DNA from: Ensifer adhaerens
Lineage (GTDB): Bacteria; Pseudomonadota; Alphaproteobacteria; Rhizobiales; Rhizobiaceae
Direction: 5' to 3'
Assembly (NCBI RefSeq): GCF_028993555.1
Contig: NZ_CP118610.1
Location: forward strand, 2,046,001-2,110,000
Length of the DNA stretch: 64,000 nt
Shown here: positions 1-64,000 of the stretch, one piece after another
Numbering within the stretch: the first letter of the stretch is position 1
Layout: each line of letters begins with the position of its first letter
Program-made: the position numbers and the translations under genes
The notes under the pieces: generated by a model
What the model was told of the DNA's origin: nothing
What the model saw: only the letters and a program-made list of their open reading frames with translations
Database searches by the model: none

Positions 1-1
1 G

Positions 2-520
2 TCTCACTGGGCAAGAGCGCTCTACTACCTTTGGACAGGCGACCATGACCATTCACGCGTCCATTTTGACAGGGCGCTGACACTCAATCCGGCCGATATA
101 CAGATCAAGGGCGACTACGCGAACTGGCAGCGTGCCAGTGGCAGGCCGGCCAATGCGTTGGCCACAATCGATGCCGCCATAGGCTTGGGTCCCTTCGTGC
201 CCGATTGGTTTGCAGCGGTTCGCGGCCTGACGCTCTTTGACCTTGCTCGGTATGCTGAGGCAGTCGAAGCGCTCGAGAGTGCCCCTGTACAACGCTCCTG
301 CGGCCTCTTGTACCTGGCCGCCGCGCGCGCGCAACTGGGCGACTTGACGGGTGCAAGTGAGGTGATCGCCAAGGTGAAGCTGATGAAACCGGATTTATCG
401 CTTCGGAATGTGATCCAGGTACTGCACTACGCACTCCCTGAAGCTCAGCAACACTTGATTGATGCCCTGCGGAAGGCGGGGCTGCCGGAGCAGTATGTGC
501 GCCCCTTGCGAGCAGTTTGA
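2..520 (+). CDS. TPR-repeat protein, C-terminal part (5' end outside window)
   Basis: The frame is open from base 2 and ends with TGA at 518-520, so the start lies upstream of the window. The visible 172 residues are alpha-helical with TPR-like units: an ALTLNPAD segment near the start, then paired helices around LFDLARYAEAVEALESAP and YLAAARAQLGDLTGA. This pattern is typical of the C-terminal TPR tail of rhizobial regulators that carry an N-terminal cyclase or winged-helix domain, and the ending around PEQYVRPL fits that group. The effector domain cannot be seen, so any cyclase activity is inference. No terminator is obvious after the stop, and 521-707 holds nothing I recognise. Confidence 0.75.
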   Translation, partial: SHWARALYYLWTGDHDHSRVHFDRALTLNPADIQIKGDYANWQRASGRPANALATIDAAIGLGPFVPDWFAAVRGLTLFDLARYAEAVEALESAPVQRSCGLLYLAAARAQLGDLTGASEVIAKVKLMKPDLSLRNVIQVLHYALPEAQQHLIDALRKAGLPEQYVRPLRAV

Positions 521-707
521 GTTAACTTCTGCCTGTGGCCCCTTGCTTCTTTTAGCTGCGCTACAAACATCGGTCGCTTTTGGTGCATGGCGGACGCCGG
601 CAAGTCGTCCGCCCGGCTGATTTATGGGTTCACGGCCTAGCAAGGCAAGCGCCCGCCGCCCATGCCGCCGCCAGTCGTTCCGTCCGTTGCGTCCCGCATG
701 TCGACAC

Positions 708-956
708 TCAGGCCGCCATCTCCTCCTCGATCTCCATCGGCAGATCGCCCGCCATGAAGAGCACCGTGGCATCCTCGAACTCTCCCGTCGCAAGATCGCC
801 CGCGCGGCTGAAGGCCACGACGCCCACCTTGGTCGCTGCCAGCCTTTCGGCCAGCCGCACCGCATGTTCGGCCCCGGTCGCCTGCACCGGATTGTCGGCA
901 AGCAGCGCCCCGCGGCTTCCCAGCGTGAAGCTCTGAACGACGAAGTAGGTGATCAT
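708..956 (-). CDS. conserved hypothetical protein (82 aa)
   Basis: Short protein beginning MITYFVVQSF. The ATG at 954-956 was chosen because an AAAAGGAG stretch precedes it; the open frame continues further upstream without a better site. It is soluble, with no signal peptide or membrane segment. The sequence alternates hydrophobic and charged residues (AERLAATKVGVVAFSR; an acidic tail ending EIEEEMAA), suggesting a compact alpha/beta fold. I recall similar short proteins as uncharacterised rhizobial ORFs but know of no function. It is divergent from the gene pair starting at 1202, with a strong promoter and palindrome between them that could serve either side. Confidence 0.6.
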   Translation of the reverse strand: MITYFVVQSFTLGSRGALLADNPVQATGAEHAVRLAERLAATKVGVVAFSRAGDLATGEFEDATVLFMAGDLPMEIEEEMAA

Positions 957-1090
957 CCCATGCTCCTTTTCCGCCACCTGGAATGGCGGCCCCAAGGTGG
1001 CGCAATCAATCGAACAAAACAAGAACAAATAATCGCCTATCGACAACTCAAAGCGGAGCCGCGAAGAAAATTCCTGCCGACGGCGCCTTT

Positions 1091-1124
1091 CCTATTGACG
1101 GATAAATAGGAAATTTCCTATAAT
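1091..1124 (+). promoter_or_regulatory. sigma70-like promoter with a built-in palindromic operator
   Basis: TTGACG at 1095-1100 and TATAAT at 1119-1124 are separated by 18 bp, close to the vegetative consensus. A perfect 16-bp palindrome, ATAGGAAATTTCCTAT (1106-1121), fills the spacer and enters the -10 box. A further inverted half-site, CCTATT at 1091-1096, pairs with AATAGG at 1105-1110. This is the usual geometry of a repressor operator. It points toward the gene pair at 1202-1887. The regulator is unknown. Confidence 0.6.
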
Positions 1125-1201
1125 TCAACCTCAACAAAACCGGAGGGACCGATGGCACCCGAAAGGCGCCAGCGCGCACCTCGAACAGGCCGAGGTGAAC
1201 G

Positions 1202-1627
1202 ATGCCCGACGTGCTGATCGCGGATGCTGTTGCGGGCCCTGCCCCGTTCCTTCACGGACGTGAGGTCATTCTCGCCGTCATGACGCTCGGCACCGGCTAT
1301 TTCTGCGAGGAGACCGATACGGTCGGCACCACCTACAGGACCGCTGCCGACTGGCTTCGGGTCCATGATGGCGAGCATGTCGCAAGGTTGATCCGCTTCG
1401 ATCTCGACGCCCTTCACGGCGAGGACGTGACCGAGGCAGTCGCCGACGCCTGGCTCGAAGGCTACGACCAGGGCCCGGAAGAGGAACACAAGCTTCCGGC
1501 CTTTGTCCGCACCTCCGACGCCTGGGAGCGTTGGTGCGCGGACTTCGACGCGGACCGCGCGCCCTATAGCCAGGCCGTCCACGGCACCCTCAACCACCGC
1601 CAGCAGTTCGGTGCCGATCTCAGATGA
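1202..1627 (+). CDS. conserved hypothetical protein (141 aa)
   Basis: Starts MPDVLIADAV after a GAGGTGA ribosome site, with an in-frame stop at 1196-1198 just upstream, which fixes the start. The protein is acidic and soluble (Asp/Glu rich; tryptophans in TAADWLRVHDG and AWERWCADFD) with no signal peptide. I do not recognise a named family. Its stop overlaps the next start (ATGA at 1624-1627), so the two genes are almost certainly translationally coupled and co-transcribed from the promoter near 1095-1124. Confidence 0.6.
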   Translation: MPDVLIADAVAGPAPFLHGREVILAVMTLGTGYFCEETDTVGTTYRTAADWLRVHDGEHVARLIRFDLDALHGEDVTEAVADAWLEGYDQGPEEEHKLPAFVRTSDAWERWCADFDADRAPYSQAVHGTLNHRQQFGADLR

Positions 1628-1887
1628 CCGTGACGCTCGACAAATCCGCCCTCTTTGCCGCCATGGAAGCCTTCTGGGAATCCGAAGGCGGCAATGAGCG
1701 CGGTGTGGAGGCAGCGATTGCGGCCTATCTGCAGCGCCAGGACCTCACCGCTTTCAACGACATGGCCACGCGCAAGCGCGCCGCATTGGCCACGGCAACC
1801 GCCCGGTTCGGGACATCCGCCCGCGGACGTGACGACGATGCAAAGTGCCCAATTTTGGCAATCTTTATTAATTTGCAAAAATGCTAA
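1624..1887 (+). CDS. hypothetical protein (87 aa), coupled to the preceding gene
   Basis: The ATG overlaps the TGA of the upstream gene. The first 60 residues look like a normal soluble protein (FAAMEAFWESEGG; RGVEAAIAAYLQRQDL), but the last 15 (CPILAIFINLQKC) are encoded by AT-rich DNA that also carries the inverted repeat and leader of the next gene. The C-terminus may therefore be a run-through after a frameshift or loss of the original stop. Function unknown. It is probably an operon partner of the 141-residue protein. Confidence 0.5.
   Translation: MTVTLDKSALFAAMEAFWESEGGNERGVEAAIAAYLQRQDLTAFNDMATRKRAALATATARFGTSARGRDDDAKCPILAIFINLQKC
1852..1882. promoter_or_regulatory. AT-rich inverted repeat upstream of the small membrane protein gene
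   Basis: Arms ATTTTGGCAA (1852-1861) and TTGCAAAAAT (1873-1882) match as an inverted repeat with one mismatch around an 11-bp AT-rich centre. It lies 40-70 bp before the ATG at 1923, where an operator or promoter would be expected. No regulator can be named from sequence. Confidence 0.35.
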
Positions 1888-1922
1888 TAAAATGAGCGGG
1901 GAGCATCAAGAGGAGAGATTCG

Positions 1923-2327
1923 ATGCCGCGCCTTGCTCATCTCTATTTCAAGACCGCAATCATTTTCCTGATCATCGGCCTCGTTATCGGCCTGCACATG
2001 GCAATCAGCCAGGATCATGCCGCGACGCCCGCGCATGCCCACACAAACCTGCTCGGCTGGGTCACGATGGCGATCTTCGGCATCTATTATGCGCTCAACC
2101 CCGCCAAGGCCGAGCGCCGGCTCGCCATGATCCAGTATTACGTCTACACCTCCGGCGTCGCCGTGCTGGTGCCGTCGCTCTATCTGATGGTCACCGGCAG
2201 GCCGGAGATCGAGCCCATCGTCGCCGCAGCCTCGATCGTCGCCTTCGTCGGCGTTCTGCTGTTTGCGGTCGTGATCTTTTCGAGCAGCGAAACGGCCGCT
2301 CAACCAAACGCATTGCGGCCGCGCTAG
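1923..2327 (+). CDS. small haem-copper-oxidase-like membrane protein (134 aa)
   Basis: Good ribosome site (AGGAGAG) before ATG. Four hydrophobic segments are visible: residues about 10-30, 42-62, 70-92 and 100-122. Between the first two lies the histidine-rich stretch HAHTNLLGW, reminiscent of the haem-ligand region of cytochrome oxidase/nitric-oxide-reductase subunit I; short proteins of this type are often annotated as cytochrome-c-oxidase-like in proteobacteria. It is far too short to be a complete oxidase subunit (450 residues or more), so catalysis is unlikely; a haem- or metal-sensing role is only conjecture. Monocistronic, with an inverted repeat just upstream. Confidence 0.6.
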   Translation: MPRLAHLYFKTAIIFLIIGLVIGLHMAISQDHAATPAHAHTNLLGWVTMAIFGIYYALNPAKAERRLAMIQYYVYTSGVAVLVPSLYLMVTGRPEIEPIVAAASIVAFVGVLLFAVVIFSSSETAAQPNALRPR

Positions 2328-2421
2328 CGCCGGTCGAAGCGCCAGGCGCCGACCGCGCCACCACGGAACACGAACACAGGAAAGGCAGAAGTGCCTTTCC
2401 TCGTCCGCGTCGGTGCGCCCG

Positions 2422-2562
2422 CTACTTCGATGTCGACTTCAGCACTCGGTGCGTCGCGTTGTCGAGTGCGTGGCCGGTCTCGACACTATCCTGTCGAAAG
2501 CCGCGCGCCGTGTTGCCACAGGCCGAAAGGGCAAGAAGCGCCAGGCAGAGCACCATGAGCAT
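2422..2562 (-). CDS. entericidin-like small lipoprotein (46 aa)
   Basis: Encodes MLMVLCLALLALSACGNTARG and then a short polar tail ending HRVLKSTSK. The hydrophobic stretch followed by LSAC is a lipobox, and the GNTARGF..DSVETGHALD tail matches the entericidin A/B style of short alphaproteobacterial lipoproteins. The start is uncertain between the ATG at 2562 and one two codons later, which sits better after AAAGG. Predicted to be an inner- or outer-membrane lipoprotein. Entericidins are linked to envelope stress and stationary phase in enterics; the role here is not shown. Confidence 0.6.
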   Translation of the reverse strand: MLMVLCLALLALSACGNTARGFRQDSVETGHALDNATHRVLKSTSK

Positions 2563-2769
2563 CGCCTTTGCATCATCGTCTCCGTCCGTTTCTCCTCTCG
2601 GAAATGCGACCGATCGCGGCAAAGTCAATCGGCCGCTCTCAAAACCGGATACCGCCAAAGACGGTTGCCGCGGCGCTTGCCCACCGCCCGCTCCTTCTCG
2701 GGAATTATTTTAGCAAGCGTACCGGAATCGCCGAATCAGCCCTTCCCCCGGCAGCCGGATGCGCGTTAG

Positions 2770-2871
2770 CTTCCGTACCGCGCAGTACGTTCTTTCTGGA
2801 CTGCGCTTCCCCGCACCCCGAGCCATTTTGGGTGCCTGCTTGCCCCGCCCTCGTGCGGGGCTCTTTCTTTC
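2770..2871 (+). ncRNA. candidate trans-acting small RNA (three hairpins plus terminator)
   Basis: Three perfect stem-loops follow each other on the + strand: GCGCAGT/ACTGCGC (2780-2806), GCACCC/GGGTGC (2813-2835) and CCCCGC/GCGGGG (2843-2860). The last is followed by CTCTTTCTTT, a Rho-independent-like end. No protein gene on the + strand precedes it, so the terminator needs its own transcript. The layout resembles the alpha-proteobacterial alpha-r small RNA families, but I cannot assign one from memory. The 5' end is not defined; a start between about 2715 and 2770 would give a 100-155 nt RNA. Confidence 0.45.
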
Positions 2872-2905
2872 TCCGCCGCCTTTCTCCGCCGCGTGCAGCG
2901 ACGCG

Positions 2906-3322
2906 TCAGTCGACCTTGAATACGGCGTCGCCGACAAAGACGATCACATATTGCCCGCCTTCGTCCGCGTGCGCCCAGCGCTGCAGCGTCTCGGCATAGG
3001 GCGTCTGCCTCCAGATCTCCGGAAAGTCCGGATCGACGAGAACGGTAATCTGGGGGCCTTGCCGATAGATCATCATGCGCGAGCGCGCCGGATCCCAGGC
3101 ATCGTCCAGCCCCTCGTCCGTGCGCCAGAGACAGAGGAAGTCGCGACAGAGCTGCGGCCGCTGCGCATAGATCCGGCACCCCTCACCGGCAATGCAATGC
3201 CGGCACCAGTCGTTCGCCGCTTTTGCCAAGGCGTCGATATCCGGCAGCCGGCAGCAAAGGGTGCAGGTGCCGCAGGCGCGCTCGCGAAGCGGTGTGGATG
3301 TCGAAGGGGCCGGAATGATCAT
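2906..3322 (-). CDS. YkgJ-type cysteine-cluster protein
   Basis: 138 residues with the zinc/iron cysteine signature of the YkgJ/CxxCxxCC family: CGTCTLCC near residues 17-24, then WCRHCIAGEGCRIYAQRPQLCRDF with the spaced cysteines and the RP.LCRDF motif typical of the family. The Cys residues probably bind an Fe-S cluster or zinc; the biochemical role of the family is unsettled. No signal peptide, so cytoplasmic. Monocistronic on the minus strand; the small-RNA candidate lies beyond its stop. Confidence 0.8.
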   Translation of the reverse strand: MIIPAPSTSTPLRERACGTCTLCCRLPDIDALAKAANDWCRHCIAGEGCRIYAQRPQLCRDFLCLWRTDEGLDDAWDPARSRMMIYRQGPQITVLVDPDFPEIWRQTPYAETLQRWAHADEGGQYVIVFVGDAVFKVD

Positions 3323-3585
3323 CGGCGGAGCCTATATCACATCGCCCTTCCTCGAGGGAACGCATCGGCAGCACGCACACATCTCCGCCTGTCGCCGAGC
3401 CAGGCGCGGGCATCATGCGGCGACATCACGTGGAAAAGCGTTTGCGCACAGCGTATTGCCTGTGCTCGACATGCAATGCTGCGACGCCCGACACACCGGA
3501 TCGATGGCACGCCGCAACGTCGTGACCGGTGTTTTTCATCCGGACCGTCCTATATCATGCCTGAAGAATCCATATCGGAATTGGA

Positions 3586-4647
3586 ATGAAAGACATTGCC
3601 TATCCCTTCAGGGATCACTCCGAGGCCGAGATGATCTCTGACCGAAACCTCTTCGATCGCCTCATCACCTGGTACGAATCCGCCAGGGCCGAGCGTCGCG
3701 AACGGACGAAGAGCCGCGAGGTTGATTTGCGCTGCGTCAGCCCGCAGGGGCAAACGTCGCTCTACCCTGATGATCTCCCCCTGGTTTTCCTCACCCGCAA
3801 CAATGTCAACCTGATGCCAGGCTTTCTGGCGCATTACCGGTCGCTGGGCGTTACCCGCTTCATCTGCGTGGATGATGCCTCGACCGATGGAACGCGGGAA
3901 TATCTGCTCGGCCAGCCCGATGTCGACCTGTGGGCGTCTGCGCTGCGCTACGGGGAAGCCCGGCGCGGCAGCCTCTGGCGCGAGGCGCTGTTTGCGCGTT
4001 ATGGCGGCGACCGCTGGTACGTGAACGTCGATTCCGACGAGTTCCTGATTTACGACGATTGCGAGAGCCGCACGCTTTGGTCGGTGATCCATGCGCTCGA
4101 GGATCTGAAGATTTCACGGCTGCCCGCACCGAAGCTGGACATGTATCCGGTCAATCTGCGCACGGTAGACGTCGATCGGCTGAATACCCGCGCCCCCTGG
4201 GAGGTCGCCGATCATTTCGACAGTCGCGGCTATTTACTGGCAACGGACGCCCGCGCCATCACCGTCAAGGGCGGCGCGCGCCACCGCGAGTTCGAATCCG
4301 ATCTGGAACTGATCAAATATCCGCTGATCTTCTGGGACGAGGACTGTCGCTTCGGCGCCAGCATCCATCAGCCGCTGCCCTATCAACGCAACTTCGCTTC
4401 GGTGCTCGGCGCCCTCCTGCATTTCAAGTTCTTCGCCGACTATGAGGAACTCATCGAGGACGCCGTCGCCGACAGGCAGCATGTTCGTGGCTCGGCTGCC
4501 TCAGCCAGGGTGACGGAAGCGCTCACCGGCACCGGTGCGCTGCAGCTCTTTTCCTATTCCTCGGTGAAATTCGGCGGTTCGAAGCAATTGCTGCGGCTCG
4601 GCTTCATCACCCCCATTCCCAAGGGCGCCGCTGGCGGCAAGCGCTAG
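3586..4647 (+). CDS. glycosyltransferase family 2-like protein
   Basis: 353 residues. The core matches the Glyco_tranf_2_4 type: a beta strand LVFLTRNNVNLMPGFLAHYRSLG, the nucleotide-binding FICVDDASTDGT around residues 92-103, and the metal-binding acidic motif NVDSDEFLIY around 146-155, which plays the DxD role. A histidine-containing FRHREFE-like region follows (GARHREFES). No membrane segment, so it probably acts at the cytoplasmic face on a surface polysaccharide. The start at 3586 gives MKDIAYPFRD after a weak ribosome site. It stands alone, so the polymer it serves cannot be deduced from neighbours. Confidence 0.75.
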   Translation: MKDIAYPFRDHSEAEMISDRNLFDRLITWYESARAERRERTKSREVDLRCVSPQGQTSLYPDDLPLVFLTRNNVNLMPGFLAHYRSLGVTRFICVDDASTDGTREYLLGQPDVDLWASALRYGEARRGSLWREALFARYGGDRWYVNVDSDEFLIYDDCESRTLWSVIHALEDLKISRLPAPKLDMYPVNLRTVDVDRLNTRAPWEVADHFDSRGYLLATDARAITVKGGARHREFESDLELIKYPLIFWDEDCRFGASIHQPLPYQRNFASVLGALLHFKFFADYEELIEDAVADRQHVRGSAASARVTEALTGTGALQLFSYSSVKFGGSKQLLRLGFITPIPKGAAGGKR

Positions 4648-4887
4648 CCTCGGGGCCACTCGCCCGCGCCAGTCGGCCCGCGCCGCAACAAAGCGCGCGC
4701 GCTCCGGCAGGATGACCCCATCACCGTGCCGCTTCCGGCCATATCTCCAGGCCAACGATGAGCGGCATGCCCGGTTACCGCGCGGCCGATGGACCGTTTT
4801 TCAACCGACCCGCGAGCTTGGCCGTTGATAATTCGACCGACCGCTCCATTTACACCTCAGAGGCACTTAACCTGAGGAGAAGCCTGC

Positions 4888-5169
4888 ATGAATCGAAACA
4901 CAGTCATCGGCATCCTGGTTGTGATCGTGCTCATCGTCCTGGGCGTCGTGTACCTGAAACCGGGGGCCAAGCAGGCCGCCGAGACGGCACCGGCGACGAC
5001 GACAACGACGCAGCCCGCAACGACCGAGCAGCCAGCAACGACGCAGCAGCCGGCAACGACTGACCAGTCGACGACGCAGCCCGCGACCACTCAGCCGTCG
5101 ACGAGCGAACCGGCAACGACGCAGCCGTCAACGCAACCGGCAACGACCCAGCCGTCGACGACCCCGTAA
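4888..5169 (+). CDS. membrane-anchored Thr/Pro/Gln-rich repeat protein
   Basis: 93 residues: MNRNTVIGILVVIVLIVLGV forms a single N-terminal transmembrane anchor, after which residues 35-93 consist almost only of Thr, Gln, Pro, Ala and Ser in QPATT/QPST units. Such tails are extended and disordered and would span the periplasm. The start is supported by GAGGAGAAG upstream. The N-terminus resembles that of the 47-residue protein at 35757 (both MNRN followed by a Val/Ile/Leu-rich helix), suggesting a family of small anchors. The DNA repeats (variants of CAGCCGGCAACGAC) are prone to slippage, so length may vary among strains. Function unknown. Confidence 0.65.
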   Translation: MNRNTVIGILVVIVLIVLGVVYLKPGAKQAAETAPATTTTTQPATTEQPATTQQPATTDQSTTQPATTQPSTSEPATTQPSTQPATTQPSTTP

Positions 5170-5317
5170 CGGCGACGAAACGCGACCACCCCTGCCGCAC
5201 CGGCGGCCAGCGGGTGGTCGCATGAAACAGGGGGCAATCAGGCAGCCCCCGGAACAAGCACGTGTTTTCTTTCGGTTCGCTGATGATATGAATCCGGCAA
5301 CCGCAAAGGAGCCCTGA

Positions 5318-5566
5318 ATGCGCGTCGCGTTGCTATGCTTGCTGCTTCTGACGTCCTGTATCCCGCACATCCCCGAAGAGGTTCTCGACGCCAACTGGTG
5401 CAGGGACATGGCGGCGGCAAAGGCCAAGGCCACCGGTACCGGGCGAGCGAACCTTGCCGCAGCGATGATAAGACACGACTGCGCCGCCAAGTTCGCCGCC
5501 GAACAGCGATCCGCAGCCGCCCCGACGGATCAGGGTGATCCCCCTTCCAGACGACCCAAATCGTGA
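5318..5566 (+). CDS. small lipoprotein-like protein (82 aa)
   Basis: Begins MRVALLCLLLLTSCIPHIPEE; the hydrophobic stretch ending LLTSC is a lipobox, so a lipid-anchored or at least exported protein is predicted. Ribosome site AAGGAG precedes the ATG. The mature part has two more cysteines (NWCRDM and RHDCAAKF) that could form a disulfide. The sequence after about residue 60 is low complexity. A GGAAC element at 5251-5255 followed about 17 bp later by CGGTT resembles an extracytoplasmic stress (RpoE2/EcfG) promoter but has one extra base. A hairpin terminator follows the stop. Confidence 0.65.
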   Translation: MRVALLCLLLLTSCIPHIPEEVLDANWCRDMAAAKAKATGTGRANLAAAMIRHDCAAKFAAEQRSAAAPTDQGDPPSRRPKS

Positions 5567-5586
5567 AGCCGATCGAGGGAAAGGAA

Positions 5587-5608
5587 GAGGCCCGCTGACG
5601 CGGGCCTC
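5587..5608. terminator. bidirectional hairpin terminator between convergent genes
   Basis: Nine-base-pair perfect stem GAGGCCCGC/GCGGGCCTC with a TGAC loop, placed between two convergent stop codons; it overlaps the TGA of the DUF1127 gene. The minus-strand side is followed by TTCCTTTCC, the plus side by AGTTGTGT, so termination is more likely for the minus-strand transcript. Confidence 0.6.
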
Positions 5609-5867
5609 AGTTGTGTCTCGTAACCGGATAGCCGACCGGCATTTGCCAGAGCGATATGTCGGCGATCGCAGGCTTCCTCATGCCCTCCTCCACGCCGATA
5701 TCGCGGAGCATGCGATCGGACAGATGGCTGACATGGTCGAGCGTCCGGCGACGCCTCCAGGCAGCAAGAAGGAAGGCACCGACGATCCGCCGGAAGCCGA
5801 ACGTTTGAAACAGGTCGTCCATGATCGCTGGCAGGGTGCCGGCGGAGGTAAGTCGCAATTCGCGCAT
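5607..5867 (-). CDS. DUF1127 (YjiS-like) protein
   Basis: 86 residues with the DUF1127 hallmark near the middle: WRRRRTLDHVSHLSDRMLRDIGV. In alphaproteobacteria such short arginine-rich proteins have been linked to RNA turnover and to phosphate or stress adaptation; here that is only family knowledge. The C-terminal part after the motif (RKPAIADISLWQMPVG) is typical length for the longer subgroup. ATG at 5865-5867. Upstream lies a gene-poor region with a palindrome CGGAA-N5-TTCCG at about 5926-5940. Confidence 0.8.
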   Translation of the reverse strand: MRELRLTSAGTLPAIMDDLFQTFGFRRIVGAFLLAAWRRRRTLDHVSHLSDRMLRDIGVEEGMRKPAIADISLWQMPVGYPVTRHN

Positions 5868-5997
5868 GATTGATCCCGCCGCCGCGAGCGGCCGGGTCCT
5901 CTAGATTATGGATGCGCGCGGACACGGAAACGCGTTCCGGGAGCCGGTCACATCAAGTCAAAATGGAAAATACGAAAAGGCGGAACTCGGGTCGCGT

Positions 5998-6093
5998 TTA
6001 CGCGCCGAAGTAATTCACAGAATTGTGACCCACTCGTCGTGACGAGCAAGCCATTCCACCAGAGGTGAGCATCTGAACAAGATTATGATTCAT
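5998..6093 (-). CDS. candidate small ORF (31 aa) with perfect Shine-Dalgarno
   Basis: ATG at 6091-6093 is preceded by AGAGGAGG with a 6-base gap, one of the best ribosome sites in the window, inside an otherwise empty region. The 31-residue product starts MNHNLVQMLTSGG, has one Cys and no hydrophobic helix. A possible promoter (TTGCCG, 16 bp, TAAATT) lies further upstream on the same strand. Without comparison to other strains the coding status is uncertain; the strong ribosome site is the only direct argument. Confidence 0.4.
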   Translation of the reverse strand: MNHNLVQMLTSGGMACSSRRVGHNSVNYFGA

Positions 6094-6652
6094 CGTATGC
6101 CTCCTCTAGTTTGAGCTCCGATTTGATGAAATTTACACGAGTTTACTTCTGCGGCAAGAGGACAATCGCAAACTGTCCGAATGACGAAGTGCCTGTTGCA
6201 CGGGAGCAACAGGTGATGGTTGCGGAACAGAAACCAGGGACCACCACTGCGACCCGCCGGCGCACGGCCTGGCAAGCCGGAATCAGACGCATGTTTTCGG
6301 GACCACGTGAACATGTTTGCCGACGCGGCTGAAGCGAAAGACGAAAACATCAAGCTGTTGGTAGATTTCAAAAGACTGTCGACAAGCGGCTTCCGCACGG
6401 CGAGCACGCTACTCCACACGCCGGAAGCGCGGATTGCCGCCGCCGCGCCTGCCGGACTGCGGATAGTCCCGAGCTCAAGCGAGTCGCGGTGGCTTCGTCG
6501 ATGAAGTGCTCAACCCGGCTTTCGGAATGCGTGACTGCGCGACGAAGCTTCGGCGCACGTTCGACTGCCGCCTGCCCCGCAAAATCAGAATGCTCGTCCA
6601 CCGCGTTCACGGTTCGGCGCCACAAGGCATAAACCTGAGGAAGTTGAATTCA

Positions 6653-6674
<22 letters not shown>
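6094..6674. other. gene-poor stretch
   Basis: Open frames here lack ribosome sites and have irregular composition, so I see no convincing gene. The right end (6653-6674) is the downstream flank of the minus-strand tRNA-Lys gene and is duplicated downstream of the second copy. Confidence 0.5.
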
Positions 6675-6753
<79 letters not shown>

Positions 6754-6793
6754 CGCGACCGCTTCGGAGTGTCCCGTCGCTGTCGTGAGGGGG

Positions 6794-6822
6794 CGTATAA
6801 AGGCGTTCGGTTGGGTTGTCCA
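6794..6822 (-). promoter_or_regulatory. promoter of the minus-strand tRNA-Lys gene
   Basis: Reading the minus strand, TGGACA (6817-6822) and TATACG (6794-6799) are separated by 17 bp, about 45 bp before the mature tRNA 5' end. The rest of the 363-bp gap between the tRNA genes (6751-7113) contains no convincing ORF, integrase or other gene. Confidence 0.5.
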
Positions 6823-7110
6823 GCGCCTTTGTGAAAATCTTTTGAAAAATCTCATCGGGCCAAGGCAAACCCTGTGGAGAACGCCCGCATCCCTCCATGG
6901 ATGCAGGAAACAAGGGAGGCGCGACGAAAACGTGTGTGACAGCGGCCGGTTTGATCCGGGTGGCCGCGTCATCGGCGTGCGCTGATCGCGCGGCCCGGGG
7001 AAAGCAAACGCAATCAAATCGAGGCCAGATGGAAACGCTGTGAGTTTATGATCGTGTAATGCAAATATCCTCTTGAGTGTCATCGGGTCGTGCGTTAAAG
7101 CGACGCCATG

Positions 7111-7211
<101 letters not shown>

Positions 7212-7243
7212 AAGCTGAATTTTCCAAAAACGTTATCTCCGCC

Positions 7244-8161
7244 TCACACGTAGAGTTCGCCGGCGGCGATCTTCACCGCGTGGCCGCCGATGCGGGCATT
7301 GCTGATCTCTCCGCCCGAGATATCCAGATGCAGGTGAATGAAGGACGGCCGCCCCATCTCCACCCCCTGCTCGACGAGCACCGGGTGATGGCCGTCGACG
7401 AACTGGTCAAAAAAATGGATGGCGCCGGAGAGAGCGGCCACGGCCGAGCCGGTCGCCGGGTCCTCGAGGCTGCCGGCACCGGGACCGAACTTGCGGGCGT
7501 GGAAGCGCGCCGTGTGGTTCACGCCGCCGCGGCAATAGACATAGGCCGAGGCCAGCCGTCCCTCGGCCATCGGCGTCAGCTGCTCCCAACGCAGCGAATC
7601 GAACTCGATCGAAGAAACCGCAGCAACATCGTGCACCGGCACCATGACGAAGGGCGCGCCGGCACTCCAGAACGAAGGCACGTGGTTCTCGAAGCCGATC
7701 TGCGATTGTTTCAGGCTCAATGCGTCGGCGATCGCCTGCCGGTCGAAGCGCGCATCGAGCCGTACCGATTTGCGCGGCAGGTCGAACTCGGCAAAGCTTG
7801 CAGCCCCCGACTTGAGGCGGACGGCACAGCGCACCGGGCCCACCTTTTCCTCCAGCACCTGCACCACGTCGATCCCCTCTTCGATCGCGCCTTGCTGCGC
7901 CTCGGCGATGGCGATCGCCGCGCCGACGGTCGGATGTCCGGCAAAGGGCAACTCCTGGGCGGGGGTGAAGATCCGGAGCTTTGCCGTATGGGCCGCACCG
8001 CCCGGCCTGCGGATGAACACCGTCTCCGACAGGTTGAACTCCTGCGCGATCGCCTGCATCGCCTCGTCGTCCAGCCAATCGGCGCCGAAGACCACAGCCA
8101 GTGGATTGCCTTCGAGTTGCCTGTCGGTAAAGACGTCGTAGATCGCGTAGCTCAGCGCCAT
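7244..8161 (-). CDS. PhzF-family isomerase/epimerase-like protein
   Basis: 305 residues, the usual PhzF length. The N-terminus YAIYDVFTDRQLEGNPLAVVF and the NLSETVFI segment with the catalytic Glu (about residue 46) are the family signature, as are the FAGHPTVGAA turn near residue 73 and the DPATGSAVAALSG motif in the second half. PhzF enzymes isomerise trans-2,3-dihydro-3-hydroxyanthranilate in phenazine producers, but most homologues lie outside phenazine clusters and their substrates are unknown; no phenazine genes occur here. Cytoplasmic, monocistronic, ATG at 8159-8161. Confidence 0.9.
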   Translation of the reverse strand: MALSYAIYDVFTDRQLEGNPLAVVFGADWLDDEAMQAIAQEFNLSETVFIRRPGGAAHTAKLRIFTPAQELPFAGHPTVGAAIAIAEAQQGAIEEGIDVVQVLEEKVGPVRCAVRLKSGAASFAEFDLPRKSVRLDARFDRQAIADALSLKQSQIGFENHVPSFWSAGAPFVMVPVHDVAAVSSIEFDSLRWEQLTPMAEGRLASAYVYCRGGVNHTARFHARKFGPGAGSLEDPATGSAVAALSGAIHFFDQFVDGHHPVLVEQGVEMGRPSFIHLHLDISGGEISNARIGGHAVKIAAGELYV

Positions 8162-8372
8162 TCATGTCCCCTTGCGAATAGACCTCGAAACTTTGCAGTG
8201 TCGGGACGCATGCGGCAAGGCTTAAAAGCACCGGTACACAGCTCGGCACGGATCACGTTTTCTTTAGCTGTTGGGCGCCGTACCCGGGCGGTGTCATATG
8301 TTCGCAATCAAATGCCCGCTATTGCGGCACTGCGAAGGAACGGCGCGGGGCGCCAGCGTTGGGAGAAGCAAG

Positions 8373-8963
8373 ATGGTGATGCTGATCTGCCTGCACGGAA
8401 GCAGCGGCAGGCCGGCGGACTGGGGCAGCTTCCCCGAGGAAGTGGCGCCGACCATCAGGAGCCACCGGCTGCAAGGCGGCATCCCGTCGAACGACGGCCA
8501 TACCTTCTTCACGAAATTGCCGGATGGGACGATAGACCCGGCGGAGATCGCCACTCGCGCCGATGCGCTTGCGGCACATATCGCAACATTCGAACCCGGC
8601 GCGGCGCCGCTCCTGATGGGCTATTCGAGTGGCGCCACCATCGCCGCTGCCATTCTGCTGCGGCATCCTTCCGCCAGCGCCGGCGCCGTCCTGCTTCGCC
8701 CTCAGCCGCCCTTTCCCGATGCTTCCTTTCCGCCCCTTGGCTGCCCGCCAGCGCTAATCCTTGCCGGAAGGCATGATGCCCGCCGCGTGCCGGGCGCGGC
8801 CGAAACGCTCGCCCGCCAGCTTCGCTCCGCCGGCAGCGACGTCGAAATGCACATGCTCGACACCGGACATGGCCTTGATCCGGCCGGGCAGGACCGTCAA
8901 CTCGCCAAAGCCTGGCTGGCGCGCTTCGCCGCTCCGGCGAAGGACGGAAATTCCCAGGCATAA
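8373..8963 (+). CDS. alpha/beta-hydrolase, phospholipase/carboxylesterase type
   Basis: The start was taken at ATG 8373 after GGGAGAAG, giving MVMLICLHGSSG; a second ATG two codons later is equally possible and the open frame extends further upstream without support. 196 residues with the hydrolase triad: nucleophile in GYSSGA (Ser about 85), acid in LAGRHDARR, and histidine in LDTGHGLDP near the C-terminus. The oxyanion region LHGSSG follows strand 1. The small size fits esterases of the YpfH/carboxylesterase group. No signal peptide. Substrate unknown. Confidence 0.8.
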   Translation: MVMLICLHGSSGRPADWGSFPEEVAPTIRSHRLQGGIPSNDGHTFFTKLPDGTIDPAEIATRADALAAHIATFEPGAAPLLMGYSSGATIAAAILLRHPSASAGAVLLRPQPPFPDASFPPLGCPPALILAGRHDARRVPGAAETLARQLRSAGSDVEMHMLDTGHGLDPAGQDRQLAKAWLARFAAPAKDGNSQA

Positions 8964-9005
8964 GCGTGCAAGTTCAAAGCGCTAGATCAGCCGGTTGACT
9001 CAAAA

Positions 9006-9746
9006 TCAGAGCGATGTTTCTCGCCGAAACAGCCACTCGAGAATGGGCGGAATGAACGGCGGATAGTTGTGAGCCCGAGGGTCCGGGCCAAAGATCGCGA
9101 TCGCCTCGTCGATTTCCGGTTCGGGATCACCAGCGATATGTGCCGCCACACGGGCAACGAGCGCGGCTGCCGTTTCAGGATGGCGGTAGACGCGCAGAAC
9201 CGTCACGGCGCGGTCCATGTGCAGGAGGTGGTAGCCGGACTCGGCGACGGCAAGCGCCAGATCGATACCGGTTTCTTCCAGCGCCTCACGGCGGATGTTG
9301 CCGGCGACGTCGCAGCGGCCATCGACGATATCCTCGGGCTCCAGCGAGCCAGAAGGGCTGTAGACGCGGGCCGGATTGGCCGTGTGCGAACCCATGCGCA
9401 CCAGGATCAACGCACCGTCGCAGGAAAGGATCGCCGGCATGGCAAAGAGATGGAAGGCGCCTTCGACCCGCGTCCTCCGCCACCAGAGAAAGGTCGAATA
9501 GGGCACCACATGCCCCTCGCCCCGGACCCGCCCGTCTTCGATCCTCAGCGCCCGCTGCAGCACCATGCGGCCGTCGAAGAGATGCGGGTTGGCTGCAATT
9601 TCCCGCTGCCAGTTCTCCTGCGCCCGTTCGACCTCTTCGAGGTGAAACGGATGCGCCGCGCCGTTGACGCGGATCTCGACGTCGTCGATCGGAATGATGA
9701 CGCCTTCGGCCGGCCACAGCGCCGTATTGCTTTCAAGAGCGCCCAT
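9006..9746 (-). CDS. Nudix hydrolase
   Basis: 247 residues from ATG 9746. The Nudix helix is visible as IRREALEETGIDL around residues 150-162, matching the REUxEExGU half of the signature; the first half is less canonical (SGSLEPEDIVDG, with an insertion). A substrate-recognition N-terminal domain of about 90 residues precedes it. It begins 2 bp after the stop of the endonuclease/phosphatase gene, so the two are surely one operon. Hydrolysis of a nucleoside diphosphate derivative is expected; the exact substrate is not predictable. Confidence 0.8.
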   Translation of the reverse strand: MGALESNTALWPAEGVIIPIDDVEIRVNGAAHPFHLEEVERAQENWQREIAANPHLFDGRMVLQRALRIEDGRVRGEGHVVPYSTFLWWRRTRVEGAFHLFAMPAILSCDGALILVRMGSHTANPARVYSPSGSLEPEDIVDGRCDVAGNIRREALEETGIDLALAVAESGYHLLHMDRAVTVLRVYRHPETAAALVARVAAHIAGDPEPEIDEAIAIFGPDPRAHNYPPFIPPILEWLFRRETSL

Positions 9747-9748
9747 GG

Positions 9749-10855
9749 TCACACATCCAGCGTTATGGCGACGGGGCAATGGTCCGACGCTTTCGGCCGG
9801 TCCCAGCCGGTGCGCGGATAGCGCTCCACTTCAAGCCCCGGCGGAAAGATCGTGCGGAACGGCTGGCCGCCGCGGATGACCTCGGGCACCTGGGAATGGT
9901 TGCGCTTGGCAAGTGCCGGCGACAGCCAGATATAGTCGAGCTGGCAGAGATGCCGCTCCTGCGGCCCGCGGCTGTGAAACAGCGTCCAGCGGTCCATCAC
10001 CGGGCGGCGCAGCATCGGGTTTTCAACAAAGCCGTCATGGCTGAAAACGTCGAGCGCACTTTCCTCCTCCTCATGCGGCACGAACTGGTAGCCGTTGCGC
10101 CGGTCGCCGAGGATGTTCACCTTCTCCTGGTAGTCGTTCATGTCGCCGCAGATCGCAAACATCTTGTCGGCCGTCTTCCCGCGGCCGAACCGGCTTTCGA
10201 TGATGTGGCGCACGGCGCTGGCCTCGGCCACCCGCAGCGGCATCGTCGCCTGCCGGCCGTCGAGCCCCTCGCGCGCCGGCCCCATCGACTTGAAGTGCAC
10301 CACATAGAGCGTCAGCGGCCGTCCGCCGATGCGAAGGTCGAGCTCCAGGCAATCGCGCTTGAAGATCCGGTCGGCCGGCCGGTTGGTCAGCGCTATTCTG
10401 TCGTTGAAAAGGTCGAGATCCTCATAGGTCAGCCCCGCATGGCTCTTCACGTCCAGGCACTCGATCGGCTGGCCGTCGCGGGTCTCCTCGCGCATCATCA
10501 CCGCGACATCGATGCCACGCGAATCATTGCCCTCGATCAGGTATTTCTGCCGGTAGCCGTTGCCGACCATCCGGAAGAGGTAGTTGTATTCGAAGGCCTG
10601 CAGCGAGGCCATGTTGTCGGCTTCCTGCAGGCAGAGGATATCCGCATCGCAGTCGGCAATCGCCAGCGCCGACATCTGCCTGGTATCATCGGTATGCGCG
10701 ATGGTGCGCGCCTCCTCCAGCCGCTGGTACTCCGCCTCGCTCTTGACGTCGAAGAGCCTGAGCACCCGGTCCTGTTTCAGCTGGTTGCGAAAGCCGGAGA
10801 AATCGAAGCGGCTCAAGAGGTTTTCGATATTGAAGGTAGCAAGGCGAAGCGACAT
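9749..10855 (-). CDS. endonuclease/exonuclease/phosphatase-family protein
   Basis: 368 residues. Family motifs in order: LRLATFNIENL at the N-terminus, DADILCLQEADN with the metal-binding Glu near residue 78, VVHFKSM (catalytic His), ICGDMNDYQ (Asp/Asn pair), and the C-terminal SDHCPV with the general-base histidine. All core catalytic residues of the EEP fold are therefore present. No signal peptide, so a cytoplasmic metal-dependent phosphodiesterase or nuclease is likely. First gene of a two-gene operon with the Nudix hydrolase. Two tandem intergenic repeat units lie immediately upstream. Confidence 0.85.
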   Translation of the reverse strand: MSLRLATFNIENLLSRFDFSGFRNQLKQDRVLRLFDVKSEAEYQRLEEARTIAHTDDTRQMSALAIADCDADILCLQEADNMASLQAFEYNYLFRMVGNGYRQKYLIEGNDSRGIDVAVMMREETRDGQPIECLDVKSHAGLTYEDLDLFNDRIALTNRPADRIFKRDCLELDLRIGGRPLTLYVVHFKSMGPAREGLDGRQATMPLRVAEASAVRHIIESRFGRGKTADKMFAICGDMNDYQEKVNILGDRRNGYQFVPHEEEESALDVFSHDGFVENPMLRRPVMDRWTLFHSRGPQERHLCQLDYIWLSPALAKRNHSQVPEVIRGGQPFRTIFPPGLEVERYPRTGWDRPKASDHCPVAITLDV

Positions 10856-10889
10856 TTATCAATTCCGTGGCATGAAATGCCGGGAGCTT

Positions 10890-11006
10890 AGAGCAATTTC
10901 AGGAAAAGTGCGAAGCGGTTTTCCGCTTCGAAATGCGGCACTACAAAGAGCAATTCCAGGAAAAGTGTGAAACGGTTTTCCGTCCGGAACTGCGCCCATT
11001 ACAAAG
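10890..11006. repeat. tandem pair of rhizobial intergenic mosaic (RIME-like) repeats
   Basis: Two consecutive units beginning AGAGCAATT at 10890 and 10947 (57-bp period). Each contains a CAGGAAAAGTG box, a GCGGTTTTCCGC-like palindrome and ends near ACAAAG. A degenerate third copy lies at 12651-12712. They sit between the endonuclease gene and the CYTH-CHAD gene and could form stem-loops in either transcript. Confidence 0.7.
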
Positions 11007-11131
11007 CGTTAGATCGAGCGGCGAATGTCGCCCCAACACCGCACCCGCGTCTGCCGCCTCCAGATTGATCCATGTCATCCAGAACGCGAACCAATGTGCT
11101 CAAATGGCGTTGGCGAAGTGCCCCTGCGCTC

Positions 11132-12595
11132 ATGGAGGATGGTTTGAAAACGGAAATCGAACTCAAGCTCGAGCTCTCTCCTGAAGATCTTGACCGTTTT
11201 GCCGCATCGGGCCTCCTCGGTGAGCCGGCACGCAGAGAGCAGCAGCGCTCCGTCTATTTCGATACCCGCGGCCGTGATCTCCACCAGTCGGGCTTCACGC
11301 TCCGCATCCGCACGGTCGGCGCGGCGCGGACCCAGACGATCAAGGTGACCGGCCCCGGCGCATCGGTCTTTGCCCGTCCGGAATGGGAGCAACCGCTCAC
11401 CGCCGATGTGCCGGTCGTCGATCACACCACCCCGCTTGCCGCCACGTTCGACCTTGAGCCCGATGATCTGGAACCGCATTTCACCGTCGAGGTCGAACGC
11501 AGCACCTGGGAGGTGGACCAGGACGGCACGCGGATCGAAGTGGCGCTCGACCGCGGCATGGTCACCTCAGGCAATCGCCAGACCGCCGTCGGCGAGATCG
11601 AACTCGAGCTGAAGGACGGCGACCCGAAGGCGCTTTTCACCCTCGCCCGCCGTATCGAGGCGGTCGTTCCCATCCGCTTCGGCATTCTCTCCAAGGCCGA
11701 GCGCGGCTTCCACCTGATCGACGCCCTGCCGATCGTATTCAAGGCGGAGCCGGTCGTGCTCGGCCGCGAGATGCGGGTGACGAAGAGCTTCCGCGCCATC
11801 GCGCTCGCCTGTCTAAGGCACTACCGCCTGAACGAGGACGTGCTGCGTGAACGAAAGAACCCGGAGGCGCTGCACCAGGCCCGCGTCGCCCTTCGCCGCC
11901 TGCGCTCGGCCTTCTCGCTCTACAGGGGTATTCTTGGCGATGCGGAAAGCGAGCGCCTCAAGGCCGAGCTGAAATGGCTGGCCGGCGTCTTCGGCAAGGC
12001 CCGCGACGTTGACGTTCTCTTGACGCGCGAGCCCGAGCCGGAATTGCGAGGTCGCTTGAAGACCGCGCGCGCCGGCCGCTACGCCGAGGTTTTCGAGGCC
12101 CTCGACGGCGCACGCGGCCGCGCCCTCCTCTTCGATGTCAACGAGTGGCTTCACTGCGGCGACTATCAAGCGAACGAACCCACCGAGCTTCGCGACCAGT
12201 CGGCGGTCGATTTCGCCGAAGCCGTTCTCGACCGGGCGCGCCGCAAGCTCAAGAAGCACGGTCGCTCACTTGCCGAGGTGAGCGACGAAGAGCGGCATGA
12301 GGCCCGCAAGGACGCCAAGAAGCTGCGCTATGCCGCCGAGTTCTTTGCAGCCCTGTTTGACGACAAGCGGGGCGCGAGACGCCACAAGCGGTTCATCGAT
12401 GCCATGACCGGGCTGCAGGACCGGCTCGGCACGCTCAACGACCTCGTATCCGGGCCGCATGTTCTGGAAGCGATCGGCCTTGAGGACCACCCGGACGCCG
12501 AAACGCTTGTCGTTCACGCCGACAAGGACAAACTGATCGACCAGGCGCAAAGCGCGCTCGACGACGTAACCGATACGAAGCGGTTCTGGCGCTGA
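11132..12595 (+). CDS. CYTH-CHAD domain protein (probable inorganic triphosphatase)
   Basis: 487 residues from ATG 11132. N-terminal CYTH domain (about 5-205) opens with ExExK (TEIELKLEL) and has the alternating Arg/Lys/Glu strands of triphosphate tunnel enzymes (YFDTRGRDL, FTLRIR, EIELELKDGD, SKAERGF). A C-terminal CHAD helical domain (about 230-480) has the conserved histidines in LHQARVALRRLRS and HEARKDAKKLRY, which bind polyphosphate. Bacterial CYTH-CHAD proteins hydrolyse inorganic triphosphate. A TTG at 11144 has better spacing to GGAGG than the ATG and may be the true start. Same architecture class as, but separate from, the CYTH-only gene at 30425. Confidence 0.9.
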   Translation: MEDGLKTEIELKLELSPEDLDRFAASGLLGEPARREQQRSVYFDTRGRDLHQSGFTLRIRTVGAARTQTIKVTGPGASVFARPEWEQPLTADVPVVDHTTPLAATFDLEPDDLEPHFTVEVERSTWEVDQDGTRIEVALDRGMVTSGNRQTAVGEIELELKDGDPKALFTLARRIEAVVPIRFGILSKAERGFHLIDALPIVFKAEPVVLGREMRVTKSFRAIALACLRHYRLNEDVLRERKNPEALHQARVALRRLRSAFSLYRGILGDAESERLKAELKWLAGVFGKARDVDVLLTREPEPELRGRLKTARAGRYAEVFEALDGARGRALLFDVNEWLHCGDYQANEPTELRDQSAVDFAEAVLDRARRKLKKHGRSLAEVSDEERHEARKDAKKLRYAAEFFAALFDDKRGARRHKRFIDAMTGLQDRLGTLNDLVSGPHVLEAIGLEDHPDAETLVVHADKDKLIDQAQSALDDVTDTKRFWR

Positions 12596-12650
12596 GTGGC
12601 ACCGCGCTTTCAGAAGAACGCGCAAGGGCGCTCGATAGCTTTGATTCCAG

Positions 12651-12712
12651 GCCAATTTCCAGAAAATACATGAAGCGGTATCCCTGGGATTGCGCGGCTT
12701 TAAAGCGTCAGA
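12651..12712. repeat. degenerate RIME-like repeat
   Basis: CCAATTTCCAG, TGAAGCGGT, TTGCGCGGC and AAAGCGTCAGA occur in the same order as in the tandem units at 10890-11006, with several substitutions. It lies between two convergent genes. Confidence 0.55.
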
Positions 12713-12780
12713 CCGTCGCCCCGTGCCAGTTCAGCAAGAGGTGTGACGCGGTTTCAGCAACGGCTTCGCCGGTCCCGCCC

Positions 12781-13575
12781 CTATTTCGGAAACAGCAAGA
12801 CGACCGCGGCGCGCACGCCAAAACCCTCGGGGCCGTTTTCCGGCGCGGTCGCCCAGTAGCGCGCGCCGAGCTGCAGGCTCACCGGCTGCTCGCCGAACTT
12901 GGTGAGCTTGGCGACGGTAAAGTTGATCGGCACGCTCCAGTCGTCGTGCTTCCAGTCATAGGTGCTTTCGGTGTTGAGCGTGAAAGTCCAGGCATCCGGC
13001 GTGGTGTAGGACAGGAACGGCTGCAGGAAGGTCGAGCTCACATCGTCGCGATCGTCGTTGCCGGCGACCGACCAGACGTGGTTGGCAAGCACGCCGTAAG
13101 TCCAGTGCCCCTCCTGTTTCAAAAGCACAGCCGTCGGGCCGAGCCCCCATTTCTCGCCGCCAAGCAGATCGTCCGTTGCCGTCGGCAACAGGAAAACCGG
13201 GCCAGCGCCCCAGATGAGGCCGCCTGCCGTCGGCTCTTTCGGCGAGAAGAAGAAGCTCTGCAGCGTATCGCCAAGACCGAACTGGTGGCCGCTGTCGCCG
13301 GCAATGTCGTTCTGGTTGACGACGGGCAGGATGGTTCGCGAAATCACGTTCCAGTCGTCGTTGAGCGAGATCGGGATGACCGGCTGGATGTTCAGCGTCA
13401 CCTTGTTACCGTCACTAGGCCCAAAGCCGCGATCATAGTTGAACTGGAAGGGCACGCTGATCAGCGACGCCACCGGGTTCGACAGCTGCTTGGCAAGGTC
13501 GGCGTCCTGGGCATTTACGGACGAAGCGGGTGTAAGCGTTGCCGCCAGTCCGAACAAAGCTATGCGCGCATGCAT
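12781..13575 (-). CDS. outer-membrane transporter-like beta-barrel protein
   Basis: 264 residues with a cleavable signal peptide (LFGLAATLTPASSVNAQDA) and a strong GGAGG ribosome site. The mature part is made of amphipathic strands rich in aromatic/Gly pairs (FQFNYDRGFG, VTLNIQPVIPI, WTYGVLANHVW, FTLNTESTYDW, LQLGARYWA) and ends in VVLLFPK, as in the putative MetA-pathway/phenol-degradation outer-membrane family. A porin or surface role is expected; the substrate is unknown. It lies downstream of the two DUF1254 genes on the same strand, separated by a small + strand gene, so a shared function is possible but not an operon. Confidence 0.75.
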   Translation of the reverse strand: MHARIALFGLAATLTPASSVNAQDADLAKQLSNPVASLISVPFQFNYDRGFGPSDGNKVTLNIQPVIPISLNDDWNVISRTILPVVNQNDIAGDSGHQFGLGDTLQSFFFSPKEPTAGGLIWGAGPVFLLPTATDDLLGGEKWGLGPTAVLLKQEGHWTYGVLANHVWSVAGNDDRDDVSSTFLQPFLSYTTPDAWTFTLNTESTYDWKHDDWSVPINFTVAKLTKFGEQPVSLQLGARYWATAPENGPEGFGVRAAVVLLFPK

Positions 13576-13797
13576 CGGCTACCTCCAGTGCGAATCGGTA
13601 ACTGCCCCTCTCTGGCATGGCCAACAGTAACACGGGCCTGCTGGTGCGAGGCCTGCCGCCCGATCGGACATGAAGCCCGGCGCGCAAGCGCTGCGGCCGC
13701 CACAGACCTGCCGAGGCAACCGGAGCGCCACATTGTCCTTGCCACGAAACGACTGAACGATTCTTCGCGCTTTCGCCCCAGCCTTGGAGGTCGCGCG

Positions 13798-14001
13798 ATG
13801 AGTTCCACGCCCCGCCGACGGGCGATACTCCCCCAGGAAATGAAGCAGATCGAGATTACCTTCAACGACATCCTGCGCGAGCAGGCTCTGTCACGCCGCA
13901 GCGAAGCGGCCGAATGGATCGCCAAACGGCTTCTGGCGCTCTACGACAGCGGCGTGCATGACAACAGCACGCTGAAGGTCCTGGTCGACCCCGCGCATTG
14001 A
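13798..14001 (+). CDS. small conserved hypothetical protein (67 aa)
   Basis: ATG at 13798 follows TTGGAGGTCG, a good ribosome site. The product is a basic helical protein (MSSTPRRRAILPQEMKQIEI, then RRSEAAEWIAKRLLALYDSG) with no membrane segment. The FNDILREQALSRRSEAAEWIAKRL stretch looks like a small helical bundle. Function unknown. It sits alone between two minus-strand genes. Confidence 0.6.
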   Translation: MSSTPRRRAILPQEMKQIEITFNDILREQALSRRSEAAEWIAKRLLALYDSGVHDNSTLKVLVDPAH

Positions 14002-14048
14002 TTGTGTGCGGCTAGCCCCGTCTCGATGACGGGACCAGCCTGTTTGCC

Positions 14049-15590
14049 TTACGCCGCCGTGATCTTCGGTGGCTGCCAGGAACCGTCGATGATCCCCTGC
14101 TTGCCCCAGTAGGCGCGGATGTACAGCGAGAAATTGCCGTCCGGCGCTGGCAGCCAATTGCTCTCCTTGTCGCCGCCGGGATTCTTGGCGCCGGCATAGA
14201 GTGTCAGCGAGCCGTCGGCGTTGCGCTTCAGGGTCTTGTTCTTGGTGCCGAGCGAGTATCGCTTGAGTTCGTTCGGGTGGAAGAAGTGCTCTTCGGTATA
14301 GAGCGTCATCGACCAGAAGCCATCGACCGGCGGCTCCTGGCCCGCGGCAAAGGTGATGGAATAGGTTTTCGTGCCCTGGAGTTGCGCGCCCGTGGCGTCG
14401 TTGTCCGTATAGAAATACTGGGTCTCGTTCGGCTTGTTGTCGAACATGTTGGATTTCGATGTGCCGGTGCGGTTGAAGTAGTCGACGCCCCACCTGGCGT
14501 TGTTCAGCGACCGGTTCCAGCCGTTACCGGCCGGCACGCCGTTGTGCTCCCAGCGGTGGAAAAGCTGGATGACATCCTTTTCGGTCGCAACGGCTTCTTC
14601 GACGATCCGTTTCTTGAGTTCCGGGTCCTTGGCCGCCGCATCAATCAATTGCCGGAACTGGGCATACATCGCCTCTTCGCCCGGTTGCGGCGATACGGTG
14701 TCGAGAACCTCGGGAAACTGATCGAAGAATTTCTCGGGGATCACCCATTTCGTCTCGGCCTTGCCCTCCGACTTGGGGCCCTGAATATCCGGCGCCTCGC
14801 TCCAGTCCACCGTCTTCATCTTGCCGTCGAAATTGCTGAGCGGATAAAACACGACCTGGTCGATCTTTTCCTGGATCGCACTCTTGTCCTCCGCCGTGTC
14901 ATCCTGGAAGACGCGCGGGATGCCATTGGCAAGCGACGTCGGCGACCGAAACACGCCGCTGATGCCGCTGGGGGTGTCGCCCTTCCAGTTCGGGCCGACC
15001 AGAAGGTAGAAGCCGGGCTTGCTGCCATAGGGCTTGCCGAGATCGGCGAACTGGTCGGTCCTTGCGTCATAGAGGGCGTAAACCCAGAAGCGGTCACCGA
15101 AATCCGGCACCTGCGCGACGACAGGCTCCTTGTCGAGATCGAAGAAGCCGAGGCCATAGACCACGTCCTGGTTCGGGCAGGCAATGAAGGTTTGGGCCGG
15201 GTCGATATAGTCACTCAGCATCGCCACTTCGCTGAGCGGCGCAGCAGGCAAAACGCCGTTGAGCTTGCCGGCGTGTGGTGCCTTGGTGATCGCCGTCCGG
15301 CGGTTGATCATGTTGACCATCGGCCAACCCCAGATATACGCCTGCCGCGCCACACTGACGGCATATCCCGGCTGCATCTTGACGTCACTCGAAGGGAGCG
15401 CGAGCTGCACCGCGGATCCCGCTGCCTCCTGCGCCAGCACGGGCACTGCGGAGGCAACCAGCGAGGCCACAGTCGTCGCGGCAGGAATTGTTGCGCCCGC
15501 TCCGATCGCCGCCAGCGAGGCTGCGCCGAGGCCGCCTTTCATCACGTCGCGACGGGAGATTTCCAAGAGCGTGTTGGATGTCGTTGTCAT
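14049..15590 (-). CDS. exported DUF1254/DUF1214 protein (Tat substrate)
   Basis: 513 residues. The N-terminus carries a twin-arginine motif, SRRDVMKGG, followed by a hydrophobic Ala-rich segment ending near LAQEA, so Tat export to the periplasm is predicted. The DUF1254 half (about 75-220) has [12 protein letters not shown] and the aromatic turn [14 protein letters not shown]; the DUF1214 half (about 380-510) has [18 protein letters not shown] and [20 protein letters not shown]. Both halves occur together in a widespread family of unknown biochemical role. The paralogue upstream (15668-17149) shares this layout, implying tandem duplication and a common operon. Confidence 0.85.
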
Positions 15591-15667
15591 CGTCGATCCC
15601 TATGTGTCCATCGGTTGATGTGTAAGAGGGAGCGCCCGGAGAGGACGCTCCCGACGTCAGGTCGCCG

Positions 15668-17149
15668 TCACTCCACCTTCACCAGGTCATCCGGCTTCCA
15701 GGTCTGGTCGTAGAACTCGGTCCCGGTGCCGTAGAGGCGCAATGTCGCGATGAAGTTGCGATTGGGCGCCGTCTGGATCCAGTTGTTGTCGGCGGCATCG
15801 GCCGGCTTGCTCGGCCCGAAATAGAGATTGACCGAGCCGTCGGCGTTCGCCTTGACCTTGTTGAAGGCGTTGATCGACGGCAGGAGCTGCGGCGTTTCCA
15901 CCATCGTCCCGTCGGTAACGTTGTAGGCCGTCACCGCCCAGAAGAGCTTGGCCGGCGGGTTTGGCGGCAGGTGCAGCTTGTAGGCTTTCGCGCCATCGAG
16001 GAAGTCGCCATCGGCGTCGCGAACGGCGGTTGGATATTTCGAGCCGGAATCGAGCGTGTGCATGGCCATGGCAGGTGCCGAGGAATAGGCCACCTGGAAG
16101 AAACCCGCCCGCTGGTTCACGTCGAGATAGCTCTCCTGGAACCATTCCGCCGTGGCGCCGGCCCAGACGTTTTCGTACTGCCGGTCGGTGTAATAGAGAT
16201 TGCGCTTGTCGGAACGGCCGGTCTGGCGCAGCGCCATGATCATCCTCGGCGCCGTCTCCACCGCCTTCTTCAGCAGTTCCTTCTGCTTCGCGCTCGGTTC
16301 GAACGGTTGGCCCTTGATGATGCCGATCGAGGCAAGGACGCCGCGAAGCTCGGGGGTAATGGCGGACACCGGCTCGTAGTCGACAAAGGCCTTCAGCTTG
16401 GTCCAGTAGCTGTTGTCGACCGGATACATCATGTTGATGCGTTTTCCCGAGCCGTTCGGAAACTCCATCGGCTTGGCGTCCTTCTCGGTCGCAAAGAGCG
16501 GATAGATCCGGGTCCGCTCGGCATTGGCGACGGCCGGTGCCGGGTCGGGCCCGTTTTCGCCCTTGCCCATAACGGTGCGGAAGAACAGGAAGACGTTGTA
16601 GGTCGAGGATGTGAAGGTGTAATAGCCCTTCGGCACTTCGCCGTCGTAACCCGGCGGCAACAAGAGATAGAGCCCGCCGCGCGCTTCGTCCGGCCCGATC
16701 GCACCCACATCGGTAATCGTGCGCTGGAAGAAGTCGGTGAACATGCCGATGACGTTCGGCGGCGCTGCGATGACGAGCGGCCCGGTCTCCTTCAGGTCCA
16801 GGTAGTTCATCGAATAGATGACGTCGGCATTGGGTGTGGGCACCCAGGCGCGCGCATCCATGCGGTCCTTCCAGATCGGCAGCACATTGTAGCCCTTGCC
16901 GAACGCAGCCTCCGAGCCGTCGCGCATGCCGATGACGTTCAGCGCCGGCAGCATGGTCATGTAGGTGTGGACGGCACGCTGGTAGTAGAGCTCGTCAAGC
17001 AGGCTATCGGCCTCGGCCTTTTCCAGCCACTTGCCACCGTTGATCTGCTCGACGAGTGGCGGTGCCGCACCTTCCTGCGCAAAGGACGGCGATACAAAGA
17101 TCATCGTGGTCAGCGCGGTCGCGGCCGCAAATGCGAGACCTCGGGTCAT
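15668..17149 (-). CDS. exported DUF1254/DUF1214 protein (Sec-type signal)
   Basis: 493 residues from ATG 17149, chosen because GAGGAGAG lies just upstream. Signal peptide MTRGLAFAAATALTTMIFVS with cleavage near FAQEG and no twin arginine. Then the DUF1254 domain (AVHTYMTMLPALN; TPNADVIYSMNYLDL) and the DUF1214 domain (PPAKLFWAVTAYNVTDGTMV; NNWIQTAPNRNFIATLRLYG). It differs from the downstream paralogue in export route, which is odd for a tandem pair. 77 bp separate the genes, so co-transcription is likely. The AraC-type regulator immediately upstream on the same strand is the natural candidate for control. Confidence 0.85.
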   Translation of the reverse strand: MTRGLAFAAATALTTMIFVSPSFAQEGAAPPLVEQINGGKWLEKAEADSLLDELYYQRAVHTYMTMLPALNVIGMRDGSEAAFGKGYNVLPIWKDRMDARAWVPTPNADVIYSMNYLDLKETGPLVIAAPPNVIGMFTDFFQRTITDVGAIGPDEARGGLYLLLPPGYDGEVPKGYYTFTSSTYNVFLFFRTVMGKGENGPDPAPAVANAERTRIYPLFATEKDAKPMEFPNGSGKRINMMYPVDNSYWTKLKAFVDYEPVSAITPELRGVLASIGIIKGQPFEPSAKQKELLKKAVETAPRMIMALRQTGRSDKRNLYYTDRQYENVWAGATAEWFQESYLDVNQRAGFFQVAYSSAPAMAMHTLDSGSKYPTAVRDADGDFLDGAKAYKLHLPPNPPAKLFWAVTAYNVTDGTMVETPQLLPSINAFNKVKANADGSVNLYFGPSKPADAADNNWIQTAPNRNFIATLRLYGTGTEFYDQTWKPDDLVKVE

Positions 17150-17417
17150 GCCTTCTCTCCTCAAATCTCTTTTGAGGGCTGCATGCGAACCGGCTCTGGG
17201 GAGCGACCGCTTCTGACAGCAACCCTGGTTTCACAGCGGAATTAAACGCGGCACCTGAACCTGCGGCTATGCAGATCGTGCCAAAATGACAAAAGACAAA
17301 GGCGCCGAAGTCGGGCCGTTGCTTCCGGCTCAGCCAAGCTGTTTCTGCCCTTTTCCTCCTTGCAGGCTGGCGCCTGTCCACGAGAACCCATTGCGTTCAA
17401 GGACCTCGCCCGACGCC

Positions 17418-18401
17418 TCAATGTCGTGTGCTGCTGGTCTTCGGCGCGCCCCGCAAGGCAAGCGCCAGCGTCGCGCTCGGTCGCTCGCCGAAGAGTTCGT
17501 TGTACCAGCCGGCCATGCGGCCAAGCTCGCTGATGCCCCATCGGTTGGCGATGAGCGCAATCGTGCAGGCAGCCTCCTCCCGGTCTGCCAGGTCGTGGCG
17601 GATGCGGTGCAGGCGCAGCCGTCGCACGTAGCCCTGCGGCGTATCGTCAAGCAGATCGGCGAAGGCGCGAAACAGCGTGCGGCGCGACGTGTTCGCGGCG
17701 CGCGCGATCTCGTTGGGCGAAATCGGCTGGGCGAGATTGGCTGCGATGTAGGCACGCGCGCGCTCGACGATCCTTGCATGCGCCTGCGCGCTGCTGCGCC
17801 GGTTGAGCCCCATCGGCTCCCGTCCGACGAGATCGACGATCGCATCGAGCAGCGCATTGCCGACATTGCCCTCACCGAAGCGTGGCACGCTGTGGCCGGC
17901 ATGAATGCGCTCGAAGGCTTGTTTCAGCCGCATATTGATCGCCGCCGGCATCGGCCGATGGTAGAGACCGGTGCCGCCCAGGACAGGCCTGTCGAGCACG
18001 AGTTCCTCATCTGCGGCGATTTCTTCCAACCGTTCGATCGAGAGCGACGCCGTCGCATAGAGCGAACCGGGCGTGTAGAAGGCATCGTGCTCGTCGCCGG
18101 CGTGAAACACGCCCACCGCGCCGCTTACCGTTTCGTTCAGCCAGTGCCGCGTGCCCGCGCCCATGCGCAAGCCGACGCCGACCGTCAGGAGGTCCCGTGA
18201 CAACGGTCCGCGGAGCGCGATCTGGCCGTTGATCAGGCCGCTGCTGTAAAGGATGTCATCCTGCTGCGAGAAGACGAGGCTTCCCGACAGGGGCAATCTC
18301 GACATCTGCGTCACGTCGAGGCCGGCACCATAGACCCCATCGCTCAGATCTTCGATCCGGGCGATGGGTAACCTGACCCAGGCTCGCGAAAGCTCGTTCA
18401 T
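17418..18401 (-). CDS. AraC-family transcriptional regulator
   Basis: 327 residues from ATG 18401 (MNELSRAW). The C-terminal 110 residues hold two helix-turn-helix units: ISPNEIARAANTSRRTLFRAF and IALIANRWGISELGRMAGWYNELFG, the latter being the AraC signature. The N-terminal 200 residues resemble the AraC ligand-binding-like domain of the OxyR/FeaR type (GSLVFSQQDD; VGVFHAGDEHDAFY). It lies upstream of, and co-oriented with, the two DUF1254 genes. Confidence 0.9.
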   Translation of the reverse strand: MNELSRAWVRLPIARIEDLSDGVYGAGLDVTQMSRLPLSGSLVFSQQDDILYSSGLINGQIALRGPLSRDLLTVGVGLRMGAGTRHWLNETVSGAVGVFHAGDEHDAFYTPGSLYATASLSIERLEEIAADEELVLDRPVLGGTGLYHRPMPAAINMRLKQAFERIHAGHSVPRFGEGNVGNALLDAIVDLVGREPMGLNRRSSAQAHARIVERARAYIAANLAQPISPNEIARAANTSRRTLFRAFADLLDDTPQGYVRRLRLHRIRHDLADREEAACTIALIANRWGISELGRMAGWYNELFGERPSATLALALRGAPKTSSTRH

Positions 18402-18541
18402 GGGGCGCCCCAAAGGGTGGACCGTACACCGCCACCCTGCCGAAATCCGCCGGCTCCCGTAAGTACGTAACTGTTAATGTTGGCACCGGGCAGCCTCGAA
18501 GCGTACATGGCAAGCGACCGCTTCGAGGCTGCCGCAAGCCC

Positions 18542-19447
18542 TCAGCCTTCCCTGCCCTGGCTCTTGATGGCCTGGTCGATCCGTGCTGCCAGTTCGTCGC
18601 TCACAGGCACCATCGGCAGGCGCATTTCCGGGCTGTCGATCAGCCCTTCGCGCCAGAGCCAGTGCTTGATCGGCCCCGGGCTCGGCTCGGCAAAAAGCAG
18701 CCTGGGCAGATCGGCAAGACGCTGCCAGTCGGTAAGAGCGCCCGGTTGATCGCCGGCGATGAGCCGGTTGCGAATGGCTGCAAAGGCGGCGGTGTGGACA
18801 TGCGCCGAAGCCGTGATCCCGCCTTCGGCCCCTTGCGTCAATGCCGTGTAGAACAGCGGATCCTCGCCGGTCAGCACCGCGAAACCCCGGGGCTTGTGCC
18901 TCAAGAGATCGAAGGACTGCGTCGCATCCGCCGAGCAATCCTTGACGCCGACGATGTTTGCCCGCTCCGCCAGCCTCAGCATCGTCTCGTTGCCGAGGTT
19001 TGCCCCGGTCCGGTAGGGAATGTTGTAGATCAGGATCGGCCGTGCCGTGGCATCGGCAAGTGCCGAGAAATGGGCGAAGAGCCCGCGCTGCGACGGCCTG
19101 GTGTAATAGGGGCAGGCAATCAGATAACCGCTGATGTCCCAAGTCGAGGTTCGCTCCAGCGCCTTGACCGTCTTCCGCGTATCGCTACCGGAAAGGCCGA
19201 AATAGACAGGCATGGACTTGCCCGCCGCAGCCAGGGTCTCGTTGGTGATCGCAATGAGCCGCTCGCATTCCGCCTCGTCGAGCGCCATGCCCTCGCCGGT
19301 GGTGGCCCCCAGGATGAAGCCGTCGATCGTTTCTGCGGCGTAGTGCTTCACGAGCCGGCTGAGCGAGCGCTCGTCGAGTTCGCCATCACGAAACGGCGTG
19401 ATCAGCGGCAGCCAGAGACCGCCGAGCGTTGAATGTGTGGCTTCCAT
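18542..19447 (-). CDS. DapA-like class I aldolase (dihydrodipicolinate synthase family)
   Basis: 301 residues, typical DHDPS length, with the TIM-barrel motifs: GATTGEG near residue 48, YNIPYRTG with the proton-relay Tyr and substrate-binding Arg, and the Schiff-base lysine in IVGVKDCSAD near 167. These residues fit 4-hydroxy-tetrahydrodipicolinate synthase, though rhizobia carry several paralogues acting on other 2-keto acids. The isolated setting next to an AraC/DUF1254 cluster argues for a paralogue rather than the essential lysine gene. Strong ribosome site AAGGAGATGG. Confidence 0.8.
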   Translation of the reverse strand: MEATHSTLGGLWLPLITPFRDGELDERSLSRLVKHYAAETIDGFILGATTGEGMALDEAECERLIAITNETLAAAGKSMPVYFGLSGSDTRKTVKALERTSTWDISGYLIACPYYTRPSQRGLFAHFSALADATARPILIYNIPYRTGANLGNETMLRLAERANIVGVKDCSADATQSFDLLRHKPRGFAVLTGEDPLFYTALTQGAEGGITASAHVHTAAFAAIRNRLIAGDQPGALTDWQRLADLPRLLFAEPSPGPIKHWLWREGLIDSPEMRLPMVPVSDELAARIDQAIKSQGREG

Positions 19448-19493
19448 GAAATTCCATCTCCTTCAAGAAACCGGAGACGGAGCGCAAGCGAAA

Positions 19494-19583
19494 ACCCCGT
19501 CCGAACCGGCGGGGTCGATCTGATCCTTGTGCTTGCTATGCTCTGCGCGCAACGACCGATAGCCCCGGGTGCGGGGCTTTTTT
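19494..19583 (+). ncRNA. candidate small RNA ending in a strong terminator
   Basis: On the + strand, a hairpin ACCCCG/CGGGGT (19494-19515) is followed by AGCCCCG-GGTG-CGGGGCT (19561-19578) and six T residues, a textbook Rho-independent terminator. No + strand gene lies upstream, since the DapA-like gene reads the other way, so an independent short transcript is implied. A TATGCT box at about 19538 might instead place the start closer to the terminator. No family assigned. Confidence 0.45.
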
Positions 19584-19785
19584 CACGGTCGTCAGTTTGG
19601 CGAGACGGCAGGTCATGGCGGGAAGGTCGAACAGTCCTCGATCTTTGTCAAGCCGCAACCGAAGGCATCGGCCCGGTCGGCGACACCTTCTCGGCAAGAT
19701 GGGAGCCGTGCCGCGCGCCGACACACCATGCCGAGAAATGCCTCCGCGATTTCAGACGCCTGTCAAAGAGGACATGAGCTGCCGC

Positions 19786-20424
19786 TCAGTCCGGACATTC
19801 CGCACCCGTATCCACCCAGGCGGCAATCAGCGCGGCGAGCTCCGGTTGCGAGCCGGGCGGTGCGCTGCGGCCCTCGCCCGGATGCCAGGCCCAGCCGACC
19901 AGATGATCCTCGCCCATGTGCTTGACGAGATCCGCATGGGAACGGTTGCCGTTGCGCTCCGTGTCCTTCACCTGCCGGCAGATCTCGCCAACACTCAGGC
20001 CCTGCCAGGCCATGCTTTCGGGTGCCAGCTGCCAATGGGCATTGCCGGGAATCGATTTGAGCCGGCTGCCAACGATCTGGCGGTTCTCAGGCCCGTGGCA
20101 GGTGCTGCAGGCAAGGCCGGCCGGCCCCATCGAACTGTCGGCCGCAATCATCAGCGGCACATGCGGGTGCATGTCCTCGCCCTGCGTCGGGCTGCGTGTC
20201 GCCGGATGGCAATTGATGCAGCGTGGGTGCGTGAGCACGCGGCTTGCTTCCGCGAAGATCGCCTTCGAGCGCGCACTCGCATCGGCGATCGATGCGAACT
20301 CGGCGACCGGCTTCAGCGCGCCGCCCGAGGTTTCGGCATGACCTCGGATCGGCTCGAGGGCGGCGATAAGACCGACCGCAGCGAGCGCCGCGGCAAGCGA
20401 AAGGACAAGGGTTCGCTTGGCCAC
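19786..20424 (-). CDS. periplasmic dihaem c-type cytochrome, hydroxylase-associated
   Basis: About 212 residues. Signal peptide (LVLSLAAALAAVGLIAAL) followed by two haem-c motifs, CINCH (about residue 70) and CSTCH (about 107), both with downstream Met/His candidates for the sixth ligand. It matches the annotation class isoquinoline 1-oxidoreductase subunit found beside IorAB-type enzymes. Two GTG starts are possible; the one at 20424 has the right distance from AGGAGG and is 2 bp after the upstream stop, whereas the GTG at 20430 overlaps it. It is the last gene of the operon and would accept electrons from the hydroxylase. Confidence 0.85.
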   Translation of the reverse strand: MAKRTLVLSLAAALAAVGLIAALEPIRGHAETSGGALKPVAEFASIADASARSKAIFAEASRVLTHPRCINCHPATRSPTQGEDMHPHVPLMIAADSSMGPAGLACSTCHGPENRQIVGSRLKSIPGNAHWQLAPESMAWQGLSVGEICRQVKDTERNGNRSHADLVKHMGEDHLVGWAWHPGEGRSAPPGSQPELAALIAAWVDTGAECPD

Positions 20425-20426
20425 GG

Positions 20427-22580
20427 TCACACCCTCCTCAGATCGGTCTGGTCGATCGGCAGGGTCCTGAGCCGCTTGCCGGTCACCGCGAAGATCGCGT
20501 TGAGCAGTGCCGGCGCCACGCCCGGCGTGCCGACCTCGCCGATGCCACCGGGCGCCTCCGCGCTCGGCACGATAAACACCTCGATCGGCGGGGTCTCGTG
20601 AATGCGCAGCACCGGGGCATCGTCGAAGTTACTCTCGACGACGGCGCCGTTTGCGACGGTGATACGCCCGTAGAGCGCCGCACTCAGGCCATAGACGACA
20701 CCGCTCTGGATCTGCGCCACCACCGTGTCCGGATTGATCACCTGGCCGCAATCGACCGCACAGACGATCCGCTCCGTCTTGAGCTTGCCGTCCGTGCCAA
20801 TGCTGACTTCGGCGATCATCGCGGCAAAGCTGCCGAAATCGTCCGAAAGGGCGATGCCCCTTCCCCTGCCTTCGGGAAGCGCCGTCGACCACCCGGCCTT
20901 CTCGGCAACGAGGTTCAGCGTCGCGAGCAGCCGGGGTTTGTGCTGAAGCAGTCGTCTTCGATATTCGAGCGGATCGATGCCGGCAGCACTCGCCAGTTCG
21001 TCGATGGCGCATTCGATCGGCGGGATGTTGCGCGTGGCGCCGACGCCGCGCCAGTTGCCCGTCAGCATGCCGTCCGGCGCCTCGTGGCGGGCGAAGTCCG
21101 TGTAGCGGTTGGGGATCTGATAGGGTGATTCCGCCCCCGCCATCTGGTCGAGGTCGACGCCGTCCTTGGTGAAGCCAGGGAACCAGCGCGCCATGACCGA
21201 GGGGCCGATCACCCGGTGCCGCCAGGAAACGGGCAAACCGTCGGCCCCGAGCGTCGCCGTGACCTTGCTGTAGTTGAGGTAGCGATAACAGTCGTGGCGG
21301 ATGTCTTCCTCGCGGCTCCAGGTTACCTTGACCGGACCCTTGACTTGCTTGGCGATCTTGGTTGCGAGGATCACGCCATCGACATCGAGCCGCCGGCCGA
21401 AGCCGCCGCCGAGCAGATGGTTGTGCACCTCCACCTTTTCGATCGGCAGGCCGGTGACGTCGGCAGCCGCCTGCCGCGCCCGCCCCATGATCTGGGTCCC
21501 GACCCAGACGTCGCAGCCATTGGCCCGCGCATGCACGGTGCAGTTCATCGGCTCCATGGCCGAATGGGTGAGGATCGGCATGCGGTAGACAAATTCATGC
21601 ACCGGCCCGTGCTCGGCCTCGGCCTTCGCCACGTCGCCTTCGTTCACATGCGGCAGCGCCTTGCCGACGATTGCCTCGTCCATTTGACGCTCGAGATCGG
21701 CTTGCGAGACCGCAGCACTCGGCCCCGGATCCCATTCGATCGCAAGTGCCGCCAGCCCTTTTCGCGCAGCTCCGGTGTTGTCGGCGATCACCGCAACCGC
21801 CTCGTCGATGCGAACGACCTGGGATACGCCCTTGATCGCCATCGCCGGTGCCTCGTCGGCCGAACGGAGCTTGCCGTTGAAATGCGGACAGATGGCGATC
21901 GCGGCATAGGACACACCCTCCGGCCGGGCATCGATGCCGAATTTCGCCGTGCCGTTGACCTTTTCCGGGCTGTCGAGACGGTGTACCGGCTTTCCGATCA
22001 CCCGGTAGCTGGATGCCGGTTTCAGCGGCACCTCCTGGGGCACGGCCTGCGTTGCCGCCGCCGCGATCAGGCTGCCATAGGCGGCCCGGCGGCTTCCGGC
22101 CGCCTCGACCACGTGCCCCGCCTCGGCCTTGCAGGCGTCAGGTGAAACGCCCCAGTCCGCGGCCGCAGCGCCGACCAGCATGATGCGGGCGGCAGCACCC
22201 GCCTTGCGCATCTGCTCATAGACGCCGCGAATGGCGAAGGAGCCGCCGGTGATCTGGTCGCCGAGCAGCGGATTGGCATATTGCTTGGGATCGGCGGGCG
22301 CATGTTCCAGCGTCACCTGGTCGAGGCCGACCTCCAGCTCTTCGGCGAGCATCATGGCAACCGCGGTGTAGATGCCCTGCCCCATCTCCACCGACGGCAT
22401 GACGAAGGCGATCTTGCCTTCCGGCGGGATGCGGATGAAGGCATTCGGCGCGAAGGGTTGGACTTGAGCGGCCGATGGCTGCGGCCTGAAGCCGATCATC
22501 AGGCCTGCCCCGGTGAGCGTTGCGCCGATCAGTAGCTGGCGGCGCGAGACGGCAAGGTTGGTCCTGTCGAAAATGGACAT
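20427..22580 (-). CDS. molybdopterin-binding subunit of aldehyde/isoquinoline oxidoreductase type (IorB-like)
   Basis: 717 residues from ATG 22580. Starts with a Tat-type motif, AVSRRQLLIGATLTG, so the complex is probably exported folded. Domain layout is that of single-chain xanthine-dehydrogenase family large subunits: EMGQGIYTAVAMMLAEEL, NLLGGGFGRRLDVDG, RGVGATRNIPPIECAIDELA, a DCGQVINPDTV segment, and a GGIGEVGTPGVAPALLNA C-terminus that supplies the catalytic Glu region. It hydroxylates N-heterocycles or oxidises aldehydes; the substrate is unknown. It starts 4 bp after the Fe-S subunit stop, confirming an operon of three. Confidence 0.9.
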   Translation of the reverse strand: MSIFDRTNLAVSRRQLLIGATLTGAGLMIGFRPQPSAAQVQPFAPNAFIRIPPEGKIAFVMPSVEMGQGIYTAVAMMLAEELEVGLDQVTLEHAPADPKQYANPLLGDQITGGSFAIRGVYEQMRKAGAAARIMLVGAAAADWGVSPDACKAEAGHVVEAAGSRRAAYGSLIAAAATQAVPQEVPLKPASSYRVIGKPVHRLDSPEKVNGTAKFGIDARPEGVSYAAIAICPHFNGKLRSADEAPAMAIKGVSQVVRIDEAVAVIADNTGAARKGLAALAIEWDPGPSAAVSQADLERQMDEAIVGKALPHVNEGDVAKAEAEHGPVHEFVYRMPILTHSAMEPMNCTVHARANGCDVWVGTQIMGRARQAAADVTGLPIEKVEVHNHLLGGGFGRRLDVDGVILATKIAKQVKGPVKVTWSREEDIRHDCYRYLNYSKVTATLGADGLPVSWRHRVIGPSVMARWFPGFTKDGVDLDQMAGAESPYQIPNRYTDFARHEAPDGMLTGNWRGVGATRNIPPIECAIDELASAAGIDPLEYRRRLLQHKPRLLATLNLVAEKAGWSTALPEGRGRGIALSDDFGSFAAMIAEVSIGTDGKLKTERIVCAVDCGQVINPDTVVAQIQSGVVYGLSAALYGRITVANGAVVESNFDDAPVLRIHETPPIEVFIVPSAEAPGGIGEVGTPGVAPALLNAIFAVTGKRLRTLPIDQTDLRRV

Positions 22581-22584
22581 CGCA

Positions 22585-23040
22585 TCACCCCTGTGCTGCC
22601 AGCTTGATGGCGGCGCGAATGCGCGGGTAAGTGCCGCATCGACAGATGTTCCCGGCCATGACCGCGTCGATGTCGTCGTCACTGGGTTTGGGATTGGCGG
22701 CAAGAAGGGCCGTCGCGGACATGATCTGCCCGGATTGACAGTAGCCGCACTGGACCACGTCGATCTCCAGCCAGGCCTGCTGCACCCGCTTGCCTTCGGG
22801 CGTGTCGCCGATCGCCTCGATCGTGGTGATCGGCTTTTCGGCCGCTTCCGCAACCGGCAGGATGCAGGAGCGGACCGGCAGCCCGTCGACATGCACCGTG
22901 CAGGCGCCGCACATGGCGATGCCGCAACCGAACTTGGTTCCGGTAAGGCCTATCGTGTCGCGCAGGATCCAAAGAAGCGGGATATCGCCGTCCACGTCGA
23001 CGGCATAGTTCTGACCATTCACAGTGAGATTGTAAGGCAT
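22585..23040 (-). CDS. [2Fe-2S] subunit of the molybdenum hydroxylase (IorA-like)
   Basis: 151 residues with both expected clusters: the plant-ferredoxin-type [15 protein letters not shown]...SC near residues 39-60, and the C-terminal helical-bundle motif CGYCQSGQ...[11 protein letters not shown] near 98-142. Length and motif spacing are those of small subunits of aldehyde/isoquinoline oxidoreductases. It passes electrons from the Mo centre to the cytochrome encoded two genes downstream. First gene of the operon; upstream 23041-23357 holds no gene I can support. Confidence 0.92.
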
Positions 23041-23357
23041 GACACCATCGGCCGGAGCCGTCCCCTGTACATGCGAAGGCGCGAAAATACCAACGAGGGC
23101 GGCGATCGGCCAAATTACATTTCCGTGAGGTCGCGGTTTCGAAAGGCGTCGATCCGACGTCGGTGGCCCATCTTTATCCGGTCGCGGTTCGAGCGAACCC
23201 CGGGGAACGGCTAGCCTGAAGTGCCGTGTATCGCATTGGATTAAAGGCAGATTTCGGCGATTGCCCCATCATCCACGCGGCCTGCTGTGATCCGAGGATC
23301 GCTGCCGATCGCTGGGCGCCAGACGTGGCAGAGATATCCGAAAGCTGCTGTCAGGCC

Positions 23358-24770
23358 TCACGGAGCCAGGGTGTTCTTGTGGATCACCCCGTCCTTCATG
23401 ATGATCTTGAAGTTGGTCTCGGGATCGGCAACGAGCGCGATGTTTTCGAGCGGATTGCCCTCGACGAGCAGGAGGTCGGCAAGCGCCCCCTCCTCGACGA
23501 CGCCGAGTTTGCCCGGATAGGGGTTGCGCGGACCGGAGAGCGCCAACAACTGCGCATTGGTTCCGGTCGCCATGACCAACGCCTCGGCGGGCGTGTACCA
23601 GCGGGTCAGCGACGCGAGAATGGCGCCCTGCTGCTTGGCGAGATCAGCGGAAAACAGCACGTCGGTACCCCAGGCGGTCTTGATCTTGTATTTCTTCGCA
23701 AGCTGGTAGGTCCGGTCGATGCCGGGCCAGACCTCCTCGGCCTTTTCGCGCTGCACGGAGCCCTCGGGCAAGCCCAGCCGCATCATTTCCGGTAGCGGTT
23801 GCAGGCTCAGCCACACGTCACGTTCGGCCAACAGCCGGGCGGTGTCCTCGTCCATGAGGAACCCGTGCTCGATGCATTTTACGCCGGACAGGACCGCCAG
23901 CCTGACGGCGTCCGAGGTGAACGCGTGTGCCGCGACGTAAGTGTGCCAGTTCTCGGCAATTTCGACGGCAGCGCGTAGTTCCGCCTCGGTGAAGGTCGTC
24001 ACGTCGAGCGGGCTGTGCGGCGAGGAGACGCCGCCGCCGGCAGTGATCTTGGCTTGCGTCGCGCCTTGCATGAACTGCTCGCGAACGCGCATGCGCACTT
24101 CGTCGGGGCCGTCGACGATGATGCTGCCGCCGATCACTTCCATGCGGGTGAGCGGGCCTCCGCTCCGGCGTGGCAGGTCGGTGAACGAGCGGAAATCCCC
24201 GTGTCCGCTCGTCACGGTGATCATGGCGCCGGAGGGATAGATGCGTGGGCCCGGAATGACGCCCTCATCGATCGCCCGCTTCAGGCCGAAGGCGGGACCG
24301 CCAACGTCGCGCACGGTCGTGAAGCCGCGCATCAGGGTGTCCGTGGCCTCGGCCCCTGCCAGAAGCGTGGTGTAGCCGACATCGCCAAAAGCCTCGGCGG
24401 GGGTGACGCGAATGAGCATGGCATGCCAATGGGCATCGATCAGCCCCGGCATCAGCGTTCGGCCGTTACCGGCAATCCTGAGCGCACCTTCGGCCGCGAT
24501 GGGGTCCGTCGAAATTCGCTTAATCAGCTTGCCTTCGACCAGCACGTTGGACGGAGCCGAAAGTGCTGCCCCCTTCCCGTCGAAAATCCGCACGCCCTCA
24601 AACAGGATGTCCTCGGCTGCGGCGATCTGACAGGAGGCGAGCAGAAAGGCCGCGGCCAGCCACCTGGCTGCGGCGGGTATGGCTGAGAGAGATCGCGACC
24701 GCGTCGAGCGCGTAGACCGGTCACAATCGGACCGGACGTGTCCATGCCGTTCCATAGATCCGCCAAACAT
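23358..24770 (-). CDS. exported metal-dependent amidohydrolase
   Basis: 470 residues from ATG 24770. After a basic N-terminus, a hydrophobic segment ends LLASCQIAA, so it is either lipid-anchored (LASC lipobox) or cleaved at IAAAED. Amidohydrolase motifs: PGLIDAHWHAM (metal-binding HxH), KITAGGGVSS (carboxylated Lys candidate), AAHAFTSDA (His), CIEHGFLMD (His) and AWGTDVLFS (Asp). The C-terminal GVVEEGALADLLLVEGNP is the usual small beta-domain. Related proteins are imidazolonepropionase-like or prolidase-like dipeptidases; periplasmic peptide or lactam hydrolysis is likely. Monocistronic. Confidence 0.85.
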   Translation of the reverse strand: MFGGSMERHGHVRSDCDRSTRSTRSRSLSAIPAAARWLAAAFLLASCQIAAAEDILFEGVRIFDGKGAALSAPSNVLVEGKLIKRISTDPIAAEGALRIAGNGRTLMPGLIDAHWHAMLIRVTPAEAFGDVGYTTLLAGAEATDTLMRGFTTVRDVGGPAFGLKRAIDEGVIPGPRIYPSGAMITVTSGHGDFRSFTDLPRRSGGPLTRMEVIGGSIIVDGPDEVRMRVREQFMQGATQAKITAGGGVSSPHSPLDVTTFTEAELRAAVEIAENWHTYVAAHAFTSDAVRLAVLSGVKCIEHGFLMDEDTARLLAERDVWLSLQPLPEMMRLGLPEGSVQREKAEEVWPGIDRTYQLAKKYKIKTAWGTDVLFSADLAKQQGAILASLTRWYTPAEALVMATGTNAQLLALSGPRNPYPGKLGVVEEGALADLLLVEGNPLENIALVADPETNFKIIMKDGVIHKNTLAP

Positions 24771-24935
24771 GGCCGCATTCCTGCTTCAGGAGGGAAACCG
24801 GGCGAAGGAAGTGTCGGCCCACACGTTCTGGCTGTCAAGACGCGATGCTTTGGCGAGCGTCGCGGAAACAACGCTCAAGCAGGAACGCGCATCGTCGCTA
24901 CACCCCTCCCCGGGAAGAACTGGCTTGAAACGACT

Positions 24936-24966
24936 GGGGATGCGCGGCACAGGCCGGCGCATCCCC
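24936..24966. other. 10-bp perfect hairpin downstream of ohr
   Basis: GGGGATGCGC/GCGCATCCCC with an 11-nt loop. It could end the ohr transcript, but there is no U-tract on that side; the A-run lies on the plus-strand side. The rest of the 24771-25018 gap shows nothing else. Confidence 0.4.
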
Positions 24967-25018
24967 GAAAAAACACTGTCGCTGACGCCGGATTGCCCCA
25001 AAGCGTCTGATGGCGGCC

Positions 25019-25414
25019 TTAGACCAGATTGGTCTCGACATTGATGTTGCCGCGGGTCGCCTTGGAGTACGGGCAGATCTCGTGGGCGGCGTGGATCAGC
25101 TCGTGGGCAACGTCGCGATCGAGGCCGGCCAGGCTGACGTTGAGGCGTGCGCTGAGGAAGTAGGAACCGTCATCGACGCTGAGATTGATGTCGGTCTCGA
25201 CTTCGGGGCCGGCCGGGAGCTTCACCTTGCGCTGCAGTGCGGCAAGCTCGATCGCGCCGATGTAACAGGCCGACCATGCGGCGCCGAACAGGTTTTCCGC
25301 GGCCGGATGCGGCTGCGACAGCTTGAGCTCAAGCGTACCGTCGCTGCTGCGGGTGCCGCCATTGCGGCCGCCGGTGTTGTGGGTCTTGCCGGTGAATACG
25401 AGCTTTGCGGTCAT
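25019..25414 (-). CDS. ohr: organic hydroperoxide resistance protein Ohr
   Basis: 131 residues from ATG 25414 (MTAKLVFTGK, GAGAGGAAA upstream). Thiol peroxidase of the OsmC/Ohr family; the two catalytic cysteines are Cys50 (AWSACYIGAIE) and Cys114 (HEICPYSKATRGN), and the GGRNG segment supplies the conserved Arg19-type residue. It reduces organic and lipid hydroperoxides using dihydrolipoyl reductants (family knowledge). Divergent from ohrR; its promoter (TTGACG, 17 bp, TATATA on the minus strand) overlaps the OhrR box. Confidence 0.95.
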   Translation of the reverse strand: MTAKLVFTGKTHNTGGRNGGTRSSDGTLELKLSQPHPAAENLFGAAWSACYIGAIELAALQRKVKLPAGPEVETDINLSVDDGSYFLSARLNVSLAGLDRDVAHELIHAAHEICPYSKATRGNINVETNLV

Positions 25415-25441
25415 GTCATTTCCTCTCTGTTTGATTTTTAA

Positions 25442-25530
25442 TCGTATCCGCTTCAATCGGATGCGATGTATATAGATGAAGTGGAATGCGCCGTCAACAC
25501 CATTGCGATTTAATCGGATACGATTTATAT
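25442..25530. promoter_or_regulatory. ohr-ohrR divergent promoter with two OhrR-type boxes
   Basis: Box A (25442-25466) is the inverted repeat TCGTATCCG-N7-CGGATGCGA; box B (25504-25530) is TGCGATTTAATCGGATACGA followed by TTATAT. Both share the core ATCGGATRCGAT. The ohr -35 (25492-25497, minus strand) and -10 (25469-25474) have a 17-bp spacer; the ohrR -10 is TTATAT overlapping box B. The same two boxes recur upstream of the DUF3095 gene. Confidence 0.75.
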
Positions 25531-25568
25531 TAAGTACAGATACGGAAAGAGAAAAAAAAGGAGATCCC

Positions 25569-26054
25569 ATGCCCACCTCCAAGACTGCGAGCCCTGAGAC
25601 CACGCCTGCAAAGGGCGGCAAGAAGCTCTCCAACTTCCTGTGCTTTGCGATCTATTCCGCAAACCTCGCCTTCGGCCGCGCCTACAAGCCCCTGCTCGAC
25701 AAGCTGGGCCTGACCTATACCCAGTACGTGACCCTGGTGGCACTCTCGGAAGAAGACGACCAGACGGTCAGCATGCTCGGTGAAAAGCTGTTCCTGGAAT
25801 CGAACACGCTGACGCCGATCCTCAAGAAGCTCGAGGCCGACGGCTACCTGCAGCGCCGGCGCGATCCCTCGGACGAGCGGCAGGTACGCCTGACGTTGAC
25901 GCCGGCCGGCCGCGAGCTGGTGGATGCCGATCCCGGTTCGGCACTCCTTGATGCCACCGGCCTCGGCGACGACTTTCCGGTCGTGCAGCAATCGGTTGCG
26001 ACCCTGCGTGACAACCTGCTGCGCTCCACCCAGCCTGGATCCCGCAAGGAATAG
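25569..26054 (+). CDS. ohrR: MarR-family organic peroxide sensor OhrR
   Basis: 161 residues from ATG 25569, preceded by AAAAGGAGATCCC. The single reactive cysteine is Cys25 in NFLCFAIYSANLAF, with Tyr30 and Tyr50 placed as in OhrR proteins that hydrogen-bond the reduced thiolate. Winged helix: TVSMLGEKLFLESNTLTPILKKLE and the wing RRRDPSDERQVRLTLT. No second cysteine is seen, so it is of the one-Cys type. It should repress ohr until oxidised. A strong terminator follows. Confidence 0.95.
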   Translation: MPTSKTASPETTPAKGGKKLSNFLCFAIYSANLAFGRAYKPLLDKLGLTYTQYVTLVALSEEDDQTVSMLGEKLFLESNTLTPILKKLEADGYLQRRRDPSDERQVRLTLTPAGRELVDADPGSALLDATGLGDDFPVVQQSVATLRDNLLRSTQPGSRKE

Positions 26055-26082
26055 CTTCGCCCCACTCCGGGAGACGTCACCG

Positions 26083-26112
26083 AAAGGGCGGCCGGTGGCC
26101 GCCCTTTTCATT
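26083..26112 (+). terminator. Rho-independent terminator of ohrR
   Basis: Perfect 11-bp stem AAAGGGCGGCC/GGCCGCCCTTT with a GGT loop, then TCATTTTA. It lies between convergent ohrR and the DUF3095 gene and can serve both directions because the stem itself starts with AAA. Confidence 0.85.
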
Positions 26113-26136
26113 TTACCGATCGAGTCACCATCGGCG

Positions 26137-27162
26137 CTAGGCCACCTGGCGCTTGCGCGGCTCCATCATCTCGGCCGCCTTGGCATAGCCGCCGTCCATG
26201 CCATCCAGAAAATGCAAGTGCGCATCCGGCCGGGCTGATGGAACCAGGCAGGTCATCAGCGCATGCGATTGCCGGTGCAGCCCGAAATTGACCTCACCCC
26301 TTGCCCTTGCCGCAAGGAGGATCGCTTCGGCCCGATCGATCTGCCCGACAGCGGCGTCCACCGTCAGGCGAAGACCGTCGTCGTATTTGCGGAAGTCCGA
26401 ATTGGCGGCAACGCCCAGCCAGCGCTCCGGCGCGATATGGACCCGCTCATCCTTCGGCACGCCCATTTCCGTGGGCAGCGGATGCGACTGCCGCGGCGCC
26501 TCGTCAAAGACGGCCATCACATCTCTCGCAAGCTCCGCAAAGCGCTCGGGCGCCACAGCGTCCGTCGGCTCGACCAGCAGCGACAGGATCTGCCCGTGCC
26601 GGCTCGGAAACGGCCGCCACTCGCAGGCAAGCCCCGTCAGATCCGGTTCGGTGCCGTCCCGGTCCGGCTCGAGCTGGTAGCGCCCGTTCTTCAGCTGCTG
26701 CTCCGCCCATTTGAGCCCGCCGCCGGCAAACATCGCGTAAGTGGCGTCTTGCGAAGCGGCGTAGCGTGCGATCTTCACGTCCTGCCCGTTGGCGCGGATT
26801 TCCCGGACCGTCAGAAGGCCGACGCGAAGGTCGAGGCGAAATCGATCCTTCACGAAGGCCGCAATCTGCCTGAGCGCCGCGGTTGCCGTCATCTCCCCCT
26901 CGGGCGGCAGCGCCAAGGCGGCGCCATCGCCACGAAAGACGAAGGGGAAATCGAAATTTCCCCAGGCATTGCCGATCGCCGCGATGGCCGAGGCGCCGGT
27001 ATAGTTGACGTCCTCGTAGCGCCCGGACCTGATTGCCCCGGTGGAGTCGACGACATCGGTGATCCCCACCAGCCAATCGTCGGGCAACGGCTGATAGGCA
27101 TCCAGGTCCAGCACCAGCGAAAACTCGCTATAGGCCTGCACGCGTTGGGGTTCGAACTGCAT
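26137..27162 (-). CDS. DUF3095 protein, cyclase-like core, predicted OhrR target
   Basis: 341 residues from ATG 27162, chosen for the GGAGGAAGC ribosome site; the frame continues upstream into the promoter boxes, which cannot be coding. The N-terminal region has LVGITDVVDST (residues 32-41) and FVFRGDGAAL (75-84). In class III nucleotide cyclases two metal-binding aspartates sit about 44 residues apart in just such strand and hairpin contexts; here Asp36 and Asp79 are 43 apart. That DUF3095 is a degenerate or active cyclase is inference. The C-terminal half (GQILSLLVEP onward) is unassigned. Its promoter mirrors that of ohr, so peroxide induction is expected. No signal peptide. Confidence 0.75.
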   Translation of the reverse strand: MQFEPQRVQAYSEFSLVLDLDAYQPLPDDWLVGITDVVDSTGAIRSGRYEDVNYTGASAIAAIGNAWGNFDFPFVFRGDGAALALPPEGEMTATAALRQIAAFVKDRFRLDLRVGLLTVREIRANGQDVKIARYAASQDATYAMFAGGGLKWAEQQLKNGRYQLEPDRDGTEPDLTGLACEWRPFPSRHGQILSLLVEPTDAVAPERFAELARDVMAVFDEAPRQSHPLPTEMGVPKDERVHIAPERWLGVAANSDFRKYDDGLRLTVDAAVGQIDRAEAILLAARARGEVNFGLHRQSHALMTCLVPSARPDAHLHFLDGMDGGYAKAAEMMEPRKRQVA

Positions 27163-27267
27163 CAGCTTCCTCCAGTCGACGGACTGATCGCCACAGCCGG
27201 GGCGCTTCGCCAGGGATGCCGGAGCGCCTGCGGGCACAACGCCATCCATGGGCTGCTGCCCCACATT

Positions 27268-27334
27268 AAGTCGGATGCGATATAAATACCGGAACACGCA
27301 ATGTCAATACAATGCGATTTAATCGGATACGATA
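27268..27334 (-). promoter_or_regulatory. DUF3095 promoter with two OhrR-type boxes
   Basis: On the minus strand TTGACA (27302-27307) and TATATC (27279-27284) are 17 bp apart. A box with TCGGATGCGAT (27271-27281) overlaps the -10, and TGCGATTTAATCGGATACGA (27313-27332) lies upstream of the -35: the same arrangement as in the ohr promoter. The 20-bp upstream box is identical to the one between ohr and ohrR. Confidence 0.75.
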
Positions 27335-27427
27335 ATAGTCGCGGGGAAGATAGCTATACCAAAGCGTGGGTATCCTGGCGGATTGCCGCGGGGCTCTGGT
27401 GTCGCCCGATGGTTTCGAAGAACGCGC

Positions 27428-27910
27428 TCACGCGATCGCGGTGATTTCCAGCTCCTGCTCGCCGACGCTCATGACATCGCCGACCGCCTTGCCCATGAGG
27501 ATTCTCGCCACGGGCGAGACATAGGAGATCGATCCCGCCTTGGGATCGGCCTCATCCTCGCCGACGATCCGGTATGTCTGCACCCGTCCGTCGTCGCGGC
27601 TGAAGGTGACCGTGCTGCCGAAGGCGACGGTATCGGTCGATGCGGGATCGGGCATGAGCTGCGCGCTGCGCAACCGTTCGGAAAGGTAGCGCACGTCGCG
27701 CAGCGGCCCCGCCTGCTGGCGGCGCTTTTCGTTGACGTCGTCGATCGTGGCCGCCGCTTCGTAGGCGACACGCGCCTCCTGCATCTGGGCCTCCAGCGCC
27801 TTCAGCCCGGCTTGCGTCACCAGGTTCGGATGCGGCGAAATCGGACGATCCGGCAACAGTGTTTCGGCGGCCGTTTCGGCACTTTCTTCCTTGGTGAAGG
27901 CAACGCTCAA
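27428..27910 (-). CDS. GreA/GreB-family transcription elongation factor-like protein
   Basis: 160 residues. An N-terminal coiled coil (LVTQAGLKALEAQMQEARVAYEAAATIDDVNEKRRQQAG) followed by a compact C-terminal FKBP-like domain with TVAFGSTVTF, YRIVGEDEADPKAGSISYVSPVARILMGKAVGD. This matches the Gre-factor fold, though the long N-terminal extension (MSVAFTKEESAETAAETLLP) marks the alphaproteobacterial paralogue rather than GreA proper. The start appears to be TTG at 27910, because no ATG lies nearby and GGAG precedes it. It may act in the RNA polymerase secondary channel; target unknown. Confidence 0.8.
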   Translation of the reverse strand: MSVAFTKEESAETAAETLLPDRPISPHPNLVTQAGLKALEAQMQEARVAYEAAATIDDVNEKRRQQAGPLRDVRYLSERLRSAQLMPDPASTDTVAFGSTVTFSRDDGRVQTYRIVGEDEADPKAGSISYVSPVARILMGKAVGDVMSVGEQELEITAIA

Positions 27911-28134
27911 TCTTCAGAACTCCGTCCAACTGCAATAGCTTTCGGCGCCGGGTCCATTATCGGCCCGTCGCTTGCCAATCAACACTATAGCCGCCGAAGG
28001 CAGGCGCCGGCCACCGGAATGTCCACACTGCGGTGCGAACCAACCGCGGCCCTGCCGCGTCCCGCCGCCTGATCGTCATGGCGCTCGTGCTCTCGATCGA
28101 GTGGACCCCGAAGGCGAGCCGATCTCAAGGATGA

Positions 28135-29523
28135 TCAACCGGTCGGCCCGGTTTCCGCGGCTCCGGCCGCCACCACCAGCTTTTCCTTCGCGCCGGAACC
28201 GGAGCGCTCGATCGCGTCCACCACCCTCACCCGCAGGTCTTTCGGCTCCGCACCGACAGCCGCGAGCGCCGCGCGCACGGCCCGCTCCACCGCCGCGCTG
28301 ACGACGGCAGGGTCCGCTTCGGCAAACACGGAGATGGTGATTTCCAACCCACATGGCAGCGGGGTGAACTGGTACTGCCGCACCCCGGCAGCGCCCACCA
28401 GCGGCGAGCGCAGCCGGTGCGCATGCACATCGACGCTACCACCGCCACGCTTTGCAAAGCGCAGCATCTCTTCCCGCCGCCCGGCGATTGATCCCAGCCG
28501 CCAGAACGGCAGGCCGCATCGACAGGGCTCGCGCGCCATCGCCACGATGTCGGAAATCTCATAGCGCACCAGCGGCAGCGTGCGATTGGTCAGGCTGGTG
28601 ACCAGCAGTTTCGCACCCTCCACCCCTTCGGGCACCGGGCGATTGTTTTCGTCCACCACCTCGAAGACGAAGGAATCTTCGGCCAGATGCATCCCGTCGC
28701 CCAGCATGCATTCATGGCCCATCGGCCCTGCCTCGGTGCAGACATAGCTGTTGGCGACGATCGCCTGCCAGGTCTTGGACGCAATGTCGCGCACGTCCTC
28801 GGTCAGCGTCTCGGCGCTCGTGCGGATCAGTCGCGGCTTGATCTTCAGGCGGCCGGCGCGCTGTTCGCCGGCGAGAACCCGCACGAACGAGGGATAGGTG
28901 GAAATGACCTCCGGCTGGCTGGCGTTCAGCGCGCCGACGATCTCTTCGATCGGCATCAGCACGTTGAGCCGTGGCCCCGCCGGCCGGATCGCGCGAAGTT
29001 CCGCGCCGATATGATAGGAAATATGCACGGGAGACGAGGCGAAGATGGCAGCCGCCTGCGTCTTCTCGTCGATGCCGACGATCGCCTGGAAGCGCACCAT
29101 GTTGGCAATTGCGGCAAGCCAGGCCCTTCCGTCATAGACCGCGACGCCACGTTCGCCCGTCGTGCCTCCCGTTGCAAAGGTCCTGTATTCCCCAAGCAGC
29201 AGCGAGCCCGAAGCCGCCCCGTCGATATGCTGCTCGACCTGATGCCGGCTGAGCCTTGAATCGGTGACGAGCCGGTCGAAATTTTCCATGAGCAGCCGTT
29301 TCGTCAGCACCGGCAACGCCGAAAGCGGCGCATCCGATGCCACCAGATCGCCGATCGTCTCGCGGTAATAGGCCGACGCGCCGACCGCGTGGCGCAGCGC
29401 CGATCGCAGTTCGCGCTCTTGAAACGACAGCAATCTGCCTCTCGACCATTGGCAACGCAAAAGCCGCTCGTGCGAATGCCTGAGAAGTTGCTGGGTATCC
29501 AGGTTTGCAGATGCTGCAGTCAT
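28135..29523 (-). CDS. PaaK-like AMP-forming CoA ligase/adenylyltransferase-like protein
   Basis: 462 residues from ATG 29523. The ATP-binding loop is FATGGTTGERGVAVYD (about 115-130), followed by SSPVHISYHIGAEL and the adenylate-binding SYVCTEAGPMGHECM; YEISDIVAMAREPCRCGLPFWRLGSIAGRREEM holds the conserved D and R of the hinge. This layout is that of phenylacetate-CoA ligase and its CapK/coenF390 relatives. With no paa genes nearby, the acid activated is unknown. The C-terminal 90 residues (LEITISVFAEAD) are a small alpha/beta lid. Monocistronic. Confidence 0.8.
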   Translation of the reverse strand: MTAASANLDTQQLLRHSHERLLRCQWSRGRLLSFQERELRSALRHAVGASAYYRETIGDLVASDAPLSALPVLTKRLLMENFDRLVTDSRLSRHQVEQHIDGAASGSLLLGEYRTFATGGTTGERGVAVYDGRAWLAAIANMVRFQAIVGIDEKTQAAAIFASSPVHISYHIGAELRAIRPAGPRLNVLMPIEEIVGALNASQPEVISTYPSFVRVLAGEQRAGRLKIKPRLIRTSAETLTEDVRDIASKTWQAIVANSYVCTEAGPMGHECMLGDGMHLAEDSFVFEVVDENNRPVPEGVEGAKLLVTSLTNRTLPLVRYEISDIVAMAREPCRCGLPFWRLGSIAGRREEMLRFAKRGGGSVDVHAHRLRSPLVGAAGVRQYQFTPLPCGLEITISVFAEADPAVVSAAVERAVRAALAAVGAEPKDLRVRVVDAIERSGSGAKEKLVVAAGAAETGPTG

Positions 29524-29696
29524 CGATGCGATCCCTGCGACTGGCCGCTCGCATGCCGGGCGCGCTGCCGAGTTCCACTCTCGACTGAGGCGATAATGAG
29601 TGTAGCGCGAAAGCTGTGATCCGTGCGACAACCGCGCGAAATCGGTTCCACCTCTGGTGGAGACCGCAGCCCTGAGCCGCGCGGCGGCACCATGCG

Positions 29697-30362
29697 ATGG
29701 AGAGAAAGTTGGCTGAACCATTTGTCGTCTATGGCGCATCAGGCTCGGGATCCGTTCCGATCGAGGCGGCCCTCAGCCTTCTCGAATTGCCCCATCGCGT
29801 CGTGGATTTCGCCCCCTGGGACGGACAGGAGGCGGCGGACAAGCTTGCCCGCATCAATCCGCTTCGGCAGGTTCCAGCCCTTGCGCTGCCGATGGGTGAA
29901 CTGATGACCGAAAGTGCGGCGATCCTGATCTGGCTCGCCGATGCCCACCCCGACGGGCGGCTTGCGCCGGGATTGACCGACCCGGCACGACCGGCCTTCC
30001 TCAGATGGATGACCTTCGTATCGGCGGCCATATACGCCCTCTACTGGATTGCCGACGACCCATCCCGCGTCGTCGAACGGGAAGAGGACCGCGCGGCCGC
30101 CAAGGCGCGCGTGTTCGAGCGCATCGCCCACTGCTGGCAGCGGATGGGAACGGAACTACGCCCGGGAAAATACCTTCTGGGCGAGGAACTGTCGGTTCTC
30201 GACCTCTACGTCGCCACGGCGTCGCGCTGGTCACCCGGGCGCCGGCGCTTCTATGAGGTCGCACCTTCCCTCGCCGAACCGATCCGCCGCGTCGACACCG
30301 ATCCTCGCCTGGCGACGCTCTGGGCCGAACGCTTTCCATTCACCGAGGGCTGGGAGCGCTAG
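29697..30362 (+). CDS. glutathione S-transferase family protein
   Basis: 221 residues. N-terminal thioredoxin-like domain: FVVYGASGSGSVPIEAAL, the cis-Pro NPLRQVPALALPMGE and the glutathione-gamma-Glu site TESAAILIWLAD. The helical C-terminal domain has LSVLDLYVATASRWSPGR. The catalytic position holds Ser rather than Cys (GASGSGSVP), consistent with beta-class-like or Ser GSTs. A TTG at 29709, better spaced from GGAGAG, could be the real start. Substrate unknown. Confidence 0.85.
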   Translation: MERKLAEPFVVYGASGSGSVPIEAALSLLELPHRVVDFAPWDGQEAADKLARINPLRQVPALALPMGELMTESAAILIWLADAHPDGRLAPGLTDPARPAFLRWMTFVSAAIYALYWIADDPSRVVEREEDRAAAKARVFERIAHCWQRMGTELRPGKYLLGEELSVLDLYVATASRWSPGRRRFYEVAPSLAEPIRRVDTDPRLATLWAERFPFTEGWER

Positions 30363-30424
30363 AGCGGCGGGAACAAGTTCGACAGCCAGCTGGGGGACAT
30401 CAAAGCCGAGCAAGGTGAGATCAA

Positions 30425-30964
30425 TCAGCGCCTTAGCGCGGAGATTTTCGCCTGAAGCTCTGCTGCGTTGGCAGCTGCGAGGTTTGCTCCGCGGAAGAAG
30501 GGGTCTTCGGTAACTTCCAACCCGCCCCAAGGCGGGGGAGCCAAGGCCGCCAGCGCTTCGGACGAACTGGCCTCGACCTCGGACATGATCAGCCCGCAGA
30601 GCGCATTCTCGAAGACGTCGATACAGTAGAGCGATCCTTCGAAGTCGAGGCGATAGCGGCGCTTGCGAACCGCTTTTCCCGGCAGCTGTGACAGGAGTTC
30701 GTACTCTTCAGCCGTAAGATACATGTTTACGATCGGGGCAGACGTGATCCTGTCCGATGGGTATTTCTTGCAGAACTTGAACTCAGGCGGTCGGGCATCG
30801 CTGAAGGCAATTGCACGAGCTCTCAGCCGGCTCCCGTCTACGTAGAGGTCCTCGATCATCCGATAGGGACGCTGCGACAGATCAGGGCAGCGATCGACGA
30901 GAAAGCGTCGCTCGTGCTCGAGCTGAGCATACTTGGGAATCTCAATTTTGGCAGGCATCGACAT
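30425..30964 (-). CDS. CYTH-domain protein (triphosphate tunnel enzyme type)
   Basis: 179 residues forming a single CYTH domain: the ExExR signature is LEHERRFLV (Glu16, Glu18, Arg20), then SRLRARAIAF, EFKFCKKYP, KRRYRLDFEGSLYCIDVFE and SEVEASSSEAL supply the alternating charged strands of the tunnel. Such proteins hydrolyse triphosphates or, more rarely, cyclise ATP (CyaB type). Its codon use is visibly less GC3-rich than the neighbours, which may indicate acquisition. It is convergent with the GST gene and unrelated in sequence to the CYTH-CHAD protein at 11132 beyond the fold. Confidence 0.8.
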   Translation of the reverse strand: MSMPAKIEIPKYAQLEHERRFLVDRCPDLSQRPYRMIEDLYVDGSRLRARAIAFSDARPPEFKFCKKYPSDRITSAPIVNMYLTAEEYELLSQLPGKAVRKRRYRLDFEGSLYCIDVFENALCGLIMSEVEASSSEALAALAPPPWGGLEVTEDPFFRGANLAAANAAELQAKISALRR

Positions 30965-31096
30965 TCATTTCATCTCATCGTCCGGCGCGGCACGCACACA
31001 ATAGGTCTGGTTCGGATGACTGCAAGCTCCACCATCGCAGCCGGCAGCAAGGCGGTGGTTGCGGCGTGCCGGCCTTCCATGCAAGGAACCGCGACG

Positions 31097-31630
31097 ATGA
31101 CCGCCGAGACCACGCCACCGCTGCTCACCGAAGACGACCTGCGCCACATCACGCGCTGGGCGGTCGATTGCGCCGCGCGGGCCCTGCCGGTTTTCGAGGC
31201 CGTCGCGCCGGCCGATCTGCGTCCGCGCCAGGCAATCGCCGAGGCAGGCGTCTTTGCCGGAGGGGGGCCGCGCACCGCGCAACTGCGCAAGGCCGCGTGG
31301 GGCGCCCAGGCAGCCGCCAGCGAAGTGGCGGATCCCGCGGCCAAGGCTGCCGCCCGCGCAGCGATAGCCGCCGCCGGTGCGCCCTATACCCACCCGATCG
31401 AGACGCCGCACCAGATCAACCATGTGCTCGGCCCCGCCCCCTATGCCATCCAGGCGCTCGCATTTGGCGCAAGTGACGAGGCCGGCGCCATCGAAGCGGA
31501 GCTGCTCGGCGCAATCGCTCGAGCCTCGCCGGAGATCCGGCGCATCGTCGAAAAGATGCCCGGGCGCAAGCCCAGCAAGGGCGCCTTCCACGCTTTGCTT
31601 TTCGAGCTCGACCAGCGCTTGCGCCGCTGA
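31097..31630 (+). CDS. Imm-5-like putative immunity protein
   Basis: 177 residues from ATG 31097 (MTAETTPPLLTEDD, AAGGAA upstream; other in-frame starts at 31016 and 31079). The sequence RWAVDCAARALPVFEAV, RTAQLRKAAWGAQAAA and the HQINHVLGPAPYAIQAL region match proteins annotated as putative immunity protein (Imm-5-like), an alpha-helical fold without established function outside toxin systems. No toxin or secretion gene is adjacent, so a true immunity role is doubtful. Soluble, no signal peptide. Confidence 0.7.
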   Translation: MTAETTPPLLTEDDLRHITRWAVDCAARALPVFEAVAPADLRPRQAIAEAGVFAGGGPRTAQLRKAAWGAQAAASEVADPAAKAAARAAIAAAGAPYTHPIETPHQINHVLGPAPYAIQALAFGASDEAGAIEAELLGAIARASPEIRRIVEKMPGRKPSKGAFHALLFELDQRLRR

Positions 31631-31658
31631 CCCGGCCACGCCTTGTTGCCGCAAGCGG

Positions 31659-32567
31659 TCAATCGGCGGCACGTCCCCGCTCGTTCTTCGCCTCCTCGCC
31701 GATCCAGGCGATGACGGTTTGCAACGCGGCGGATTTTCGGTACCGCGGCCAGACGAGATAGAAATCCGAGGGTCCGGTCATCGACCCCTCGAAGATGCGG
31801 ATAAGCCGCCCCTCGGCGAGATCGCGCGCCACGAAATCCCGGTTCGCCAGCACGATCCCCTGACCGGCCGTCGCCGCCTCGATCGCGTGCGAGGTCTGGT
31901 TGAAGCTGATGCCCTTGAACGGGGCCTGCCGGCGTTCGCCGAACTGCCGCTCGATGAACTCCGGCCAGAAATTGTGCGCGTCGTGCAGCAGCGTGTAGTG
32001 GCCAAGCTCCTCGGCGGTGCGAGGCGCCTCCCCGCCGTTGAGCAGCATCGGGCTGCAGACGGCGATGATCTCCTGCTCGAACAAAAGCTCCACCGCCAGC
32101 CCCGGCCCGAAGGGCGGCCGCCCGTAGCGCACCGCGAGATCCACGCCATCGGCCTGGAAGCTCGACATGCGGTCGGTCGCGAGAATGTGCAGGTCGAGAT
32201 CGGGATGACGCGCGGTGAAATCCGGCAGCCGCGGGATCAGCCATCGCGACGCGAAGGATGGCGTCGTGCTGATCGTCAGCCGCACCGGCTGCGGCTTCAG
32301 CCCGTCGGTTGCCCGCGCGATGATTTCGAGCGCGCGCCTCACATCGGCTATGTAGCGGCGCCCCTCGCCCGTCAGCGCCAGCATGCGCGGCAACCGTTCG
32401 AAAAGCTTCACGCCGAGCTCGGCCTCGAGCCCACGGATCTGCTGGGCGACCGCCCCTTGCGTCACGCCAAGCTCCTCGGCCGCCAGCCGAAAGTTCAGAT
32501 GGCGGGCCGCCACCTCGAACACTTTCAGCCCATTCAGCGAAGGGAGCTTTCCCGGTGCGTCACTCAT
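31659..32567 (-). CDS. LysR-family regulator (GcvA-like)
   Basis: 302 residues. The N-terminal winged helix KLPSLNGLKVFEVAARHLNFRLAAEELGVTQGAVAQQIRGLE is the GcvA-type variant of the LysR DNA-binding domain, followed by the periplasmic-binding-like sensor domain (RLTISTTPSFASRWLIPRLPDF). Divergent from the SDR gene at 32693 across a 125-bp gap, the classical arrangement in which a LysR protein controls its neighbour. Effector unknown. Confidence 0.9.
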   Translation of the reverse strand: MSDAPGKLPSLNGLKVFEVAARHLNFRLAAEELGVTQGAVAQQIRGLEAELGVKLFERLPRMLALTGEGRRYIADVRRALEIIARATDGLKPQPVRLTISTTPSFASRWLIPRLPDFTARHPDLDLHILATDRMSSFQADGVDLAVRYGRPPFGPGLAVELLFEQEIIAVCSPMLLNGGEAPRTAEELGHYTLLHDAHNFWPEFIERQFGERRQAPFKGISFNQTSHAIEAATAGQGIVLANRDFVARDLAEGRLIRIFEGSMTGPSDFYLVWPRYRKSAALQTVIAWIGEEAKNERGRAAD

Positions 32568-32692
32568 CCAATAGTTTTTCTACTGCCATATGAAAGCGAA
32601 ACTTCCTCGTCGTCGCATGAAGGAGATGCTATTTCAATCACGAGAGCCGCAAAATCCGGCATCATCCTGAATGCGACGAGGAGAATGGACAC

Positions 32693-33397
32693 ATGGCAGT
32701 AGAAAAAGTAGCCGTTATCACCGCCGGCGGCAGCGGCATGGGCGCCGAGAGCGCGAAGCGTCTGGCCGCCGATGGCTACAAGGTCGCGATCCTCTCCTCC
32801 TCCGGCAAGGGCGAGGCGCTGGCCGCCGAACTCGGCGGCATCGGCGTCACCGGTTCCAACCAGTCGAATGACGACCTCAAGCGTCTGATCAACGCCACCA
32901 TGGAAAAATGGGGCCGGATCGATGTGCTGGTCAACAGCGCCGGCCACGGCCCGCGCGCCCAGATCCTCGAGATCACCGACGAACAGTGGCACACCGGCCT
33001 CGACGTCTACCTGATGAACGTCATCCGCCCGGTCCGCCTCGTCGCCCCGATCATGCAAAAACAGAAGTCCGGCGCCATCATCAACATCTCCACCGCCTGG
33101 GCATTCGAGCCTTCGGCGATGTTCCCGACCTCGGCCGTCTTCCGCGCCGGCCTTGCCTCCTACACCAAGATCTTCGCCGACACCTATGCGGGCGACAACG
33201 TGCGCATGAACAACGTGCTGCCCGGCTGGATCGACAGCCTGCCGGCAACCGAAGAGCGCCGCGACGCCGTGCCGATGAAGCGCTACGGCACCAGCGCCGA
33301 GGTCGCCGCCACCGTCGCCTTCCTCGCCTCGGACGGCGCCGGCTACATCACCGGCCAGAACCTCAAGGTCGACGGCGGCCTGACGCGCTCGGTCTGA
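32693..33397 (+). CDS. short-chain dehydrogenase/reductase with an atypical active site
   Basis: 234 residues; GAGGAGAATGG ribosome site. The cofactor fold is normal: VAVITAGGSGMGAESAKRLA (glycine-rich loop), NSAG (residues 81-84) and GGLT at the end. The catalytic serine lies in NISTAWAF (Ser133), but thirteen residues later, where Tyr is expected, there is Thr146 in FPTSAVFRAGL, and the lysine position carries Phe/Arg. The YxxxK pair is therefore missing, so classical hydride-transfer catalysis is doubtful. It may bind NAD(P) as a sensor or use other residues. Controlled, by position, by the divergent LysR gene. Confidence 0.85.
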   Translation: MAVEKVAVITAGGSGMGAESAKRLAADGYKVAILSSSGKGEALAAELGGIGVTGSNQSNDDLKRLINATMEKWGRIDVLVNSAGHGPRAQILEITDEQWHTGLDVYLMNVIRPVRLVAPIMQKQKSGAIINISTAWAFEPSAMFPTSAVFRAGLASYTKIFADTYAGDNVRMNNVLPGWIDSLPATEERRDAVPMKRYGTSAEVAATVAFLASDGAGYITGQNLKVDGGLTRSV

Positions 33398-33414
33398 GCG
33401 AAAGCGACATCCGT

Positions 33415-33442
33415 CCAACGGCTGACGCGCGTCAGCCGTTGG
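33415..33442 (+). terminator. perfect 12-bp hairpin after the SDR gene
   Basis: CCAACGGCTGAC/GTCAGCCGTTGG with a GCGC loop, 17 bp after the stop. There is no U-tract, so it may act as an mRNA-stabilising hairpin or a Rho-assisted terminator. Past it, at about 33510-33560, CCCTCACGCCC/CCCTCAAG short repeats run into the kinase gene's end. Confidence 0.55.
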
Positions 33443-33536
33443 CACCTTCCTCCGGCTGCGTCCGGCAGTCTCTCAGAAGTTAGGGCTTGCTCTCGGCCAC
33501 CGCGGCCCTGCTCATGCCCTCACGCCCCCAATGCCC

Positions 33537-34718
33537 TCACGCCCTCAAGCCCTCAAGGGCGTCGCTCGCGGCATCGGCAAGTCGGCCCGCCACAGGCGTC
33601 CTCAACGGCATGGTGAGCGTTGCGCGAAAATGAGCCTCGGAAACCTGCCCCGCGACAAGCGAGCCTCCCTCCGGAAAGCGGGCCCTGACGCGCTGCTCGA
33701 CATTGGCGAGCCCGACGCCAAGGCCGGGCCGACTGCTTCCGGGGAAGGTCTCGCCAGCGGCAGACACGTTGTCGACCGAAAGCTGCAGCCGGTTCTCCTC
33801 CTGCGACGCGCTGATCGTGATCTTCAGATCTCCGGATGAGCGCCCCAGGCCATGCTTGACGGCATTTTCGATAAGCGGCTGCAGGATCAGGCTCGGGACC
33901 AGCGCAGCCCGGAGTTCCTCGGGAACGTCGAGCGTGACGCTGATGCGATCCGAGAACCGCTCCTTCTCGATCGCCAGATATTCCGATTGCAGCGCCAGTT
34001 CCTCCGAAAGCGCCAGATCCCGCAAGGGGTCCATCTCCAGCGTCTTGCGCAGGAAGGACGAAAGCGAAATCACCACCCGGCTTGCCTGCGACGAAGCGCC
34101 CTCTTCGATCAGACCGACGATGGAGTTCAGCGTGTTGAACAGGAAGTGCGGATTGATCTGGTAGTAGAGCGCCTGCATCTTGGCCGCCAGCGCCTCTTCG
34201 CGCGAGATCGCCAGCCTGCGTTCCTGCGCCCGAACCTTGAGATTGTACATGTAGGCGATGAAGAAGCAGGACCAGCCGAAGAACAGGGACACGCCGTAAA
34301 ACAGCGTGTAGCAAAAGTTCTCGATCGTGTATTCGACACCCACGGACGGCTTCACATAGGTGAAGAGCTGATAATCCACGGTGGTTGCAGCCGTCGACGC
34401 CAGTATGGACAACACGGCCGCCACGAACACCTGTGCGGCGATGTTCCTTGCCCGCATCATCGCCACGATATGGGAAATCACCAGCGTGATGACCACCGAG
34501 ACGAGCGAGACCACCAGCTTGATGGGGGCGTAGTCGATCGGATTGACGCCGAGCATCACCCAGAGCGAGCCGGTTATGAAAAACTCGACCGCCCAGAAGC
34601 CCAGCACCAGCTTGACCACCCTGGAGAAGAACTCGGCGGCGCTCGTGTCCGAGTGATCCATGTCGAACGTGTTTCGATAGAAACTTCCGAGCACCGTCAT
34701 TGAGGCCACCATCCGCAT
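33537..34718 (-). CDS. LytS/YehU-type sensor histidine kinase (orphan)
   Basis: 393 residues. Four transmembrane segments (about 34-56, 66-88, 93-110, 135-158) replace an extracytoplasmic sensor. The His_kinase domain has YYQINPHFLFNTLNSI with the phosphoacceptor His191, followed by a HATPase domain with the N-box LIENAVKHGLGR and the G-box GLGVGLANVEQRV. This family normally pairs with a LytTR response regulator encoded alongside; none is present here, so the partner is elsewhere or missing. ATG at 34716-34718 (MRMVAS); a second ATG at 34700 is possible. Confidence 0.88.
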   Translation of the reverse strand: MRMVASMTVLGSFYRNTFDMDHSDTSAAEFFSRVVKLVLGFWAVEFFITGSLWVMLGVNPIDYAPIKLVVSLVSVVITLVISHIVAMMRARNIAAQVFVAAVLSILASTAATTVDYQLFTYVKPSVGVEYTIENFCYTLFYGVSLFFGWSCFFIAYMYNLKVRAQERRLAISREEALAAKMQALYYQINPHFLFNTLNSIVGLIEEGASSQASRVVISLSSFLRKTLEMDPLRDLALSEELALQSEYLAIEKERFSDRISVTLDVPEELRAALVPSLILQPLIENAVKHGLGRSSGDLKITISASQEENRLQLSVDNVSAAGETFPGSSRPGLGVGLANVEQRVRARFPEGGSLVAGQVSEAHFRATLTMPLRTPVAGRLADAASDALEGLRA

Positions 34719-34835
34719 TCAACCGTTAGTCGTCATGCCGGTTATTTGCCTCAATTGGCCGAAAATCAACCAGAGCCCGCTGAAACAGGCGCAAGTGCGC
34801 GAACTTCCCTGCGGACGAACTTCCGGTGCGGTCCA

Positions 34836-34984
34836 TTGACCATGGTAAGGGTTTGAACCTATACCGACCCCCGCTCGCCTGAATTGCGCAGAGGAATTGT
34901 CGATGCTGGAGCTTGTGCTGAACCACTAACGTCTCGCCCCGAGACGTTCATCCGTGCCGCCGGCGAACGATATCTTTCGTTCGC
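34836..34984 (+). promoter_or_regulatory. structured leader with mini-ORF upstream of the GNAT gene
   Basis: Promoter TTGACC (34836-34841) and TATACC (34860-34865) with an 18-bp spacer. About 40 bp later an 8-codon ORF (34903-34929, MLELVLNH, with GAGGAAT ribosome site) ends on a perfect hairpin, AACGTCTCG-CCC-CGAGACGTT (34928-34948). A second hairpin, GCGAACGA/TCGTTCGC, lies at 34963-34984, before the GNAT start at 35026. The arrangement resembles translational attenuation but has no obvious U-tract. Confidence 0.45.
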
Positions 34985-35025
34985 GGTCATTGGCACGCGA
35001 CCACGGTTTCAAGAACAGGTTCATC

Positions 35026-35532
35026 ATGACCACCATCGAATTACGTTCCGAACGAGCGACTGACGTCGCAACCATCCGCCAGATCACCAAGGCCGCCTTC
35101 GCGCCGATGCCATACAGCAGCCAGACGGAGGCCGAGATCATCGACGCCTTGCGTGCAGCCGGCGCCCTGACCCTCTCTCTGGTCGCCGTCGAAAACGGCG
35201 AGATCGTCGGCCACGTCGCCTTCTCACCCGTCGCGATAGATGGAGAGGATATGGGCTGGTACGGGCTCGGTCCGATCTCGGTCCGGCCCGACCGCCAGCA
35301 AGGCGGCATCGGCGGCAGGCTGATCCGCGAAGGTCTCCAACGCCTTGCCACAACCGGCGCCAAAGGCTGCGTCCTTCTTGGCGATCCCGGCTACTACAAG
35401 CGCTTCGGCTTCGAGAACCACGAGGGCCTGCGCTTCGAAGGCCCGCCAGCCGAGTATTTCATGGCCCTGGCCTTCAATGGTCCGGTGCCGTCAGGCCGGG
35501 TCAGCTTCCACGACGGCTTTGATGCCAGCTGA
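35026..35532 (+). CDS. GNAT-family N-acetyltransferase
   Basis: 168 residues from ATG 35026. The acetyl-CoA-binding motif A is RPDRQQGGIGGRLIREGLQRL, preceded by strand IVGHVAFSPVAI and followed by GCVLLGDPGYYKRFGFENHEGL, which marks the YhbS-like subgroup. Cytoplasmic. The open frame extends to 34954, but that part covers the leader hairpins and is not likely coding. A 12-bp hairpin follows the gene. Confidence 0.88.
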   Translation: MTTIELRSERATDVATIRQITKAAFAPMPYSSQTEAEIIDALRAAGALTLSLVAVENGEIVGHVAFSPVAIDGEDMGWYGLGPISVRPDRQQGGIGGRLIREGLQRLATTGAKGCVLLGDPGYYKRFGFENHEGLRFEGPPAEYFMALAFNGPVPSGRVSFHDGFDAS

Positions 35533-35552
35533 TTGATCGCAAGTCGCAGGAA

Positions 35553-35583
35553 TGGAGCGGGATGGGAAACTCATCCCGCTCCA
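35553..35583 (+). terminator. hairpin downstream of the GNAT gene
   Basis: Perfect 12-bp stem TGGAGCGGGATG/CATCCCGCTCCA with a GGAAACT loop, 20 bp after the stop codon; not followed by a T-run. Confidence 0.55.
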
Positions 35584-35756
35584 AACCGCGTCAACGCCCA
35601 CCAGAAATTCACGCCCCCTGCTCCCAACCAGCCGCAAAAACGGCTGTCCTGTGGCCCCGCCGCACAGGCGCAGCACCCGTGAATATCGCGCTATCCCGTT
35701 GTCTTTCTTGCGGAAGCTCCTAACTCCCTAGCGGAAACCCAACACAGGAGTTCTGC

Positions 35757-35900
35757 ATGAACCGAAACGGCCTCTATCTCGTCATCGCTTTGCTCGCCAT
35801 CGCTGTTGTTGGCCTCGGCCTCTACATCTACCAGGAGGAGACGAAGCCGGGCGTCGAGATCAAGATCGGCCAGGACGGCGTTTCGGTTCAGGAAAACTAG
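35757..35900 (+). CDS. small single-span membrane protein (47 aa)
   Basis: ATG at 35757 with ACAGGAGTT upstream; TAG at 35898-35900. Residues 1-4 (MNRN) precede a transmembrane helix (about 6-25), then a 20-residue acidic/basic tail with EIKIGQDGVSV. The tail resembles the short periplasmic or cytosolic end of small stress-related membrane proteins in rhizobia. The MNRN start plus aliphatic helix recalls the larger repeat protein at 4888. Function unknown. Confidence 0.65.
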   Translation: MNRNGLYLVIALLAIAVVGLGLYIYQEETKPGVEIKIGQDGVSVQEN

Positions 35901-35996
35901 GGTTCAGGCAAAGCGCCTCAACGATGAGGATGAACTCAGCGCAAAGCTGAACCACGCCTGTCGCTGTGATCGCGAAGGCAGCCCAAAACCTTCAAG

Positions 35997-36142
35997 GCGA
36001 GCCTCTGCCTCTTCGGCGCTTGCACGCTTGCCTGTTTCCCCGTCGCAGAAAGGGCCGCCTGTTCAGTGACCGCAACATCAGGACCGCCCCGGCAAACGGC
36101 CGCTGAGCATCCTGATTTTGCACCTCGAATGCCCGCCCATGA
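35997..36142 (+). pseudogene. remnant of the 3' end of a Bcr/CflA transporter gene
   Basis: The segment aligns along its length with 37382-37533, the last 37 codons and trailer of the intact transporter gene downstream. Shared stretches include GCGAGCCTCTGCCTCTTCGG, AAGGGCCGCCTGTTC and CTGATTTTGC. Reading in frame it gives ASLCLFGACTLACFPVAE before a 1-nt deletion breaks the frame. It is a decayed second copy, not an active gene. Confidence 0.6.
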
Positions 36143-36259
36143 CGACAACAGGCGCAAACACGGTCAATCATCGCACCGGCGGGTGCGCTCGTCGCCGCCC
36201 ACTTCGACGCAGCCGCCAAGACCGGTTATACTGCCGGCCTCGCTGCCCGGGGGCGCAAC

Positions 36260-37492
36260 GTGGAACCGGAGAGCCTCTCTCGAAGGGAGTTCGTGGCACT
36301 CGTGGCCGCCCTCATGGCCATCGAGGCGCTGGCGCTCGATATCATGCTGCCGGCGCTGCCGGATATCGGCGCCGCCTTTCAGGTGGCCGACCCGAACGAC
36401 CGCTCGCTCGTGCTTACCGTGTTTCTGATCGGCTTCGGCCTGCCGCAGGTGGTGTTCGGGCCGCTCAGCGATCGTTTCGGCCGCCGGCCGCCGATCCTGA
36501 TCGGTCTCGCCGTCTATATCGTCTGCGCGCTGGCTTCGCCGGCCATGAGCCACTTCCCGGCCCTGCTTTGGCTGCGCTTCGCTCAAGGGGTGGCGGCCGC
36601 TGCCATTCGCGTCGGCATTCTCTCCGCCGTGCGCGATCGCTACCATGGCGCCGCCATGTCCGAGGTCATGTCGGTCGCCATGTCGATCTTCCTGCTCGTG
36701 CCGCTTCTGATGCCCGGTGGCGGACAGATCATCCTGCTCGCGGGTCCCTGGCAACTCATCTTCGTTGCCATGGGCGCGCTTGCGGCAATGGTGGGGCTTT
36801 GGACCGTGCTGCGCCTGCCCGAGACGCTTGCGGCCGGCAATCGCCGCTTGCTCGACTTCGCCAGCGTTGCGGATGGTTTTGCCCTGGTGATCCGCAACCG
36901 CGCGGCCTTCAGCTACGGCCTGTCGGGCGCTTTCCTGCTCGGCATCATCCTGGCGCTGATCAATACGTCGCAACAGATCTATGTCGATATCTATCGCCTG
37001 GGCCCCTATTATCCGCTCGCCTTCGCGGCCATGCCGGCGGCTGCAATCCTCGGCTTCCTCACCAATTCGCGCCTGGTCGCAAGGTTCGGCATGCGCCGGC
37101 TGGCCCATGGCGCCATGCTCACCTTCCTCGCCGGCAGCCTCCTCTGGCTTGCGCTGGTCCAGTTGGCCACGCCGCCGCTCTGGCTGTACCTGCTGATGGT
37201 CGTGCTGGTCACACCCATGGTCACCTTCGGCTTTCCCAATACGGGCGCGCTCGCGATGGAGCCGCTCGGTGCGATCGCCGGCACCGCGTCTGCCATCTTC
37301 GGCGCAACCCAGACCGTCGGCGGCGCCATCCTCGGCTTTGCCGTGGCGCAGTCTTTCGATGGCACGCTGTCGCCGGTCATGGCGAGCCTCTGCCTCTTCG
37401 GCACCTGCGTCCTCATTTGTTTCCTCGTCGCCGAGAAGGGCCGCCTGTTCGGCGATGGAAGCATGACGACCGCTCCGGCACCGGACGCATGA
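36260..37492 (+). CDS. MFS multidrug transporter, Bcr/CflA type
   Basis: 410 residues from GTG 36260 (no in-frame ATG between it and the upstream stop). Twelve predicted helices; the N-terminus FVALVAALMAIEALALDIMLPALPDIG is characteristic of Bcr/CflA drug-resistance transporters, and the loop 2-3 motif appears as GPLSDRFGRRPPILIG. Helix 5 has the PLLMPGGGQIILLAGPWQ antiporter-like motif. It probably exports toxic compounds by proton antiport. A decayed copy of its 3' end lies just upstream. Confidence 0.85.
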   Translation: MEPESLSRREFVALVAALMAIEALALDIMLPALPDIGAAFQVADPNDRSLVLTVFLIGFGLPQVVFGPLSDRFGRRPPILIGLAVYIVCALASPAMSHFPALLWLRFAQGVAAAAIRVGILSAVRDRYHGAAMSEVMSVAMSIFLLVPLLMPGGGQIILLAGPWQLIFVAMGALAAMVGLWTVLRLPETLAAGNRRLLDFASVADGFALVIRNRAAFSYGLSGAFLLGIILALINTSQQIYVDIYRLGPYYPLAFAAMPAAAILGFLTNSRLVARFGMRRLAHGAMLTFLAGSLLWLALVQLATPPLWLYLLMVVLVTPMVTFGFPNTGALAMEPLGAIAGTASAIFGATQTVGGAILGFAVAQSFDGTLSPVMASLCLFGTCVLICFLVAEKGRLFGDGSMTTAPAPDA

Positions 37493-37610
37493 GCAGCTTG
37501 ATTTTGCCCCTGCAATCGTCGCCCATGGCAGCAGCCATCCCGACTCGTCGTCGCATGACGATCGCGACACGAGAAAACCGCAACTTGCCCGACAGACCAA
37601 AGGTGCCTCG

Positions 37611-38027
37611 TTGACAACAAGCCTTGCACGGATCGCCGCAACCCTGCTCGCAACCTCGATCGCATCTGCCGCCGCGGCGGGCGAGACGATCCGCGCGCCC
37701 TCGGGCACCTATTGCGGCGCGCTTTCCTCCGCCGGCGTCCTGTCGGATGCGCAAACGCACTTCGAGACCGATGCCAGCGGCACGATCATTGGGAAATACG
37801 TCTTCTCCGACCAGGGCCAGCCCGTTCCCGGAGAGCTTGCCGAGACCGGCGACGACGGCGACGGCAGCGATCTGACCCGGACCTTCATGTGGCGCGACAA
37901 ATATGGCTACGGCCAGCTGATCGTGACATTCACGCCGAACTTTTCCGAATTCGAAGGCAAATGGAACGCCGGCGGATCGGAATTCCTGCCGTGGAACGGC
38001 CGGTGGTGCCAGCAGACGATCAGCTAG
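37611..38027 (+). CDS. secreted hypothetical protein (138 aa)
   Basis: The best start is TTG at 37611 after AAAGGTG, giving the signal peptide LARIAATLLATSIASAAAAG. The mature protein has two cysteines (GTYCGAL near the N-terminus and NGRWCQQT near the C-terminus) that could form a disulfide, and is rich in Gly, Asp and aromatic residues (WRDKYGYGQLIVTF). Reminiscent of small periplasmic beta-proteins; no family recognised. About 120 bp after the transporter stop, so possibly co-transcribed. Confidence 0.65.
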   Translation: MTTSLARIAATLLATSIASAAAAGETIRAPSGTYCGALSSAGVLSDAQTHFETDASGTIIGKYVFSDQGQPVPGELAETGDDGDGSDLTRTFMWRDKYGYGQLIVTFTPNFSEFEGKWNAGGSEFLPWNGRWCQQTIS

Positions 38028-38084
38028 GGTGTCCACCGTTCCCCAGACCGGCGCACGGTCGCCAGCGGGCTCCACCAATGCCCG

Positions 38085-39143
38085 CTATCTTATCCTGAGG
38101 ATCGTGCTCCATCCCGGTTTCAACCCCATCGCCGCCAACTTTTCACCAAGCGTCATGATCGACTGCATCAGTTGATCTGGGCCCTCAACGACTTTGTTGT
38201 CGATCTTGGCGACCAAGCTGCAGCCCGTGTGCTGCTGGAACATCGCGACCGCGCGAAGCATTTGCTCCAGAACGTGCAGTGGTGACGGTGTGCGTGGGGG
38301 CGTGAAGGAGAAGCGCACCTCATGAAAATTCTGCTCGCCCGTTGCTACCATCTCAGGAAGCACATAGCCCAGCTTTCCGTCATCGGCTTCGACCCAAACC
38401 AGATAGTCGGTCTGGTCGGTGGGATCCGCCCATTGAAAACAATCCATGTCGCCCCACCGAAATCCGATGGAGTGCAACAGGTTCCAAACTTGCCTGCCGT
38501 CAAATTTTTGACCGCCCCTGTGATAGGCGGTGACGCTAACGGAGTCTGGTTCGAGCTCGAGAATAGCCTTCACACGATCGAACGTTGACGAGATTCTCGC
38601 TATATCCAAAGGCGTGCAGTCAAAGCGAAATGGCAATCCGGCAAGCTGTGCGGCCAGGCGTTGGTGCGCCCGAACAATTGTTTCTGAGTCGTACTCGTTG
38701 CCTCGACCAACCGACCAGGCGGCGATCAACTCGCACCCTTCGTCAGGCGCGTCCGTGGAACTGAGAAACGTCGTGCGTCCGGACGGCGTTACCACATAGT
38801 AGGTCGGGCAAAGTACGGCCTTGTGCACGTCGCCGTAAAGTGCGTCCTCAATCGCCTTGCGCGAGAAAGTTTCACCGGCGGGAAAGCGTGCCACAACGTC
38901 AACATCCGGATCCGGCCCATAATCCCGGTCTTCCGAAGGCCCTGTTTCGCCATCCGGATCGTCAGTTAGGGGCGGAGGAACCAGCTCCAGCAAACGTTCG
39001 AGCCTCGCTGTCCCCGGCATGGCCGCCTCCGCTCTGGAGAGAGACACGCCCGAGGGCACAAGCTGCAGATCGCCAATTCTGACCACAACCGGCCCCGGGT
39101 CCGGACGCGCCTCGCTGGAAAAGAGATTCCTCAACCACTTCAT
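38085..39143 (-). CDS. protein with a ZipA C-terminal-domain-like region
   Basis: 352 residues from ATG 39143 (MKWLRNLFSSEA). From about residue 215 to the end the sequence follows the FtsZ-binding domain of ZipA: VSVTAYHRGGQKFDGRQVWN, LLHSIGFRWGDMDCFQW (the GF-x-x-GDM signature), YVLPEMVATG, RFSFTPPRT and a final helix pair FQQHTGCSLVAKIDNKVVEG. The middle part (DALYGDVHKAVLCPTYYVV) is unassigned. There is no N-terminal transmembrane helix as in ZipA, only a short amphipathic start. Base composition is less GC3-biased than the neighbours. The match is by eye and should be tested, but the ordered conserved residues make it more than chance. Confidence 0.55.
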   Translation of the reverse strand: MKWLRNLFSSEARPDPGPVVVRIGDLQLVPSGVSLSRAEAAMPGTARLERLLELVPPPLTDDPDGETGPSEDRDYGPDPDVDVVARFPAGETFSRKAIEDALYGDVHKAVLCPTYYVVTPSGRTTFLSSTDAPDEGCELIAAWSVGRGNEYDSETIVRAHQRLAAQLAGLPFRFDCTPLDIARISSTFDRVKAILELEPDSVSVTAYHRGGQKFDGRQVWNLLHSIGFRWGDMDCFQWADPTDQTDYLVWVEADDGKLGYVLPEMVATGEQNFHEVRFSFTPPRTPSPLHVLEQMLRAVAMFQQHTGCSLVAKIDNKVVEGPDQLMQSIMTLGEKLAAMGLKPGWSTILRIR

Positions 39144-39260
39144 ACTTTTAAATGCCAATTTTCTTCTCTCGCAATCGGAGGATTATGTTTCATTGCTGCT
39201 GCCTTTGTTGGCTCCGAAGTTCAAGCGAAATCAGCCACCGGCTTTAAGGCCACGTCTTCC

Positions 39261-40163
39261 TCACGCCGCGATCACCCCGCGCATCAGCCCTTCCAGCCAG
39301 TCGGCAAACACCTTCAGCCGGCGCGACAGGTGCTGGCGGTGCGGGTAGAGCAGCGCCATCGGCATGGGAGCAGCGTTGTGCTCGGGCATCACCTCGACCA
39401 AACTTCCGTCCCGCAGATGGTCGAGCACGTCGAAGGCCGGGATCTGGATGAGGCCGAGGCCAGCGAGGCAGCAGGCGATGCTGCCTTCGGCGCTGTTGAC
39501 GCTGATGCGGCCCGGCACCTGCGCCGTGCGCGCCTCGCCGGCTTCCATCCACTCCCAGTCCTCCACCCGGCCGCTCGATGGCGAGGCATAGTTGACCGCG
39601 AAATGATCTTGGAGATCGGCCGGCGTCCTGGGCGTGCCATGGCGCGCAAGGTAGTCGGGGCTTGCTACATTGATCAGCCTGAGCGTGCCGAACGGCCGGG
39701 CAATGAGGCTCGAATCCTCGAGCGGCCCGACCCTGAGCGCACAGTCGACGCTTTCCTCGATCAGGTGTACCGCCCGGTCGGTCATGCCGAGATCGATGTC
39801 GATGCCCGGGTAGCGTGACAGGAACTCCGGCAGCGCCGGCGCCACGATCAGCCGGCCGATGCGGCTCGGCAGGTCGACCCGCAGCCGCCCGCTCGGGCCG
39901 GAAGCGCCGCGGCGAAACAGGTTCTCCGCCTCGTCCATGTCGGAGATCAGTCGCAGGCAGCGTTCGTAGAAGGCGGCGCCATCCTGCGTCGGCGCCACCT
40001 TGCGGGTCGTGCGGTGCAAGAGCCGTGTGCCGAGCCTTGTTTCAAGCGTCTGCACCGCCGCCGAGACCGATGAGCGCGGCAGCCCCAATGTGTCGGCGGC
40101 GCGGGTAAAGCTCGCGCATTCGACGACGCGGGTGAAGATGCGGAAAAGCTCGATCCTGTCCAT
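39261..40163 (-). CDS. LysR-family transcriptional regulator
   Basis: 300 residues. N-terminal HTH: RIELFRIFTRVVECASFTRAADTLGLPRSSVSAAVQTLETRLGTRLLHRTTRKV, the most common LysR type, followed by the effector domain (SGRLRVDLPSRIGRLIVAPALPEFL). Divergent from the SDR gene at 40472 with a 308-bp gap, so it is the probable regulator of that gene. A putative leader at 40164-40471 shows nothing else that I can support. Confidence 0.9.
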   Translation of the reverse strand: MDRIELFRIFTRVVECASFTRAADTLGLPRSSVSAAVQTLETRLGTRLLHRTTRKVAPTQDGAAFYERCLRLISDMDEAENLFRRGASGPSGRLRVDLPSRIGRLIVAPALPEFLSRYPGIDIDLGMTDRAVHLIEESVDCALRVGPLEDSSLIARPFGTLRLINVASPDYLARHGTPRTPADLQDHFAVNYASPSSGRVEDWEWMEAGEARTAQVPGRISVNSAEGSIACCLAGLGLIQIPAFDVLDHLRDGSLVEVMPEHNAAPMPMALLYPHRQHLSRRLKVFADWLEGLMRGVIAA

Positions 40164-40471
40164 GCTGTGCCACGTCCATTGTTCGTCAATCCTGACAAGT
40201 CATGTCATGACCGGGTGCTTTATGCTAGCCGCGCCGACGATATTCTCAACCCTGCGATGCCTGTCGCTCCGCTGACCTCTCGCGTTGGCGGTGGTAAGGC
40301 CCGCGCTATTTGAAACGCGGCGTGCGGCGTTCGGGACGGTCAACGTGCTCAGGACGGGCCGTCAGCGCCGGGGCAAACCGGAAAACTGCGCGCGCTTGCG
40401 CCGTAATTCCCACGAGCATTCCCGCTCGCCGCAAACCGGCCGCAGCTGGCGGCCGACAAAAGGAGACGACC

Positions 40472-41245
40472 ATGGCAGACCACAGCATCACTGGAAAATC
40501 CGTTCTGATCGCCGGCGGCGCGAAGAACCTCGGCGGCCTGCTTGCGCGCGATCTCGCCGAACACGGCGCCCGCGGTGTCGCGATCCACTACAACAGCGCC
40601 GCTACCCGGGCGGCCGCCGAAGAGACCGCGGCCGCGATCAGGGCGACCGGCGCCGCAGCGCACGCCTTTGCCGGCGATCTCACCAGCGCGGCCAATGTCG
40701 AGAAGCTCTTTGCCGATGCGAAATCCGCGCTCGGCGGCATCGACATCGCCGTCAACACCGTCGGCAAGGTCTTGAAGAAGCCCTTCGTCGAGATCACCGA
40801 GGCCGAATATGACGACATGAGCGCCGTCAATTCCAAGTCCGCCTTCTTCTTCCTGCGCGAGGCCGGCAGACATGTCAGCGACAACGGCAAGGTCTGCACC
40901 CTCGTCACCTCGCTGCTCGGCGCCTTCACGCCCTACTATGCGGCCTACGCCGGCACCAAGGCGCCGGTCGAGCATTTCACCCGCGCAGCCGCCAAGGAAT
41001 TCGGCGCACGCGGCATCTCGGTCACGGCCATCGGCCCCGGCCCGATGGATACGCCGTTCTTCTACCCGGCCGAAGGGGCCGACGCCGTCGCCTACCACAA
41101 GACGGCATCCGCCCTCTCCGGCTTCTCCAGGACCGGCCTTACCGACATCGAGGACATCGTCCCCCATATCCGCTTCCTCGTCTCCGACGGCTGGTGGATG
41201 ACCGGCCAGACGATCCTCGTCAACGGCGGCTACACGACGAAGTAG
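40472..41245 (+). CDS. short-chain dehydrogenase/reductase
   Basis: 257 residues from ATG 40472 (AAAGGAGACGACC upstream). Classical SDR motifs are all present: LIAGGAKNLGGLLARDLAE (TGxxxGxG-like loop), VNTVGK (NAG-type turn), catalytic Ser in TSLLGAF and YAGTKAP with the Tyr-x-x-x-Lys pair, and the C-terminal GQTILVNGGY. The insertion FFYPAEGADAVAYHK before the C-terminus is typical of the cP2 subgroup. Regulated by the divergent LysR gene. Substrate unknown. Confidence 0.92.
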   Translation: MADHSITGKSVLIAGGAKNLGGLLARDLAEHGARGVAIHYNSAATRAAAEETAAAIRATGAAAHAFAGDLTSAANVEKLFADAKSALGGIDIAVNTVGKVLKKPFVEITEAEYDDMSAVNSKSAFFFLREAGRHVSDNGKVCTLVTSLLGAFTPYYAAYAGTKAPVEHFTRAAAKEFGARGISVTAIGPGPMDTPFFYPAEGADAVAYHKTASALSGFSRTGLTDIEDIVPHIRFLVSDGWWMTGQTILVNGGYTTK

Positions 41246-41286
41246 GTCCGCCGCGGGTCTCGCCTCTCGTGTGCCCGGTGAGGCCT

Positions 41287-41384
41287 CTCATCCGCACGGT
41301 GAGGAGACGCTCCTCATCCGCACGGTGAGCAGACGCTCCTCTCATCCGCCTGCCGACACCTTCTCCCTGCGGGCGGGGAGAAGG
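41287..41384. repeat. short direct repeats followed by a rhizobial palindromic unit
   Basis: Two 26-28 bp copies of CTCATCCGCACGGTGAG-x-AGACGCTCCT (41287 and 41313) precede CTCATCCGCCTGCCGACACC and the stem CCTTCTCCC/GGGAGAAGG (41359-41384), an arrangement seen in intergenic palindromic repeats of rhizobia. A reverse-oriented, more degenerate copy occurs at 52523-52710. The remainder of 41246-41583 contains no gene. Confidence 0.65.
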
Positions 41385-41583
41385 CACGTGCGGCATGCTT
41401 TGCGACCCACGTTCAGGGCGGCTCGAGGCGTCATGTGCTTGCTCAATCCCCCGCCCCCACGAATGGGACACGGGTTAGCGTGAAGGGAGAGCAACGAATG
41501 GCGCGTTGCAGCAAGGCCCGCACCTGCGACGCAAAATACGATTGGAATTTTAGACCGTTGTGTAATGTGATGCGGATGAGCGC

Positions 41584-43899
41584 ATGGCGCGCGACGGGGC
41601 TCGATGGGTGAAGTTCATGGCGTATAACTGCTTTTTCTGCCGCCACCTGCTGGCGAGCATGGCGCTGCTTCTGGCAGTCGCCCTGCCCGCCTTTGCCCAG
41701 ACGACGCCAGCGCCGATCACCGTCATTCTCACGCCCGGCCAAAGTGCTGCCGACATCGAGCAAACCCTGCGCGCCGCCACAAAGATCGGTGGGCCGGTCA
41801 CCATCGAATGGCACGACGCGACAAGTAAGTCTGCAGCGCCGGCCAGCGCAGTGACACCTGACAACGGCCACACCGCGACACCGGCCGTCGCCGCCACGCC
41901 GGCAGCCGCCACGTCGCAGCAAGCCGCTCCAGCCGTCGACCCGGAGGATTCCTTCGACACCCTTTCTGCCCGCTTTCTCAATGGTTTGCAGATGGGCCTT
42001 GCGGGCATGTCCGGCATTGCCGGCGTGATGGCTGACGTCGCGGCAGGCATCCGCGCCGAAGGCTGGTCGGTGGTCTCGGTTGCTGCCATCGCCATGCTGG
42101 CCATTGCCGCGGGGCTCGCCGCCGCCTTCGCCAGCCGCGCCCTTATCCATCGGCTGTTCGGCGCCAACTTCGAGGTGGTCGACCTCTTGCACCGCATGCG
42201 CGCCTCGGTGATCCGGCTCGGCTTCGACATCGCCTATCTCGTGATCTTCGCCACCGTTGCCCACACGATTGCGCCTCTGCTCCTGACGCGCGGCACGGCC
42301 TCTTCCGAGCTTGCCCATGCCCTGATCACCATCGCCGTCGTCTCCGCCGTCTATGCCGTCGGCGCCCGTTTCCTTTTCGCGCCGACGCGGCCCGAGATCC
42401 GCCTGCTCGATATTCCCCACCCGCGCTTTCACGCCAACATGCTTGCCGCCTATGGCGCGATCGGCGCCGTCGTCGGCGCCAGCGTGCGTTTTGCCCACCA
42501 GCGCGGGCTGGAGCTTGCCGCCACCGATGGCTGGCTGCTGATCGGCGTCAGCATCCTCACGCTGGTCAAGCTCCATTGGTTCATTGCAGGCAGCGGTGAT
42601 ATCCGCGCGCTCTTTGCCGGCGAGAACCCCGGCCCCGTGCGCCGCGCCATCGCCTTCGGCGTGCCGGAGTTTTACGCGCTGAGCGCCATCGTGCTCTGGC
42701 TGATGAGCGTCATCGTCGCCGGCAGCCCCAACAGCGCCGCCTGGAGCTTTGCCGGCGGAACCACGCAGATCATCCTGCTCGCGCTGCCGATCCTCGCCTT
42801 CGGCATCCATTCGCTGGCCGGCGCCGCCGCCGAGCGCCGTCGCACGCCCGCCTCCTCCAGGCTGCATGCGGCGATCTCGGGCAGCATCCAGACGGCGCTT
42901 GCCGGCGCCACCTGGCTGATCGGCCTGCACATCATCATCGAGCTCTGGCGGCCGATCATGGTCCAGGACGACACCGCCGCCGCCGTCGGCTGGATCGTCG
43001 TTCTCGAGCGCATCAGCCTTGCGGTCGTCGCCGCCTGGGTGATCTGCAGCTTCCTCTGGCGCAGCTTCGAGGCCTTCTCGCCATCTGCCCGCGTCGCCAT
43101 GCCCGGCGACAGCGAAGACGAAACGGTGATCCATCAGGCAAGCCGGCTGTCGACCATCCTGCCGCTCGTGCGCAACCTGATCTTCGGCGGCATCTTCGCC
43201 GTCACCAGCCTCGTCGTCCTCTCCGCGCTCGGCATCAACATCGCGCCGCTGCTGGCCGGCTTCGGCGTGCTCGGCCTTGCGCTTTCCTTCGGCTCGCAGA
43301 CGCTGGTGAAGGACGTCGTCTCCGGCATCTTCTTCATCGCCGACGATGCCTTCCGCGTCGGCGAATATGTCGATACCGGCAAGCTCAAGGGCACGGTCGA
43401 GCGCATCTCTTTGCGTTCGCTCCGGCTGCGTCACCAGAACGGCCAGATCCACACCGTCCCCTACGGCCAGCTGCAGGCGGTGACCAACTTCAGCCGCGAC
43501 TGGAGCACGGTGAAGTTCGAGCTGAAATTCGAACGCGACGCGGACCCTGAAAAGATCCGCAAGACCATCAAGAAGGTCGGCCTTTCCATGCTGGAGGATC
43601 CGGAGATCGGCGGCGAATTCCTGGTGCCCTTGAAGATGCAGGGCATTCAGGACGTCACCGAAAACTCCCTCGTCGTGCGGCTGAAATTCACCGCGCGGCC
43701 CGGCAACCCCAGCATCCTCCAGCGCGAGGCGATGAAGCGCCTGCTGCCGGCACTGCGCGAAGCCGGCCTCGACCTCGCCTCCAACGCCGTCACCGTGCGC
43801 TCGGGCGCTGCCGGTGCCGCAGAAGCGGAGGCTGCGGCCGCAAACCTGGCGCTGGCCAGGAAGCCGGTGGCACCGGAAGCAGCAGACGCGGAAGGGTAA
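41584..43899 (+). CDS. large MscS-family mechanosensitive channel
   Basis: 771 residues. The N-terminus has a signal-like stretch ending AFAQTTPAPI, then a Pro/Ala/Thr-rich linker (about 85-115), several transmembrane helices, and the MscS core: LAGFGVLGLALSFGSQTLVKDVVSGIFFI (pore helix TM3) followed by the beta domain DAFRVGEYVDTGKLKGTVERISLRSLRLR and the C-terminal cage domain. Such large MscS relatives act as osmotic safety valves. The start could also be ATG 41617. A 14-bp tandem repeat lies just after the stop. Confidence 0.9.
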   Translation: MARDGARWVKFMAYNCFFCRHLLASMALLLAVALPAFAQTTPAPITVILTPGQSAADIEQTLRAATKIGGPVTIEWHDATSKSAAPASAVTPDNGHTATPAVAATPAAATSQQAAPAVDPEDSFDTLSARFLNGLQMGLAGMSGIAGVMADVAAGIRAEGWSVVSVAAIAMLAIAAGLAAAFASRALIHRLFGANFEVVDLLHRMRASVIRLGFDIAYLVIFATVAHTIAPLLLTRGTASSELAHALITIAVVSAVYAVGARFLFAPTRPEIRLLDIPHPRFHANMLAAYGAIGAVVGASVRFAHQRGLELAATDGWLLIGVSILTLVKLHWFIAGSGDIRALFAGENPGPVRRAIAFGVPEFYALSAIVLWLMSVIVAGSPNSAAWSFAGGTTQIILLALPILAFGIHSLAGAAAERRRTPASSRLHAAISGSIQTALAGATWLIGLHIIIELWRPIMVQDDTAAAVGWIVVLERISLAVVAAWVICSFLWRSFEAFSPSARVAMPGDSEDETVIHQASRLSTILPLVRNLIFGGIFAVTSLVVLSALGINIAPLLAGFGVLGLALSFGSQTLVKDVVSGIFFIADDAFRVGEYVDTGKLKGTVERISLRSLRLRHQNGQIHTVPYGQLQAVTNFSRDWSTVKFELKFERDADPEKIRKTIKKVGLSMLEDPEIGGEFLVPLKMQGIQDVTENSLVVRLKFTARPGNPSILQREAMKRLLPALREAGLDLASNAVTVRSGAAGAAEAEAAAANLALARKPVAPEAADAEG

Positions 43900-43964
43900 C
43901 CGTCAATCCGGCGCGACGCGGCGACGGACGTCCTGCGTTCGTCGCGGGTCATCTCGCTCGTCAA

Positions 43965-44020
43965 GCCGACCAAGTAAGGCCGACCAAGTAAGGCCGACCA
44001 AGTAAGGCCGATCAGGCCAA
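43965..44020. repeat. 14-bp tandem repeat after the mscS-like gene
   Basis: GCCGACCAAGTAAG is repeated three times exactly (43965-44006) with a fourth degenerate unit. It is non-coding; such short arrays vary in copy number by slippage. Confidence 0.8.
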
Positions 44021-44175
44021 GCAAGGCCGCGCAAGTAAAAGGCGCGGCCGGCAGCCAATACCCGCTACAGTTTTGACATCATTGTTGCATTACCTCAAAT
44101 GCACAGACGAGGCTCAGGCGCTGCAGCACCCTGCCGACGCTGCCATGTTGCCGCTAGCACCGAGGATGTTGTCTG

Positions 44176-44610
44176 ATGCGATCCATGCGCCTCGCCCCGT
44201 CTGCACTTGCCCCGTCTGCACTTGCCCTGTCTGTTCTTGCCCTTTCGCTTCTGCCCTTGGCCACCGTCCACGCCGAACCGCCCACCTACGCGCTGCACTA
44301 TGCGCTGATGCTGGACGGTGAGGATCCCGTGGCGGGCGAGGTCGCCTGTTTCGTCGGGAAGCCCTGTGAATTCACACCGTCCCCGGCCAGCAAGATGACG
44401 TTCAAGTTCAGCAGGCGTCAAAACGAAATTGAGATCACCTGCCCCGAGCGTGAATGTTCGCTTGCCTATGGCGAAAGCCGAACATATTGCGGCACCTGCG
44501 AGGAAGTCGGCGTCTTCGAGGGTCGCGACAATGGCGGCGTCGAAAAGCTGTTGGTGCTGCGCAGCTACCCGCAGCTCGGCACGCTGCTGTTGCGCTACCG
44601 GACACCGTAA
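44176..44610 (+). CDS. secreted hypothetical protein with a repeat-built signal peptide
   Basis: 144 residues. The signal peptide (MRSMRLAPSALAPSALALSV and onwards, cleavage near VHAEPP) is encoded by a 15-bp tandem repeat (44194-44238) giving APSAL units. The mature part has Cys pairs (ACFVGKPCEF; ITCPERECSLAY; YCGTCEE) suggesting disulfides, and a beta-rich pattern. Function unknown. No operon partner. Confidence 0.65.
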   Translation: MRSMRLAPSALAPSALALSVLALSLLPLATVHAEPPTYALHYALMLDGEDPVAGEVACFVGKPCEFTPSPASKMTFKFSRRQNEIEITCPERECSLAYGESRTYCGTCEEVGVFEGRDNGGVEKLLVLRSYPQLGTLLLRYRTP

Positions 44611-44860
44611 CGACCGTCGCAACGACGGTTGCGCGTCGGATAGGACGCGCGGCGCTGTAGGAGATAGCACCAGGCCCTCGCGGCCACGGATCACCACGCG
44701 CCTTATGGTCGTCCCTTCAACCCTCCCGTAACCATCCCGAAAATTCGCGGGTCGCGCTCCTCACGAACTACGGCAAGTGCCGTATGTCGCGCGGTCGCCA
44801 ATACATCTAGGCCCAAGCGGTCCCGCGCGTGCTGCGTGGATCGAACTGAGGAGACTGCCC

Positions 44861-45094
44861 ATGAAAACCATCCTTGCCGCTGCGGCATCATTCGCGTTCG
44901 CAACGTCCGCCTTCGCGGCCATGCCCCAGGCCGGCTCTGCCGTGCCCCAGCCCGGCTTTGCCGCGCCGACCGAAAAGATGACCGTTCTGAAGACGGAGCA
45001 AATGATCGAACTGGCCTGGGGGCCAGGCCGCAACCTCGGCGTCAGCACGAACAGGAACGGCGGACCGACCAAGGGAAAGACGTATACCGGCTAA
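44861..45094 (+). CDS. small secreted protein (77 aa)
   Basis: ATG 44861 after GAGGAGACTG. Signal peptide ILAAAASFAFATSAFAAM, then a short Pro/Gly-rich mature chain (QAGSAVPQPGFAAPTEKMT) ending GGPTKGKTYTG. No Cys. A perfect palindrome TACGGCA-AG-TGCCGTA lies at 44769-44784, about 80 bp upstream, where an operator would sit. A strong terminator follows. Unknown function. Confidence 0.65.
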   Translation: MKTILAAAASFAFATSAFAAMPQAGSAVPQPGFAAPTEKMTVLKTEQMIELAWGPGRNLGVSTNRNGGPTKGKTYTG

Positions 45095-45103
45095 TGCGCT
45101 GCG

Positions 45104-45132
45104 CTCAGGGCGGCCTGGCCGCCCTGAGTTTT
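45104..45132 (+). terminator. Rho-independent terminator of the small secreted protein gene
   Basis: 11-bp perfect stem CTCAGGGCGGC/GCCGCCCTGAG with a CTG loop followed by TTTT, beginning 10 bp after the stop. Confidence 0.85.
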
Positions 45133-45382
45133 CACCCCGCCTCCTCGCGTGAGGCGCGACCGCTCCTCCTCGCTCCATCGCGGCAGATCACAAGCGCGTC
45201 CAGCGGCAGGGCGTTGCCGTCCCTTGCCCCCTGTCCCCGCGGGAACAACATGGGCCCGGTTCCGTTGCTAAAACGAATGCACAAAGGCCGAAGGCCTTTC
45301 AATCGGGGCATGAGTTCCGGTTCGGTCAACGCCCGGCCCAGCGAAGGATCATGGTCAGGCAGAAAGCACTCGGAGCGCCCCA

Positions 45383-45505
45383 ATGCGTATCATCCTGGTA
45401 GCACTTTTCGCATCGGTCATGAGCATACTGGCGTTCAAGTATGCCGACCACTCACTCGGCAACCACCAGATCGTCGCAACGGCAGACGAGCTCGCCGCGC
45501 TCTGA
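45383..45505 (+). CDS. candidate small membrane protein (40 aa)
   Basis: ATG 45383 with CGGAG upstream. The product MRIILVALFASVMSILAFKY has one hydrophobic helix (1-19) followed by DHSLGNHQIVATADELAAL. Regular codon use and a ribosome site argue for a real gene. A hairpin AAAGGCC-GAA-GGCCTTT lies 80 bp upstream (45283-45299). No family known. Confidence 0.5.
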   Translation: MRIILVALFASVMSILAFKYADHSLGNHQIVATADELAAL

Positions 45506-45860
45506 GCGGCCTTTGAAAATAGCCCGGTTCCTCCCGCCCCGGGGGCGGCACCGTCACACGGACCGGCTCAGTCGATGCTCGCAGAAGTCGCCAAGCCCCT
45601 CGCGCATAGGTTTCATTTCGCCTTGCAACGATTTCGGTCTTCTGCAATCATCGCCGCATGCAATCGTCTCGCGCCATCATTGCTGCCAAACCTCTGACCG
45701 CTCCGGCGGCCGCATTCCCTATTTGCGTCTCTGGATAGCAGCGGGAACGGCTTGGCCGACCTTCTCGCCCCAGGGGCGGGAAGATCAGGCCGATCCTTCC
45801 AACTGATATCGAGACGTTCCCGATGCGACATACGCGCCTTCGAAGCCCGGTGACCCTGCC
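45506..45860. other. gap without recognised gene
   Basis: Contains a CCGCCCC-G-GGGGCGG palindrome (about 45534-45549) and a weak CCTTCTCG/CGGGAAG-like hairpin near 45750. I see no convincing ORF or RNA gene. Confidence 0.4.
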
Positions 45861-47039
45861 ATGAGCCGATCATCCGGTGCTTCCTTCACCTTTCTCCTGC
45901 TTGTCATCTGCACAGCACTTTCCCTTGCCGGCACGGATCTGATCCTGCCGGCGGTTCCTGTCCTGCCGGCCGTGTTTTCCACCAGCGAAGCGACGGCGCA
46001 GATGGTGCTTGCCGCCTATGTCGGCGGCAGTGCGCTCGGCCTGCTGCTCTTCGGCCGCCTCGCGGATCACTTCGACCGCAAGACGTTGATGGTCGCAGCG
46101 CTTGCCGCCTTTGCCGCCACGTCCCTTGCCGGTGCCTTTGCGCCTGATATGGCCGTCCTGATCGGCCTGCGGTTCCTGCAGGGTATCGCTGCCAGCGCCG
46201 CACCCGTGTTTGCGCCTGGCGTCATCCGGCAATTGTTCAGCGAGAAGAAAGCCGTGCGCGCCGTCGGCTTTCTCGGAAGCGTCGAGTCGCTAGTTCCGGC
46301 CCTGGTGCCGATCGCCGGCGTCGCACTTCTTGCGCATTTCGGCTGGCAATCGTCGTTCGAGCTTCTCGGTGCGGCCGGCGCGATCGTCTTCGTCCTGATG
46401 CTGGCGATCGGCCTTCCGCGCCAGGAGCGAGCCACCGGCAGGCAGGGAACCTATCTGCAACTGCTGACCGATCCCGTCTTCATGCGCTACGCCCTGAGCC
46501 AGGCGATGACACTCGGCGGCCTTTTGACCTTCGTGTTCGGTATTCCCATGGTGATCGTCGAGACGATGGGCGGCACGCTCAACGATTTCATCGTCGTGCA
46601 GATCGTCAACGTCGCCGGCTTCATCGTCGCCGCTAATCTGACCGCGAGGATCGCCGAGCGCTTCGGCACCGAAGAAGTCATCATGGCCGGCAGCGCGATG
46701 GCCGCCGCGAGCGCGCTCGCCCTCCTCGCCTACGGTCTTGCAGGCGGAACCAACCCGCTTCTCGTACCCGTTCTCTTCCTGCCCATGGGCATCGGCCTGG
46801 GCTTGCGCGGCCCCATCGGCTTCTATCGCGGCATCGTCGCTTCCGGCAGCAATGATGCCCGCGGCTCGGCGCTGATCGTCTTCTTCGTCTTCATGACGAC
46901 GACATTGGGCACGGTGGCGGCAGCACCCGTTATCACCAAGGGTCTGCCGGCGCTTTCCCTCGTCGTCAGCGCAATCCACCTGCTTTCGGTCGCCATCCTC
47001 TGCGCACTTCCGAAGCTGAAGGGGGCTCCCTCTGCATAG
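45861..47039 (+). CDS. MFS transporter, Bcr/CflA-like
   Basis: 392 residues, twelve helices. The N-terminus FLLLVICTALSLAGTDLILPAVPVLP and the loop motif LFGRLADHFDRKTLMVAAL are those of drug-exporting MFS proteins of the Bcr/CflA branch. It is clearly divergent from the transporter at 36260 (e.g. here VLPAVFSTSEATAQMVLAAYVGGSALG). ATG 45861 overlaps no upstream gene. Substrate unknown. Confidence 0.85.
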   Translation: MSRSSGASFTFLLLVICTALSLAGTDLILPAVPVLPAVFSTSEATAQMVLAAYVGGSALGLLLFGRLADHFDRKTLMVAALAAFAATSLAGAFAPDMAVLIGLRFLQGIAASAAPVFAPGVIRQLFSEKKAVRAVGFLGSVESLVPALVPIAGVALLAHFGWQSSFELLGAAGAIVFVLMLAIGLPRQERATGRQGTYLQLLTDPVFMRYALSQAMTLGGLLTFVFGIPMVIVETMGGTLNDFIVVQIVNVAGFIVAANLTARIAERFGTEEVIMAGSAMAAASALALLAYGLAGGTNPLLVPVLFLPMGIGLGLRGPIGFYRGIVASGSNDARGSALIVFFVFMTTTLGTVAAAPVITKGLPALSLVVSAIHLLSVAILCALPKLKGAPSA

Positions 47040-47235
47040 CCGGATCGCGACAGACGACCGCGCCCCCTGAGCGCGCGGTTTCGTCCCATCGGCAGGAACT
47101 CTCCCGGGGACCCCGCAAACCTGGCCAGCCGGGGCGCCCCCCGGCTGCCGCGCGCCCGCCTGGCGCGTCCGCTTTGCGCTTCCATCCCGGAGCGGTTCTG
47201 GTAAGACCGGAACACGCAAAACGGAGTGCTGCACC

Positions 47236-47367
47236 ATGAAGAATGACAACCTCTGGTACTGTCTTGTCGGCACGAATGACACCAACACCGGCATGCTGCG
47301 GTTCCTCGGCGCTGTGGTCGCCTTCATCCTCGTGTTCGGCGCGTTTTTCTGGCTGCTGGGCATGTAA
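47236..47367 (+). CDS. small membrane protein (43 aa)
   Basis: ATG 47236 after ACGGAG. MKNDNLWYCLVGTNDTNTGM, then one transmembrane helix LRFLGAVVAFILVFGAFFWLLGM reaching the C-terminus, so the hydrophilic part stays on one side. It has a single Cys. Composition and ribosome site suggest a real gene. Not recognised. Confidence 0.55.
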   Translation: MKNDNLWYCLVGTNDTNTGMLRFLGAVVAFILVFGAFFWLLGM

Positions 47368-47533
47368 GCCCCGCAGCTTGCCGACGACGCGGGCCGCCGT
47401 CGCAGGGGGGGCCCCGCCTGCCCAACCGCAGCTCCGTCGATCGGTCCGCCACCCGGGAATTGGTCGCGCCCACTTGCGCAATGACTAATACGCGACGAAC
47501 GATGAGAGAACGCTCCAAGCACGAAAGCGGTCT

Positions 47534-47601
47534 CGCTCTAACCGTTTCCCCCAATTGGGTGAGGAACAATTCGTGAAAGCGAACCGCACCGGGTTAGAGC
47601 G
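47534..47601. repeat. inverted-repeat intergenic element
   Basis: CGCTCTAACC at 47534-47543 pairs with GGTTAGAGCG at 47592-47601; AATTGGG and AACAATTCGTG motifs lie inside. It resembles mosaic intergenic repeats of rhizobia. The rest of 47368-47709 has no gene. Confidence 0.6.
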
Positions 47602-47709
47602 CCGGCCGTTCGCCGTTCTCGGTTCCTCGGTGTTGTCTCACGATCCTCCGGCGCGGCTCCAAACGGACAAGTTGCGATTGATGATCGAGCAATTTATACG
47701 ATTACAATC

Positions 47710-48093
47710 ATGAACCTTCGTTTCGTCGCCGCCGGCATGTGTGCCGCGCTTTTGTGCGCAATCGCCATTGTTCTGTTCGCACCTCGAACGGAACCGCTGA
47801 CGATAAGCTATTATAAATACGAGTGGGGGCTGCCGGCCTTGCGAAAGCGCCCGGATGCCGCACGGGAATTCATCGCCATTTGCGCTCCGGAAATCCAATC
47901 CGAACTCAAGGAGACGGACCTCAAGGAAACGTCCTACGCCAATCGAGCCGAGATGGCGCAAGATCTCTGCCGGCGCTATTTCGCCGTGGTGATTGATGGC
48001 AGGCTTACGCTTGCGGAGATCAACCTCACCGGCCCCTTTCCGCTCTCCTTGCTTGAGGAGGCTGAACGCCGGCAACCGCGCTTCCCGCGATGA
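47710..48093 (+). CDS. hypothetical membrane-anchored protein (127 aa)
   Basis: One N-terminal hydrophobic segment (LRFVAAGMCAALLCAIAIVLF), then a soluble domain with two Cys (FIAICAPEIQ and AQDLCRRY) and the sequence YYKYEWGLPALRKRPDAAREF. The coupling KETDLKETSYANRAEM is helical. No family recognised. A strong terminator follows at 48153. Confidence 0.6.
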   Translation: MNLRFVAAGMCAALLCAIAIVLFAPRTEPLTISYYKYEWGLPALRKRPDAAREFIAICAPEIQSELKETDLKETSYANRAEMAQDLCRRYFAVVIDGRLTLAEINLTGPFPLSLLEEAERRQPRFPR

Positions 48094-48152
48094 CGGAAGC
48101 TCGCAGCAACTGCGCCGGCGGGCTGCACGTTGCGTACCCGCCCCAACAAAAA

Positions 48153-48186
48153 GGCCGGAGCGCGCGGCTCCGGCCCTTCTTTTCTT
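48153..48186 (+). terminator. Rho-independent terminator
   Basis: Nine-bp stem GGCCGGAGC/GCTCCGGCC with a GCGCG loop followed by CTTCTTTTCTTT. It ends the transcript of the 127-residue membrane protein. Confidence 0.8.
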
Positions 48187-48498
48187 TCGCTCTCAAAACT
48201 CGTGCCAGTACATCCGTGGTCAAGGTCGAAAGCAACGCGCAACTGCGAGCGTGATGCTCAACAGTTTGCTTGTATTAACTTTATAGGACCGGGCGCATTT
48301 GTGGACAACCTGTCCCTTTGGGCTACGGCACACGCCAGGGATTAGTTTTGGCGACGCATCGCGGTCGCAAGGCCGGTCCGGTTTCCAGCTTTTGACGCCG
48401 AGACAATCAGCGATTACTTAATTATAGTCGTCCTGGAGCGCCATGCGTTCATCCGAACGCAAGAATGTCGTTCCAGTATGTTGTTTCTAGGTATCTTT

Positions 48499-48529
48499 CC
48501 GCTTTCAAGTGAACCCACTTGAAGCGAGG
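48499..48529. repeat. near-palindromic intergenic element
   Basis: CCGCTTTCAAGTG-AACC-CACTTGAAGCGAGG is an almost perfect inverted repeat lying upstream of the mannosyltransferase gene. The surrounding 48190-48635 stretch shows no gene; this element could be an operator or a dispersed repeat. Confidence 0.55.
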
Positions 48530-48635
48530 TGCTCTAGAATAGGAGCCGCAGGGGCCGGCACTTGGCGGATTCCATCCGCAGCGTGCCCCCTTTCGCGGTT
48601 GTCGTCAGGGTCGTTCGGCGCGCCTGGGGAGGCAC

Positions 48636-50300
48636 ATGTCGGGGTTCGATCACAGGCACATGAATGGCGCGATCCTCGCGGCGATCCTGGTGCTGGCCGC
48701 CCTGTTCCGCCTGCATGACGTTCAGCAGCCGCTCGTCGATGCCTTCAGCTGGCGCGAAGCGAGCACGGCAATGATGGCCGACAACTTCTTCCTGCGCAGC
48801 TGGAACATCTTCTTCCCGGAGGTGAGCTGGACCGGTCCGGATCCCTCCTATCAGGGCCGCGAACTGCAGGTCATCTCCTATATCACCGCCCTTCTCTATG
48901 CCGTCTTCGGCTGGGACGAGACCTGGGGCCGGCTCGTCGCCATTGCCTTCGGAATCCTTGGCGTCTTCGCGCTGCATCGGCTGATCGCGCGGCTCTGGGA
49001 CGAGGCCCACGCCCATGCCGGCGCCTTCCTGCTGGCGATCATGCCGGGCGCGGTGATGATCGACCGCTCGTTCCTGCCGGATCCGGCCATGCTGGCGCTG
49101 GTGACGACGGGCGCCTGGGCCTATGTCGCCTATCTGCAGAACGATCGCCTGCCCCTTCTTATCGTGGCCGGCCTGCTGACCACGACCGGCGTGCTGGCCA
49201 AACTGCCGGGCATCGCGGTCGTCGTGCCGATGACCTATGCGACCTTCGCCATCCTGCACCAGCGCGACCGGCTCAGCCTCGGCCGGCTCCTGGCAATCCT
49301 GCCCGTCGCGCTCGTCGCCGGTGCACTCATCCTTGGCTATTACTGGTGGGCGCATTATCTCGGCACCAACTATCCGCCTTACCATGTCGCCGGCAGCGGC
49401 TATCTCTGGAGCGACGGGCTTTCCCGGTTCCTCGACGAAGCCTTCTACATTCCCGCCACCTGGAGGATCGCCAGCAGCTGGCTCTTCACCCTGCCGGTGG
49501 TGGTGCTGACCGGCATCGCGCTCCTGACCGCCCCGCCGGCGGCCGGCGACGCGGGGGCGCAGGCAAGGCCCGGTGGCGCGCCCTGGTTCTTCCATGTCTG
49601 GTTCCTGGGGGCGGCGATCGTCTATGTCTTCGCCGCCCGCGAGATCAAGACCAACCCCTGGAACTTCCATATCTTCAACGTGCCGATGGCCGCACTTGCC
49701 GGGCGCGGGCTGATCCTGCTGGTCGGCATCGGCCGCGAACAGGGGCTGCCCACGCGTGCGCTGCGGCTTGCGGCAATCGCCGCCGTCGTCGTCATCGGCG
49801 GCAGCATCCCCGGCCTGTCGCTGATGAAAACACCCTATGCCGACCACGGCGAAAAGCTCGGCACGAAGCTCAGCGAACTCAGCCAGCCCGGCGAGCTCGT
49901 CATCACCGCGACGCCGACGATCGGCGATCCCGTAGCGATCTACTACAGCCGCCGCCGCGGCTGGGTCTTCCCGCCCGGCGGCGGCGAGACCGAATGGTCG
50001 ATGCTGATGGAGGACGACGACGCGATCGAGGCGCTGGAGGAACTGCGCGCCCGGAACGCCACCTGGTTCGGCATCGCCAAGAACGCCCGCGACATGCAGC
50101 GGCGCAAATTCCTCGAATACAACAGAGGGCTGATCGAGCATCTGGACAAGACAGCCGAGCGCGTCTTCGACAACGACACGATGCTGATCTATCGGCTCGC
50201 GCCGCCCGGCAACGGCGGCAAGGCTGGCCGCGTGCGCGCGGCGCGCATGCTCGCATCGGGTCATGACGGCCAGAGCGCCCTGCCCGACCCAGCCCCTTGA
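48636..50300 (+). CDS. GT39-type membrane glycosyltransferase (ArnT/PMT-like)
   Basis: 554 residues. The N-terminal loop after helix 1 holds AFSWREASTAMMADNFF, with the Arg-Glu pair in the catalytic position of the ArnT/PMT family, which uses a polyprenyl-phosphate sugar donor. Helices continue (LILGYYWWAHYLGTNYPPYHV; WFFHVWFLGAAIVYVFAAREIKTNPWNFHIFNVPMAALAGRG), and a C-terminal soluble domain starts near 400. It adds sugars to lipids or proteins at the periplasmic face. ATG 48636 (GGGAGGCAC) gives MSGFDH; MNGAIL at 48660 is the alternative. Confidence 0.8.
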   Translation: MSGFDHRHMNGAILAAILVLAALFRLHDVQQPLVDAFSWREASTAMMADNFFLRSWNIFFPEVSWTGPDPSYQGRELQVISYITALLYAVFGWDETWGRLVAIAFGILGVFALHRLIARLWDEAHAHAGAFLLAIMPGAVMIDRSFLPDPAMLALVTTGAWAYVAYLQNDRLPLLIVAGLLTTTGVLAKLPGIAVVVPMTYATFAILHQRDRLSLGRLLAILPVALVAGALILGYYWWAHYLGTNYPPYHVAGSGYLWSDGLSRFLDEAFYIPATWRIASSWLFTLPVVVLTGIALLTAPPAAGDAGAQARPGGAPWFFHVWFLGAAIVYVFAAREIKTNPWNFHIFNVPMAALAGRGLILLVGIGREQGLPTRALRLAAIAAVVVIGGSIPGLSLMKTPYADHGEKLGTKLSELSQPGELVITATPTIGDPVAIYYSRRRGWVFPPGGGETEWSMLMEDDDAIEALEELRARNATWFGIAKNARDMQRRKFLEYNRGLIEHLDKTAERVFDNDTMLIYRLAPPGNGGKAGRVRAARMLASGHDGQSALPDPAP

Positions 50301-50407
50301 ACGTTGCCGCTTGCCGCCAGCCGGTCTCCTTGAGCCGACGCAGCAGATCAAACTGCGACAGCGTTCTGACAGGACCGGTGGGCGCTATCCAAGACGATGC
50401 GGCCGTC

Positions 50408-51169
50408 TCACCCGATCAGGCTTCCGGCGCGCCGGGCGCTTGCTGGCGCCACCCGCCGGTCACCGTCGAACAGCAGCCCGCCGTGGCGTTCCAGCTCCTC
50501 TTCGGCGAGCCGGATCAAATCCGCCGCCCGCCCTTCGGCCGCCTGCCGGAACGCCGCATCGAAGCGCTCGGCGAGCCCTTCGTCCATGCGCGAAATCAGC
50601 CGCGGCAGCCACTTTCCGCGGCCCGACCAGCGCCCTCGGCCACGAAGCATCAGGTCGGCGAGCGGCGTCATCAGCTCAGCGGCGATGGCACGTGTCTCGG
50701 CAGCCGCGCGCGGATCGCGAAGGTCGTCGACAAGGTCGGTGATCTGATAACGAAGCGCGTCGCGCTGCTCCGGCGTCAGCGGTACTGGCCCCGCGCCGAG
50801 ACGATGCCGCGCCTCGGCCTGAAGGGCTGCAGCGCGCGCCAGGCCAGGGCCGATCGCGACGCCATCCGCCAGCATATCCAGAAGCACGGGCCGGCCGCCT
50901 GCGGCATCCTGATCGACGAACCAGTTGAGCGTCTCGGCATCGTGCACGAAGGCTTCCACCGGAAACCCATGGGAATGGAAGCTCTCACGCCAGGCGGCGG
51001 GCACGGTTTCGTGCAGGACCACAAGGTCGATATCGGACGATGCCGTGCCTTCACCGCGCAGGATCGAGCCGGCGACTATGGCAAAGCTCGCCTTCGGGAA
51101 GCGCGCAGCGAGAACCGCCTCGGCCGCTGCCAGCGCCTCGTCCACGCGATCGTCATTTTCTGTCGCCAT
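50408..51169 (-). CDS. nucleotidyltransferase-domain protein
   Basis: 253 residues with a minimal nucleotidyltransferase core: IVAGSILRGEGTASSDIDLVVLHE supplies the GS motif and the paired Asp residues (DxD) for metal binding, followed by a helical C-terminal part. Fits the small stand-alone nucleotidyltransferases whose substrate (often an antibiotic or a protein) is unknown. It lies downstream of ftsZ2 on the same strand, separated by a large hairpin, so it is probably transcribed separately. ATG at 51167-51169. Confidence 0.75.
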   Translation of the reverse strand: MATENDDRVDEALAAAEAVLAARFPKASFAIVAGSILRGEGTASSDIDLVVLHETVPAAWRESFHSHGFPVEAFVHDAETLNWFVDQDAAGGRPVLLDMLADGVAIGPGLARAAALQAEARHRLGAGPVPLTPEQRDALRYQITDLVDDLRDPRAAAETRAIAAELMTPLADLMLRGRGRWSGRGKWLPRLISRMDEGLAERFDAAFRQAAEGRAADLIRLAEEELERHGGLLFDGDRRVAPASARRAGSLIG

Positions 51170-51184
51170 TCAGGCCTCCAAACG

Positions 51185-51227
51185 CAAGGATCCTCCCGAT
51201 ATGGCGTTCACATCGGGAGGATCCTTG
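51185..51227 (-). terminator. perfect 16-bp hairpin after ftsZ2
   Basis: CAAGGATCCTCCCGAT/ATCGGGAGGATCCTTG with an 11-nt loop, located between ftsZ2 and the nucleotidyltransferase gene. It is the longest perfect stem in the window and is well placed to end the ftsZ2 transcript, although the following bases are not T-rich. Confidence 0.65.
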
Positions 51228-51250
51228 AAGGAAGCGATGGACGCGTGAAC

Positions 51251-52285
51251 CTATTGCAGCGTGCGGACCGGTGCCGGTGCCGGCTGGCCGGCGGCTGCAC
51301 CCGCGGCATTGTTGGCCGAACGCCCGGAGTCGAGGCCGGTCGCGACGACCGAGACACGGAACGTGCCGTCGAGCGTGCGGTCGAAGATCGAACCGACGAC
51401 GATATCGGCCTCGTCATAGACCTCTTCGCGGATGCGGGTGGCTGCTTCGTCCACCTCGAACAGCGTCATGTCCATGCCGCCGGAGATCGAAATCAGCACG
51501 CCCTTGGCGCCGCGCATCGACACTTCGTCGAGCAGCGGGTTGGCGATCGCAGCTTCGGCAGCCTTCAGCGCCCGGCCCTCGCCGGTCGCCTCGCCGGTGC
51601 CCATCATCGCGCGGCCCATGCCCTTCATCACCGACTTCACGTCGGCGAAGTCGAGGTTGATCAGGCCCTCCTTGACGATCAGGTCGGTGATGCAGCCGAC
51701 GCCGGAGTAAAGCACCCGGTCGGCGATCACGAAGGCATCGGCAAAGGTGGTCTTGGCATCGGCGATGCGGAAGAGGTTCTGGTTGGGGATGACGATCACG
51801 GTATCGGCCGCCTCTCGCAGCCGTTCGATGCCGAGCTCCGCCGTTTCCATGCGGCGCTTGCCCTCGAAGCTGAAGGGCTTGGTGACGACGCCGACCGTGA
51901 GGATGCCGGCTTTCCGCGCCGCTGCCGCAATCACCGGAGCAGCGCCTGTGCCCGTACCGCCGCCCATGCCGGCGGTGACGAAGCACATATGCGTGCCGCC
52001 GAGATGATCCATGATCTCGTCGATCGATTCTTCCGCCGCCGCCCGGCCGACATCCGGCAACGAGCCGGCGCCGAGGCCTTCGGTGACGGCCGCGCCCAGC
52101 TGGATGATGCGCGACGACTTCGACATGGCGAGCGCCTGCGCGTCGGTGTTCGCCACCACGAATTCGACGCCCTGAAGCCCTTCGTTGATCATGTTGTTGA
52201 TGGCGTTGCCGCCACCGCCGCCGACCCCGATGACGGTGATCTTCGGGCGCATTTCGGTGATCGTGGGCTTCTTGAAATCGTTCAT
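51251..52285 (-). CDS. ftsZ2: truncated FtsZ paralogue (FtsZ2 type)
   Basis: 344 residues from ATG 52285 (AGGAGACAAGCC upstream). The tubulin signature GGGTGTG lies at 108-114 ([13 protein letters not shown]), the T7 loop NLDFADV at 210-216, and the nucleotide-binding [12 protein letters not shown] near 21-32. After residue 335 there is only a short Ala/Pro tail ([12 protein letters not shown]): the long linker and the conserved C-terminal peptide that binds ZipA/FtsA are absent. This is the architecture of the short Sinorhizobium FtsZ2; a full-length FtsZ1 must be elsewhere. The adjacent genes are not division genes. Confidence 0.9.
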
Positions 52286-52522
52286 GGCTTGTCTCCTAGA
52301 GCCGGCACCTTGCGGGGCGCCGGCAGCGGCGAATCGGGCAGCTGTTATTTTAGGAATTGAAAAAAGCCATGGAGAAGGCAAGGAAAAAGGACGGAACGGC
52401 TATCCACATATGAATTTTAGCGGGGCCTTTCGGTGGCAACCTGGCGGACTGCCCTGCGCGGCGCCAGAGCAAAAATCGACCGTCAGATCAGTATCTTGCC
52501 CTGGTCCAAAGCGTGGAGAGTT

Positions 52523-52710
52523 GCCCCTCACCCGAACCCTCTCCCCGCCTGCGGGAAGAAGGGACGAGGACGACGGCCGCCTCACGATCTGACGTTGTCC
52601 GTCAAAGAAGCGGCTACGGAGACTGGCCGAGGCGGGACGAGCGGCTGCGGCGTGTCTCCTTCTCCCCGCTTGGCGGACAGAAGGTGGCCGGCGGGCCGGA
52701 TGAGGGGCTG
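52523..52710. repeat. degenerate palindromic repeats, two units
   Basis: The left part CCCCTCACCCGAACCCTCTC with GCCTGCGGGAAGAAGGG and the right part CTCCTTCTCCCCGCTTGG with GGCCGGATGAGGGG are opposite-facing versions of the unit at 41341-41384. The 52286-52756 stretch carries no gene I can support. Confidence 0.55.
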
Positions 52711-52756
52711 ATCCATGGCCCACAGGCTACGAAATTCACCCCTGCCCCTGTTGGCC

Positions 52757-53365
52757 CTAAGCCTCGAAGCTCGGGCGCGAGCGCACCCGCTCCAGCCAGC
52801 CCTGGACGTTCTTTGCCGAAGCCGGGATCTCCATGCCGAAGACATCGCAGAGCCAGGCGGTAACGCCGGCGGTGATGTCGGCGATCGAGAACTCGTCGCC
52901 GGCGAGGAACGGCCGCCCATCCGAAAGCTCGTCGTCGAGCCAGCCCCATTTCGTCGGCACCGCCGCCCGTTCTGTCTCGGCGAAGGCCGGAAACTGCGTC
53001 AGCCGCTCGGCGAAGAAGGCATCCGAATGCAGCGCCACATTGCCGACGGTGCCGAGGATCACCAGTTCGGCGCGCCGGTTCCACATCTCCACCTTGGCGC
53101 GGCTGACTGCATCATGGCCGAAGAGCTGCGGCTCGCGCTTCGTCTCCTCCAGATAGCGGCAGATCGCGACGCTCTCGGTGATGATCGTGCCGTCGTCGAG
53201 TTCCAGCACCGGAATCTGCCCGAGTGAATTGACCGCCAGAAACTCCGGCGCCCTGTGGTCGCCCTTGCCGAAATCGACATCCACCATCGGCAATGAAATG
53301 CCCTTCTCCGCCATGAAGATGCGCACGCGATACGAGTTCGGCCCCATGCCCTGATAGAGTTTCAT
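52757..53365 (-). CDS. glutathione S-transferase family protein
   Basis: 202 residues; ribosome site AGGAGGACAAG. Thioredoxin-like domain: MKLYQGMGPNSYRVRIFMAEKG with Ser in the catalytic position, NSLGQIPVLELDDGTIITESVAICRYLE as the cis-Pro and glutathione-gamma-Glu site, then the helical domain with FSIADITAGVTAWLCDVFGM. Length and motifs fit bacterial GSTs of detoxifying type. Substrate unknown. Confidence 0.88.
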   Translation of the reverse strand: MKLYQGMGPNSYRVRIFMAEKGISLPMVDVDFGKGDHRAPEFLAVNSLGQIPVLELDDGTIITESVAICRYLEETKREPQLFGHDAVSRAKVEMWNRRAELVILGTVGNVALHSDAFFAERLTQFPAFAETERAAVPTKWGWLDDELSDGRPFLAGDEFSIADITAGVTAWLCDVFGMEIPASAKNVQGWLERVRSRPSFEA

Positions 53366-53520
53366 CTTGTCCTCCTGTCGATGAGGCAGTTCGCCTCGTT
53401 CCTCCTCAACCGCTCCTAAGCGGGATACCGGTTGTTTATAGCAACCAGTTTCATTTAACTCAATGGTTTATTTCAAAACACCACCGAAGCATCGGCCCAC
53501 CCTCGGCACACCGAGCGCCG

Positions 53521-54318
53521 CTACGCAAGGTTCAGCGACAACAACGCCCTATGGCGCCCGAACGCTTGCCGTTCCCGCTGCCAATGATCGAGATGGCCAT
53601 CCCGTTTCAGCCGCTCGGTCGCCACCGCTCCGATCATCGCCCGCATCGCCGCCTCATCGCCCATATGGCCAAGCACCTCGGCCACCATCGCGAGCAGCGC
53701 TTCGTCCAAGGCAAGGCCATAGGTCGCGCACAGGCGTTTCAGCCGCCGGCTGCCGTCGCGCAGATCCGTCAGCGCCGCCGCCTTCAATTCATCGGAATGG
53801 AAGGAAAGCGGCACCATCCAATAGGCGAGATAGGCAAGATCGCGCAGCCGCGGCCCGGGCCCGGCGAGATCGAAGTCGATGATCCCTGCCGGTTCGCCGC
53901 CGCGAAAAATGAGATTGTACGGCGCAAAATCATTGTGGCAGACGACCTCTAAGCGGCTTTGATCCGGATACCGGAAGGCCCAGCGATCAGCCGCCGTGAA
54001 CGTAAAATCGGCAGTCGCGTCATGATAGGCCCTGAGCAACGCGGCAGCGGCAGCCAGCGCATTCTCAGAGAGCCAGATCTCGGACGACACGTCGGCTTTG
54101 CCCTCGAGGAAACTCAGGACCTCGCGCCCATGATCATCGAGGCCCAGGAAGCGCGGCGATGCCTGAAAGCCCTTTGCCTCCAGATGAAGGAGCAGCCGGT
54201 GGACGCTCGCACTTTGCGGCGCGGTTGCGCGGCGCACCGTATCGCCCACACGCACGACGCCCGCGTTGACGTTGCCGCCGGCAAGCGGCGTTTCCTGTGA
54301 CGAGCTTTCGGATGTCAT
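53521..54318 (-). CDS. aminoglycoside-phosphotransferase-family protein
   Basis: 265 residues from ATG 54318; the open frame further upstream is not supported. The kinase-like catalytic loop is VCHNDFAPYNLIF (Asp as catalytic base) and the metal-binding motif is GIIDFDLAGPGPRLRDLAYLAYW, the APH family signatures. The N-terminal lobe has GNVNAGVVRVGDTVRRATAP. APH-like proteins phosphorylate small alcohols (antibiotics, homoserine, choline); the substrate here is not predictable. Confidence 0.85.
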   Translation of the reverse strand: MTSESSSQETPLAGGNVNAGVVRVGDTVRRATAPQSASVHRLLLHLEAKGFQASPRFLGLDDHGREVLSFLEGKADVSSEIWLSENALAAAAALLRAYHDATADFTFTAADRWAFRYPDQSRLEVVCHNDFAPYNLIFRGGEPAGIIDFDLAGPGPRLRDLAYLAYWMVPLSFHSDELKAAALTDLRDGSRRLKRLCATYGLALDEALLAMVAEVLGHMGDEAAMRAMIGAVATERLKRDGHLDHWQRERQAFGRHRALLSLNLA

Positions 54319-54471
54319 CAGACCGTTCGATGGGCTGGAGGCAAAGTCGGGCTGAGGATCGGCCTCGGGCTGGCCGCTGTCAACCGACCGCGCCCTCGGC
54401 GGGCCTATCAACCGGATATCCTTGAACTTGCCGAGCCATCATGCTTGCCTCTGCCAAACAGGAGTTTTGCC

Positions 54472-54768
54472 ATGTTCGCCCGATCGGCCGTCTGCTGCCT
54501 CGCCCTGCTTCTTGCCGCCAGTCAGGCGGCGGCTGCTCTTGCGCCAAACTATCAGCGCGCTCGTGAACTGAACGCCGTCGTCAACGCAGTTGCCGTGGCT
54601 GTGCCCAAATATCCGATCGAGAAGATCATCAGCCAGGGCCGAGACCGCTATGCGGTCATTGCCGGCAAATGCACCGTGATCGCAAGGATCGTCGGCCTGC
54701 CGTCGAAGCCCGGGCTGGTCGGCCCGCGCCAGTTCGAGGTCCAGCTCGACAAGCCCGACTGCGATTGA
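54472..54768 (+). CDS. small secreted protein (98 aa)
   Basis: ATG 54472 after CAGGAGTTTTGCC; the open frame starting 9 codons earlier lacks a ribosome site. Signal peptide CCLALLLAASQAAAAL; the mature chain has helical YQRARELNAVVNAVAVAVPKYPIEKI and then a small beta part with two Cys (KCTVIA and KPDCD). Conserved-looking but unassigned. Convergent with the ABC transporter operon, 20 bp apart. Confidence 0.65.
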   Translation: MFARSAVCCLALLLAASQAAAALAPNYQRARELNAVVNAVAVAVPKYPIEKIISQGRDRYAVIAGKCTVIARIVGLPSKPGLVGPRQFEVQLDKPDCD

Positions 54769-54787
54769 GACCGGAGCGGAGACGGCC

Positions 54788-55825
54788 TTAAAGCCGCCAG
54801 CCCCGGCTCATCACGAAGCGCGCCGTTTCCCCCGGCATCAGCGCGCTGTCGCCATAGGCTTTCAGCACCTGGCCATCGGGCAGCGCCAGCGTCAGCGCGA
54901 AACGCTCGCCCTCGAACACGCAGGCGATGACTCGAAACGCCATGCCCTCGCCGTTGCTGTGCACATGCTCCGGCCGCACGAGCACATCGCGGACAGGCTG
55001 ATCCTCGCCCGCCTCGCCGATGCCGGCGAGCGCAGCGCGCAGCGTCGACCACTCCAGCGCCCTCGGCGCCCCCTCCGGCAGCCCCAGTCTCAGCACTGAG
55101 CCGCGACCGATCAGACCGCCGACGACGGCGCCTTCGGGCCTTGCGTAGATCTCGGCGGGCGGCGCCATCTGCATCAGCCGCCCCTCGGACATGACGGCGA
55201 CATCGGTTGCGAGCGCCATCGCCTCGGCCTGGTCGTGGGTCACATAGATCATCGTCGCGCCCGACCGTTCATGGAAGATGCGGAAGGTCTCCTCCATCGA
55301 CTTGCGCAGATGCTGGTCGAGATTGGCGAGCGGTTCGTCGAGCAGAACCACATCGGGCGAGGTCACCAGGCAGCGCGCCAGGGCGACCCGCTGGCGCTGG
55401 CCGCCGGAAAGCGCTGCCGGCCGGCGATCGGCACAATCGGTCAGCTTCACCAGCGAAAGCGCATCGCCAACACTTCTGCGCCAGGCCTCGCCGGAAATGC
55501 CGCGCACCTTCAGCGGATAGCCGACATTCTCGGCCACCGTCATATGCGGCCACAGCGCATAGGACTGGAACACCATCGCCATGTTTCGCCTTTCCGGCGG
55601 TAGCGCCAGCGCGGCGTCGGAAAGCCGGCGCTCGCCGAAGTCGATCGAGCCGTCGCTCGGGCGCTCGAAGCCGGCGATCATCCTGAGCACCGTCGTCTTG
55701 CCGCAGCCGGAAGGCCCGAGCAGCGCCAGGAAGCCGCCCGGACGCACCGTGAGCGACACGTCCGACACCGCTGGCCGCCCGCCGCCAAAGTGCTTGGAGA
55801 GATGGTTGAGGATCAGTTGCGCCAC
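54788..55825 (-). CDS. ABC transporter ATP-binding protein, iron(III) type
   Basis: 345 residues from GTG 55825, which overlaps the permease stop (the GTG precedes the TGA by 8 bases). Walker A GPSGCGKTT (about 37-45), signature LSGGQRQRVALARCL, Walker B VVLLDEPLANLD and switch His in YVTHDQAEAMAL. The C-terminal extension after residue 240 (RGSVLRLGLPEG) is the regulatory domain of FbpC-type ATPases. It powers the import system encoded with it. An apparent longer frame reaching into the permease is a shadow frame. Confidence 0.9.
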   Translation of the reverse strand: MAQLILNHLSKHFGGGRPAVSDVSLTVRPGGFLALLGPSGCGKTTVLRMIAGFERPSDGSIDFGERRLSDAALALPPERRNMAMVFQSYALWPHMTVAENVGYPLKVRGISGEAWRRSVGDALSLVKLTDCADRRPAALSGGQRQRVALARCLVTSPDVVLLDEPLANLDQHLRKSMEETFRIFHERSGATMIYVTHDQAEAMALATDVAVMSEGRLMQMAPPAEIYARPEGAVVGGLIGRGSVLRLGLPEGAPRALEWSTLRAALAGIGEAGEDQPVRDVLVRPEHVHSNGEGMAFRVIACVFEGERFALTLALPDGQVLKAYGDSALMPGETARFVMSRGWRL

Positions 55826-57585
55826 GGCAGCACGCCTTCCGGTAGATGTTTCGCGAGCGCCTCGAGCGCGGCCATCAATAGAACGACCATGACCACGACA
55901 AGCACGGAGAGCGCTGCGGCAAGGTCGGACGAACCGCTGTCGTCGAGATTGAAGATGGCGACGCCGAGCGTCTGGGTGCTGGCCGACCAAAGCAGCGCCG
56001 AGACCGTCAGCTCGTTGGCGGCAATCAGGAACACGAGGATGATCGCAGCCCCTGCCGCGGGAGCCACCAGCGGCAGGATTACATCGCGCATTCGTCTCAG
56101 AAAACCGGCACCCGAGAGACGCGCGGCCTCCTCGAGCGAAGGGTCCATCTGCAGGAAGGCACTCATGACCGGCTTCAGGCTGACAGCGAGAAACGACGAG
56201 AAATAGGCGATCAGGATGATCCAGATCGTGCCGTAGAGCGAGACGTTGAGCACCGGCAGCGGCGCTGCGAAGGTCAGGATGAAGGCGACGGCAAGCACGA
56301 TACCGGGCAGCGCATAGGGGATCTCGATGAGGATGCCGAGCGTATTGGCAAGCACGCCCTTGCGTCGGGTCATCAGGTAGGCGGCCGGCACCGAAACGGC
56401 GAGCAAGCCGAGCGCGGCCGAGGTGGCAAGGAACATCGAATTGCCAAGCGCCTTCAGCGTCATGGCCTGGCGAAAGAGGATCTCTTCGTAAGCGCGAAGC
56501 GACACGGTCTGAAGGTTGAGCGGCACGCCATAGGCCGGCACCAGCGAGCTTGCGACGAGGGCTGTGAGCGGCGCCACCAGCACGACGAACAGGATCACCA
56601 CCAGCACCAGTTCGACGACCGAACGCAAGCGCCCGAGCGAAAAGGCGGCATTCGCGCCTGAGAGCCCGATGATGCGGTAATCCCTCCCCGCAAGCGCCCG
56701 CTGCTGCAGGACCAAGCCCGCGGCGGCAATCACGGCAATGAGGCTGGAAAGAAGCGCGATCTCGCCGAAGGTTCCGGCGCCGAAGCTTGCGAGCCGGGTG
56801 TAGATCAGGGTCGGCAGCACCTCGATCCCCGCGGGAATGCCGAGGATCGCCGGAATGCCGAAATTGCCGACGCCGGAAACAAACGCGATCGCGGCACCTG
56901 CAATCAGCCCCGGCAGCGACAGCGGCGCGATGATATCGCAAAAGACCCGGAAAGGCGTGGCACCGGCAAGCCGAGCCGCCTCCACACCGTCGCGCGGCGA
57001 GGCCGAGAGCCCCGCTTTCAGCGCCAGAAAGACGAGCGGCGCGTGCTGCACGCCGAGAAGCAGCGAAATGCCCGCGAGCGAATAGAGCGGCTGTGGACTG
57101 CCGAGCGGCGGCGCGATCCCGAGCGTCTTTAGAAGCGGACTTGCCGGCCCGGTCATCTCCACCCAGGCAAGTGCCGTCACCTGCGGCGGGATCATCATCG
57201 GCAGCATGAAGGCAAAGCTTAAAGCCAGCTTGCCGCGCACATCCGTCAGCGTCACCGAGAAGGCAAAGAGCGCGCCGATGACGACGGAGACGACCATGCC
57301 GCCGGTCGCGGTTATCAGCGTATTGCGGATCGCCGCAAAGGTCGCGGGCTCGGTGAGCACGCCGATCGACTGGCCGGAAACGAGCCCGGCGAAACCGGCC
57401 TTTGCCAGGCTGAAGAGCGGCAGCAGGCAGAGCAGAAACAGGCAGGCGAGAACGAAGGGCATCAGCCAGCGCGGCTCCGCGGCGGGCCTGGCACCCACCC
57501 TTGCCTGCGGCGGGCCCTTTGTCCCGCCTCGAGAGGGAAAGCGCAGCCAGCGGGGCCGGCTGCGCAGGTCATTGCATTCAAGCAT
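55813..57585 (-). CDS. ABC transporter permease, two fused inner-membrane domains
   Basis: 590 residues with two repeated permease halves, each with an EAA-type loop: DGVEAARLAGATPFRVFCDIIAPLSLPG in the first half and PSLEEAARLSGAGFLRRMRDVILPLVAP in the second. This fused FbpB-like layout is typical of Fe3+ transporters. The N-terminal 40 residues include the hairpin region 57541-57565; a GTG at 57498 or an ATG at 57462 (MPFVLACLFLL) may be the true start. The ATPase gene overlaps its stop. Confidence 0.85.
   Translation of the reverse strand: MLECNDLRSRPRWLRFPSRGGTKGPPQARVGARPAAEPRWLMPFVLACLFLLCLLPLFSLAKAGFAGLVSGQSIGVLTEPATFAAIRNTLITATGGMVVSVVIGALFAFSVTLTDVRGKLALSFAFMLPMMIPPQVTALAWVEMTGPASPLLKTLGIAPPLGSPQPLYSLAGISLLLGVQHAPLVFLALKAGLSASPRDGVEAARLAGATPFRVFCDIIAPLSLPGLIAGAAIAFVSGVGNFGIPAILGIPAGIEVLPTLIYTRLASFGAGTFGEIALLSSLIAVIAAAGLVLQQRALAGRDYRIIGLSGANAAFSLGRLRSVVELVLVVILFVVLVAPLTALVASSLVPAYGVPLNLQTVSLRAYEEILFRQAMTLKALGNSMFLATSAALGLLAVSVPAAYLMTRRKGVLANTLGILIEIPYALPGIVLAVAFILTFAAPLPVLNVSLYGTIWIILIAYFSSFLAVSLKPVMSAFLQMDPSLEEAARLSGAGFLRRMRDVILPLVAPAAGAAIILVFLIAANELTVSALLWSASTQTLGVAIFNLDDSGSSDLAAALSVLVVVMVVLLMAALEALAKHLPEGVLPWRN
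57541..57565 (-). terminator. intercistronic hairpin between the solute-binding and permease genes
   Basis: Perfect 8-bp stem GCGCAGCC/GGCTGCGC with a 9-nt loop, followed on the minus strand by TTTCCCTCT. It can attenuate transcription into the permease and leave more of the abundant binding-protein mRNA. Confidence 0.5.
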
Positions 57586-57594
57586 TCGAAGGGA

Positions 57595-58575
57595 TCAGTT
57601 CGTGCCGAAGATGCCGGAGAAGGTTTTCAGATCGGCGTCGGAATTCTTCACCGCTTCGGTGGCATTGACCGGCAGCACCTTGATGGTCTCGCGCGCCGGA
57701 TAGCCCTCGGGCAGAGCCACGCCGTTGCGGGCCGGAATATAGCCCATCTTCACCGCCACCTTCTGGCCTTCCTCCGACAGCAGGAAGTCGACGAACTTCT
57801 TCGCCGCATCGGCGTTCTTCGCGGTCTTCAGGATACCGACCGGTTCGGTCACCGCAGAAACGCCCTCGGCCGGGAAGACGAACTCCACCGGTGCGCCCTT
57901 GGCCTTCTCGCGGATCGCCATGAAGTCGACCAACATGCCATAGGCCTTTTCGCCGGTTGCGACCGCCTTCAGCACGCCACCATTGCCGCCGGCCGCCATC
58001 GCACCATTTTCGGCGAGCGCCTTGTAATAGTCCCAGCCGAGACCATCGATGCCGGTCAGCGTTTGCGCGTGGATGAGAGCGGCACCCGAGGTCAGCGGGC
58101 TCGGCATGGTCACGAGACCCTTGGCGTCCGGCTTTGTCAGATCCTGCCAACCTTCAGGCTTCATGGCGGCCGAGGTGTTGTAGACGATGCCGGTCGTGAT
58201 CATCTTGGTGGAATAATAGGCGCCGTCGGCATCATAGAGCGAGGCGTCGTAGTTTGCCGCTTCCGGCGACGTGTAGTTTGCCAGATGGCCTGCTTCCTTC
58301 AGCCGCTGCATCGTCACGGTGTCGGCAATCAATAGCACGTCGGCAACCGGATTGCCGGCCTCGATCTCGGCCATCAGCTTGGCCATGATCTTCGTCGTGC
58401 CCTCGCGCACCCATTCGACCTCGATGCCGGGATTGGCCGCCTCAAACGCATCGACGGTCGCCTGCGCGTCCTCGTTCGGCTGGCTGGTATAGAGTACCAG
58501 GTTTTCAGCGTAGGCGGCGGTCGAAAGCAGGCCTGCGAGGACAGCGCCGGCAAGCACAGAGACAAAGGACTTCAT
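57595..58575 (-). CDS. iron(III)-type periplasmic substrate-binding protein
   Basis: 326 residues. Signal peptide FVSVLAGAVLAGLLSTAAYA, mature start ENLVLYTSQPNEDAQATVDAFEAANPGI, which is the class II binding-protein fold of the FbpA/AfuA family. Ligand-side residues visible include YYSTKMITTGIVYNT, and YIPARNGVALPEGYP near the C-terminus supplies Tyr; true FbpA has two adjacent ligand tyrosines, seen here as the Tyr-Tyr of AYYST, but 2-aminoethylphosphonate binders look similar. First gene of the three-gene operon. Confidence 0.88.
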   Translation of the reverse strand: MKSFVSVLAGAVLAGLLSTAAYAENLVLYTSQPNEDAQATVDAFEAANPGIEVEWVREGTTKIMAKLMAEIEAGNPVADVLLIADTVTMQRLKEAGHLANYTSPEAANYDASLYDADGAYYSTKMITTGIVYNTSAAMKPEGWQDLTKPDAKGLVTMPSPLTSGAALIHAQTLTGIDGLGWDYYKALAENGAMAAGGNGGVLKAVATGEKAYGMLVDFMAIREKAKGAPVEFVFPAEGVSAVTEPVGILKTAKNADAAKKFVDFLLSEEGQKVAVKMGYIPARNGVALPEGYPARETIKVLPVNATEAVKNSDADLKTFSGIFGTN

Positions 58576-58751
58576 GAATATACCCTCGTGTTGAAACTGG
58601 CGCCGAGGGATAGAGCGGCCCTTTTACAGGGGTGTGACAAACCAGAACAGCAAGCCCCCCTGTCGCGCTCCCGCACCGGGAGAACGCGCGCTCCCTTGAC
58701 AAGACGTGCAGACCAAGAAAGCTTGCACGGAATGCGAGTGGAGGAACTACC

Positions 58752-59015
58752 ATGGACGCGTTTCTGAAAATTGCCGGGGCGGTGGTCACTGTCGTATCGC
58801 TGGCGATCTCGCTGCAGGCAACCGTGCCGTCGTTCGGCTGGTTGGGCATAATCCTTGCCTTGCAGTCGGCAGCACCCACCATCGGCGCAGGCATCGCGCT
58901 TGCGGCCTTCGGCTCATTGCTCGGACAGCTGAAGAAAATTCGCCTCGCCACCGAGCGCCAGGCCGATCTGTTTCAGTCCCTATTGGAACGCCGCAGCCAA
59001 CCAGCCGCCGAATAG
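58752..59015 (+). CDS. small two-helix membrane protein (87 aa)
   Basis: ATG 58752 after GGAGGAACTACC. Two hydrophobic segments (about 6-24 and 28-58) and a cationic C-terminal helix (LKKIRLATERQADLFQSLLERR). A TTGACA at about 58695 may be part of its promoter. Unassigned family; conserved-looking composition. Confidence 0.7.
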   Translation: MDAFLKIAGAVVTVVSLAISLQATVPSFGWLGIILALQSAAPTIGAGIALAAFGSLLGQLKKIRLATERQADLFQSLLERRSQPAAE

Positions 59016-59175
59016 GCGCTGCCGGCGGCAATCTGGCGGCACCCACGGCTGCGGCTGATCATCTGCTCGTCGTGGCCGGCAGGCAGGTAGCGTGACAAGT
59101 CAGCCTTCAAATGCGGCATCACGCAGATCGCCGGCGAGTCCGCCGCAAGGAATTCCGTAAAAAAAACGCGGGTGA

Positions 59176-59202
59176 TGTCACACCGGGCAAACCTGTCTCG
59201 TC
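59176..59202 (+). promoter_or_regulatory. ECF41-type promoter of the AhpD-like/sigma operon
   Basis: TGTCACA (59176-59182), a 16-bp spacer, then CGTC (59199-59202), matching the -35/-10 pair reported for ECF41 sigma factors. It lies 34 bp before the first gene of the operon that encodes the sigma factor, so autoregulation is predicted. Confidence 0.85.
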
Positions 59203-59235
59203 ATGGTATCGGAACCAACGAAAGGAAACGGAACC

Positions 59236-59703
59236 ATGACTGCCAAGGTTGATCTCTTTGCCGCCGCTCCCGCCCTGATGAAGAACTGGATGGGCACCTC
59301 CGTCGCCGTTGCCGCAAGCCTCGATCAGACCATCATCGAACTCGTGAAGATCCGCGCCTCGCAGATCAACGGCTGCGCCAACTGCATCAACATGCACACC
59401 CAGGAAGCCCGCGCCAAGGGCGAGACCGAGCAGCGCATCTATCTGCTTTCGGCCTGGCGCGAAGCCCCCTGCTATTCCGATCGCGAGCGCGCCGCGCTAG
59501 GCTGGACCGAATCCCTGACCCGGCTTTCGGAAGGCCACACCCACGAGCAAGCCTATGCGGCGCTGAAGGATCATTTCACCGAGGAGGAACAGGTGAAGCT
59601 CACGCTGATGATCAACGTCATCAACGGCTGGAACCGTCTCGCCGTCGGCTTCGGCCTGTGGATCGACCCGGCCGCCGCCAAGGCCGCGCAGGCCGCCGCC
59701 TGA
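59236..59703 (+). CDS. carboxymuconolactone decarboxylase-family (AhpD-like) protein
   Basis: 155 residues from ATG 59236 (AAAGGAAAC upstream). AhpD-type core with the redox pair Cys47-x-x-Cys50 and His54 in INGCANCINMHTQEAR, the CxxC-x3-H motif of alkylhydroperoxidase-like reductases. The rest is all-helical. Its stop overlaps the sigma-factor start (TGATG), so the two are coupled; COE-type proteins are the standard neighbours of ECF41 sigma factors. Confidence 0.93.
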   Translation: MTAKVDLFAAAPALMKNWMGTSVAVAASLDQTIIELVKIRASQINGCANCINMHTQEARAKGETEQRIYLLSAWREAPCYSDRERAALGWTESLTRLSEGHTHEQAYAALKDHFTEEEQVKLTLMINVINGWNRLAVGFGLWIDPAAAKAAQAAA

Positions 59704-60560
59704 TGGCGACAAGCACCAACGAGGACGCAGCGGCGGCTTTCGATCCGCTGCGTCCGAAGCTGATCCGCGTCGCCTACCGCATGCTCGGCTCGGTCGCCGA
59801 TGCGGAGGACATGGTGCAGGAGGCCTTCATCCGCTGGATGGGGGCCGACCGCTCCGCCGTGCGCGAGCCCGAGGCCTTCCTGCGCCGCACCGTCACCAGG
59901 CTCTGCCTCGACCAGCTGAAATCCGCGCGCCTCAAGCGCGAGACCTATGTCGGCCCCTGGCTTCCCGACCCCGTCGTCGAGGAGGAACCGGAGGATGACG
60001 TCACCCTCCCCCTGATGCTCGCACTCGAACGGCTGTCACCGCTGGAGCGCGCCGCCTTCCTGCTGCACGACGTCTTCGGCCTGAGTTTCGACGAAGTCGC
60101 AGCGACGATCGAGCGCGACGCCGCCGCCTGCCGCCAGCTTGCGGCCCGCGCCCGCACCCATGTGCGCGAGGAGCGCCCCCGCTTTGAGATCGAGCAGCAG
60201 CGCGGCCTGGAACTCGCCAACGCCTTCTTCGCCGCATCGAGAAGCGGCGACATGAAAACGCTCGGCGCCATGCTCGCCGCCGATGTCAGCGTGCATTCCG
60301 ACGGCGGCGGCAAGCGCCCGGCCGCCATGCAGCCGATCCTCGGCTACGAGGCCGTCATGAAGGTCCACGCGCAACTGGCGGCGCTCTTTGCCAAACACGG
60401 ATCGACACTGGTGCGCGCCGGCTTCGTCAACGGCCTCCCCGGCTTCGTGACCCGCGAAGCCGATGGCGAGCTGCAGACGACGGCGCTTGAGATCGACGAC
60501 GGCAAGGTGGTGGCGATCTACGTGGTACGCAACCCGGACAAGCTCACGCATCTGCATTAG
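59703..60560 (+). CDS. ECF41-family sigma factor with NTF2-like C-terminal domain
   Basis: 285 residues; ATG 59703 overlaps the upstream TGA. Region 2 is PKLIRVAYRMLGSVADAEDMVQEAFIRW (18-45), region 4 is LSPLERAAFLLHDVFGLSFDEVAATIERD (111-139). The linker carries YVGPWLP (82-88), and the C-terminal SnoaL/NTF2-like domain (170-285) has the DGGGK (200-204) and NPDKL (277-281) motifs that define ECF41. In this family the C-terminal extension replaces an anti-sigma factor and tunes activity. The signal is unknown. Promoter upstream matches its own consensus. Confidence 0.95.
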   Translation: MATSTNEDAAAAFDPLRPKLIRVAYRMLGSVADAEDMVQEAFIRWMGADRSAVREPEAFLRRTVTRLCLDQLKSARLKRETYVGPWLPDPVVEEEPEDDVTLPLMLALERLSPLERAAFLLHDVFGLSFDEVAATIERDAAACRQLAARARTHVREERPRFEIEQQRGLELANAFFAASRSGDMKTLGAMLAADVSVHSDGGGKRPAAMQPILGYEAVMKVHAQLAALFAKHGSTLVRAGFVNGLPGFVTREADGELQTTALEIDDGKVVAIYVVRNPDKLTHLH

Positions 60561-60612
60561 GGTCGGCATTGCCCGTCGAAGCTCTCATCCGCTTCGGCTC
60601 AAGGCGGCCGTC

Positions 60613-61260
60613 TCAATCGGCCCGCCGAAGGCCCTCTGCATAGAGGCCTAGGCCGGTGCCGCGACCAAGGACCATGATGCGCCCACCCGGTTCGAGACCT
60701 CGCCTGAGCTCGTCGGGCACACGGCAAAGGCTGTTGAAGAGAAACGGCACGTCTCGCAATTCGACCGGTGAACGGCATTCGCTGGTGCCGTAGCGGCCCG
60801 GGTCCACCACCGTATACGGGAGTTCGACCTGATGCCCCGCGACAATGGCAAGAATCATCGGCCCCGCGAACACCACCATGTTGTTTCCAAAGAAGTAGCC
60901 AATAAACGGCCATCCCAGGAGCGCCGCGGCTTTCTTTATTTCACTGCCTCGAATCCTGTACTTGCTTTTGCAGGTGAGCCACAGCATTCCCGCCGCAAAT
61001 GCCACGCCCCCGACAATTCCGGGAATGGTTGTCGTTGCTACCCAATCTACCGATGGCAAAAATTGATAGCCAACCATTTTCGCAAGAACAGGCAGTGCGC
61101 CGAGTGTCAGCAGGACTGTGCCCAGGAAGCGGGCCGTACCTGGCAGCTTCTGCTGCACCATCTCGTCGTTCGCCAAAGCCATTAGCAGGACCGCATTTCT
61201 CAAGGGGGTTTCATCGCCCCTTCGCATGCCAAGGGTTGTGACTTCAAGGCCAACAACCAT
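60613..61260 (-). CDS. hypothetical membrane protein
   Basis: About 215 residues from ATG 61260 (MVVGLEVTTLG, AAAGGTC upstream); the open frame reaches to 61338. Hydrophobic segments at about 45-65 (LLTLGALPVLAKMVGYQFL), 77-97 (IPGIVGGVAFAAGMLWL) and 110-140 (LLGWPFIGYFFGNNMVVFAGPMIL). The C-terminal 70 residues are soluble. No family recognised. Base composition at the third codon position is lower in G+C than the neighbours, suggesting separate origin. Confidence 0.55.
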   Translation of the reverse strand: MVVGLEVTTLGMRRGDETPLRNAVLLMALANDEMVQQKLPGTARFLGTVLLTLGALPVLAKMVGYQFLPSVDWVATTTIPGIVGGVAFAAGMLWLTCKSKYRIRGSEIKKAAALLGWPFIGYFFGNNMVVFAGPMILAIVAGHQVELPYTVVDPGRYGTSECRSPVELRDVPFLFNSLCRVPDELRRGLEPGGRIMVLGRGTGLGLYAEGLRRAD

Positions 61261-61357
61261 CAGCAAGACCTTTCTGCCGATCTGGTTGGTGGGCCAACTT
61301 CGCGAAGCAGGTGGTCGCCACATGGAATGCGACGCCACACTGCTTCAGAGCCAAAGA

Positions 61358-61771
61358 TCAGGCCGCTTGCTCGGCCCCGGCACCCACCGGAATCCGCGCG
61401 ATCACCTTGATCTCGAAATCAAAACCGGCGAGCCAGTTGACGCCGATCGCGGTCCAGTTCGGGTAGGGTTTTTCCGGGAAGATCCGGTTCTTGATCGCCA
61501 TGATCGTTTCGAACTGGTTTTCCGGATCGGTGTGGAAGGTGGTGACATCGACGATGTCGTCGTAAGTGCAGCCGGCCGCCTTCAGTGTTGCCTCGAGATT
61601 GGCGAAGGCGCGCTCGACCTGGCGGGCGAAGTCCGGTTCGGGCGATCCGTCCTCGCGGCTGCCAACCTGGCCGGAAACGAACAGCAGATCCTGAGAGCGG
61701 ATCGCCGCCGAATAGCCGTGGGCCTCGTAAAGCGCATGCCTGTTTGCGGGAAAGATTGCATCGCGTGTCAT
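61358..61771 (-). CDS. RidA-family protein
   Basis: 137 residues. The YjgF/YER057c/UK114 fold is recognisable by LLFVSGQVGS, ARQVERAFANLEATLKAAGCTYDDIVDVTTFH, and PNWTAIGVNWLAGFDFEIKVIARIPV. RidA deaminates reactive enamine/imine intermediates; the catalytic Arg expected before the C-terminus is not evident at the usual place (IARIPVG has it as Ile-Ala-Arg), so activity is uncertain. Divergent from the TetR gene with operators between, so its expression is probably under TetR control. Confidence 0.9.
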   Translation of the reverse strand: MTRDAIFPANRHALYEAHGYSAAIRSQDLLFVSGQVGSREDGSPEPDFARQVERAFANLEATLKAAGCTYDDIVDVTTFHTDPENQFETIMAIKNRIFPEKPYPNWTAIGVNWLAGFDFEIKVIARIPVGAGAEQAA

Positions 61772-61859
61772 CTGTCTGGTCCTTTTCTTAAAATCCAGGG
61801 CGCAGAAACGGGCGAGCGCTGCCCGATCAGGCAGAACTTCACAAAACCCGCTTCATTTG

Positions 61860-61927
61860 ATATACGCCGCGTATATGAACTAACCAAATACGACGTGTAT
61901 GTCAAATCCATATACGTATCGTATATG
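61860..61927. promoter_or_regulatory. three TetR operators in the ridA-tetR intergenic region
   Basis: O1 (61860-61876) ATATACG-CCG-CGTATAT; O2 (61887-61902) AATACG-ACG-TGTATGT, imperfect; O3 (61909-61927) CATATACG-TAT-CGTATATG, perfect. All share the core ATACG-N3-CGTAT with 3-bp centres. Spacing of O1 to O3 is about 50 bp, allowing cooperative binding. They lie between the divergent starts of RidA and TetR. Confidence 0.85.
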
Positions 61928-61942
61928 AAACTCGAGGACAGC

Positions 61943-62536
61943 ATGGCCAGAACGCGTCAGGAAACGATGGAAGAAAACCGCGTGAAGCTGATTGCGGCGG
62001 GCCGCAAGGCCTTTGCCGAAAAGGGCTACGCCGCCGCTTCCATGGATGAACTCACCGCCGATGTCGGCCTGACGCGCGGCGCGCTCTACCATAATTTCGG
62101 CGACAAGCGCGGGCTGCTTGCCGCCGTGGTCACCGAAATCGACGGCGAGATGGCTGCGCGCGCCAAGGCGATCGGCGGCGGCAGCAGCGGCGACGCCTGG
62201 CAAGGCATGCTTGCCGAAGGGGCCGCCTATATCGAAATGGCGCTCGATCCCGAGGTCCAGCGCATCGTGCTGCTCGATGGACCGGCCGTGCTCGGCGATC
62301 CCTCGAAATGGCCGAGCCAGAACAGTTGCCTTCAGGCGACGCAGCGCTCGGTGGAAAAGTTGCTGGAGGAAGGCGTGCTGAAGCCGGTCGACGCAGAGGC
62401 AGCCGCCAGGCTCTTGAGCGGTGCAGCACTCAACGCCGCCCTCTGGGTCGCCGCCAGCGACAACCCCAACGATGTGCTGCCAAAGGCGATCGATGCCTTC
62501 CAGACCCTGGCGTCGGGCCTGTTGGCGGAACATTGA
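61943..62536 (+). CDS. TetR-family transcriptional regulator
   Basis: 197 residues from ATG 61943 (GAGGACAGC upstream; a further in-frame ATG lies at 61925 inside operator O3). N-terminal helix-turn-helix: RVKLIAAGRKAFAEKGYAAASMDELTADVGLTRGALYHNFGDKRGLLAAVV. The ligand domain is helical with no informative motif. It overlies its own operators, so autorepression and repression of ridA are expected. Confidence 0.93.
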   Translation: MARTRQETMEENRVKLIAAGRKAFAEKGYAAASMDELTADVGLTRGALYHNFGDKRGLLAAVVTEIDGEMAARAKAIGGGSSGDAWQGMLAEGAAYIEMALDPEVQRIVLLDGPAVLGDPSKWPSQNSCLQATQRSVEKLLEEGVLKPVDAEAAARLLSGAALNAALWVAASDNPNDVLPKAIDAFQTLASGLLAEH

Positions 62537-62557
62537 AGCCGGCGCACGCCTCTCACG

Positions 62558-64000
62558 CTATCCCGCCCTTTCCCGAACCAACTCCCAAAGGTCGATCTTT
62601 GCTGCGCGCCCCTTCACCTGCACCAGCCCGATCGCGCGGAAATCGAAACGGTCGGCGACCGCCTGATGGACGTCGCCGCTGACGAGGATCGAAGTGTTGT
62701 ATTCCTTGTTCAGCCCTTCGAGCCTCGAGGCAACGTTGATGGTGTCGCCCATCGCCGTATATTGCTGGCGCGAGACCGCGCCGATGCTGCCGACGACGGC
62801 AGGTCCCGTGTGCAGCCCGAAGCGGGTAAAAAGCTCCGGCCGGCCTGCCTCGCGATTGCTGGCGTTCAGGCGGTCCACACCCGCCTTCATTGCCAGTGCG
62901 CAATGACAGCCGTTTTCGACGTGCCTTAAATCCTCGACCGGCGCATTCCAGACGACGAAGATGGAATCGCCGAGATACTGCACCACGGTGCCACCGTGCT
63001 CTTCGGCAATCGCATTCAAAAGCTCGAAATAGGCCGAGAGAATATTGACCACGTCCTCGGGAGAATGCTGTTCCGATATGGTGGTGAAGTCGCGGATGTC
63101 GGTGAAAAGGGCCGTCACCTCCTGCCGCCTGCCCTTGACCACGGCCCCGCCCTCAGGATCGATGATGCGCCGTACCACCTCGCGCGGCACATAGAGTGCG
63201 AACTGCACGATGGCGCGGCGGCTGGCGGCTAGCGCGCCGCCGAGCGTATTGATCTCGGTGATCCAGGAATGCGCCACGCCCTTGCCGGCAAAGTTCAGGT
63301 CGCCGATCCGGCGGGCCTCGTCGGCGAGCCGGTAGAGCTTCTGGCTGACCACCCGTGACAGCATCAGCGAGCCGAGCACGCCGGCCACCAGAAAGCCGGC
63401 GGCAATCACCAGGTTGCGCACGAGCAGCCGGTTGGCCTGCGCTACGAGATCGTCGAGCGGCACGACGATCGCGACCGAGCTTCCCCCGAACAGCCCGTCG
63501 ACACTGACCGGGGCGACCTGCGCCAGATAGCTCTCGCCGCCAAGATCAAGCTCGGCAAGGCCACCATTGGCGTAGCGTGGATCCTTTCGCAGGCGCGCCA
63601 CGGCCTCTACGCCCGGGTCCAGGCTGCCTGTGTCGATGGCGCGACCGCCAGACCATGTCCCGAGGATCCGGCCCATGATCGACGGATCGGAATGGGCAAC
63701 CAGCACATCGCCTTCGCCGATGATGAAGGACCGGGCGCGCGGCGAGATCTCCCGCGGATCGAGCAGCCGGCTGACGGTCTGCAGGTGGATGTTGACGCCG
63801 ACCACCACCGCGTGGTCGTCCTTCATCGGCGCGGCCAAGGCGAGCGTCGGAACCTTGAGCGTTCCCGTGACGAAGGGGCCGACGGAGACCGGCTCGCCGC
63901 TTTGTAGAGCGGTCTGATACCACGGCCGCTGGCGCGGATCGAAGGATGTCGGCTCGGACTTCGGCTCGCCGATCGGCCTTGTCTCGCGGTCCAGGAACTG
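62558..64000 (-). CDS. membrane adenylate/guanylate cyclase (5' end outside window)
   Basis: The frame is open to the window end at 64000, so the start is beyond it. The visible part begins with a dCache-like sensor (DPRQRPWY motif, SVGPFVTGTL), followed by a transmembrane helix (NLVIAAGFLVAGVLGSLMLS), a HAMP-like linker, and a class III cyclase domain with metal Asp in LFTDIRDFT and the second in QYLGDSIFVVW, plus the transition-state residues in GDTINVASRLEG. It makes cAMP or cGMP in response to a periplasmic signal. The 22-bp gap from the TetR stop is convergent. Confidence 0.9.
   Translation of the reverse strand, partial: QFLDRETRPIGEPKSEPTSFDPRQRPWYQTALQSGEPVSVGPFVTGTLKVPTLALAAPMKDDHAVVVGVNIHLQTVSRLLDPREISPRARSFIIGEGDVLVAHSDPSIMGRILGTWSGGRAIDTGSLDPGVEAVARLRKDPRYANGGLAELDLGGESYLAQVAPVSVDGLFGGSSVAIVVPLDDLVAQANRLLVRNLVIAAGFLVAGVLGSLMLSRVVSQKLYRLADEARRIGDLNFAGKGVAHSWITEINTLGGALAASRRAIVQFALYVPREVVRRIIDPEGGAVVKGRRQEVTALFTDIRDFTTISEQHSPEDVVNILSAYFELLNAIAEEHGGTVVQYLGDSIFVVWNAPVEDLRHVENGCHCALAMKAGVDRLNASNREAGRPELFTRFGLHTGPAVVGSIGAVSRQQYTAMGDTINVASRLEGLNKEYNTSILVSGDVHQAVADRFDFRAIGLVQVKGRAAKIDLWELVRERAG

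Follow-up and report, generated by a model that had tools for sequence, protein, structure and literature searches.

An OhrR-type repressor beside ohr probably also controls a DUF3095 gene of predicted cyclase-like fold in Ensifer adhaerens

The closest described relatives of the locus studied here come from Sinorhizobium meliloti. According to PMC3107159, ohr and ohrR are divergent genes, a peroxide-sensing MarR repressor acts on two OhrR sites between them, and the published motifs of these sites are GCAAATTAATTTTG and GCAAATTGCTTTGC. A second S. meliloti regulator, SydR, is presented in PMC11633110 as an OhrR-like MarR redox sensor with two sites in a divergent promoter region. Both descriptions resemble part of a 64,000-nucleotide stretch of Ensifer adhaerens DNA (NZ_CP118610.1, positions 2,046,001 to 2,110,000; hereafter the window), in which an ohr gene and an ohrR-type gene diverge from an intergenic region with two candidate operators. 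Here the same pair of operators precedes a gene of the DUF3095 family. We conclude, with considerable confidence, that the adjacent one-cysteine OhrR-type repressor governs a regulon of two promoters, one of which is that of this gene. The DUF3095 protein has a predicted cyclase-like fold and probably has long been a partner of Ohr.

The product of ohr (25019..25414, minus strand) can be assigned to the Ohr family of thiol peroxidases by its score against TIGR03561 (121.5 bits, cut-off 88.85) together with both conserved cysteines of the family, C50 and C114, and it matched 19 distinct Ohr/OsmC-type sequences of solved structures at E ≤ 1e-10. The ohrR-type gene (25569..26054, plus strand) encodes a Pfam MarR protein with a single cysteine, Cys25. 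It is followed by the DUF3095 gene (26137..27162, minus strand), which encodes 341 amino acids and matched PF11294 with an E value of 3.1e-107 and 359.4 bits, against a curated cut-off of 22.2. A GreA-like gene, assigned by family match (27428-27910, minus strand), lies upstream in the same reading direction as DUF3095, an orientation that rules out greA as the target of the boxes between the two.

These boxes had been noticed in a sequence-only reading of the window. The identical 20-mer that it reported, TGCGATTTAATCGGATACGA, is indeed exact at 25504-25523 between ohr and ohrR and at 27313-27332 upstream of DUF3095, and a second box, TCGGATGCGAT, lies at 25457-25467 (ohr) and 27271-27281 (DUF3095). 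Reading the promoters from the sequence, we placed that of ohr at 25469..25497 (minus strand; -35 TTGACG at 25492-25497, -10 TATATA at 25469-25474) and that of DUF3095 at 27279..27307 (minus strand; -35 TTGACA at 27302-27307, -10 TATATC at 27279-27284), which agrees with the TTGAC-type -35 and 17-bp spacer proposed for both. The second box had been said to overlap both -10 elements; it does so at DUF3095, by 3 bp, but at ohr it ends 1 nt before the -10. The two-box layout is likewise common to the two promoters as claimed, but their helical phase is not, since 57 bp separate the boxes at ohr, compared with 52 bp at DUF3095.

The full operator appears to read best as a 27-bp imperfect palindrome with the consensus ATCGNATCCGATTNAATCGGATNCGAT, which we derived ourselves. 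Putative operator A of ohr (25441..25467), just downstream of the -10 and containing the second box, pairs at 11/13 arm positions and is kept in relatives; putative operator B of ohr/ohrR (25498..25524), which includes the 20-mer, pairs at 7/13. At DUF3095, candidate operator A (27255..27281) is a weak palindrome (5/13 arm positions) that has TCGGATGCGAT as its conserved half-site, and candidate operator B (27307..27333) includes the other copy of the 20-mer and pairs at 9/13. No strand is assigned to the operators.

We then asked how specific these sequences are. The 20-mer occurred in none of 100 shuffles, and the 7.77-Mb genome holds only its two exact copies, plus one with three mismatches at 25442-25461. 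An 18-bp pattern searched with up to two mismatches gave four matches (three sites) at the locus and one in the promoter region of a paralogue of the repressor, and its reversed control gave one match. The exact pattern TCGNATCCGATTNAATCG was found 27 times in 394 genomes of the family, spread over 16 genomes, and all 27 stretches contain ohr, ohrR or DUF3095; for the two-box pattern in 16 genomes of the genus this was true of 22 of 24 matches, the others being in G006:C12 and G010:C16. Shuffles and copy counts thus exclude a dispersed repeat or chance similarity as the origin of the box, an explanation to which we assign a vanishingly small probability.

Conservation within the genus was examined in the same 16 genomes, all of which have an orthologue of the window ohrR. 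The window-type DUF3095 is present in 13 of them (in G006 split across two contig ends), and G005, G011 and G012 have ohrR with DUF3095 of the other type only. A pair of boxes precedes the DUF3095 transcription unit in 13/13, the exceptions to the strict pattern being G004, with one mismatch per box, and G009, with one mismatch in one box. DUF3095 is the first gene of its unit in eight genomes (our own, G001, G004 and G006-G010), follows a second ohr in G002, G003, G013 and G015, and follows ohr itself in G014; in these five the genes are presumably co-transcribed. In the eight promoters that serve DUF3095 first, the boxes are 52-55 bp apart and have mean column identities of 0.875 and 0.925, versus 0.56 in 16 spacer columns, a figure counted without gaps and depressed by length differences. 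In G012, ohrR abuts greA, and DUF3095 and its boxes are both absent from between them.

A scan of genome contigs with the DUF3095 alignment returned 74 loci from Ensifer, Sinorhizobium, Rhizobium, Pararhizobium, Phyllobacterium, Microvirga and other Rhizobiales. Counts among these loci are neither independent nor unbiased, since the loci are mutually related and conserved DUF3095 peptides served to find them. Neighbouring genes were screened for ohr, ohrR, greA and amidohydrolase. Splitting them at 62% identity to the window protein, a value chosen post hoc, gave 61 close and 13 distant loci. In the close set, ohr lies directly upstream of DUF3095 in 49 loci and is absent there in 12, at least one strict TCGNATNCGA box lies within 300 bp upstream of the unit in 57 (48/49 with adjacent ohr, 9/12 without), and an ohrR of at least 60% identity lies within the locus in 54. 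The four unboxed close loci are L144, which meets a contig end, L155 and L159, which are fragment matches, and L092, which has two boxes after all, with one and two mismatches. Across all 74 loci, the sequence up to 300 bp before ohr, ohrR or DUF3095 (61,102 bases) contains 145 boxes, versus 13 in the remaining 706,983 bases, where they are about 129 times less dense.

Box and repressor were also inherited together. None of the 13 distant loci has a strict box or an ohrR of at least 60% in the locus; one, L148, contains an ohrR of 54%. Six close-type loci have no ohrR near DUF3095 (L090, L092, L095, L097, L101 and L106), and all six genomes carry one elsewhere, at 70-79%; five of these loci have a strict box and L092 the near boxes. 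When nine distant-type genomes were searched, eight had no ohrR over 56%. The exception, the genome of L143, has a 73% ohrR that is preceded by a box at a distance of 48 bp (L228:1506), and despite this has no box before its 55% DUF3095. As the earlier reading had required, boxes accompany the DUF3095 orthologues that are co-inherited with ohrR, in the genus (13/13) and in the close loci (57/61), and the exact operator copies lie beside ohr, ohrR or DUF3095 (27/27). Box conservation and operator specificity also support the earlier suggestion that one repressor may serve both promoters.

Ten of the 13 distant loci have ohr directly before DUF3095 without the strict box, and instead have a TAACAACGCCTAACGTG-like sequence upstream. 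This sequence lies at about 4330-4450 in L137-L142, L145-L147 and L152, and several of these loci carry it as an inverted repeat as well. In the three loci for which genes were listed, L137, L141 and L146, a divergent epoxide-hydrolase-like gene (with an EHN domain in L141) stands by the ohr-DUF3095 pair. A different regulator seems to be in charge of these divergent pairs.

Two further loci deserve description. On a Phyllobacterium plasmid (NZ_CP104968.1, L254), a MarR-ohr-DUF3095 set adjoins traA, a plasmid location that suggests that the module may be mobile between rhizobia. Our own genome also encodes a second, longer type of DUF3095 (L001 1500-3750; G000:C2:1935406-1936521), 45% identical and beside a metallo-beta-lactamase-fold gene, with no TCGNATNCGA box in the 4.1 kb of this stretch. 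The metallo-beta-lactamase-fold gene was rejected as a conserved neighbour of the second type, as it was present in one of 15 fetched loci (L044) and in 0/13 window-type loci.

To place the lone DUF3095 promoter of the window, we built a 72-row tree from the window, four genus rows and 67 of the 74 loci (L143, L144, L151, L155, L156, L159 and L160 were left out) by a quick search with an outgroup of our choosing. DUF3095 without adjacent ohr formed an Ensifer group of seven (SH-aLRT 98) and a Rhizobium group of six (SH-aLRT 100), and this state was also seen on the long branch L148. The gene-order label needs three changes on this tree, of which strongly supported branches alone force only one. 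Both groups are boxed, and the six Rhizobium-group promoters keep the second box with two to four mismatches. L124, which neighbours the window group, still has an ohr copy, diverged yet with an open reading frame, between promoter and DUF3095. The window DUF3095 promoter itself aligns with the ohr2 promoters of relatives, with box, TTGACA and box in common, and the 108-bp DUF3095 leader contains matches to ohr of only 8-11 bp, none of them convincing as a remnant. We regard ohr-DUF3095 as the older state, from which the ohr copy disappeared on at least one occasion, and probably on two, with the operators retained; the lone window promoter most likely descends from such an operon after loss of its ohr. 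The two promoters had been put forward as independent instances of the layout. They probably are not, since the DUF3095 promoter aligns with the second-ohr promoter that precedes DUF3095 in relatives.

An alternative view is that the DUF3095 boxes are left over from an ohr promoter that was duplicated or deleted, and serve no function today. The alignment with ohr2 promoters and the drift of the box spacing to 52-55 bp are in keeping with this view, but the boxes are conserved while the spacer between them diverges, both groups that lack an adjacent ohr retain them, and in G012 they went together with DUF3095; we judge a relic very improbable. We favour operators that are still in use.

The closest solved relatives of the window repressor are OhrR 2pfb/2pex and 1z91. 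Its only cysteine, Cys25, aligns with the LCFALYSA region of OhrR 2pfb, as expected of an N-terminal sensing cysteine, and its gene adjoins ohr with repeated sites in the common intergenic region, as in OhrR-type systems. Against the NCBIfam OhrR equivalog NF052638 it scored 112.4 bits, below the cut-off of 200; the short name of that model ends in Vib, which we take to stand for Vibrio. The genome contains 12 matches to the repressor, four of them close: the window gene itself, C1:2883983 (59%), C1:676898 (52%) and C1:4140932 (49%). The 52% paralogue adjoins another ohr and has GCAAATT-type sites, the published rhizobial type, in its intergenic region, whereas the window operators read GCGATTTAATCGGATACGAT. 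Because of this difference we claim an OhrR-type paralogue and not the OhrR of PMC3107159; the window regulator, one of four OhrR-like paralogues, would have its own operator. The idea that the locus extends the OhrR regulon is supported, with an amendment: sequence argues for an OhrR-type repressor, but not for the protein closest to the characterised OhrR of rhizobia, given the other ohr-ohrR pair with published-type operators elsewhere in the genome.

The remaining paralogues have sites of their own. Next to the fourth OhrR-like gene (L010 1340-1480, near G000:C1:4140932), the intergenic sequence contains TTATCGCGATA, which resembles the published TATCGCGATA sites of SydR. Similarly built sites also belong to the nearest paralogue, whose gene adjoins an alpha/beta hydrolase gene (L008 1310-1450, about G000:C1:2883790-2883930); they have ATCGYGNNCGA wings in place of GATNCGA in 9/9 genus genomes with this paralogue. 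Judged by these sites, it and the window regulator appear to be paralogues whose operators have diverged.

The DUF3095 boxes might nevertheless be bound by a different OhrR-like paralogue, chiefly this 59% C1:2883983, acting alone or with the neighbouring repressor. One of its intergenic sites (CGATTAAATCGTGTGCGA at L008:1317) shows the similar build, and outside the locus the operator pattern matches a single sequence, a site of this paralogue, with two mismatches. However, the 290 bp examined upstream of the paralogue contain no TCGNATNCGA in any of the nine genus genomes that have it, all nine showing the ATCGYGNNCGA form instead, and at the cut-off used it is absent from 7/16 genus genomes, every one of which has a two-box promoter at ohr, second ohr or DUF3095. 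We consider control by this paralogue improbable and return to the adjacent repressor as the likely regulator.

With that repressor, the system could work as follows. At each promoter, reduced dimers would occupy a pair of operators, of which one lies at the -10 or shortly downstream of it and the other upstream of the -35, and would so block transcription of ohr, of the repressor gene itself and of DUF3095. Organic hydroperoxides would oxidise Cys25, the repressor would release the DNA, and Ohr and DUF3095 would be produced together. DUF3095 is very likely part of the peroxide response. It would be an old Ohr partner, encoded as second gene of an ohr-DUF3095 unit in most relatives, and in the window the loss of the ohr copy with its operators kept would have left it alone behind an ohr-type promoter.

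What DUF3095 might contribute was approached through its predicted structure (pLDDT 86.8, pTM 0.84), a model that resembles a single-chain tandem pair of class III nucleotide-cyclase domains and gave fold matches of that class. Whole-length Foldseek superpositions were loose (best TM 0.43-0.46, rmsd about 10). Profile comparisons were not significant either for the two halves against each other or, by hhalign, against 30 cyclase domains of our own genome (probability 0.6%), and the fold claim consequently rests on the predicted model and VIA-align. A Pfam search of the protein matched the DUF3095 family only, with no class III cyclase profile; the DUF3095 alignment found one solved-structure sequence at E 1.9, which we took as chance. 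The viral fold library gave no match at E ≤ 0.001. The genome itself is rich in cyclases, with 47 matches to the class III family PF00211. Two putative metal-binding residues, D36 and D79, placed by motif plus a non-significant profile alignment, are invariant in 23/23 sequences. The transition-state positions are motif-aligned and their placement is uncertain: in the first half, position 151 is K, R, N, T, S, A or H (Asn in 3/23) and position 155 is Q, R, H or others (Arg in 7/23); in the second half, Asn is absent at 327, 328 and 330 and present at 332 in 2/23.

As the transition-state Asn and Arg are apparently not conserved, the protein is best read as a cyclase-fold partner of Ohr that probably binds a nucleotide or is non-canonical. 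Most likely it would bind nucleotide with metal through Asp36 and Asp79 and would act in signalling or regulation, not in the manner of a standard cAMP cyclase. The proposed regulation would also be compatible with an active nucleotide cyclase, one that produces a second messenger under peroxide stress. In Chromobacterium, OhrR may control a cyclase gene. The variable motif-aligned positions, for all the uncertainty of their placement, and the lack of a PADLOC match for DUF3095 (0 families at E ≤ 10, by which an assignment to Pycsar was also rejected) speak against cyclase activity of DUF3095, and we hold it to be unlikely. We offer as doubtful the speculation that a cyclase-fold DUF3095, switched on with Ohr, converts peroxide damage into a second messenger of nucleotide type, its product possibly being an unusual one. 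We continue to prefer the nucleotide-binding or non-canonical partner.

For DUF3095, a family of unknown function, we thus have a predicted fold and likely candidates for the regulator and the inducing condition, and its tie to Ohr extends over Ensifer, Sinorhizobium, Rhizobium, Phyllobacterium and Microvirga. Besides the peroxidase, then, root-nodule bacteria and their relatives may have a nucleotide-binding arm in their response to organic peroxides. In literature that took in few subscription papers, we found no account of OhrR control of DUF3095, in accordance with the earlier remark that it is not described, and no work on DUF3095 itself; the predicted resemblance of its structure to a class III cyclase-domain pair is new here.

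Compared with known systems, DUF3095 stands apart from the described cyclases of similar build. PaPycC (6YII), a clade A PycC according to PMC11224242, is 7% identical to DUF3095, which has no PADLOC match and is linked to ohr. The two-domain single-chain class III adenylyl cyclases (human sAC and membrane AC5, AC8 and AC9) show no significant profile similarity to it, and the transition-state Asn and Arg do not appear conserved in DUF3095 at the motif-aligned positions. On the side of regulation, SydR differs from the window repressor in its operator, TATCGCGATA, and in its described target, SMa2023, which is neither ohr nor DUF3095 (PMC11633110). Sites of the S. meliloti OhrR kind, as given in PMC3107159, occur in this genome at the separate ohr-ohrR pair C1:676898-677798, whereas the window pair has CGATTNAATCG with GATNCGAT wings, and its operators are common to a DUF3095 gene.
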